Shown here piece by piece: positions 1 to 33,036 of a stretch of 33,036 nt of DNA. How positions within the stretch are numbered: position 1 is the stretch's first letter; the number at the start of each line of letters is the position of its first letter. The translations under genes and the position numbers were made by a program. The DNA is taken from positions 1-33,036 of the forward strand of contig CASFMW010000022.1 in NCBI GenBank assembly GCA_949295935.1, in the 5' to 3' direction. Under the pieces are notes generated by a model. It saw only the letters and a list, made by a program, of their open reading frames with translations. It was not told the origin of the DNA and made no database searches. The DNA is from an uncultured Pseudomonadota bacterium (lineage in GTDB: Bacteria; Pseudomonadota; Alphaproteobacteria; RF32; CAG-239).

Positions 1-73
1 ACAAAATGCCGCGGTTAACCCCGCCTTCGGTCGTGAGATAAACATAATACTTCTCCCAGTAGTTTGCCTTCAC
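1..73 (-). CDS. Possible 5' end of an unidentified gene, cut by the window edge
   Basis: A minus-strand frame opening with GTG at 73 is open to the window edge and reads like protein, with a tyrosine-rich start containing YYVYLTT and then GGVNRGIL. An in-frame stop lies five codons before the GTG, so the start cannot be much further out. The KYYVYL...GIL pattern faintly resembles the first strand of GIY-YIG nuclease domains, but only 24 codons are visible, so this is a guess. A competing start is an ATG at 45 in another frame, which has a better ribosome binding site (GGGAG). No Shine-Dalgarno is seen before the GTG. Confidence 0.3.
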   Translation of the reverse strand, partial: MKANYWEKYYVYLTTEGGVNRGIL

Positions 74-143
74 GACTCTAATATATCATATTTTTGCTAG
101 TCTTTCAAGACTGTTTTTATTTTAAGGCGGGAGTGTGGTGAAA

Positions 144-175
144 AAAAACAGCTTATCGGTTGATAAGCTGTTTTT
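144..175 (-). terminator. Intrinsic terminator of typA
   Basis: A 9-bp perfect stem (149-157 with 162-170, loop 158-161) is extended by A:T pairs. On the minus strand it is followed by a run of U residues (complement of the A run 141-148). It lies just beyond the typA stop codon. Confidence 0.85.
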
Positions 176-190
176 GAGGTTGAATAAAAT

Positions 191-2014
191 TTATTCAATA
201 ATTTCCGGTTTTGCTCTCTTACGGGCAATCGGGTCTAATATGCGTTTTCTTAAACGCAGGCTTTTCGGTGTAACCTCCAAGAGTTCGTCTTCTTGAATAT
301 AAGACAAACCTTGTTCCAAACTCAGTTTGCGTGGCGGAATTAGGTCAATCGCCTCATCTTTTCCGGCGGCGCGGATGTTGGTCAACTGTTTGGTCTTGGT
401 GGGGTTAACCTCAATGTCATTAGGTTTGGTGTGTTCACCGATAATCATGCCGGTATAAACCGGAACATTGGCATCAATAAACATCGGGCCGCGGTCTTGC
501 AGTTTCCACAAAGAATAAGCAACTGCCGTTCCGCCTTCTGAAGAAATCAGAACACCATTACGGCGGCCTTCAATTTCTCCTTTGTAAGGTTCGTAATCCT
601 TAAACAAGCGGTTCATGACACCGGTTCCTCTGGTGTCGGTCAAAAATTCGGAGTGATAACCGATTAAGCCGCGTGACGGTGCATTAAATATCAGGCGAAC
701 TTTGTTGCCGAGCTGAGACGGAATCATCTCAACGAGTTCGGCTTTGCGGCGGCCGAGTTTTTCAACCACAGCGCCTGAAAATTCTTCATCAACATCAACG
801 ACAACTTCTTCAATCGGTTCAAGCAACTGGCCGTTTTTGTCACGCTTCATCAAAACACGCGGACGTGAAATCGACAGTTCAAAGCCTTCACGGCGCATGG
901 TTTCAATCAAAACGCCGAGCTGTAATTCGCCACGACCGGCAACTTCAAACGAATCACTTGATGAAGTGCGTGAAATCTTCAAAGCAATGTTGCCTTCGGC
1001 TTCTTTTTCTAATCTGTCCCAAATTACACGTGAGGTTACTTTGTCTCCCTCACGGCCGGCTAACGGCGAATCATTAACCGAGAAGGTCATAGCCAAGGTC
1101 GGTGGGTCAATCGGTTGAGCGTGAATGGCCTCAGTAACTTCCAGTGCACAAATCGTGTCAGCAACCGTGCCTTTAACAATACCGGCTATGGCAACGATAT
1201 CTCCGGCGTGAGCTTCTTCCAAAGCAACGCGGTTTAAGCCGCGATAAGCCAAAATCTTGGCAACTCTGGTGCGTTCAACTTCTTCGCCTTTGCCGTTCAA
1301 AACCTTTACTGTGTCATTGACTTTCAAATTTCCAGAATGAATCTTGCCGGTTAAAATGCGGCCGATAAATTTGTCAGCTTCCAAAGTTGTGGCTAACATA
1401 GAAAATGGTTTATCAGGTTCGCAAACCGGTTCAGGAACATAACTGCAAATCAGCTCAAACAGCGGGGTTAAGTCTTTTTTCTCATCGCTTAATTCTTTAA
1501 CAGCCCAGCCGTTGCGTCCTGATGCATACAAAACCGGAAAGTCAAGTTGTTTGTCATTTGCATTCAAACTAACGAACAGGTCAAATATCTCGTCCAAAAC
1601 TTCATCAGGGCGAGCATCCGGTTTATCTGCCTTATTAATAACAACAATAGGGCAGAGGCCGATTTTTAAAGCCTTACCTAATACAAATTTGGTTTGCGGC
1701 ATTGGGCCTTCGGAGGAATCGACCAGCAAAACAACGCCGTCTACCATAGACAAGATACGTTCAACTTCTCCGCCGAAATCTGCGTGACCGGGGGTGTCAA
1801 CAATATTAATTCTTGTGCCTTTCCACTCAATAGAAGTGCATTTTGAAAGAATTGTGATTCCTCTTTCTCTTTCGAGTTCATTACTGTCCATAACGCAAGT
1901 TTCAACTTTTTGGTTGTCTCTGAACGTGCCGCTCTGTTTTAAGAGGCCGTCAACCATTGTTGTTTTGCCGTGGTCAACGTGAGCTATTATGGCAATATTT
2001 CTCATTTTCATCAT
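191..2014 (-). CDS. typA: Ribosome-associated GTPase TypA/BipA
   Basis: TypA (BipA) is a translational GTPase that binds the ribosome at the EF-G site and acts in 50S assembly and in stress and low-temperature adaptation. The G motifs are all present: G1 AHVDHGKTT (11-19), G2 RGITI (51-55), G3 DTPGH (73-77) and G4 NKAD (127-130). EF-G-like domains II, III and V and the TypA-specific C-terminal domain follow. Its 607 residues match the usual family length. Three methionines (residues 1, 2 and 4) sit close together; a GGGAAG ribosome binding site 7-10 nt upstream fits the first or second. The gene stands alone, with its own terminator downstream. It differs from lepA, also in this window, by its C-terminal domain. 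Confidence 0.97.
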   Translation of the reverse strand: MMKMRNIAIIAHVDHGKTTMVDGLLKQSGTFRDNQKVETCVMDSNELERERGITILSKCTSIEWKGTRINIVDTPGHADFGGEVERILSMVDGVVLLVDSSEGPMPQTKFVLGKALKIGLCPIVVINKADKPDARPDEVLDEIFDLFVSLNANDKQLDFPVLYASGRNGWAVKELSDEKKDLTPLFELICSYVPEPVCEPDKPFSMLATTLEADKFIGRILTGKIHSGNLKVNDTVKVLNGKGEEVERTRVAKILAYRGLNRVALEEAHAGDIVAIAGIVKGTVADTICALEVTEAIHAQPIDPPTLAMTFSVNDSPLAGREGDKVTSRVIWDRLEKEAEGNIALKISRTSSSDSFEVAGRGELQLGVLIETMRREGFELSISRPRVLMKRDKNGQLLEPIEEVVVDVDEEFSGAVVEKLGRRKAELVEMIPSQLGNKVRLIFNAPSRGLIGYHSEFLTDTRGTGVMNRLFKDYEPYKGEIEGRRNGVLISSEGGTAVAYSLWKLQDRGPMFIDANVPVYTGMIIGEHTKPNDIEVNPTKTKQLTNIRAAGKDEAIDLIPPRKLSLEQGLSYIQEDELLEVTPKSLRLRKRILDPIARKRAKPEIIE

Positions 2015-2044
2015 TTGTTTTCTTCCCTAAATGGTCGTCATGAT

Positions 2045-2081
2045 TGTAAATTTAAGTTCTCGTTCCGAATTTAGATTTACA
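2045..2081. repeat. 15-bp inverted repeat in the typA upstream region
   Basis: The arms 2045-2059 and 2067-2081 are separated by 7 nt. In RNA from the plus strand all 15 positions pair, two as G-U wobbles; from the minus strand those two would be A-C mismatches. No U run follows, so it is not a standard terminator. It lies about 30-70 bp upstream of the typA start and could be a leader structure, an operator or a decayed element. Confidence 0.5.
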
Positions 2082-2252
2082 GAATTCTGCAAAAAATCAT
2101 AACAACAACTATCCCAGAAATCATTTTATTTCTAAGTTGCCCTTACAATATCAATTTAATTTTATTTTTCAAGAAAATTTATGAAAATTAATCGCTTTTT
2201 AATTTTTTATCGTCATTCTGTTCTCAGATAACTTATAATTATTCCTATAACT

Positions 2253-2537
2253 ATGGCAACACTTATTATTCTTCTCGTTTGCGGAGTCTTGTTGCAAGTA
2301 TTGTGTCGCATTTTTTCCGCATCTTTGAATTTCAAGTTGGTTGTCGCTCTTAAAATAATTGCTTATGCTTTGGTTATTTTTTCGGCAGTCATTCTTGTTT
2401 TTCAGAATCCGCAGGTCTTTAAAGAATTTCAAGGCTATGTGTGTGCTTGCATGGTGGCTCTTTTTTTACCATGGATTATCGATAATTTCTTGGGCATGGT
2501 GTTTGATTCTCCATGCAAAAAAATTATTATGCACTAA
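2253..2537 (+). CDS. Small hydrophobic integral membrane protein, unknown function
   Basis: This 94-residue protein is dominated by hydrophobic stretches, with likely membrane segments near residues 1-21, 28-49 and 62-84 and short polar links between them. I do not recognise a family. The start has no clear Shine-Dalgarno sequence, so the exact initiation codon is uncertain. The strongest support is the 20-bp terminator that begins at its stop codon, which implies a real transcription unit ends here. It is divergent from typA across about 240 bp. A small membrane protein conserved only in close relatives is the likeliest reading; a chance ORF cannot be excluded. Confidence 0.55.
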   Translation: MATLIILLVCGVLLQVLCRIFSASLNFKLVVALKIIAYALVIFSAVILVFQNPQVFKEFQGYVCACMVALFLPWIIDNFLGMVFDSPCKKIIMH

Positions 2538-2587
2538 AAGCAAAGGCTTAATTTCTTATTTGTCTGAAATTAAGCCTTTGCTTTTTT
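2536..2587 (+). terminator. Strong intrinsic terminator after the small membrane protein
   Basis: A perfect 20-bp stem (2536-2555 with 2566-2585) with a 10-nt loop is followed by a U run (2582-2587). It overlaps the last bases of the stop codon of the upstream ORF. Confidence 0.9.
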
Positions 2588-2722
2588 GTTTTGTCGATTC
2601 TATTTGAAAATGTTCAAAAACAAAGAGTTATATTAATTTTTGCTAATATTTTATAATAATTTGAATCTCCTTAAGATTTTGTGTATATTTATTTGAGATG
2701 GTCAAATTTTGTCAAAAACCTG

Positions 2723-2751
2723 TTTACTTTTTCTTAAATTTATGTTATTAA
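2723..2751 (+). promoter_or_regulatory. Candidate sigma-70 promoter of the structured RNA
   Basis: TTTACT (2723-2728) and TATTAA (2746-2751) are separated by 17 nt in very AT-rich DNA, just before the first hairpin at 2761. The region 2589-2722 is AT-rich and otherwise shows nothing recognisable. Confidence 0.35.
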
Positions 2752-2757
2752 TATAGC

Positions 2758-3025
2758 TATACCGCAGAAATGGTTGTTTTTGCGGTAGTACCTGAGAAGG
2801 TACGGAGCTGTCGAAAGCTCTTTATATGATGCGGTGTTGGATATACATCGTTAAAGTATTATATATCCCCTCGATTATGTGACGCGTCCATGGTCGGGGA
2901 GCCTTAGACATATGTTCAGAAGAGAACTGGAACTTTATGTTTTGTTGTGCTTTAAAAGTCTAAGGAATCATTTCATCATATGTGATTTTCGAACTCTCCG
3001 ACCACCTTCTTATGGTGGTTTTTTT
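2758..3025 (+). ncRNA. Structured RNA of about 270 nt, independent small RNA or attenuating leader
   Basis: The stretch holds a dense series of helices. They are: 10 bp (2761-2770 with 2777-2786, one G-U); GTACC/GGTAC (2788-2792, 2799-2803); GAGCT/AGCTC (2805-2809, 2816-2820); a helix GATGCG/CGCGTC (2828-2833, 2883-2888) enclosing GGATATA/TATATCC (2839-2845, 2862-2868); and a 10-bp helix (2892-2901 with 2994-3003) enclosing CCTTAGAC/GTCTAAGG. It ends in an intrinsic terminator. No good ORF occupies it. It lacks the signatures of RNase P RNA, SRP RNA and tmRNA; a divergent 6S RNA is possible but not shown. Bases 3001-3003 belong both to the last helix and to the terminator stem, as in riboswitch platforms. 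Confidence 0.6.
3001..3025 (+). terminator. Intrinsic terminator just upstream of the orphan gene
   Basis: The stem ACCACC/GGTGGT (3001-3006 with 3014-3019, 7-nt loop) is followed by a U run to 3025. It ends 26 nt before the ATG at 3052, and the ribosome binding site lies between them. It can close the small RNA, or act as a conditional terminator in the leader of the 672-residue gene. Confidence 0.8.
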
Positions 3026-3051
3026 GGCCGTGCATAAAAAGGAGAGAAACG

Positions 3052-5070
3052 ATGAGTACACAAGAAGAAAAAGAATTACTTCAGAAGGCTTTGGAATTAT
3101 ATAGTGCTGAAAGTGAAAATCCACGAGGTTCTTACCATAGAGCTATATGGGACATCAGAAAACTTGGAGAACATCTTTATCAATATAATACAGGTTATGA
3201 ATATAAAGATGGTTCGCTAAAAGATAAGAGTTGTAATATTGCATGGTTTGAAAAAGGTAAACTTACCCAATTAGAAACAAGACCTTTTAATGTAGGTTTC
3301 GATGAGATTTATATAGATATGGGTAACAATGTTTATGCTAGTGCATATGAGGGTTCATCTTTTCCCAAGCGTGGTCAATTGGTACATATAACGTCTAAAG
3401 GAATAGAAACTATAAAACGAGATTTAACCAATTTGTCGGAAGAAGATTTCTTAAGATTATATGAGGAACTGGCTAATAGTCGTGAATATGAAGATATGGT
3501 AAAAGAGAGAACATTTGATTTCAGTGGAAAATGGGGTGATTCTGTAAAATTATTGCCACAACGCTTAGCTAAGCAAAAAGAGCTTTTGGACGATAATGAT
3601 AATTATTATTGGTATTTGCGTCCTACACAGAAAGATAAAAGCGAACTTATCAAAATTATTAACAAAAGTTTTGGTGAATCAACGTTTGATGAAAGTCATT
3701 TGGAAGATTTTAAAGGAAAATCTCTGCAAGATATAAAAATTTCAGAACAACAAGCAGAATTAGCCGCAGAAGCTTATGGTTCTTCACATCTTTCAGGTTT
3801 GCTTCAAGTTGCTGTTGAAGCTCCAAAGACGCCGGCAGTTGAATTAATTGCTAATAAGTATCGTGAACATTATAAATCTGAACTTGTTAATGGGATTATT
3901 GACAGAGCGGATGAAATTGTAAAACTTCCGTATAAGCAAATGTTTTTCAACCAGCTTAATGGAGATAATGCAAATGCGCCAGAAGCAAATTTCTTAGATG
4001 AATTTACAGACAGAATTAGAAGTCTGGCTATGAATAAATATGGACAAGAAGATTGGTACACAAGCATTTCCGAAGCTGCAAAAGATCCGGAATTTATGAA
4101 AGATACGGATAACGTATGGAATAAAATGTTTGAAGATGTTGATAAATATGCTGTTTATAAGCCTAATAGTCATAATAATGCCTATATTCGTCAGCTGTTT
4201 CCGAAAAAAGTAATCCAATTGCATAAATATGTAACGCAGCAAAAAGCGAATAATTTTTATCAAGTTTTAGATGATACTATAAAGTATTATCAACAAGTTG
4301 GAAAAATGGAAAGGACAATACAAGAATATAATAAAGATAATGAAACATATCTTCATGGTAATTTACATTTTGATTTGGTAGATGCCGGAATAGAGAGTAA
4401 AAGAGATGCAAAACGCTGTTTAGATATCTGGGTTGCTTCAAATGAACGTCCTGATGCATATGGGTCACCGTACAATGAATACAGTATAAAAGAAATTGCT
4501 GCGATATCTAAAAGTAAGGTTATGCAAGATTGGATGTATCCGGTAATGATGGATGCAATTGAAAAGGGCGGTTTAACCTTATCTGAAGGACGTATGCCGA
4601 GCGAAAGAACTTTATTTGATTGCTGCAAAGCATGGAAAATTAATCCTGCAATGCCTCAAAGATTAGCTAAATTCGTCGGAACTCATAGCTTACGAGGAAG
4701 AATGCTTGCTGGCTCAATCTTCGCAATGATGAGTAAGGAAGGAAATACTACGGAACAAGAATGGAGAGATAATAAAAATTTGCATGAAAAATTTTATGAA
4801 GAATTATCTCGAGCTGAAAAGATGTCTATAACAAAAGCTTTTAAGCAATATCTTCCGAATTCGGCTATTAATCGTAAACGTTTTGTTGGTATGGCAATGG
4901 AAGAAAGAGGGATAGAAAATACTCCCGAAAACTTTAAGAAATTGTATGGAGAGTTACGTAAAGAAGGAATCTTTGATACAATGCTTGCCAAGCCAACAAA
5001 GGAGAAAACAGAATTTTCATCACGGTTAATGGTTGAAGCGGCAAGAAGAAAATTTGGTAAAAGTAAATAA
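3052..5070 (+). CDS. Orphan 672-residue protein, unknown function
   Basis: I do not recognise this protein. It is soluble-looking, rich in Lys, Glu, Asn and Tyr, with no signal peptide or membrane segment, and appears mostly helical after about residue 180. The N-terminal part (about 40-145) looks more like mixed beta structure. The start is supported by AAGGAGAG 8 nt before the ATG. A terminator closes the gene at 5121-5157, so it is a single-gene unit. Codon use differs from its neighbours: AGA and ATA are common here but scarce in htpG or groEL, and the gene is visibly more AT-rich, suggesting transfer or a lineage-specific accessory gene. No transposase, nuclease or phage motif was found. 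The structured RNA upstream may control it or be an unrelated neighbour. Confidence 0.85.
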   Translation: MSTQEEKELLQKALELYSAESENPRGSYHRAIWDIRKLGEHLYQYNTGYEYKDGSLKDKSCNIAWFEKGKLTQLETRPFNVGFDEIYIDMGNNVYASAYEGSSFPKRGQLVHITSKGIETIKRDLTNLSEEDFLRLYEELANSREYEDMVKERTFDFSGKWGDSVKLLPQRLAKQKELLDDNDNYYWYLRPTQKDKSELIKIINKSFGESTFDESHLEDFKGKSLQDIKISEQQAELAAEAYGSSHLSGLLQVAVEAPKTPAVELIANKYREHYKSELVNGIIDRADEIVKLPYKQMFFNQLNGDNANAPEANFLDEFTDRIRSLAMNKYGQEDWYTSISEAAKDPEFMKDTDNVWNKMFEDVDKYAVYKPNSHNNAYIRQLFPKKVIQLHKYVTQQKANNFYQVLDDTIKYYQQVGKMERTIQEYNKDNETYLHGNLHFDLVDAGIESKRDAKRCLDIWVASNERPDAYGSPYNEYSIKEIAAISKSKVMQDWMYPVMMDAIEKGGLTLSEGRMPSERTLFDCCKAWKINPAMPQRLAKFVGTHSLRGRMLAGSIFAMMSKEGNTTEQEWRDNKNLHEKFYEELSRAEKMSITKAFKQYLPNSAINRKRFVGMAMEERGIENTPENFKKLYGELRKEGIFDTMLAKPTKEKTEFSSRLMVEAARRKFGKSK

Positions 5071-5120
5071 TGCTTTTAGATAAGTGTTTTATATGCGATG
5101 GAACACTTACTGTGTATAGA

Positions 5121-5157
5121 ACAAAAGCCTCGTTAAAACGAGGCTTTTGTTTTTTTT
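5121..5157 (+). terminator. Intrinsic terminator of the orphan gene
   Basis: A 14-bp perfect stem (5121-5134 with 5137-5150) is followed by seven U residues. It lies between the convergent orphan and adenosine kinase genes. The U run favours the plus strand, though the stem may also slow minus-strand transcription. Confidence 0.9.
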
Positions 5158-5161
5158 CTTC

Positions 5162-6187
5162 TTAAAGGGTTTTGCCGTATTTAACCAGATTGGTGCGGAC
5201 GTAGCCTCTTAATGAGGTTTCAGGTCTTGCGCCGTAGTGGCTGATGATTTCAGCCGCGGCGAGGCTGCCTATCATTGCGCAAGTGCCGATGCTGCGGCCG
5301 TTTATCAGGCCATATAAAAATCCGGCAGCGTATAGATCGCCGGCGCCGGTGGTGTCAACTACGTTTTCAACCGTTTCTGACTCGACAAAGGTTTTGACGC
5401 GGCCGCTGACAACAACCGATCCCTTAATATTGCGGGTGATGGCGGCGATGTCGACCATCGGTTTAATCAAATCAAGGTTATGTTCAAAGTCGTCGCTTTC
5501 AAACAGCGAATTTAATTCGTCTTCGTTGCCGAACAAAATATCAACGTGATTTTTGATTAAATCCAAAAATTCTTCACGGTGGCGTTCAACGCAAGACTTA
5601 TCAGACAGGCTGAATACAAAGTCACGATTATTGGTATGGGCAATTTCTGCGGCCTTCAAAATGGCTTCTTTGGCGCTTTCTTCTTCCCACAAATAGCCTT
5701 CAACATAAGTCATGCGCGCGCTTTTGATAATCTCTTCATCAATGTCTTCGAGGCTCAAATGAGTTGAAGCTCCAAGGTAGGTAAACATTGAGCGTTCAGC
5801 ATCAGGGGTGACCAAAACAATACTGCGGCCGGTTGATGGACCTTGTGTCAACGGCTTGGTGAAAAAGTCTATGCCGGTGGCGCCGATGTCGCGGCTGAAT
5901 GATTGTCCCAAAGCGTCATCATGAACCTTGCCGATGAAGGCACAGGCCAAGCCTAAAGATGCCATGCCGGCAACAGTGTTTGCTGCTGATCCGCCTGAAA
6001 CCTCTCTTTGTGGAATAATGTCTTGATAAATTTTTCCGGCAGACAATGCATCAAGCAAGACCATGCCGCCTTTGGGTAAATTTCTTTCGCTCAAAAAGCC
6101 GTTGCCGACCTTGGCCATTACATCAACAATGGCGTTTCCGATGCCGACAACATCATAATAAGTTGCATTTGCGCTTTTGGGAGTCAT
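5162..6187 (-). CDS. PfkB-family carbohydrate/nucleoside kinase, likely adenosine kinase
   Basis: This is a ribokinase-fold kinase, probably phosphorylating adenosine to AMP with ATP in the cytosol. The N-terminal VVGIGNAIVDV strand, the GGSAANT motif (PfkB signature 1 region) and the signature 2 motif DTTGAGD (278-284), whose last Asp is the catalytic base, are all visible. At 341 residues it has the length of the proteins annotated as adenosine kinase in alphaproteobacteria. Substrate choice within PfkB cannot be read with certainty, so another sugar or nucleoside kinase is possible. AGAGGA 5 nt before the ATG supports the start. It would feed AMP salvage, complementing the phosphorolytic operon at 21459-26678. 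Confidence 0.88.
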   Translation of the reverse strand: MTPKSANATYYDVVGIGNAIVDVMAKVGNGFLSERNLPKGGMVLLDALSAGKIYQDIIPQREVSGGSAANTVAGMASLGLACAFIGKVHDDALGQSFSRDIGATGIDFFTKPLTQGPSTGRSIVLVTPDAERSMFTYLGASTHLSLEDIDEEIIKSARMTYVEGYLWEEESAKEAILKAAEIAHTNNRDFVFSLSDKSCVERHREEFLDLIKNHVDILFGNEDELNSLFESDDFEHNLDLIKPMVDIAAITRNIKGSVVVSGRVKTFVESETVENVVDTTGAGDLYAAGFLYGLINGRSIGTCAMIGSLAAAEIISHYGARPETSLRGYVRTNLVKYGKTL

Positions 6188-6251
6188 ATTATCCTCTTTT
6201 GTTATTTGTTTTCGCTTAGTCTTAATCTAATACAAAAAACTTTTTTTGCAA

Positions 6252-6280
6252 TAAAAAAACCTTCGCTTGCACGAAGGTTT
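6252..6280 (-). terminator. Intrinsic terminator of the ferredoxin gene
   Basis: The stem AAACCTTCG/CGAAGGTTT (6257-6265 with 6272-6280, 6-nt loop) has a U run on the minus strand, just after the ferredoxin stop codon. Confidence 0.85.
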
Positions 6281-6298
6281 CTGTTGTTTTGCTAAAAA

Positions 6299-6538
6299 TT
6301 ATTCATTAGCACCCGGCCATTCTTTGGCTTTTTCAGCGTTGAATTTTACAAATTCAGGATCAGCATCATCTTCGGTGCTGATTGCGCCTTGCGGGCATTC
6401 AGAAATGCAAACACCGCATTCAATACAGGTATCCGGATCAATAACCATTTGGCTCTCGCCTTCGTGGAAAGCATCAACCGGACATACAGAAACGCAAGCG
6501 CGGCATTTAATGCAGGAATCGTTAACAACAGAAGCCAT
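6299..6538 (-). CDS. FdxA-like ferredoxin with two 4Fe-4S motifs
   Basis: This is a small cytosolic electron carrier. The first cluster motif is CIKCRACVSVCPVD and the second CIECGVCISECPQG; both have the CxxCxxCxxxCP spacing of [4Fe-4S] clusters. The overall layout, including the acidic tail ending near KEWPGANE, resembles the 7Fe FdxA family (CIKC...CPVD, then a WP tail). However, the extra residues that make a [3Fe-4S] site in classic FdxA are absent, so two [4Fe-4S] clusters are expected. The start at 6538 (MASVV) is chosen over an in-frame ATG at 6553 because GAGGAG lies 8 nt upstream of it, giving 79 residues. It stands alone between its terminator and the divergent htpG. Confidence 0.92.
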   Translation of the reverse strand: MASVVNDSCIKCRACVSVCPVDAFHEGESQMVIDPDTCIECGVCISECPQGAISTEDDADPEFVKFNAEKAKEWPGANE

Positions 6539-6627
6539 TTTTTTTCTCCTCATCTATTTGTTGGCATTCAATTCTTTCTTTCAATTAAACCATATTGTTT
6601 TTAAAATCAAGTATTTTATTTCGGAGG

Positions 6628-6658
6628 GTTGCGTTTTGGCTTTTGACTCCCCATATAT
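6628..6658 (+). promoter_or_regulatory. Candidate heat-shock (RpoH) promoter of htpG
   Basis: CCCCATATA (6649-6657) closely matches the sigma-32 -10 element. A GTTGCG -35-like element (6628-6633) lies 15 nt upstream, with htpG starting about 34 bp downstream. The -35 match is partial; the gene's identity adds support. Confidence 0.5.
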
Positions 6659-6690
6659 ATGACAGATAAAATTTATATAAGGAGTTCATT

Positions 6691-8529
6691 ATGTCTGAAA
6701 AAATGGAGTTTAAGGCCGAAGTTAATAAAATGCTTGATATTGTGATTAACTCGCTTTATTCCGAAAAGCAAATCTTTTTGCGCGAGCTGATTTCTAATGC
6801 CAGCGATGCCTGTGATAAAATTAAATATATGGCGCTGATTAATCCGGATTTGGCAAAAGATGCTGCGGATTTGAAGATTAAAATCGTGCCGGATGCCGAA
6901 AATAAAACCTTAAAAATTATCGATAACGGTATCGGTATGAATAAAGACGATTTGATTAATCATCTCGGAACAATTGCAAAGTCCGGTACGGCTGATTTTG
7001 TAAATAATGCTAAAGACAACGGTTCTTCGGTTGATTTAATCGGGCAATTCGGTGTGGGTTTTTATTCGGCTTTTATGGTTGCCGATAAGGTTGAAATTTT
7101 AACCCGTAAAGCCGGAGAAGAACAGGCTTGGTTTTGGGTTTCAGATGGAATCGGCGGGTTCGAAATCTCCGAAGCAAAAAAAACCGAGAGTGGTACCGAA
7201 ATCAAACTCTTTTTGAAAGAAGCTGAAAAAGACTTTACCGATACGGTTTATTTGCGTCAGATTATTCGTCTTTATTCTGATCATATCAGTTATCCGATTA
7301 TTCTCGATTTGGGAAAAGCCGGCGAAGAAACGGTTAATACCGGCTCGGCCTTGTGGACAAGAAATAAAGCCGAAATCACCAAAGAGCAGTATAACGAATT
7401 TTATCATCATGTTTCTAAAAATTTTGATGAGCCGTGGATGACGCTCCATTTCAAAGCCGAAGGAAATTTGGAATATACCGGCTTGTTGTTTGTTCCTTCA
7501 ACTCAGCCTTATGATTTGTTTCAGCCCGATCGCAAAAACGGTTTGAAGCTCTATGTCAATAAGGTCTTTATCTCGGACAAAGTTGAAGAACTGTTGCCGA
7601 ATTATTTGCGCTTTGTTAAGGGGATCGTCGACAGTTCGGATTTGCCGCTTAATATTTCTCGTGAAATGTTGCAACAAAATCTGATGGTTGCCAAAATTCG
7701 CAACGGTATTGTCAACCGCTTGTTGAAAGAACTTAAAAAACGCAGTGCCGATTATGATGATTATCTTAAATTCTGGACGGCTTTCGGTACCGCCTTTAAG
7801 GAAGGAATTTATGAAGACTTTGCGAATCGGGAAGAAATTGCTTCTCTCTCTCGCTTTTATTCTACCGATAATCTTGAGAAACTTACCTCTCTTGATGATT
7901 ATATCTCACGGATGAAGCCTGAGCAAAAGGCTATTTATTATATTACGGGTGATGACGTGAAAGTTCTTGCAAACAACCCGCAGCTCGAAGCCTTTAAGGC
8001 GAAGGGAATCGAGGTCTTGCTTCTTATTGATCCGATTGATGAATTTTGGACACAGGTTTTGTTCAAATACAAAGACAAGGACATTAAGCATATTTCTCAG
8101 GCTGCTGATGACCTAAAGGTAGAACGCAAAGAAACCAAAGCCAAAGAAGAAGACCTTAATAAATTAATCGCGTTTATGGCCAAAGAGCTTGAAGGCGAAG
8201 TTGCCAAAGTTATCTCAACCGAAAAACTGACAACCAGTCCGGTAAGCTTGAGCGTTTTGGACGGGCAAATGAGCATTCACCTTGAACGCTTGATGCGTAA
8301 TCATCAACAACAAACCGCCTTTGCCAGCCAAAAAGTTTTGGAACTCAACCCCTATCATCCTTTAATCATTAAGCTTGCGGAAGCCGCCTCTGATCCCACC
8401 AAAGAATCCACCCTCAAAGATATGACGATGGTTCTTTATGATCAAGCGCTTATTGCCGAGGGTGAAGCGATTAAGAATCCGTCGGGGTATGCGGAGAAGG
8501 TATCTGCTTATATGCTAAATTGCATATAA
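6691..8529 (+). CDS. htpG: Molecular chaperone HtpG (Hsp90)
   Basis: HtpG is the bacterial Hsp90, a dimeric ATP-driven chaperone that remodels client proteins with DnaK. The GHKL ATPase domain is complete: helix ELISNASDA with E32 (catalytic) and N36 (Mg), DNGIGM with D78 contacting adenine, GTIAKSGT (93-100) and GQFGVGFYSAF (118 onwards). The middle and C-terminal dimerisation domains follow; 612 residues is within the family's range. AAGGAG about 6 nt before the ATG supports the start. A candidate RpoH promoter lies upstream. The stop codon is directly followed by a 117-bp palindromic element that may also act in transcript ending. Confidence 0.97.
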   Translation: MSEKMEFKAEVNKMLDIVINSLYSEKQIFLRELISNASDACDKIKYMALINPDLAKDAADLKIKIVPDAENKTLKIIDNGIGMNKDDLINHLGTIAKSGTADFVNNAKDNGSSVDLIGQFGVGFYSAFMVADKVEILTRKAGEEQAWFWVSDGIGGFEISEAKKTESGTEIKLFLKEAEKDFTDTVYLRQIIRLYSDHISYPIILDLGKAGEETVNTGSALWTRNKAEITKEQYNEFYHHVSKNFDEPWMTLHFKAEGNLEYTGLLFVPSTQPYDLFQPDRKNGLKLYVNKVFISDKVEELLPNYLRFVKGIVDSSDLPLNISREMLQQNLMVAKIRNGIVNRLLKELKKRSADYDDYLKFWTAFGTAFKEGIYEDFANREEIASLSRFYSTDNLEKLTSLDDYISRMKPEQKAIYYITGDDVKVLANNPQLEAFKAKGIEVLLLIDPIDEFWTQVLFKYKDKDIKHISQAADDLKVERKETKAKEEDLNKLIAFMAKELEGEVAKVISTEKLTTSPVSLSVLDGQMSIHLERLMRNHQQQTAFASQKVLELNPYHPLIIKLAEAASDPTKESTLKDMTMVLYDQALIAEGEAIKNPSGYAEKVSAYMLNCI

Positions 8530-8646
8530 AAAACTCGGATAACAGCACATCTAGAGGCATTTTACGCTGTCTCGAAAAATTCACGTACTGTTTTTGTACG
8601 CTAAAATTTTTCTCGCAGCTAGAAATGGCACTATTCTCCGAGTTTT
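8530..8646. repeat. Palindromic element, copy 1a (A-type)
   Basis: A 117-bp imperfect palindrome begins at the base after the htpG stop codon. Outer arms AAAACTCGGA/TCCGAGTTTT (8530-8539, 8637-8646); middle arms include TCTAG/CTAGA and GAAAAATT/AATTTTTC; the apex is CGTAC/GTACG around a 7-nt loop. The interior is nearly the same as copy 2a near lepA, but the right half lacks a short stretch present there. Confidence 0.85.
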
Positions 8647-8655
8647 AATTCGTAG

Positions 8656-8780
8656 AAAAGTTTGTATAATGGTCGATTAGTGTGTTGTCTGCGGGTCAAA
8701 AGTGTCCTCACGTACTGTTTGTGTACGCTGCGGTACTTTTGCCCTTGACGCCTACTACTCGACTCATTCTCCAAACTTTT
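8656..8780. repeat. Palindromic element, copy 1b (B-type)
   Basis: A 125-bp imperfect palindrome. Outer arms AAAAGTTTG/CAAACTTTT (8656-8664, 8772-8780), then GGTCGATTAGT facing ACTACTCGACTC, an inner AAAAGT/ACTTTT pair and the conserved CGTAC/GTACG apex. It shares its frame with copies 2b and 2e, while its inner arm sequences differ. Confidence 0.85.
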
Positions 8781-8807
8781 GCAAAATTCGGATAACAGCA
8801 CATATTC
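8781..8807. repeat. Truncated palindromic element, copy 1c
   Basis: Only the left arm of an A-type element remains (AATTCGGATAACAGCACAT), cut where the terminator at 8808 begins. Confidence 0.6.
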
Positions 8808-8838
8808 AAAAAAGAGATTGTTGAACAATCTCTTTTTT
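8808..8838. terminator. Bidirectional intrinsic terminator
   Basis: A 15-bp stem (8808-8822 with 8824-8838, tight turn) has an A run on one side and a U run on the other, so it can end transcription in both directions. It would stop read-through from htpG and the repeats. Confidence 0.8.
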
Positions 8839-8840
8839 GT

Positions 8841-8936
8841 TTAAGAAGCTTTGATGAGTTCAAATTTTAGTTTATAATTATAAACGGCGGCGATGACGGC
8901 GACGCGTTTTCTCAATTTTCTGAAATTAGCATTTAT
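8841..8936 (-). pseudogene. Relic C-terminal coding tail, copy 1
   Basis: A minus-strand frame ends IAAVYNYKLKFELIKAS-stop and is open for 31 codons without a start codon. The last 54 bp (8841-8894) recur at 17032-17085 with 51 of 54 identical bases. Two differences are synonymous and one is Val/Ile, which suggests the sequence was once a selected protein tail, perhaps of a multicopy or mobile gene. I do not recognise the family. The rest of 8895-8982 shows only the upstream region of the next gene. Confidence 0.5.
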
Positions 8937-8982
8937 TTAAATCTTTATTGTTACACTCTTTGCTATAACTGCGGAGTTTGTT

Positions 8983-9657
8983 ATGATTTATATTGTGCTT
9001 GGTTTTTTATGGGGGCTATGTATTCCTTATTTATCACGTCGGTTTGGTAAGTTTATGCCGGCGTCGCCCGCTTTTGCGCTTTATAGTCTGTTTATGCCGC
9101 TGAAAAAGGTTTCCGCTCCGCAAAAGAACAAAGTCTATTTGGCTTTGCGACGTGCTTTGCGTTATCGGGCTTTTATGTATGGGCTGTTTTCAGCCGCAGT
9201 GACTTTTGCTTTGCTCTATGTTTATGGAGCGGAACATTTGCTATGGTATTTGGCTTTTGCTTGGGCAGCGCTTTTTTTATTTGAGATTGATGTGCGTTGG
9301 TTCATTTTGCCGGATCTTATTACTTTTCCTTTGCTAATTTTGGGGGTAGGTTGTGCTTATTTTGCAGGCGTCCCTGTAACTGTCGAACAAGCCTTTTTCG
9401 GTGCGGTGGTTGGCTTTGTTTTGCCGGTAATCGCTTCTTTGCCTTTTGCTGCCAAATATCCTGATGCGCTGGGGGGCGGTGATGTTAAATTTTTATCCGT
9501 TGTCGGTGCGTGGCTCGGCGTGGAAAAAATGCTTTACACTATTGTGCTTTCGTGTATTTTATTTACAATATATGCAGTCATTAAACGCCAGCGAGAAGGA
9601 GCTTATGGACCGGCGATTGCTTTGGCGGCTCTGATTATGCTGCTTTGGCGTTTTTAA
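8983..9657 (+). CDS. Prepilin peptidase (type IV leader peptidase, A24 family)
   Basis: This is a membrane aspartic peptidase that cleaves the leader of type IV prepilin-like proteins at the inner membrane. The two catalytic aspartates are D103 in FEIDVRW and D167 in the GGGD motif; the LPDLITFPLLILG and YGPAIALAA segments are also family hallmarks. At least six hydrophobic segments are visible. At 224 residues it lacks the zinc-binding CxxC cytosolic loop that accompanies methylation in the long PilD form, so methyltransferase activity is uncertain. The start has GGAG 7 nt upstream. It lies 28 nt before the ion channel gene and probably shares its transcript. No pilin genes are present in this window, so the substrate is unknown. 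Confidence 0.88.
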   Translation: MIYIVLGFLWGLCIPYLSRRFGKFMPASPAFALYSLFMPLKKVSAPQKNKVYLALRRALRYRAFMYGLFSAAVTFALLYVYGAEHLLWYLAFAWAALFLFEIDVRWFILPDLITFPLLILGVGCAYFAGVPVTVEQAFFGAVVGFVLPVIASLPFAAKYPDALGGGDVKFLSVVGAWLGVEKMLYTIVLSCILFTIYAVIKRQREGAYGPAIALAALIMLLWRF

Positions 9658-9685
9658 GAACCATTTGAGGAAGGGAGCTTTACTA

Positions 9686-10420
9686 ATGTTGCTCGTTGAA
9701 AAAATTAAAACTAATCTGAAAAAAGACAAGCGTCGCTTGAAAAAGCTGGTCACCGGCACGAATTTTGACATGATGATTATGTCGCTTATTCTTTTTAATG
9801 CCGTTATTCTTGGGCTTTTGACCAGTGAAAAGCTTGGGGTTTATAGTCAGCTTTTGTTCTTGCTGGACAGACTGTGCTTGGCGATTTTTATTGCTGAAAT
9901 GTTTATGAAAATTTTTGCCTTCGGAAAAGATTTTTTCAAATCCGGTTGGAATGTGTTTGATTTGATTGTGGTTCTGGTTTCTGCCATTTCTGTTACCGGA
10001 TATTTTGTGGCTTTGCGAACATTTCGTCTTTTCTTGATGTTGCGCTATTTTAATCGCTTTAATCGCTTAAAACAGCTGTTGAGCGTGTTTGTCGGATTGT
10101 TGCCGAGCTTTGGGGCAATGCTATTGCTGTTTTTGGTTTTCTTTTATGTATCGGCAATTGTGGCGGTTAGTCTCTTCGGGCAGAATTTTATTGACTTTGC
10201 AACGCTCGAAAATTCGTTGTTTACGCTCTTGCAGCTCTTTACGCTTGATGGCTGGGTTGATGAAATTGCGCGGCCGTTGATGACGGTTTATCCTTCTTCT
10301 TGGATATTCTTTGTGGTTTTTTTGTTTGTTTCGTTTTTGCTGGTGGTCAGCTTTTTGGTCAGTGCCGTGGCTGAGCTTATGCGAAAAACAACAGGGATGC
10401 TGCCTAAAATTAAATTTTAG
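9686..10420 (+). CDS. Voltage-gated cation channel (BacNav-like ion transporter)
   Basis: A six-segment inner-membrane channel subunit expected to form a tetramer. Segments: S1 about 27-47, S2 55-78, S3 88-106, S4 109-127 with spaced arginines (R111, R114, R120, R124, R127), S5 139-163, the pore loop with filter TLDGW (186-190), and S6 205-230. NaChBac has TLESW at the filter; the Asp-Gly pair here resembles the TxDGW filter of CatSper channels, so ion selectivity may differ. The ATG at 9686 is preferred to the in-frame TTG at 9665, because GGGAG lies 8 nt upstream of the ATG. It has 244 residues and lacks a long C-terminal coiled coil. It is closed by the terminator at 10433-10462. Confidence 0.88.
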   Translation: MLLVEKIKTNLKKDKRRLKKLVTGTNFDMMIMSLILFNAVILGLLTSEKLGVYSQLLFLLDRLCLAIFIAEMFMKIFAFGKDFFKSGWNVFDLIVVLVSAISVTGYFVALRTFRLFLMLRYFNRFNRLKQLLSVFVGLLPSFGAMLLLFLVFFYVSAIVAVSLFGQNFIDFATLENSLFTLLQLFTLDGWVDEIARPLMTVYPSSWIFFVVFLFVSFLLVVSFLVSAVAELMRKTTGMLPKIKF

Positions 10421-10432
10421 CTCATTTTGCTT

Positions 10433-10462
10433 CCGCCGATTATTCTATCGGCGGTTTTTTTT
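10433..10462 (+). terminator. Intrinsic terminator of the peptidase-channel unit
   Basis: CCGCCGAT/ATCGGCGG (10433-10440 with 10447-10454), 6-nt loop, followed by eight U residues. Confidence 0.9.
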
Positions 10463-10483
10463 GCAAAAAAAATTTATTTTGCT

Positions 10484-10514
10484 CTTGATTTGTGTTGTTT
10501 TGTTACCTAAGTAT
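10484..10514 (+). promoter_or_regulatory. Candidate RpoH promoter of groESL
   Basis: CTTG (10484-10487) is followed 18 nt later by CCTAAGT (10506-10512). This fits the alphaproteobacterial RpoH pattern of CTTG, 17-18 nt, then C(C/T)TA. No CIRCE operator (TTAGCACTC with its inverted partner) is visible, so RpoH-type control rather than HrcA/CIRCE control is inferred. Confidence 0.45.
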
Positions 10515-10559
10515 GCAGGTAGAACTATCAGTGTATTGTAATTAAGGAGTTGATTGAAT

Positions 10560-10850
10560 ATGAAAATTACACCTTTACATGACCGCGTATTAATTAAGCG
10601 CATTGAAGCTAATACTAAAACTGCCGGCGGAATTATTATTCCTGACACCGCCAAAGAAAAACCGAGCGAAGGTTTGGTTGAGGCTGTCGGAAACGGTTTT
10701 CGTGCCGAGGACGGAAAAATTATTCCGATGAGTGTTAAAGTTGGGGACAAAGTTTTGTTTGCAAAGTGGTCAGGAACGGAAGTTAAAGTTGACGGTGAAG
10801 AACGTCTTATTGTTAAAGAATCGGATATTCTTGCCGTTGTTAATGACTAA
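10560..10850 (+). CDS. groES: Co-chaperonin GroES
   Basis: GroES forms the heptameric lid of the GroEL cage in the cytosol. The sequence begins [14 protein letters not shown] and carries the mobile loop region with TAGGIIIPD, then [16 protein letters not shown] and the C-terminal strand ESDILAVV. The chosen ATG at 10560 lies 10 nt after AAGGAG and gives 96 residues, the usual length; an in-frame TTG two codons upstream would sit too near the ribosome binding site. It is followed by groEL after 44 nt in the standard groESL order. Confidence 0.97.
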
Positions 10851-10882
10851 GGTTTTGTTTTGTTTTGTTCAATCTATCATAA

Positions 10883-12541
<1,659 letters not shown>

Positions 12542-12560
12542 GCAAGGAGCTTACATATAA

Positions 12561-12590
12561 AAAAGGACCTGCAATCGCAGGTCTTTTTTT
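12561..12590. terminator. Bidirectional terminator between groEL and infA
   Basis: GACCTGC/GCAGGTC (12566-12572 with 12577-12583, loop AATC) is flanked by an A run and a U run, so it can serve both groEL (plus) and the convergent infA (minus). Confidence 0.9.
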
Positions 12591-12603
12591 TATAACAGTT
12601 TTT

Positions 12604-12825
12604 TTAATCTTTGTGGCGGAAGGTGATGCGCCCTTTGGTTAAGTCATAAGGGGTCATCTCAATGTCTACCTTATCACCGACCATAACGCGAATTCTGAAT
12701 TTGCGCATTTTTCCGGCTGTGTGAGCCAAAATCTCAACACCGTTTTCCAGACGAACGCGAAACATGGCGTTTGGCAGTTTTTCAATAACTTCACCTGTTA
12801 ATTCAAGTAACTCTTCTTTACTCAT
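12604..12825 (-). CDS. infA: Translation initiation factor IF-1
   Basis: IF-1 binds the ribosomal A site on the 30S subunit with IF-2 and IF-3 during initiation. The single S1/OB-fold domain is clear: [20 protein letters not shown], then [20 protein letters not shown] and the final [10 protein letters not shown]. The start at 12825 ([11 protein letters not shown]) gives 73 residues, near the usual 72. AAAGGA lies 7 nt upstream. Longer in-frame versions add an unconserved lysine-rich leader and are rejected. The gene is single and shares a terminator region with groEL. Confidence 0.96.
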
Positions 12826-12978
12826 AAAAAAATCCTTTGTCTTTTCTGTATTTTTTTCTTTATATAAACCATTATTTTTTTTTATGCAATATATTTTCTT
12901 TTGTTTTGTTATTAGCATTTATTTAACCAAGTTTTTTTATGATTTATACGATTTGTTTTTTAGGGGAAAGATTGTATT

Positions 12979-13206
12979 ATGCAAAAACAGAAGTGCCTTG
13001 AGTGTTCCGTTCGTCCGGAGATGGAAGAAGCTTTGCTTATGTGGAATGATAAAGATGTGGCTTTTATCAAATATGACAGTGAGGACGGAAAAAACTTGTG
13101 GTCTGTTTATGCTTTTGACGGAACAAAGCTTGCCTCTACCGACAATCGTGATTATGCTTTTATTGTGGCTAAGCAAAATAACCTGCAACCTCAGAGTGTG
13201 CATTAA
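12979..13206 (+). CDS. DUF1150 family protein
   Basis: A 75-residue protein that I place in DUF1150, a family largely confined to alphaproteobacteria. The telling parts are DVAFIKY, the VYAFDGTKLA strand pair, then DNRDYAFIVAKQNNLQPQSVH, close to the family ending with a D-R-D-x-AF motif and a final SVH. The function is unknown; in related genomes it often neighbours small heat-shock protein genes, which are absent here. It has an N-terminal CxxC (C6, C9) that may be incidental. It is divergent from infA across about 150 bp, and a G-rich AGGGGA lies upstream of the start. Confidence 0.75.
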   Translation: MQKQKCLECSVRPEMEEALLMWNDKDVAFIKYDSEDGKNLWSVYAFDGTKLASTDNRDYAFIVAKQNNLQPQSVH

Positions 13207-13313
13207 GTCTTTGTAATCCTTTTATTTTATAATTCTAAAGTATAGTCTGTTTTTTTTAGATTATGCCTTTATATACTTGCGTGTGTGCTGTTTTATTCAG
13301 TGGGAGTGTGTGT

Positions 13314-13541
13314 ATGTATAAAGGTATTGTAAAAGAATTTGATTTCAAAATGGGCTTTGGTTTTGTGACGGAAGAAAAAAACGCAGATGATATTTTTGTG
13401 CACATTACCGCCTTTGATAAGAAAAAAATCCGTTATTTGCGGGCGGGGACCAAGGTTGTTTTTGACATTGGTAATGATTGCGGCAAAAAAATGGTTAAGA
13501 ATCTGCGGTTAGCTTCTCCCAGAAAAAGCCTAAGGCGTTAG
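13314..13541 (+). CDS. Cold-shock-domain protein, divergent
   Basis: A 75-residue single OB-fold nucleic-acid-binding protein. RNP1 appears as GFGFVT and RNP2 as DIFVHIT, in the expected order after a GIVKEFDFKMGFGF start. The C-terminal strand is lysine and arginine rich. Sequence outside the motifs is less conserved than in major CspA proteins, so a housekeeping RNA-binding role is as likely as cold shock. The ATG at 13314 with GGGAG 7 nt upstream is preferred over an ATG at 13263 that would add a Cys-rich, unconserved leader. Its stop codon is one base from the stop of the convergent His-rich gene, with no terminator between. Confidence 0.88.
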   Translation: MYKGIVKEFDFKMGFGFVTEEKNADDIFVHITAFDKKKIRYLRAGTKVVFDIGNDCGKKMVKNLRLASPRKSLRR

Positions 13542-13542
13542 G

Positions 13543-13878
13543 TTAATCAACATAAAGAACTTGGTTATCACCGCTTAAACAGCGCTGACTGACAACGCCG
13601 GTTGATTTGGAAACAACAGCAAAGCATTGCTGATTTTGCGGAACATTGACGGTGTATAGCGTCGTCGGGGTTGAGGCGGCGGTTGCGGCGCCGGCGATAA
13701 AGCCGATTAAGCCCGAAGCAAAAGCAATGGCAGGTGTATCGGTATGATAATGATCATGAATGATTATCGGTGCCTGACGATGTGGGCGAGGCGGTAAGGG
13801 GTGATGGAACGGTTTGGCCACCGCGGTTGAACTGATGACCGATAGTAACGCTAAGCAAAGCAAAAATTTTTTCATCAT
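13543..13878 (-). CDS. Secreted or membrane-anchored His/Pro-rich small protein, unknown function
   Basis: A 111-residue (or 110) protein with a typical Sec signal peptide, KKFLLCLALLSVISSTAVA, cleaved before KPFHH. After it comes a His/Pro-rich segment (about 24-46, including HHPLPPRPHRQ and HDHYH), which could bind metal ions. A Gly/Ala-rich hydrophobic stretch (about 50-70, AFASGLIGFIAGAATAA) resembles glycine-zipper membrane segments. The last 40 residues have two cysteines that could form a disulfide. I do not recognise the family. GGAG lies 4-7 nt before two adjacent ATG codons, so the start is ambiguous by one codon. Confidence 0.75.
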   Translation of the reverse strand: MMKKFLLCLALLSVISSTAVAKPFHHPLPPRPHRQAPIIIHDHYHTDTPAIAFASGLIGFIAGAATAASTPTTLYTVNVPQNQQCFAVVSKSTGVVSQRCLSGDNQVLYVD

Positions 13879-13955
13879 AAAACTCCTCTCTCTTGTTTTA
13901 TCTATCCTCTATAACGAGAGAGGTGTTACGAAAGTTCAGAAAAAATTTTTATATG

Positions 13956-14393
13956 TTAAATCTCTTTGACCATGCGGGCGAAGGTGATGCCTCCTTCTTC
14001 AAATATATCGCCTTCTTGGTGAAAGCCTAAGTCTTCATAAAATCCGACAACGGAGAGCATGGCGTGCATGACAAGTCGGGTATAGCCGGCTTCTTTGGCT
14101 CGTTTAATTGCATAATTAACTAGCTCGTGGCCGACGCCTTGTCCTTGACATTCGGGAGCAATAGCGACTTGCATCATGCGGATTTCATCATTATCAATCG
14201 GAACAAGAATTAAACCGCCGAGAAGTTTGTCATCGAGCTGTTCAATGCAACCAATATGCAGATATTCGGCTTCTTTGGGGCGGTATTTATCTAAAAATTT
14301 TAATCCCAGAGGTTCAAGCAAAACTTTATAACGCAAGTTGACCAGTTCATCATAACGTGATGAGCCGAAATCTATATCTAACATTTTCCGCAT
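13956..14393 (-). CDS. GNAT family N-acetyltransferase
   Basis: A cytosolic acetyltransferase of the GNAT fold, using acetyl-CoA on an unknown amine. The acetyl-CoA binding motif A is plain: MMQVAIAPECQGQGVGHELV, with Q-G-Q-G-V-G as the pyrophosphate loop, followed by a helix and the VVGFYEDLGFHQEG strand-helix end typical of the fold. At 145 residues it is a single-domain member. It loosely resembles ElaA/YjcF-like predicted acetyltransferases, but the substrate cannot be assigned. The start has a strong GGGGGAGG 5 nt upstream. It is divergent from lepA. Confidence 0.88.
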   Translation of the reverse strand: MRKMLDIDFGSSRYDELVNLRYKVLLEPLGLKFLDKYRPKEAEYLHIGCIEQLDDKLLGGLILVPIDNDEIRMMQVAIAPECQGQGVGHELVNYAIKRAKEAGYTRLVMHAMLSVVGFYEDLGFHQEGDIFEEGGITFARMVKEI

Positions 14394-14540
14394 GAGAGCC
14401 TCCCCCTAAAAAGCCGCAACGAATATAATTCTTATATATACCACAAAAATAAGGCGGCGACAATATATTTATATTGCCTTATGTAAAAAATTCATATAAA
14501 TATAGGTAAAACATAGAAATATAAGGATAATAAAAAAGAA

Positions 14541-16340
14541 ATGACCACGCCGTTAAGCTTGATTCGAAATTTTGCAATTATTGCCCATATTGACCACGGA
14601 AAATCTACCCTTGCCGACCGTATTATTGAATATTGCGGTGGTTTGCAGCAGCGAGAAATGCAGGAGCAGGTTCTCGACTCGATGGATATTGAACGCGAGC
14701 GCGGTATTACGATTAAGGCTCAAACCGTGCGCCTTAATTATAACGCCAAAGACGGCAAGACCTATCAGCTTAATTTGATTGATACTCCGGGGCATGTGGA
14801 TTTTTCTTATGAAGTGTCGCGCTCTTTGGCCTCGTGCGAAGGCTCGGTTTTGGTGGTTGACGCCACGCAAGGAGTGGAAGCGCAGACTTTGGCAAATGTC
14901 TATTTGGCGATAAACAATAATCATGAGATTATTCCGGTATTGAACAAAATTGATTTGCCTTCGGCTGATGTTGACCGTGTGAAACGTCAGATAGAAGATG
15001 TTATCGGTATTGATGCTTCCGAGGCGATTGAAACTTCCGGAAAAACCGGTTTCGGCGTTGATAACCTGCTCGAGGCGATTGTAACCAAACTTCCGGCGCC
15101 GGTCGGTGATTCAGCCGCGCCGCTCAAAGCTTTGTTGATTGACAGTTGGTATGACAGCTATCTCGGAGTGGTTATTTTGGTGCGAATCCATGACGGCTCT
15201 CTCAAGAAAAAGCAACAAATCCGCATGATGTCGAATAATGCAGTTTATACTGTTGACCGAGTTGGTATCTTTACGCCGAAAATGCAGGATATTGATGAAC
15301 TTTGTGCCGGAGAAGTCGGTTTTATTACCGCTAGCATTAAAAGTGTGGGCGATTGTCATGTCGGAGATACCATAACCGATAATCGTACACCTTGCGCTCA
15401 GCCGCTTGCCGGTTTTAAGCCTTCTGTTCCCGTTGTTTTCTGTTCAATCTTTCCGGTGGACAGCAGTGAATACGGCCTTTTGAAAGACGCTTTGGCTAAG
15501 CTCAAGCTTAATGACGCCAGCATTGATTATCAAAACGAAAATTCGGCGGCTTTGGGATTGGGCTTTCGTTGCGGCTTCTTAGGTTTGCTTCATATGGAGA
15601 TTATTCAAGAGCGTTTAGGCCGTGAGTTTGACCTTGATTTAATTACAACTGCGCCGTCGGTGGCTTATCACATCAACTTAACCGACGGAACTCAAATCAC
15701 GCTTCATAATCCGGCGGATATGCCTGATGTGACCAAAATTGCCAGCATTGAAGAGCCGATGGTTCGGGCAACCATTCTTGTTCCTGACGAATATTTGGGC
15801 AGTGTTCTAAAACTTTGTACCGAGCGCCGCGGTGAGCAAGAGGATTTGACCTATGCCGGAAGCCGCGCGATGGTGGTTTACAAAATTCCCTTAAACGAAA
15901 TTGTATTTGATTTTTATGACCGCTTAAAATCAATCTCCAGTGGTTATGCCAGCTTTGATTATGAGCTTATTGGTTATCAAGTTTCCGATTTGGTTAAAGT
16001 GCAAATCCTCATTAATGAAGAACCGGTTGATGCTCTGGCCTTTTTATGTCACCGTCAAGAAGCCGAAGCCCGCGGCCGTCAAATTTGTGAGCGTCTGAAA
16101 GACCTTATCCCGAGGCATCTGTTCAAAATCCCTCTGCAAGCCGTTATCGGTGGCAAAGTCGTTGCGCGTGAAACCATTTCCGCCCTTCGTAAAGACGTCA
16201 CCGCCAAATGCTACGGCGGCGACATCACTCGCAAGCGCAAACTCCTTGACAAGCAAAAGAAAGGAAAGCAGCGTATGCGTCAGTTTGGAAAAGTTGATGT
16301 GCCGCAGGAGGCTTTTATTGAGGCTTTACGCCTGTCGTAA
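14541..16340 (+). CDS. lepA: Elongation factor 4 (LepA), ribosomal back-translocase
   Basis: LepA is a translational GTPase that binds stalled ribosomes and affects initiation and elongation fidelity. G1 AHIDHGKST (15-23), G2 RGITI (54-58), G3 DTPGH (81-85) and G4 NKID (135-138) are intact. The LepA-specific C-terminal domain ends with [20 protein letters not shown], which contacts tRNA. At 599 residues it has the family length. AAGGA is about 13 nt before the ATG, rather far. The last base of its stop codon is the first base of a palindromic repeat array. Confidence 0.97.
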
Positions 16341-16468
16341 AAAAGTTTGTATAACAGCACATCTAGAGGCATTTTACGCTGTCTCGAAAAATTCATGTAC
16401 TACTTTGTACACTAAAATTTTTCTCGCAGCTAGAAATGCCTCTATCTGTACTATTCTCCAAACTTTTT
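16340..16468. repeat. Palindromic element, copy 2a (A-type, most complete)
   Basis: A 129-bp palindrome starting at the last base of the lepA stop codon. Outer arms AAAAAGTTTG/CAAACTTTTT (16340-16349, 16459-16468); AGAGGCATTT faces AAATGCCTCT; GAAAAATT faces AATTTTTC; the apex is TGTAC/GTACA. It has the interior of copy 1a but the outer arm sequence of copy 1b. Confidence 0.88.
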
Positions 16469-16469
16469 G

Positions 16470-16593
16470 AAAAACTCGTATAATGGTCGATTAATACAGA
16501 TTTAGCGGATAGGAAAAATGCTCATGTACTAGTGTGTACACTGCGCTTTTTCCTTCCTTAAATCTTATTACTCGACTCATTCTCCGAGTTTTT
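16470..16593. repeat. Palindromic element, copy 2b (B-type)
   Basis: A 124-bp palindrome, one base after copy 2a. Outer arms AAAAACTCG/CGAGTTTTT; GTCGATTAATACAGATTT faces AAATCTTATTACTCGAC with one bulge and one mismatch; inner arm GGAAAAA/TTTTTCC; apex TGTAC/GTACA. Confidence 0.88.
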
Positions 16594-16826
16594 ACAAAGT
16601 TCGCTCTGAGGTCGACTAATACAGAATTGTCGGATATTTTGCTCGGTCACGTACTATTTTGTACCTTAGGCATCTAGTTTCGCTGCGGCAGCTTTCGCAG
16701 CCTAGCTCAACAAGATGTTTCAAAGAGTTTGCAGACAAAAACAACCGGAGCAACGGTTGTTTTTGCTTAGCACTTACTCGCAAAATTCCTAAATTCTTAT
16801 TATTCGACTCACATATCGAGTTTTTT
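16594..16826. repeat. Long, decayed palindromic element, copy 2c, with internal hairpins
   Basis: It has the B-type middle arms (GTCGACTAATACAGAATT facing AAATTCTTATTATTCGAC) and an apex-like CGTAC...GTAC, but the right half is lengthened. The extra DNA contains a hairpin CTGCG/CGCAG near 16684-16700 and a perfect 12-bp stem (16736-16747 with 16754-16765) flanked by A and U runs that could terminate transcription. An insertion into an older copy is likely. Confidence 0.65.
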
Positions 16827-16827
16827 G

Positions 16828-16868
16828 AAAAAAAGTTTGTATAACAGCACATCTAGAGGCATTTTACT
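16828..16868. repeat. Truncated palindromic element, copy 2d
   Basis: This matches the first roughly 38 bp of copy 2a (GTTTGTATAACAGCACATC and on through the following GGCATTTTAC) and then stops abruptly where copy 2e begins. Confidence 0.75.
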
Positions 16869-16991
16869 AAAAGCTCGGATAACGGGCAACTAATACAGAT
16901 TTCGGGGTCTCCGACATCCTCACGTACTACTCTGTACGCTCCGGTGTCGTCGCCCTAAAATCTTATTATTTGCCTCGTTCTCCAAGCTTTT
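16869..16991. repeat. Palindromic element, copy 2e (B-type)
   Basis: A 123-bp palindrome. Outer arms AAAAGCT/AGCTTTT; CTAATACAGATTT faces AAATCTTATTATTTG; inner arm CGACA/TGTCG; apex CGTAC/GTACG. Inner and outer arm sequences differ from all other copies, yet pairing is kept. Confidence 0.85.
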
Positions 16992-17030
16992 ACAAAGTTT
17001 GCTTTGTGGTCGATTAAGAGTAGGAAAATA
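16992..17030. repeat. Truncated palindromic element, copy 2f
   Basis: Left-arm remains (CAAAGTTTG, then GTGGTCGATTAAGAG) similar to copies 1b and 2c. It ends next to the relic coding tail at 17032. Confidence 0.5.
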
Positions 17031-17031
17031 T

Positions 17032-17085
17032 TTAAGAAGCTTTGATGAGTTCAAATTTTAATTTGTAATTATAAATGGCGGCGAT
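17032..17085 (-). pseudogene. Relic C-terminal coding tail, copy 2
   Basis: The minus-strand frame reads IAAIYNYKLKFELIKAS-stop and is 51/54 identical to the tail at 8841-8894. Upstream in frame it stays open for a few more codons (ELRLPKF) before diverging. It sits directly beside a palindrome array, as does the first copy, which suggests the two repeat types moved together or mark the same insertion. Confidence 0.5.
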
Positions 17086-17090
17086 AAATT

Positions 17091-17226
17091 TAGGCAGGCG
17101 GAGCTCAAAAACTGTTTACACACAGTCGCCGTTATTCAATATATTAGCGGCACTCCGCCTAATACAGGCGGAGGATTTTATTGATGTTAGGTGTTTTTGA
17201 GACACCGTCGGCTACCTCTAACCGAC
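17091..17226. repeat. GC-richer hairpin block, possible mobile-element remnant
   Basis: GGCGGAG-type words recur: once near 17095 and in a perfect 8-bp hairpin CTCCGCCT/AGGCGGAG (17153-17160 with 17166-17173). A second hairpin GTCGG...CCGAC spans 17207-17226. No open frame of note. Its composition differs from the AT-rich surroundings. Confidence 0.45.
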
Positions 17227-17244
17227 AGCGTTAGTATAAAAAAG

Positions 17245-17274
17245 AAAAGGAAGGTTTGTTAACCTTCCTTTTTT
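17245..17274. terminator. Intrinsic terminator of tolB
   Basis: A 12-bp stem (17245-17256 with 17261-17272, loop TGTT) directly follows the tolB stop on the minus strand, with a U-rich tract in that direction. A U run on the plus strand makes it work both ways. Confidence 0.85.
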
Positions 17275-17275
17275 G

Positions 17276-18592
17276 TTACGGTAATAATGGGGACCAGGCA
17301 GGGTCAGAGGCATCGGCCGGTGTGACCACCATTCTTTCATTATAGCCGGTTAAGTCAATCGTATAGAGCCGTACCGGCGCATTCTTTCTTGAGGTGCCTT
17401 TATCCTGACGGAAATACATCAGGACACGGCCGTTTGGCGCCCAAACCGGAGCTTCAACCAGATAGCCACTGGCCAGCAATCTTTCACCCGTTCCGTCGGG
17501 ATACATCACGCCGATATAAAACTCACCATTGGCCATTTTGGTAAAGGCGATGTAGTCTCCGCGCGGTGACCAAACAGGTGTGGCATAGCGGCCGGAGCCA
17601 TAGCTGATGCGGTGGATATTGCTGCCATCGGCATTCATGACATAAAGCTGTTGATTGCCGCCACGGTCTGAGTTAAACACAATTTGTGAACCATCCGGCG
17701 AATAACTCGGTGAGGTATCGATTGATGTTGGTTTTGTAATCTGTTTGGTTTTATGGGTTCTTAAATCCATTTCATAGATATTGGTCTTGCCATTATTGGC
17801 ATAGCTCATCAACAGTTTGTTACTATCCGGTGAAAATACCGGCGCAAAGGTCATTCCGGGGAAGTTTCCGACCAAGGTTTGGCGGCCGGTTTCAATGTCT
17901 AAAATATAGACCTTTGGTACGGTTCCGGCATAAGAGAGATAAGTTATTTTTTGTAAGTTGGGTGAAAAACGCGGGGTTAAGACCATTGATGAACCTGAGG
18001 TTAAAAATTTGTGATTTTCTCCGTCTTGATCCATTATGGCCAGTCGTTTTACTCTTCTTGTGGCAGGGCCTGTTTCTGAAACATAAACGATGCGTGTGTC
18101 AAAATAGCCTTTTTCACCGGTCAAGCGCTCATAGATTGTGTCTGCAATCACGTGGGCAATTCTTCTCCAGTTAGTCTTGGTGGTGCTGAAAGATTGGCCT
18201 TTCATTTGGTTTTCGGCAAAGACATCCCACAAGCGCATTTCAACTTTAAGAGTGGTTTGATTGGTCTCTGTAATGGCGGTTTGCACAAGGGCGTTAGCGT
18301 TAATGGCCTTCCAGTCATTAAAGGCGGGGGCTTCGTTTATGGATTTGAGTTGTTGGATATAGCTGTTTTCTGGTATCAGGCGGAATAATCCCGAGCGCTC
18401 CAAATCGGCGATGATAACTTCGCGAATCTGTTCACCATAATCTTCAGCCTCTGAGTTGGCGGCTATCATTTCTGGAAAGGCTATCGGCAGCGGATTGCTG
18501 ACACCGCCACTGACGTCAATTTGAAGCTCGGCCTTGGCCGGTGCTGCCAGTATTAAACCAAACATCATTATCCATAAATAAATTTTTTTCAT
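17276..18592 (-). CDS. tolB: Tol-Pal system protein TolB
   Basis: TolB is a periplasmic beta-propeller protein that links Pal and the Tol complex, helping outer-membrane invagination at division. An N-terminal signal peptide ([20 protein letters not shown]) precedes ELQIDVSGG. The TolB N-terminal domain follows, then WD40-like repeats with the recurring FSPDG/YSPDG and LYVMNADG motifs. The start at 18592 is chosen because AGGGG lies 6 nt upstream; it directly abuts the alternative ATG at 18598. It has 438 residues, the normal length. Unusually, tolQ, tolR, tolA and pal are not beside it: ruvX lies 55 nt upstream and a terminator follows. Confidence 0.96.
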
Positions 18593-18653
18593 AAACATCC
18601 CCTGTTTTATAAAATTTGCGAATCTAATTTATCTGAATTTGGTTAAAAATAAA

Positions 18654-19112
18654 TTAGCTTTGAGCAAGTGCGTCTAGCACGCCTTGTAAGATATAGGCTG
18701 CGGCGGTAGAATCAAGAACTTTTTTGCGTTTGGCGCGAGAGAGGTCAAAGTCTTTGATTAAAAATCTTTCGGCTGCCGATGAAGACAATCTTTCGTCCCA
18801 GAAAAATATCGGTAGCTCAGTTTTTTCTTGTAATTTTGCGGCAAAGGTGCGGACAGCGGCTGCAGTTTCTCCCTCTTCTCCATTCATTTGCAGCGGTAGG
18901 CCAAAGACAATTCCGCAGGCTTCTTTTTCCTTTATGATTGTTATAATCTCATCAATTGCTTGTTCGGGGGTTTTTTGCTGAATAATCTTATAAGACGTAG
19001 CAACCATGCGTAATAAATCCGATACGGCTATGCCTATTCTTTTACTGCCATAGTCTATTCCGATTAAGGCTTTATAGTTTTTTAATTTTTCTTTGAATCC
19101 TTGTAGGGTCAA
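18654..19112 (-). CDS. ruvX: Putative Holliday junction resolvase RuvX / pre-16S rRNA nuclease YqgF
   Basis: A small RNase H-fold protein. The family processes the 5' end of 16S rRNA and was earlier proposed as a Holliday junction resolvase. Motifs are clear: IGIDYGSKRIGIAVSD with the first acidic residue, VFGLPLQMNGEEG, DERLSS and the late DSTAAAYIL with the last acidic residue. At 152 residues it is typical. It starts with TTG at 19112, supported by AAAGGA 7 nt upstream; no better ATG is in frame. It lies 55 nt upstream of tolB and could share its transcript. Confidence 0.94.
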   Translation of the reverse strand: MTLQGFKEKLKNYKALIGIDYGSKRIGIAVSDLLRMVATSYKIIQQKTPEQAIDEIITIIKEKEACGIVFGLPLQMNGEEGETAAAVRTFAAKLQEKTELPIFFWDERLSSSAAERFLIKDFDLSRAKRKKVLDSTAAAYILQGVLDALAQS

Positions 19113-19194
19113 ATTTTTGTCCTTTCTGCTTGACTTTTGATTTTTTTATTCTAATATCGCCGACGTTATTTTACAATTATTAAATTATTATATT

Positions 19195-19461
19195 ATGTTT
19201 GTTAAAAATGCTATACTTATTTTCGTGTCGCTATGTTGTATTACGGTTGCAGCTTTTGCGATTGAGTGTTTAGGACGTTGGGTAAATCATCAGCGCCATG
19301 TTTTGAGAAAAAAACTGCGTGAGCGCTATGTTATAAAACAGCCTAAGCGTTTTTTTCGTTGGTCAGAAACTCTGTCGTTGCTGGAAATTAAGCGCCATTT
19401 GAGGGTACTTGATGGAAGGCATATTCTTAAGGAATTAGATGGTGTTTTGCTACCGCGATAA
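19195..19461 (+). CDS. Small membrane-anchored basic protein, unknown function
   Basis: An 88-residue ORF with one N-terminal hydrophobic segment (about 4-25), then a strongly basic tail with many Arg, Lys and His. That suggests a single-pass inner-membrane protein with its tail in the cytosol. I do not recognise it. No Shine-Dalgarno is visible before the ATG in the AT-rich leader. Support comes from a clean intrinsic terminator 15 bp after its stop codon. It is divergent from ruvX and convergent with the amidase. Confidence 0.5.
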   Translation: MFVKNAILIFVSLCCITVAAFAIECLGRWVNHQRHVLRKKLRERYVIKQPKRFFRWSETLSLLEIKRHLRVLDGRHILKELDGVLLPR

Positions 19462-19470
19462 GTGTGTTTT

Positions 19471-20235
19471 TTAGGGCATTATCTCTTTGGCGGAGATAAT
19501 GCTTTTTTGTTTATAGAGTGTTGCGGTTTGTTCAACAGCGCTTAAAAACTTAGGCGATTCCATAAATGAAAAGTTGCTGTTGAGCGGATGTTCTATCAAA
19601 GAACGGATATTTTCTTCCGGTGTAACAAATTCCGGTGCAAAGCGGCGGCAAAAAGCATAAGACGAGGCCTTAACCTGTGCGTCGTTTTCGGTCATGTAGC
19701 CGATTTCTTTTAATAAATCAGCAAGGGATTTTTCTCCTTTGGGGGCTTGCTCTTTAAATTTGGGAAACAGGCCGATGCCTCTTTGGGCGAGTTCTTGCCA
19801 CGGAAAGCTCATCCCTGGGTCGGGTTTGCGCTCCGGTGCCGAATCGGAGTGGCCGATAATGTTAGTCGGGGCGATATTGTATCTTTTAATAATGTCTAAG
19901 CTCAAGTCGGTTAAGGCGTCAATTTGGACTTTGGAATAAGGGGTTTGGCCCAAAGTTTTGTTTTGGAGCTCAATGCCGATGGAGCGGTCGTTCATTTTGT
20001 CTTCGCCGCGCCAGCTGCCTCTGCCGGCATGATAAGCTTTATTTTTTTCTTCAACTAAGCAAGTGATTTTTCCTTCCTCGTCAATGTAGTAATGTGTGGA
20101 AACCTGCTCATCTTGGTAGACTTTTATAAGTTCTTCAAGGCTGAAGATGTTGCAATGAAATATCAGAGCATTGATTTCTTTTTCTCTGGTTCCGTATTCT
20201 ACATTTGCTGATAAGAGGTGACTTTTATTTATCAT
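19471..20235 (-). CDS. N-acetylmuramoyl-L-alanine amidase (amidase_2, AmpD-like)
   Basis: A zinc amidase that cleaves the bond between N-acetylmuramic acid and L-Ala in peptidoglycan or its fragments. Zinc ligands are predicted as H27 (IFHCN), H129 (IIGHSDSAP) and D139 (RKPDPG). STHYYID, AYHAG and RSIGIEL are further hallmarks. No signal peptide is seen, so a cytosolic role recycling anhydro-muropeptides is likely. The 254 residues exceed AmpD by a C-terminal region (from about 165) of unassigned function. Its ATG overlaps the stop of the upstream J-domain gene in ATGA, implying translational coupling. The 3' end also encodes a terminator for the convergent small ORF. Confidence 0.9.
   Translation of the reverse strand: MINKSHLLSANVEYGTREKEINALIFHCNIFSLEELIKVYQDEQVSTHYYIDEEGKITCLVEEKNKAYHAGRGSWRGEDKMNDRSIGIELQNKTLGQTPYSKVQIDALTDLSLDIIKRYNIAPTNIIGHSDSAPERKPDPGMSFPWQELAQRGIGLFPKFKEQAPKGEKSLADLLKEIGYMTENDAQVKASSYAFCRRFAPEFVTPEENIRSLIEHPLNSNFSFMESPKFLSAVEQTATLYKQKSIISAKEIMP
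19476..19508 (+). terminator. Terminator of the 88-residue ORF, embedded in the amidase coding end
   Basis: GCATTATCTC/GAGATAATGC (19476-19485 with 19493-19502, 7-nt loop) is followed by six U residues on the plus strand. It lies within the last codons of the convergent amidase gene. Confidence 0.75.
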
Positions 20236-21401
20236 ATTTTGCGGCTTCTTATAATATGTTGGTAAGCGTCGTTGATTTCAGCCATTTTCATGGTGCAGTG
20301 TTCGATTTCTTCTTGTGAGGCGCCTTGGGCAACAGCGTGGTCAGGGTGCCAAATTAAAATCAGTTCTTTCCATTTGGCTTTGATTTCATCATTACCGGCC
20401 GAGATGCTTAAGCCCAAAATGTCGTAGTAATTTTGCAGCGGTGAGCTACTGCTGGGGCGCGGCTGGTAACGGTCGTGGATTAGGTCAAAATTGCCATAAG
20501 GAAGCTCGATTATTTCGGATGTGGTTTTCAAAATGTCAAGCTGTTCGTGAGTGGGATAACCGTCCGATGAGGCGATTTTGAACAAGTTGTCGATAATGTT
20601 TTCTTTTAATTCCAGATTATCTTTGGAGATTAAGGCCAGTTGTTTGGCGTATTTTTCATAGCCGCCGGCTGAATTTTTTGCACGGTTGAAAATGTCGGCG
20701 ATTTTGCTGTTTTGTTCATAAGTCAGTTCAAACATTTTCTTAAAGGCGCGAATCTCGTTCTCACTCACTTGTCCGTCGGCTTTGGCTATCTTGGCTGATA
20801 ATCCGGCCATGGCTTGTATTAGGGCAAATTTTCGGGCTTCTGATGAATGGAGATAGAGCTTTAACAAGTTTATTCTAGACCAAAAGCGATTGAGAAAGCG
20901 GAGGTTTATGTTTTTCAAAACACCATCAAGGCGATAGCTGTCTGCCACAAAACCTAAGGCAACGCCAATCACAATCAGCAAATTGCTTTCAAAGCTAAAG
21001 CCGATAATTGCGCCTAAGATTTTGCACCAGTTGCTGTTCCAAAAGGTTTCAAACAGAGAGCGAAAGCGTGCGGCCAAAGGTTGCTGGGGCATGTCAAACA
21101 TAATATGTCCAAGCAAAAACAGCACGATGAAACCGCTGAATCCAAAGGTGATTGCTCCAAGCAAGCCGCCGTATAAAATTCCGAAAATATTGTCTTCAAT
21201 ACGGTTATAATATTTATAAAAACGATAGGGGAGCATGATGCGGATATTGTCATCCAGCGTGCTGAGCGCTTGTTTTATCAACTTGCGCAGAATCGTGCGA
21301 TCAATGAACATATGTCCGAAGAACATTCCCCACAGAAAACCTTCTGCGCCGAAAAGTCTTAATCCCAAAATTGATAATGTGAATTTTCCTATCGGAAACA
21401 T
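20232..21401 (-). CDS. Membrane TerB/J-domain protein (DjlA-like)
   Basis: A DnaK co-chaperone candidate anchored in the inner membrane. The N-terminal half has several hydrophobic segments (about 1-30, 70-103, 125-155). A TerB-like helical domain spans about 195-310 (AKADGQVSENEIRAF, ASSDGYPTHEQLDIL), and a C-terminal J domain about 324-389 has its HPD motif at 352-354. The TerB-J order matches DjlA, but DjlA has only one short membrane segment; the multi-segment N-terminus is unusual. AAAGGAG lies about 10 nt before the start. The stop overlaps the amidase ATG, linking DnaK recruitment with peptidoglycan processing in one operon. Confidence 0.85.
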   Translation of the reverse strand: MFPIGKFTLSILGLRLFGAEGFLWGMFFGHMFIDRTILRKLIKQALSTLDDNIRIMLPYRFYKYYNRIEDNIFGILYGGLLGAITFGFSGFIVLFLLGHIMFDMPQQPLAARFRSLFETFWNSNWCKILGAIIGFSFESNLLIVIGVALGFVADSYRLDGVLKNINLRFLNRFWSRINLLKLYLHSSEARKFALIQAMAGLSAKIAKADGQVSENEIRAFKKMFELTYEQNSKIADIFNRAKNSAGGYEKYAKQLALISKDNLELKENIIDNLFKIASSDGYPTHEQLDILKTTSEIIELPYGNFDLIHDRYQPRPSSSSPLQNYYDILGLSISAGNDEIKAKWKELILIWHPDHAVAQGASQEEIEHCTMKMAEINDAYQHIIRSRKI

Positions 21402-21458
21402 ATGCTCTTTACTCCTTTGGTTTTTGCTAAGCTCATTATATTGGAATTTGTTTTATCT

Positions 21459-22220
21459 TTACAAGATGATTGTTGACAACTCCACCGGAAAATCGCCGGC
21501 CGTAGTTATGAGGCCTTTATGCGTATCGCGGCGATAACTGAAATAGTTGTTTTCTTCTTTATAAGTATCAATCTTTGAATTTTCGGTATTGGTGATGCCG
21601 AGTTTGTGAAGTTTGTATTCAATGCAACCGCTTAAATCAAACAGCCAATGGTTTTCTTTGTTAGAAGGAATAAAATAAGCTTGGTTTTGAGAATCTTGAT
21701 TAACAAAGGTTTCAAAAACTTCGGCGCCAACCTCAAACGAGGTTTGTTGAATGCAAGGACCGATGGCTGCGGCTATGTTTTCTATCTTGGCGCCTTTTTC
21801 AAGCATTAAATCTATTGTGTTTTCGATTATTCCTTTGGCAAAACTGCGCCAGCCTCCATGTGCCGCGCCAATTATCCCATTTTTATAATCAGCCAGTAAC
21901 ACCGGAGCGCAGTCGGCGGTGCTGATGGTTAAAATTAAATCTTTGCAATCGGAGACCACGCCGTCGGCTTCAAGCTGGCGGATCGATGGTTCGGTTGTGT
22001 AGACGACTTTGTTGCTTACGCCTTGAGATAGGCGGACAATGCGGTTTGGTTCTAAATTATAGAATCGTGCCAGTCGCTTATAGTTTTCGGTAATATTCTG
22101 CGGATTATCCAAGCTTTTTTCGTTAAAGTTAAAGCTGGCGTATTTGCCGGTGGACACACCGCCGTTGCGCCCGAAAAAGCAATGCTTTTTTTGAGGAAGG
22201 TTAGAGGCTTGCCAGGTCAT
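21459..22220 (-). CDS. pgeF: PgeF/YfiH multicopper-oxidase-like protein (purine nucleoside phosphorylase family)
   Basis: Family members are reported to act on purine nucleosides (phosphorolysis or deamination) and on cell-wall editing. Visible motifs are FFGRNGGVS (15-23), STADC (C104), AAHGGWR (H121) and IGPCI. The known metal-ligand triad in E. coli YfiH is His71-Cys107-His124; the spacing of 36 and 17 residues is the same here, but the first position is valine (V68 in SQGVSNKV) in place of the usual QxHS/QxHG histidine. The protein may thus have altered activity. It has 253 residues. Its ATG overlaps the deoB stop (ATGA), the last gene of the nucleoside operon. Confidence 0.9.
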   Translation of the reverse strand: MTWQASNLPQKKHCFFGRNGGVSTGKYASFNFNEKSLDNPQNITENYKRLARFYNLEPNRIVRLSQGVSNKVVYTTEPSIRQLEADGVVSDCKDLILTISTADCAPVLLADYKNGIIGAAHGGWRSFAKGIIENTIDLMLEKGAKIENIAAAIGPCIQQTSFEVGAEVFETFVNQDSQNQAYFIPSNKENHWLFDLSGCIEYKLHKLGITNTENSKIDTYKEENNYFSYRRDTHKGLITTAGDFPVELSTIIL

Positions 22221-23410
22221 AGCAAGCTACTTCCGTAGTTTAACGGAGCAATGCCCAGATATGAGGCAATGGTTTGGCCGATGTCTGCAAAAGTATCGCG
22301 CTGGCCAAGATTTTCGCTTTTTATTTTTTTACCAAACAGCAAAACCGGAACTTGTTCTCGGGTGTGGTCGGTGCCTTCGTAAGATGGGTCGTTGCCATGG
22401 TCGGCGGTGATAAATACAATGTCGTCTTCTCTTAAACAAAAGGCGAGTTCGGTTAAACGGCTGTCAAAATACTCTAATCCTTGAGCATAGCCTTTAATGT
22501 CGCGGCGATGTCCCCAAAGCATGTCAAAGTCTTCAAAATTTGTGAAAATAAGGCTGTCTTCGGGAGCGGATTTTATTTCGGACAGCGTTAGGTCCCATAG
22601 CTCTTTTAAGCCGGCACCCTTAATGCCTTTAGTAATGCCGCGATGGGCAAAAATATCATTAATCGCGCCGATGGCAATGACGTTTTTGCCGGCGGCTTTC
22701 AGGCAATCAAGCAAGGTATCGCCAAAAGGCTGGGCGGCGTAGTCTTTGCGGTTGGTGGTGCGGGTAAATTCTCCGGCTTTTTCTCCGACAAAGGGGCGTG
22801 CAATTATTCGGCCTATGTTATAAGGCTGAACATATTTATAAGCAACTTCACAGAGCTTATATAATCTCTCTAACCCAAAATATTTTTCATGAGCAGCGAT
22901 TTGTATATTACTGTCAGCAGAGGTATAAAATATCGGCTTGCCGCTTTTGATGTGTTCTTCACCCAGCTCTTGAATGATGACTGTTCCTGAGGCGGCTTTG
23001 TTGCCCAATATACCGTCAATTTTGCCTTCGTTGCAGATTTTTTCAATCAAATCAGCCGGAAAAGACGGGTATTCGGGCGGAAAATGTCCCCAGCCTTTTA
23101 AGTTGGGCAAGCCGGCTAATTCCCAATGGCCGGATACCGTGTCTTTGTCTTTGCTGATTTCGGACATATGGCCGTATTTGCTGCCGTATTGAAGAATTCC
23201 TTCCATTTGGGCGCCGATTTCGGGATAAGCGCCACTAGCGCCTTTGGCGGCTTCGCACAAGCCCAAGCGGTTTAAGTTCGGTATTCTTAGTCCACCGTTG
23301 AATTTTGCAATGTGGCCGAAGGTGTTTGCTCCGGCGTTGTTAAAATTTGCGGCATCTTTAGCGCCACCGATGCCGAATGAATCCATCATCAAAATGATTG
23401 CTCTTGCCAT
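22217..23410 (-). CDS. deoB: Phosphopentomutase DeoB
   Basis: DeoB interconverts (deoxy)ribose-1-phosphate and (deoxy)ribose-5-phosphate, linking nucleoside phosphorylases to DeoC and the pentose phosphate pathway. It belongs to the alkaline phosphatase superfamily with two Mn ions. MMDSFGIGG (D10 as metal ligand), DTVSGHWELAG around the phosphorylated Thr, and ADHGND (336-341) followed by TDHTREQVPVLLFG are all present. At 397 residues it is of normal length. It begins 4 nt after the thymidine phosphorylase stop codon and overlaps pgeF by 4 nt. Confidence 0.96.
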   Translation of the reverse strand: MARAIILMMDSFGIGGAKDAANFNNAGANTFGHIAKFNGGLRIPNLNRLGLCEAAKGASGAYPEIGAQMEGILQYGSKYGHMSEISKDKDTVSGHWELAGLPNLKGWGHFPPEYPSFPADLIEKICNEGKIDGILGNKAASGTVIIQELGEEHIKSGKPIFYTSADSNIQIAAHEKYFGLERLYKLCEVAYKYVQPYNIGRIIARPFVGEKAGEFTRTTNRKDYAAQPFGDTLLDCLKAAGKNVIAIGAINDIFAHRGITKGIKGAGLKELWDLTLSEIKSAPEDSLIFTNFEDFDMLWGHRRDIKGYAQGLEYFDSRLTELAFCLREDDIVFITADHGNDPSYEGTDHTREQVPVLLFGKKIKSENLGQRDTFADIGQTIASYLGIAPLNYGSSLL

Positions 23411-23414
23411 TTGT

Positions 23415-24731
23415 TTATTCCTTTATTTTTTTTATAATTGCCGAATGAGGGGCTTTGAGTTCTTTGTCATCAAGTTTTACCGCAGCGCGGATTTCTTCTT
23501 CAGCGCGCAAGGCATCAGCCTCGGTTTGGGCATGAACAAAAGTCAGCGGTTTGTCTTTTGATACGTAATCTCCAATCTGGCAAAAATCACTAAAGCCCGT
23601 GGCGTAATCCAGTTTTTGGTCGGGGCGAATGCGGCCGCCTTTTAAGCCGATTAAGCTCAGACCGATGTTTCGGGTTTCCATGGCTTTGACATAGCCTTCG
23701 CCTTTGGCAAAAATCGGGCGGATAATCTTGGCTTGCGGAAGATATTTTTCAGTTTTTTGAATGAAGTCTTTGGGGCCGCCCAAAGCCGTGACCATTTGTT
23801 GGAACTTCTCTAAAGCTTGGCCGCTTTTTAAGACTTTTTCAAGCTTGTTCATGGCCTCTTTTGATGTTTTGCAGAGCTTGGTGCTGACTAATAATTCGGC
23901 ACACAAGGCAAAAGTGACTTCATAAAGTCTCGTATCAAGGCGTTTGTTCTTTAAAAAGTCTACGGCTTCTTGTACTTCAAGGGCGTTGCCGACCGTGCGT
24001 CCCAAAACTTGATTCATGTCGGTGATGACGGCGGTTGTCTTGGTGCCGGCGGCGTTTGCCGTCTTGATGATTAATTCTGCCAAAGTTTGAGCGTCTTTTC
24101 TTTTTTCCATAAAGGCGGCGTTACCGCATTTTAAGTCCATGACTAAATAATCCAGCCCGGCGGCCAGTTTTTTTGACAAGATTGAGGCTGTTATCAATGG
24201 AATCGATTCAACCGTGCCGCAGACATCTCTGATGGCATAAATTTTTTTGTCTGCCGGTGCAAGATTACCGGTTTGTCCGATAATTGCACAGCCGACTTCT
24301 TTGACCACTTTTTGAAAGGTTTTATTATCCGGTGTGGTCTGATAGCCCGGAATCGAATCGAACTTGTCCAAAGTTCCGCCGGTATGGCCTAAGCCTCGGC
24401 CCGATATCATCGGAACATAAAGTCCGCAAGCGGCTAACATCGGGGCTAACATCAAGCTGACTTTGTCGCCGACGCCGCCGGTTGAATGTTTGTCAACAAC
24501 TGCGCCGTCTAAAAAAGACCAGTCCAAAACATCGCCCGAATCTCTCATGGCTTTGGTTAAGCAAGTGGTTTCTTTATCGGTCATGCCGTTTAAGAAAATG
24601 GCCATGGTCAAAGCAGCCGTTTGTCCGTCGGTGATTTCACCCGAGGTGATGCCTTTGATGAAAAAGTTTATTTCTTCTTCGGTTAAGCTTTTTTTGTTGC
24701 GTTTTTGGCGGATAATTTCTTGCGGAAACAT
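23415..24731 (-). CDS. deoA: Thymidine phosphorylase DeoA
   Basis: DeoA splits thymidine (and deoxyuridine) with phosphate into the base and 2-deoxyribose-1-phosphate. The family signature is intact: KHSTGGVGDK (81-90) for phosphate binding and SGRGLGHTGGTLDK (110-123). The alpha and alpha/beta domains and the C-terminal GGRIRPDQKLDYATG motif complete the protein at 438 residues. A pyrimidine-nucleoside phosphorylase (Pdp) of broader specificity is possible, but length and sequence favour DeoA. It begins 1 nt after the deoC stop codon, so translation is probably coupled. Confidence 0.94.
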   Translation of the reverse strand: MFPQEIIRQKRNKKSLTEEEINFFIKGITSGEITDGQTAALTMAIFLNGMTDKETTCLTKAMRDSGDVLDWSFLDGAVVDKHSTGGVGDKVSLMLAPMLAACGLYVPMISGRGLGHTGGTLDKFDSIPGYQTTPDNKTFQKVVKEVGCAIIGQTGNLAPADKKIYAIRDVCGTVESIPLITASILSKKLAAGLDYLVMDLKCGNAAFMEKRKDAQTLAELIIKTANAAGTKTTAVITDMNQVLGRTVGNALEVQEAVDFLKNKRLDTRLYEVTFALCAELLVSTKLCKTSKEAMNKLEKVLKSGQALEKFQQMVTALGGPKDFIQKTEKYLPQAKIIRPIFAKGEGYVKAMETRNIGLSLIGLKGGRIRPDQKLDYATGFSDFCQIGDYVSKDKPLTFVHAQTEADALRAEEEIRAAVKLDDKELKAPHSAIIKKIKE

Positions 24732-24732
24732 T

Positions 24733-25473
24733 TTAATATCCTCTCTCGATGGTGTTGATTAAATCATCTAGCAGGCTGCTGGCGCCGATGCGGAAGTTTT
24801 TTGGGGTTATCCATTTATAGCCCATAATGCTGTTGGCTAAAATCAGGTATTGTTTGGCATCATCCGTGGTCTTTATGCCGCCAGAGGCCTTAAACCCGAT
24901 GTTTCGTTTGCCGGAGGCAATGGTTTCAAGAATGGTATTGGCGGCCTCAGGCGTGGCTGAGGTTTTGGTCTTTCCGGTTGAGGTTTTAACAAAGGAGGCC
25001 CCTTGATCGACGCAGAGTTTGGCGGCTGCTGCGATTTGAGAATAATGTGGCATTTCTCCGCTTTCGATAATGATTTTCAGCGGTGTTTTTTTTGGATTTA
25101 TTCGGTTTTTTATGACGGAAAAAAAATGGTTAACCGCATCTTGGTTTCCGCTTAAAAAATCTTTATAAGGTAAAACAGCGTCGATTTCATCAGCTCCGGC
25201 CTCTAGGGCAAAGTCAAGCTCTTCTTGAAGTTTTTCGGGTTTGTGGTTGCCCTCGGGAAAGTTTATGACTGTGGCAACTTTAATTCCCGTGCCGTCTAAA
25301 TAAGTTTTAGCCGCTTTTACGAATCTCGGATAAACGCAGACGGCGGCAACTTTGCCGTAAGGAGTTGTGGCGCGGGCGCAAAGTTTTTGAATGGTTACAT
25401 CGGTGTCTTTGTCACTTAAAGAAGTTAAGTCTAACAGTCCGATTAATATCTTGGCGGCAGTTACATTATCCAT
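24733..25473 (-). CDS. deoC: Deoxyribose-phosphate aldolase DeoC
   Basis: DeoC is a class I aldolase that cleaves 2-deoxyribose-5-phosphate to glyceraldehyde-3-phosphate and acetaldehyde. Active-site residues can be placed: Schiff-base K163 in FVKTSTGK, K195 in GFKASGGI and D98 in DEIDAVLPY, corresponding to K167, K201 and D102 of E. coli. The length of 246 residues is normal. It overlaps the upstream purine nucleoside phosphorylase gene by 8 nt and is directly followed by deoA, so it sits in the middle of the salvage operon. Confidence 0.96.
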   Translation of the reverse strand: MDNVTAAKILIGLLDLTSLSDKDTDVTIQKLCARATTPYGKVAAVCVYPRFVKAAKTYLDGTGIKVATVINFPEGNHKPEKLQEELDFALEAGADEIDAVLPYKDFLSGNQDAVNHFFSVIKNRINPKKTPLKIIIESGEMPHYSQIAAAAKLCVDQGASFVKTSTGKTKTSATPEAANTILETIASGKRNIGFKASGGIKTTDDAKQYLILANSIMGYKWITPKNFRIGASSLLDDLINTIERGY

Positions 25474-26281
25474 TGGCTTTGCTCTCCAAATATTTTTTGA
25501 TGAGGGTTTGTAATTTGCCAGCGGCTTCTTGAGCTTGATTTAGGGTTTCTTCATGACTTTGGGTGCCGCTTTTTAAGCCGGTTCCGAGGTTGGTGATGAC
25601 AGATATGCCCAAGACTTTAATACCGCAATGGACGGCGCAGATAACCTCGGGTACGGTTGACATGCCGACAGCATCGCCGCCCAAAGTTTTTATGGCGCGG
25701 ATTTCGGCCGGTGTTTCAAAGCAAGGGCCGAGCGAAAGAAAGTAAACGCCCTCGTGGAGTTTGATGTGTTCTTTTTGGGCGATGGTTTTTATTTTATCTC
25801 TTATGTCAGAATCGTAGGCATTGCTCATATCGGGAAAGCGTGGGCCGTATTTTTCATCATCATGGCCGAACAGCGGATTTGGTGTGTTTAGGCCGATGTG
25901 GTCACTTATTAGCATGAGCGAGCCGGCAGGCATGTCTTCATGCAAAGAGCCGGCAGCGTTGGTGATGATTAATTCTTCAATGCCTAGTAGTTTTAAGCAG
26001 GTGATGACTTTGTTGATTGTTGCTGGTGGGTGGCCTTCGTATAAATGGAAGCGACCTTGCATGCACAAAACCTCTTGTCCGCCTAAGCTGCCGATAATGA
26101 GTTTGCCTTGATGTCCGGCGACAGTGCTTTGCGGAAAGCCGGTTATTTCTTGATAAGGAATTGTTAGCGAATCTTTAATTTCATTAGCCAAGCCGCCCAG
26201 GCCGCTGCCTAAGATAATTCCTATTTTGGGTGCTCGATTGCCAATTTTTTTTCTGATTTCAGAGGCTATGTTTTCAATCAT
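25466..26281 (-). CDS. punA: Purine nucleoside phosphorylase, trimeric type
   Basis: It splits purine (deoxy)nucleosides with phosphate to base and (deoxy)ribose-1-phosphate. The low-molecular-mass (trimeric) family is recognised by GSGLGG (25-30), VAGHQGK, GRFHLYEG (76-83), NAAG (108-111), GPCFETPAEIR and AVGMSTVPEV. An asparagine follows SVIT in SVITN, as in enzymes preferring 6-oxopurines such as guanosine and inosine, whereas MTA phosphorylases have Asp there. It has 271 residues. It overlaps cdd by 8 nt at its start and deoC by 8 nt at its end. Confidence 0.94.
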   Translation of the reverse strand: MIENIASEIRKKIGNRAPKIGIILGSGLGGLANEIKDSLTIPYQEITGFPQSTVAGHQGKLIIGSLGGQEVLCMQGRFHLYEGHPPATINKVITCLKLLGIEELIITNAAGSLHEDMPAGSLMLISDHIGLNTPNPLFGHDDEKYGPRFPDMSNAYDSDIRDKIKTIAQKEHIKLHEGVYFLSLGPCFETPAEIRAIKTLGGDAVGMSTVPEVICAVHCGIKVLGISVITNLGTGLKSGTQSHEETLNQAQEAAGKLQTLIKKYLESKANG

Positions 26282-26678
26282 GCTTTAGGTCCTTTTCAGC
26301 GAATCCGTGAGGAAGCAGCTCGGCTAAAGACAGCGTTTGCTTGATGCCGCTTTTGTCGGCTAAAAAAATGGTGGTGTTTTCATCAGAAAATTCTTGTATT
26401 CTTTGAAGGCAGGCGCCACAGGGTTTGATTAAGTCTTTTCCTTCAGCTAAAATCAGAATCGCTTTTATTTTTTTTCCGCCGCCGGTTATCATCGCTCCTA
26501 TTGCATTTTGTTCAGCGCAACTGCCGCAGGGATAAGATACGTTTTCAACATTGCAACCGGTGTAAATGTTGCCGTCGGTTGACAATATGGCCGCGCCAAC
26601 ATAGAAGTTTGAGTAAGGGGCGTAGGCTCTTTCAAAGCCTGTTAATGCCGCTTGGTGCAGTTCTTTTATTTTATCCAT
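26274..26678 (-). CDS. cdd: Cytidine deaminase
   Basis: It deaminates cytidine and deoxycytidine to uridine and deoxyuridine, feeding the phosphorylase downstream. The zinc site is the small-tetramer type: SCAEQNAI (C54, catalytic E56) and PCGAC (C87, C90), with FYVGAAI and GCNVENVSY forming the substrate pocket. At 134 residues it is a typical T-CDA. AAGGAG about 8 nt before the ATG is the best ribosome binding site in this operon, fitting its place as the first gene. It is divergent from the AsmA gene. Confidence 0.96.
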   Translation of the reverse strand: MDKIKELHQAALTGFERAYAPYSNFYVGAAILSTDGNIYTGCNVENVSYPCGSCAEQNAIGAMITGGGKKIKAILILAEGKDLIKPCGACLQRIQEFSDENTTIFLADKSGIKQTLSLAELLPHGFAEKDLKHD

Positions 26679-26792
26679 TTTCCTGCTCCTTATCTGAGGT
26701 TTATTAATTAAATCTTTATGCTTTTGAGTATAAATTACTTTTATAAATTATCAAAGGTTATTTATATTGTTCAGAAAAAGAGGAGTATAACT

Positions 26793-29700
26793 TTGAAAAA
26801 AATTCTGCTTATTCTGCTTGGTCTCGTTTTGCTGATGATTATCGGCTTGGTGACTTATGTTTCTATGATTGATTGGAATGAGCATAAGGGTAGAATCGCG
26901 TCTTCTCTTTCTGAACTGACCGGTAAAAAAGTGGTGTTTAATGGGCCGCTTTCGGTTTCTTTGTTGCCATCGCCGCAAATTCATGCAACGCAAGTGCAAG
27001 TGTTTAATGGAAGTGGTGATTATGCCAAAAAGCCGTTGGCCGACATTAAAGAGCTTTCTGCAAAAATTACCTTCTCTTCTTTGTTTGGCGGTGATTTTGA
27101 TATCAGTCGTGTGTCGCTGTTGGAGCCTGAGATTACTTTTGAGGTGGCTTCTGATGGTACTTTGAATTGGGCATCCGGCGGCCAGAAGTTTCAGGAAGAT
27201 AATATTCGGCAGATGCAAATTAGTTTGGATAGCGTGACGCTTGAAAATGCTAAGCTCCATTTTCTTTATCCGCAGATGAAGATTGATACCGTCTTGTCAA
27301 ACCTTAATGCAGAGATTATTGCAGAGACGGTCTTTGGGCCTTATCGTATTGAGGGAAGTTATACCAAAGGAGAGAATCCGGAAGGATTTGCCGTTTCTAT
27401 CGGGCAGATCGCCGAGAATATTGCAACCTCGATAAATTTGGCCATTAATTTTCCGACGACAAAGTCTTATGCTCGTTTTGACGGAACAGTTTATTTCAGA
27501 GACAGAAAAATCTTGGGTAATATCATTGCAGAATCTGAACAACCGGTCGATTTTGCCAAAGATATGTTCCAGCTTGATTTGGATAAAGCTTTGAACCAAA
27601 AGTTTGCTCTTACGGCTGCGGTTGATTCCGGTTTGGAGAAAATGACACTTTCAAATGTGGTGATTAAATATGGTAAAACCAGCGGGGCCGGAAATGTTTT
27701 GATTCCGCTTCCGACAGAACAGAGTAATGTTTATTATCCTCGTGTTGAGGTGGCCTTTAATATGACGGATTTTGATTTGGATTTGCCGTTTTCTTTATTA
27801 AAGTCGGCATTAAAAGATTATCCGAAGAATCCGCTTTCTGATGTTCGTTTAGGATTTGATTTGATTGGTGATGTAAAGGCTTTGAAGTCTTATTATAAAA
27901 ATCAGACAATTAATGATTTGGCTGTGAGTTTTGATGTGAAAAACGGGCAGCTTCTTTTACGCGGACTTAAAGGCAAGGTCTTTAATGATACAACCTTTAA
28001 CCTTAACGGTTCTGCAGAAATTGTTGACGGTTTTATTGATTTTGAAGCAACTCCTTCTTTTGAAACATCGGAGTTTTCAAAGGTTTTGGAGTGGTTGGGC
28101 TATGCACCTCGCCAAGTGGCGCCGGCAACATATCAAAAGGCATCTGCAGAAGCAGTTGTTAAAGGAAAAGATAATCAAATTTATATTTCGTCTTTGGCAT
28201 TGTTTGTTGACAATATGTTTTTTTCGGGTGATGCTGGAATTGTGCTGGGCGATACAGTTGACTCTATGTGGGTTATCAATGCCGACAATATTAATTTTGA
28301 TAATTATGTTTCTCCGTTGGCAGAAGCTGATGCTCAAAAAACTTTTAGTGAAAAGCTTGGGCTCTTGTTTAAAGACTTGGATGTTTTGAATTCTCACAAT
28401 CTTAATGTTGTGTTTAATCTGAACAAAGGAATTTTCAGAAGTGTTCCTTTTGAAGGGGTAAAAGCAGATTTTCAGCTGAGTGGCGGAAAAATGTTGCTTA
28501 ATAATTTTGAAGTTTCAAATGTTTATGATTCTTCTTTGCTGTTGTCCGGTGGTGTTGGCGGTTTTGGAACAGAGCCGGCTGTGGAAGGTTTGCAATATGA
28601 TTTTGTTTCTAAGAATTTTTCTGCATTGTCTGAAAAGTTAGGTCTTTTTGTAGCACCGAATTTGTTGTCGAAGGTTAAAGAATTATCTTCTAAGGGTGTT
28701 GTTTCCGGAAATATGCAGTATTTGGCTGTTAAAACCGAAAGTGAGGCCGATAAAAATAAAATAAATTATTCCGGAGTGATTGATTTTTCTTCAGAAAAAT
28801 CGCTTTGGGATGGCGAACTGGAAGTTCAGAGTTCTGACTTTGTGAAGATGCTTAATAACTTTGGTATTGCATATTCTCCGCAGGCATTCTCTCTTGGCTT
28901 GTTTAATGCTAAAGGAGATTTCAGAGGTGCTCTTGACAATTTTAAGTCAGAGAAACTTAATCTTAATGTCGGAGCAAATAGCTTTGACGGAGCCGTTGCT
29001 TATGATGCAACCAGCGGGCGCCCAAAACTGACCTTGAATGGAAAAATCAATCGTTTTGAGACAAGCCGTTTTATGCCGGAAAATAATGCGAAGGCTCAGG
29101 TGTCTTTTCAGAATAATGGTGGGGTGGTGAACTTTTTAACCAAGCCGTCTTGGCGTAAGGTTCCGTTTAATCTTATGCCATTAACCAAGATGGATGTTTT
29201 TGCTGATTTGACCATTGATGAATTGTTATTGCAAAACATTAAAGTTTCTTCGGCGGCTGTTAAATTGGCCTTAAATGGTGGTAAGTTTGCAGTGCAATCG
29301 TTTAGTGGTGATTTTGCAAGTGGACAGGTTTTAGCTAATGGAGAACTCTCTCTTGGTGTGAAGCCAGACATTAGCTTTAATTTGGAAGGAAAAAATCTTC
29401 TTATGTCGGCGCTGGGGTTGGGCGGAAAGCTGTTTGCCATTCGTGATGGAAATTTGAACTTTCGTTTTAATGGGAAATCAAATTTGGTGTCGGAATATGA
29501 TTTTTATGAAGGTTTGAACGGAACGCTTTTCTTTGATCTTTCAGATGTAACCGTACGTGGTTGGAATTTGTGGAAGATTAAAGACGATATCAGCAAAAGA
29601 ACTTCTGCAAGCGGCTTAAAAGAAGTTGTTCTAGAAAATTTGCAGAGTGGCTCAACGCGCTTTGATACGATAAAAGGAAATTTAAAACTTGAAAAAGGAA

Positions 29701-30956
29701 CGTATTTGGCAGAAAATTTTGTTCTTGACGGTAGTTTAGCATTACTTAAAGTAAAAGCTGATGGTAATTTTATGTCATGGGAAGGTAACGGGGCGTTTAG
29801 TGTTTCTTGGAAGGAAAAAATTTCTCCTTTTTCCTTTATGTGGAATGGAAGTCTTGAGAACCCACAGGTAAATGTTGATGTGTCGGTTTTGACAAATGAG
29901 TTTGATGCTCGTAATGCTCAACTTGAAGCAGAGCGAAAAGCCAAAGAAAAAGAAGCTCAAGATGCCATGAAAGCTCGCTTTGATGAGCAAGTTAAGCAGA
30001 CAAAATCATTAAAATCTGAGTTTGATAAGCAGATATTGCCGAAGTTTGATGAGGCCTCAAAAATGGCGGAGGAAATGTCATACAAGCGTTCTTATGATGC
30101 TTTGAAGAAAAAGATTGATACTGCAGTGGGGCTCTTAGATGAGGCTGCTGCTTTGGCTCTTTCTCCTCAGATTTCTGACAAATTGACCACGTCTATTGCT
30201 GAGAAAAATAAAAAGGTTGCATCAGAAGTGGCCGGTTACCAAAAAGAACTTGATGATTTGTATTTGTCGGAAGTTAAGCAGCGTCTTGAAAAACATAATG
30301 AGATGTTTAAGCTTGCTTATGAAAATGTAAATTCTCAAGTTGATGATTTTAATAAAAAGTTGCAGGCGTTTAGGCCAAGACTGATGGCTAGCGAGAGCAT
30401 TGTTGTTCTTGAAAATGATGATGAGATTAAAAAGCTTAATTCTAAATTGAGCGATAAGATGATGCAGTTGTCAACTTTGCATCAAAAGTCTTTAGATGCT
30501 TATAATTTGGTGGCTACGCAGAATGATACTTCTGTACTGGAACGCGTTGTTGTTATTTTGAAAAATAACCATGCTTCAGTTCAAGGCGAACAACAAGAAA
30601 TTTCTTCTTTGATCTCTCAGATGTTAGAAAAAGCAGAGCAGATTACGGCGGCTGAAGAACAGGCGGCATTTTTACGGCGGCAAGAGGCTGAACGTAAGAA
30701 AAAAGTGGAAGAAGCAACCGGTACAATTGCTAATGCAGACGGTAAAGTTAAAACTATTGTGCCTGATATTCAAAAAATAGAGCAAGCAGAAGCTGAAATC
30801 AGTCAGGAAAAGCGTGTCGTGTTGGATTTTTCCGATGATAAGGAGAATAAGCCTAAAGAGGTTGTAGAGCGTAAGTTTTTATCTGTTCCGGCAAATGGTG
30901 AGGGTGAAGCTTCTGGCGTTAAAAAAACTGTGAGCGGCAAAATATCTCGCGATTAA
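26793..30956 (+). CDS. AsmA-family protein with long C-terminal helical tail
   Basis: AsmA-like proteins are large, inner-membrane anchored bridge-type proteins thought to help phospholipid or outer-membrane transport. An N-terminal transmembrane helix (about 2-24, KKILLILLGLVLLMIIG) leads to the AsmA domain (SELTGKKVVFNGPLSVSLLPSP), then long beta-rich repeats of hydrophobic strands to about residue 1030. From about 1035 to 1310 the sequence is strongly helical and charged, probably coiled coil, which is unusual for AsmA. The start is TTG at 26793 with GAGGAG 7 nt upstream; an ATG at 26718 would add 25 unconserved residues. Total 1387 residues. It may be co-transcribed with galU, as no terminator lies between. 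Confidence 0.88.
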   Translation: MKKILLILLGLVLLMIIGLVTYVSMIDWNEHKGRIASSLSELTGKKVVFNGPLSVSLLPSPQIHATQVQVFNGSGDYAKKPLADIKELSAKITFSSLFGGDFDISRVSLLEPEITFEVASDGTLNWASGGQKFQEDNIRQMQISLDSVTLENAKLHFLYPQMKIDTVLSNLNAEIIAETVFGPYRIEGSYTKGENPEGFAVSIGQIAENIATSINLAINFPTTKSYARFDGTVYFRDRKILGNIIAESEQPVDFAKDMFQLDLDKALNQKFALTAAVDSGLEKMTLSNVVIKYGKTSGAGNVLIPLPTEQSNVYYPRVEVAFNMTDFDLDLPFSLLKSALKDYPKNPLSDVRLGFDLIGDVKALKSYYKNQTINDLAVSFDVKNGQLLLRGLKGKVFNDTTFNLNGSAEIVDGFIDFEATPSFETSEFSKVLEWLGYAPRQVAPATYQKASAEAVVKGKDNQIYISSLALFVDNMFFSGDAGIVLGDTVDSMWVINADNINFDNYVSPLAEADAQKTFSEKLGLLFKDLDVLNSHNLNVVFNLNKGIFRSVPFEGVKADFQLSGGKMLLNNFEVSNVYDSSLLLSGGVGGFGTEPAVEGLQYDFVSKNFSALSEKLGLFVAPNLLSKVKELSSKGVVSGNMQYLAVKTESEADKNKINYSGVIDFSSEKSLWDGELEVQSSDFVKMLNNFGIAYSPQAFSLGLFNAKGDFRGALDNFKSEKLNLNVGANSFDGAVAYDATSGRPKLTLNGKINRFETSRFMPENNAKAQVSFQNNGGVVNFLTKPSWRKVPFNLMPLTKMDVFADLTIDELLLQNIKVSSAAVKLALNGGKFAVQSFSGDFASGQVLANGELSLGVKPDISFNLEGKNLLMSALGLGGKLFAIRDGNLNFRFNGKSNLVSEYDFYEGLNGTLFFDLSDVTVRGWNLWKIKDDISKRTSASGLKEVVLENLQSGSTRFDTIKGNLKLEKGTYLAENFVLDGSLALLKVKADGNFMSWEGNGAFSVSWKEKISPFSFMWNGSLENPQVNVDVSVLTNEFDARNAQLEAERKAKEKEAQDAMKARFDEQVKQTKSLKSEFDKQILPKFDEASKMAEEMSYKRSYDALKKKIDTAVGLLDEAAALALSPQISDKLTTSIAEKNKKVASEVAGYQKELDDLYLSEVKQRLEKHNEMFKLAYENVNSQVDDFNKKLQAFRPRLMASESIVVLENDDEIKKLNSKLSDKMMQLSTLHQKSLDAYNLVATQNDTSVLERVVVILKNNHASVQGEQQEISSLISQMLEKAEQITAAEEQAAFLRRQEAERKKKVEEATGTIANADGKVKTIVPDIQKIEQAEAEISQEKRVVLDFSDDKENKPKEVVERKFLSVPANGEGEASGVKKTVSGKISRD

Positions 30957-31020
30957 TGAAGCTGTGGCTTTTTTGGTATGAATGATTGTAATGCAATTTT
31001 TTTGTGTTATATTGTTTTAT

Positions 31021-31026
31021 TATAAT
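31021..31026 (+). promoter_or_regulatory. Possible -10 element upstream of galU
   Basis: A perfect TATAAT lies 21 bp before the galU ATG in AT-rich DNA. No convincing -35 is present at 16-18 nt (only TTTTTT), so this is weak. Confidence 0.3.
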
Positions 31027-31046
31027 GTTATTAAAGGAATAAAGCC

Positions 31047-31937
31047 ATGTTTGCCAAGCCAGAAGTTTGTATCTTGCCGGTTGCTGGTCTTTCAACCAGA
31101 AATTTGCCGGCAACAAAGGTTATTCATAAAGGTTTTTTAACACTTCATGGAAAACCGATTATTCAGTATGCAGTTGATGCTTGTAAAGAAATCGGAATTA
31201 AAGAAATTGTATTTATTTACAGCGATGAAATCGGTAAAGATTTGTTCGAGAATTATTTTTCTCCAAATGAAGCATTAGAAAATCATTTGCGGGTGCATAA
31301 TAAACATGACTTGCTTAAAATTGTGCAAGATATTGTTCCTGAAAATATGAAGTTTTCTTTTGCACGTCAGAGTGAACCTAAAGGAAACGGTCACGCTATT
31401 CTTATGGCAAAAGAGATTGTCGGTAAACGTGATTTTGTTGTCATGTGGCCTGATGATGTTTATATCAGCTATCATGGTCAGGGAATTCTTTCTCAATTGG
31501 TTGAGGTCTTTCAAGAAACCGGTGGTATGGTTGAAAATATTATGGAATTTCCTCGTGAACAGATGGTTCGTTATGGGGCTTTGGTCGGGGCTGTTCGTGC
31601 CGGAAGAATTGTAAAAGCTCAGGGCTTGGTTGAAAAGCCGTCGCTTGAAAATGTTCCTTCAAATTATGCCAGTATGGGGCCGTATATTTTGCCAAATGTT
31701 ATTATGGATATTTTGCCTGAAGTACGTAAAGGTAATAATGGTGAAATTAATCTGACCGATGCTATGGAGCTAGCCGCTCAACGTGGTGTGCCTTTGCATG
31801 GAGTATTGTGTGATGCTGTTCGTTTTGATTGCGGTACGGCAAAAGAGCTTGAAAAGTCAAATATATATTTATCATTGATGGCTGACAATGAGTTGCGGGC
31901 TTATACGCGCAAATTGCTCGATACCTTAATTGTGTAA
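31047..31937 (+). CDS. galU: UTP-glucose-1-phosphate uridylyltransferase (GalU), divergent
   Basis: GalU makes UDP-glucose from UTP and glucose-1-phosphate for cell-surface polysaccharides. The N-terminal nucleotide-binding loop is recognisable but altered: PVAGLSTRNLPATK (11-24) where the family has PVAGLGTR, and HKGFL where it has PKEML. The metal-binding aspartate in WPDDVY, the VEKP motif and the late RFDCGTAKELEKSN helix agree with the family. At 296 residues it has the usual length. AAAGGA is about 8 nt before the ATG. A different sugar-nucleotide specificity is possible. Confidence 0.85.
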   Translation: MFAKPEVCILPVAGLSTRNLPATKVIHKGFLTLHGKPIIQYAVDACKEIGIKEIVFIYSDEIGKDLFENYFSPNEALENHLRVHNKHDLLKIVQDIVPENMKFSFARQSEPKGNGHAILMAKEIVGKRDFVVMWPDDVYISYHGQGILSQLVEVFQETGGMVENIMEFPREQMVRYGALVGAVRAGRIVKAQGLVEKPSLENVPSNYASMGPYILPNVIMDILPEVRKGNNGEINLTDAMELAAQRGVPLHGVLCDAVRFDCGTAKELEKSNIYLSLMADNELRAYTRKLLDTLIV

Positions 31938-31956
31938 TCTGTTTGATACTTTTATC

Positions 31957-31987
31957 GACCTCGGCAAAATTGTCGAGGTCTTTTTTT
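31957..31987 (+). terminator. Intrinsic terminator of galU
   Basis: GACCTCG/CGAGGTC (31957-31963 with 31974-31980) is followed by seven U residues. The U run overlaps the stop codon of the convergent Cys-rich gene. Confidence 0.9.
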
Positions 31988-32330
31988 ATTCGCAAGAATA
32001 TTTTCCGCCGCAGCTTGCTCCGGTGTCTTTGCCCATTGAGGTACATTCTTCTGCCGTAAAGATATATTTATCAGGGCAGCAGCTTTGAAAATAGCTACTA
32101 TTGTATGGGCATGGGTAAGCGCCAATAAAGCCGGTTGGACAAGAGCTTATGGTGTAGCCTTCTTCTTCGCAAGGGTTGCTTTTTTGTGAATTGATGTTGT
32201 AAAAACTATCTGAACCGCGTTCGCCGCTAAAGGTAGCTCCTTTCTCTATTACAAAACGGACGTCAGCTTTAGATGAGATGGGCATACAAATAAGGGCAAG
32301 AGTGAGAATTTTTAAGAATATCTGTGGCAT
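31986..32330 (-). CDS. Secreted cysteine-rich small protein, unknown function
   Basis: A 114-residue protein with a clear Sec signal peptide (IFLKILTLALICMPISSKA), cleaved before DVRF. The mature part has eight cysteines, including SSCPTG, YPCPY and a CC pair, spaced as in disulfide-rich proteins, with few charged residues after about 55. No family is recognised with confidence. Export and the even cysteine count suggest an oxidised periplasmic, outer-membrane or secreted protein. AAGG lies 10 nt before the ATG. It is convergent with galU with almost no gap. Confidence 0.75.
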   Translation of the reverse strand: MPQIFLKILTLALICMPISSKADVRFVIEKGATFSGERGSDSFYNINSQKSNPCEEEGYTISSCPTGFIGAYPCPYNSSYFQSCCPDKYIFTAEECTSMGKDTGASCGGKYSCE

Positions 32331-32364
32331 TGCTATTGAACCTTAGGGAAGGGATTTTTCGCAT

Positions 32365-32395
32365 AAAAAGCTTCGGCACTTTATTGTCGAAGCTT
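32365..32395 (-). terminator. Intrinsic terminator of the DUF465 gene
   Basis: AAGCTTCG/CGAAGCTT (32368-32375 with 32388-32395, 12-nt loop). On the minus strand a short U run follows. It lies 29 bp after the DUF465 stop codon. Confidence 0.75.
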
Positions 32396-32424
32396 AAGGA
32401 GAAAGAAAAAATCATAAGCAGTGC

Positions 32425-32610
32425 TTATTGTCTTTCATGGATCTGAAGTGAAAGGCGCAGCAGAGCATCTTTTTGTTTTAACTTTTGTTTTTTCAATTCT
32501 TCAATTTTAATAAGATTTTTCCAGACATATTGCTCTTCTTTGCGGATTGCAGCATCAAGATAAGCGTGCTGGACTTTGAGGTTTTCTAAGCTGGTTTGAA
32601 CCGTAACCAT
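32425..32610 (-). CDS. DUF465 (YdcH-like) small coiled-coil protein
   Basis: A 61-residue protein of the DUF465 family, common in alphaproteobacteria. It begins with SLENLKVQHAYLDAAIRKEE and ends in the characteristic helix IEELKKQKLKQKDALLRL, forming a two-helix coiled coil. Its function is unknown. The ATG at 32610 (MVTVQTSL) has GGGAGG 5 nt upstream and starts the conserved part; the longer in-frame version to 32658 adds an unconserved leader and is rejected. It is a single gene with its own terminator. Confidence 0.85.
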   Translation of the reverse strand: MVTVQTSLENLKVQHAYLDAAIRKEEQYVWKNLIKIEELKKQKLKQKDALLRLSLQIHERQ

Positions 32611-32795
32611 AGTGGCCTCCCTCTCTCTGGTAAGTATAACAATTTTATTATAAAACATAATTTTTATTCTGCCAAGTGAAATCTTTTATCTTTTGTATAG
32701 TAAATTAGGCGAGGACGGAGCTATTTGATAATAAAATTTTAAGCATTAAAAGTTAAAATGTAACAAATAATTTACATTGATTGTACCAAAAACTA

Positions 32796-32824
32796 TTGAA
32801 AATAGACGAATTTTATGGTATTAG
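32796..32824 (+). promoter_or_regulatory. Candidate sigma-70 promoter of the last gene
   Basis: TTGAAA (32796-32801) and TATTAG (32819-32824) are separated by 17 nt, and lie 48 bp before the ATG at 32872. Confidence 0.45.
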
Positions 32825-32871
32825 TAAGTTATGGTACAAGTTTATAGAAATGCTTTCTGGAGGACAAGATA

Positions 32872-33036
32872 ATGGCAGAAAACGATAGCAATCAACCGAA
32901 AAATTTGGATGAGTGGTTGGCTCAGCATCCGGATTTAGATCCGAATTATGTTGCTTCTGTGCGATTGCGTGTTGATACGATTGGATTTGATTTAGATGAT
33001 GTAAACAAAAATTTTGCTGATTATCAAGCTCGTCAA
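32872..33036 (+). CDS. 5' part of an unidentified gene, cut by the window edge
   Basis: Fifty-five codons are visible, starting with MAENDSNQPKNLDEWLAQHP and running to the edge. The start is supported by GGAGG 8 nt upstream and by a candidate promoter. The segment is soluble, acidic and probably helical; no known domain is recognised. The rest of the gene lies outside the window, so its function cannot be judged. Confidence 0.75.
   Translation, partial: MAENDSNQPKNLDEWLAQHPDLDPNYVASVRLRVDTIGFDLDDVNKNFADYQARQ

Follow-up and report, generated by a model that had tools for sequence, protein, structure and literature searches.

Between the ORFs 2253–2537 and 3052–5070, both on the + strand of the 33,036-nt stretch of DNA analysed here (the window), lies a segment whose identity is the question of this study: is it a dedicated RNA, and if so of what kind? 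A preliminary description had placed there an undescribed structured RNA of about 270 nt, at 2758–3025, and these coordinates proved accurate, as the RNA and its terminator span about 2758–3026 (~270 nt). The successive strong helices then proposed are present: the sequence 2755–3030 folds with an energy of −98.9 kcal/mol, against a mean of −68.0 (SD 4.9) for shuffled sequences (z = −6.3; 0 of 200 shuffles as good), and the window copy displays P0, P1, P2, P3, P4, P6, P7 and a terminator hairpin (3001–3019) followed by T7. No ORF of 60 aa or more was found in the ORF list on the + strand inside the element, in agreement with the same description. The features are as follows.

2723–2754, + strand: promoter-like TTTACT (2723–2728) and TTATTAATAT (2745–2754), judged from sequence alone
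2759–2787, + strand: P0 hairpin ATACCGCAGAAA..TTTTTGCGGTA, variable in sequence, kept as a hairpin in the nearest relatives
2788–2803, + strand: P1 hairpin GTACC..GGTAC, whose loop and 3′ arm (GAGAAGGT) could pair with the 5′ arm and loop of the terminator (ACCTTCTT)
2805–2820, + strand: P2 hairpin GAGC(TGTCGAAA)GCTC, with a loop that forms pseudoknot PK-A; paired at 99–100% in each of two alignments, both strands carrying changes
2811–2816, + strand: PK-A 5′ strand TCGAAA, partner of TTTCGA 2987–2992
2824–2831, + strand: P3 5′ strand ATATGATG, partner of CATCATAT (2974–2981), closing the central domain
2833–2849, + strand: P4 hairpin GGTGTT(GGATAT)ACATC, with a loop that forms pseudoknot PK-B
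2839–2845, + strand: PK-B 5′ strand GGATATA, partner of TATATCC 2862–2868
2867–2899, + strand: P6 hairpin CCCCTCGATTATG..CATGGTCGGGG, its 3′ strand shared with P10
2892–2901, + strand: switching strand GGTCGGGGAG, pairing upstream in P6 or downstream with CTCTCCGACC in P10
2902–2965, + strand: P7/P8 arm CCTTAGAC..GTCTAAGG, with the internal loop TATGTTCAGAAG (2911–2922) / CTTTAAAAG (2950–2958), the most conserved unpaired sequence of the RNA class
2966–2987, + strand: P9 AATCAT..GTGATT, whose loop contains the P3 3′ strand (2974–2981)
2987–2992, + strand: PK-A 3′ strand TTTCGA, covarying with its partner TCGAAA 2811–2816
2994–3003, + strand: P10 3′ strand CTCTCCGACC, ending in 3 nt that double as the terminator stem base
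3001–3026, + strand: intrinsic terminator ACCACC(TTCTTAT)GGTGGT with T-run
3039–3044, + strand: Shine-Dalgarno-like AAGGAG, before start codon 3052
3052–5070, + strand: downstream ORF of 672 aa, the presumed regulated gene

The intrinsic terminator of the preliminary description, a hairpin with its T-run, is therefore where it had been seen, and its candidate promoter stands as a promoter-like sequence, with similar letters and spacing recurring 5′ of P1 in the nearest relatives (L002–L005 and L019). The terminator ends 26 nt before the start of the co-oriented ORF, whose start codon at 3052 is part of the system. The 672-aa product matched no Pfam or NCBIfam family, and part of it recurs 3′ of copies L010 and L002. 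Genes near the window copy encode TypA/BipA, PfkB and an HtpG-like protein. A strong terminator-like hairpin (AAGCAAAGGCTTAATTTC..GAAATTAAGCCTTTGCTTTTTT) also follows the small upstream ORF 2253–2537, at 2538–2590.

No match over the whole window reached an Rfam gathering threshold (Rfam 15), the element region gave only chance matches at E ≤ 10, and ARAGORN reported neither tRNA nor tmRNA; these searches rule out 6S, tmRNA, SRP, RNase P and any other Rfam 15 family. The earlier exclusion of RNase P, SRP, tmRNA and Rfam riboswitches is thereby confirmed, and the known-family match named at the time as a refutation is absent. One tmRNA match, at locus L061, adjoins an element copy and does not lie on top of it. 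As far as its main text goes, a human-microbiome structured-RNA survey (PMC8040213) contains nothing on this RNA.

The window RNA is one copy of a large repeat family. Searches with blastn recovered several copies per genome in 37 related genomes; their ends are conserved, and the middle varies. Two covariance models were built separately: R1 from 17 gut-family copies, the window copy being left out, and R2 from 56 GC-rich copies (GC fraction ≥ 0.53), none of them from the family set. Both match the window copy, R2 with 51.0 bits (E = 2.5e-9); because R2 was built without family copies and yet finds this copy, together with the other three of the window genome (four copies in all), it gives independent support for homology. 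R1 identified copies in 70 of the 82 genomes of the window genome's family, covering 14 of 16 genera, and three genomes contain at least 87, 73 and 61 copies. In the first of these (G042, 1.6 Mb; L076–L083), most of the sampled copies precede paralogous type IV pilin-like genes (SGRSMIEMLGVLAIIGVLSVGGIAGYSKA). Two tandem copies about 640 nt apart (L086, 9476–9650 and 10119–10289, G003:C1) stand before an XRE-type gene; the second has an altered 5′ half, and the pair looks like a recent duplication. In L013, L015 and L016 the 3′ domain is kept and the P4/PK-B half is lost or replaced.

Beyond the family, R1 matched 30 of 385 genomes of the class, from many families, and R2 matched 42 of 289 (about one in seven Alphaproteobacteria sampled), as well as other members of the phylum (Proteobacteria) and 2 of 119 genomes of the Granulicella phylum; none of 149 genomes of an unrelated phylum was matched by R2. 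The exact core pattern GGTCGGGGAG N10 ATGTNCAG occurs in more than 119 stretches of GTDB species genomes, and R1 matches 74 of 80 among the core-pattern loci listed. The R1-matched loci listed include Agrobacterium vitis (chromosome and pTi), Rhizobium, Methylobacterium, Microvirga, Paracoccus and Rickettsiales, along with gut and rumen alphaproteobacterial MAGs, Granulicella and other Acidobacteria, and two Verrucomicrobia MAGs. The RNA is also present in 26 places on viral contigs and on 177 plasmids.

Comparison of these copies shows that the element is conserved and that its helices covary, as the preliminary description had anticipated for a real RNA. The recurring elements are P1, P2, PK-A, P3, P4, PK-B, P6, P7/P8, P9 and P10, PK-A joining the P2 loop to the strand just before P10 and PK-B the P4 loop to the strand before P6. 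The alignment of 17 gut-family copies has 54 pairs, which are formed in 95.8% of cells, and 28 of them have changed on both strands (covariation score 0.458 vs. 0.193 when shuffled); the 56 GC-rich copies are 90.7% paired, with 502 double-changed cells vs. 173 in shuffles (score 0.505 vs. 0.187). The relatedness of the copies makes shuffling a weaker null; sliding the partner by one column, a control that preserves relatedness, makes the score collapse in both alignments. Many pairs occur as three or four pair types. PK-A is paired in 100% of both the 17 and the 56 sequences, with double changes in four and three of its six pairs, respectively, and one of its pairs is found in CG, AU, GC and UA versions. 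P3 has double changes in seven of eight pairs in the gut-family alignment. PK-B is nearly invariant in the gut family (GGAUAU/AUAUCC, with one GAATATA/TATATTC in L005) and reads GGTGYC/GRCACC in GC-rich copies, where all six pairs show double changes and 74% of cells are paired. Likewise, P9 is nearly invariant in the gut family and varies in GC-rich copies with pairing kept in 87% of cells. P1 occurs as GTACC/GGTAC, GCACC/GGTGC, GAACC/GGTTC and ATACC/GGTAT. In the minimum free energy fold of the window RNA, the P2 5′ strand is instead paired with a CTCC close to the 3′ end; the alignments favour P2 with PK-A over this pairing, and the complementarity to CTCC, which is conserved, could represent a third state.

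In 36 of 37 family copies the gene that follows has the same orientation as the RNA (the other one could not be assigned), and the preceding gene is of mixed orientation (24+/11−). Tests based on the longest ORF in other copy sets gave weaker co-orientation (19/26, 53/70, and 18/26), partly on account of spurious long ORFs in GC-rich DNA. In four different plasmids, the start codon lies 220–225 nt after the start of the match. The downstream proteins are diverse: among 100 of them, Pfam identified outer-membrane barrels (8), HTH_3 (5), surface antigen (5), glycosyltransferase 2 (4), Opacity (4) and OmpA (4) domains, as well as pilins, PD-(D/E)XK, GmrSD, DUF4268 and DprA-like proteins, and PADLOC a type IIG and a type II restriction enzyme. 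On annotated plasmids the RNA precedes traM, HTH and hypothetical genes, and outside Alphaproteobacteria the next genes resemble, by eye, phage antirepressors. Copies before such antirepressor-like genes are seen in L311, L312, L313 and L333, and on pSinA the gene immediately after the copy (L255, 3011–3521) is traM, which encodes the antiactivator of quorum sensing in Ti-type plasmids. The window itself encodes a type IV prepilin peptidase (PF01478) at 8983–9657, pilin genes being frequent partners of the RNA elsewhere.

A purely defence-linked RNA was discarded, since PADLOC places restriction or candidate-defence proteins behind just a few of the 100 copies, and its recurrent RmrA/HTH matches are in all likelihood HTH regulators. 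Retrons, type III toxin–antitoxin systems and put-like antiterminators were considered because of the order RNA–terminator–gene; the downstream proteins are mutually unrelated.

We regard a cis-acting leader RNA working as a transcription attenuator as the probable function. Because copies lie immediately 5′ of a co-oriented gene, a cis leader fits better than an independent sRNA, the early idea; of the dedicated RNA proposed in the preliminary description, the structure, a promoter-like region of its own and the terminator remain, and the free-standing character probably does not. The RNA would be transcribed from its own promoter (TTTACT/TTATTAATAT) and fold into a pseudoknotted core made of P2/PK-A, P3, P4/PK-B and P7 with its invariant TATGTTCAG/TTTAAA loop. 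P6 and P10 both use GGTCGGGG, so that the two pairings would be mutually exclusive. With GGTCGGGGAG retained in P6, terminator 3001–3026 would form, the gene would be off and a short RNA would accumulate; with GGTCGGGGAG and CTCTCCGACC paired in P10, the base of the terminator stem would be occupied and read-through into ORF 3052 favoured, which is how we infer P6 to be the off and P10 the on state. A signal would set the balance between them, most likely in the form of a ligand bound by the core at or near the invariant TATGTNCAG/YTAAAG loop, and the window copy would control the 672-aa gene.

Several observations bear on this scheme. The 10-bp P10 is 98.9% paired in 56 copies, with five pairs changed on both sides (0 of 500 shuffles), and P6 shows only one-sided changes in the same 56-copy alignment. 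A hairpin followed by a T-run is found after all 37 family copies, compared with 143 of 740 random positions. As P10 overlaps the base of the terminator stem by only 3 nt, its antiterminator role would be partial unless P1 helps, and pairing of P1 with the terminator arm, for which GAGAAGGT and ACCTTCTT of the window copy are complementary, may promote read-through: complementarity between P1 loop and platform is higher within copies than when the copies are shuffled (p = 0.011, n = 37; p = 0.0005, n = 89; p values without correction for the relatedness of copies). Predicted energies, −81.4 kcal/mol for terminator plus P6 and −74.6 for P10, with pseudoknots outside the scoring, put the terminator state ahead by roughly 7 kcal/mol or more. 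Termination before the gene is documented in a relative, Brt1 of Bartonella, which forms an abundant RNA ahead of a silent gene (PMC5387305) and whose 3′ stem-loop, when deleted, gives way to high trp1 transcription (reviewed in PMC8070961). Many GC-rich copies and most viral ones have a hairpin without a T-run and would thus have to act on translation or another step. In many GC-rich copies a further hairpin, TTGCGGGGGCGTACCGCAA, precedes the start codon, with a loop GCGTA complementary to the P1 loop TACGC; copies with an ACGT loop carry GACGTACC there.

That the sensed signal is a small molecule is a tentative proposal, to which we give slightly less than an even chance, and the downstream genes are too diverse for a ligand to be named from them. 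The attenuator might instead sense a protein, temperature, translation or another RNA, a less probable version which overlaps the attenuator reading, so that the two confidences do not add up to one. In favour of this version, a protein might bind the invariant TATGTNCAG/YTAAAG loop, and the downstream genes share no theme of ligand biosynthesis or transport; against it, large cores with several pseudoknots are typical of aptamers, the core is kept in several phyla, and a gfp reporter behind brt1 was reportedly brighter at low heme, with no response to temperature or pH (PMC8070961).

It is rather improbable that the RNA is mainly a trans-acting sRNA that carries a promoter and terminator of its own, before a gene that is incidental or only co-inherited. 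Relatives offer precedents, as sRNA-Xcc1 was published as a trans-acting sRNA, according to its title as cited in PMC12189769, and antisense knockdown of Brt1 increased badA, apparently with no read-through into trp1, the authors suggesting that Brt1 acts in trans (PMC5387305); the window copy, too, would be expected to yield an abundant short terminated RNA. But the orientation and spacing of the downstream gene are conserved although the genes are unrelated, the copies in one genome differ in most exposed loops, unlike RNAs with one shared antisense target, and many GC-rich copies have no T-run. Far less credible still is a mobile or recombination element, similar to an integron attC site or a transposon end, in which the structure would be a DNA fold: the element does occur on plasmids, viral contigs and, as sRNA-Xcc1, in integron cassettes, with up to at least 87 copies per genome, but many pairs are kept through G–U, which requires RNA, and its site is 5′ of genes, with a terminator and Shine-Dalgarno sequence downstream. 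The divergent alphaproteobacterial 6S RNA (RF00013) that the preliminary description held as the main known alternative shares with the element its length class, long stems and host group, has no sequence or structure match in the window, and is practically untenable given that a genome of the same genus has a normal 6S match (L022, 253–409) separate from its element copy (L022, 1401–1604) and that the element is multi-copy, pseudoknotted and arranged with a terminator and a gene.

The RNA is a new branch of a barely recognized superfamily, of which sRNA-Xcc1 and the Bartonella Brt RNAs are, to judge by shared motifs and model matches, members. RF02221 (sRNA-Xcc1) is homologous to the 3′ domain of the class, from the P6 3′ strand to P10: RF02221 and R2 overlap in 13 places in six genomes, over 69–84 nt and in the same register, and four sub-threshold RF02221 matches fall at the 3′ end of GC-rich copies. 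Upstream of RF02221 members above the cut-off, P2, PK-A and P3 can be read by eye outside the Rfam model, which ends before the 5′ half that the window copy has. In Xanthomonas integron cassettes, sRNA-Xcc1 lies upstream of symE (PMC12444791), and is thus located before a gene like the window class. The window branch differs by its long P8 arm, its P6/P10 sequence and its intrinsic terminator. The window copy has no match to RF02221 (cut-off 53 bits) even at E ≤ 10 and is consequently filed as a separate branch of the superfamily, not as sRNA-Xcc1. Two sub-threshold sRNA-Xcc1-like places exist elsewhere in the window genome (L330, 1950–2034, − strand, and L331, 1002–1074, + strand; G000:C30 and C11), with RF02221 scores of 34.5 and 38.8; P2 and PK-A are readable by eye in both, and one precedes a lipoprotein-like gene.

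The Bartonella Brt1–9 RNAs are 194–203 nt long, highly transcribed and each placed before a silent HTH gene; they were called genus-specific, one being on a B. grahamii plasmid (PMC5387305). R1 matches this plasmid, pBGR3, where predicted (26502–26648; 29.1 bits, E = 1e-6), immediately 5′ of an HTH gene; P2, PK-A, P3, the P7 core loop, P6 and P10 can each be made out there, P6 and P10 having changed jointly (CCCGGAATTCCGGG; CCGGGAG/CTCCCGG). Homology to Brt is judged on this pBGR3 copy, taken as the Brt counted in PMC5387305. The same plasmid carries a second element, which is sRNA-Xcc1-like (L259, 25880–25967, − strand). Brt RNAs and the window class are alike in being multi-copy, with a terminator-like 3′ end and a downstream HTH gene, as for window genome copy L315, which precedes an XRE-type gene; Brt RNAs are shorter than the window RNA, whose own downstream gene is not of the HTH (Trp) type and encodes the 672-aa protein without a Pfam match. 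The novelty claimed in the preliminary description is thus qualified: distant relatives had already been described, whereas neither the sRNA-Xcc1 nor the Brt description covers the window branch, the full structure or the range. As a whole, the preliminary interpretation is partly supported. An integron sRNA of Xanthomonas and an adhesin-controlling family of Bartonella, published separately, are branches of one leader RNA that ranges over Alphaproteobacteria, some other Proteobacteria, Acidobacteria and Verrucomicrobia. Rfam covers only an 87-nt stretch of one branch, which leaves most copies unannotated; the full structure makes the switch, the pseudoknots and the platform directly testable.

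A further close parallel is with transcription-terminating riboswitches, which also have a conserved core, a strand common to two exclusive helices, variable expression platforms and a terminator before the Shine-Dalgarno sequence and start codon. The window class has a structured domain supported by covariation and, as complementarity, a platform of mutually exclusive helices before a gene. Unlike in terminating riboswitches, the downstream genes share no pathway, and the copy number is far above that of usual classes. The shared core predicts a common signal for pilins, a quorum-sensing antiactivator, phage antirepressor-like genes and restriction enzymes, and it is conceivable, though we would not yet bet on it, that these RNAs form a widespread mobile riboswitch class, unrecognized as such, with a two-pseudoknot aptamer-like core. 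If so, plasmids, phages and chromosomes would bring genes for surface proteins, antirepressors, regulators and restriction enzymes under a single common signal, and in some gut Alphaproteobacteria a riboswitch class would have expanded to 60–90 or more copies before variable pilin-type genes.
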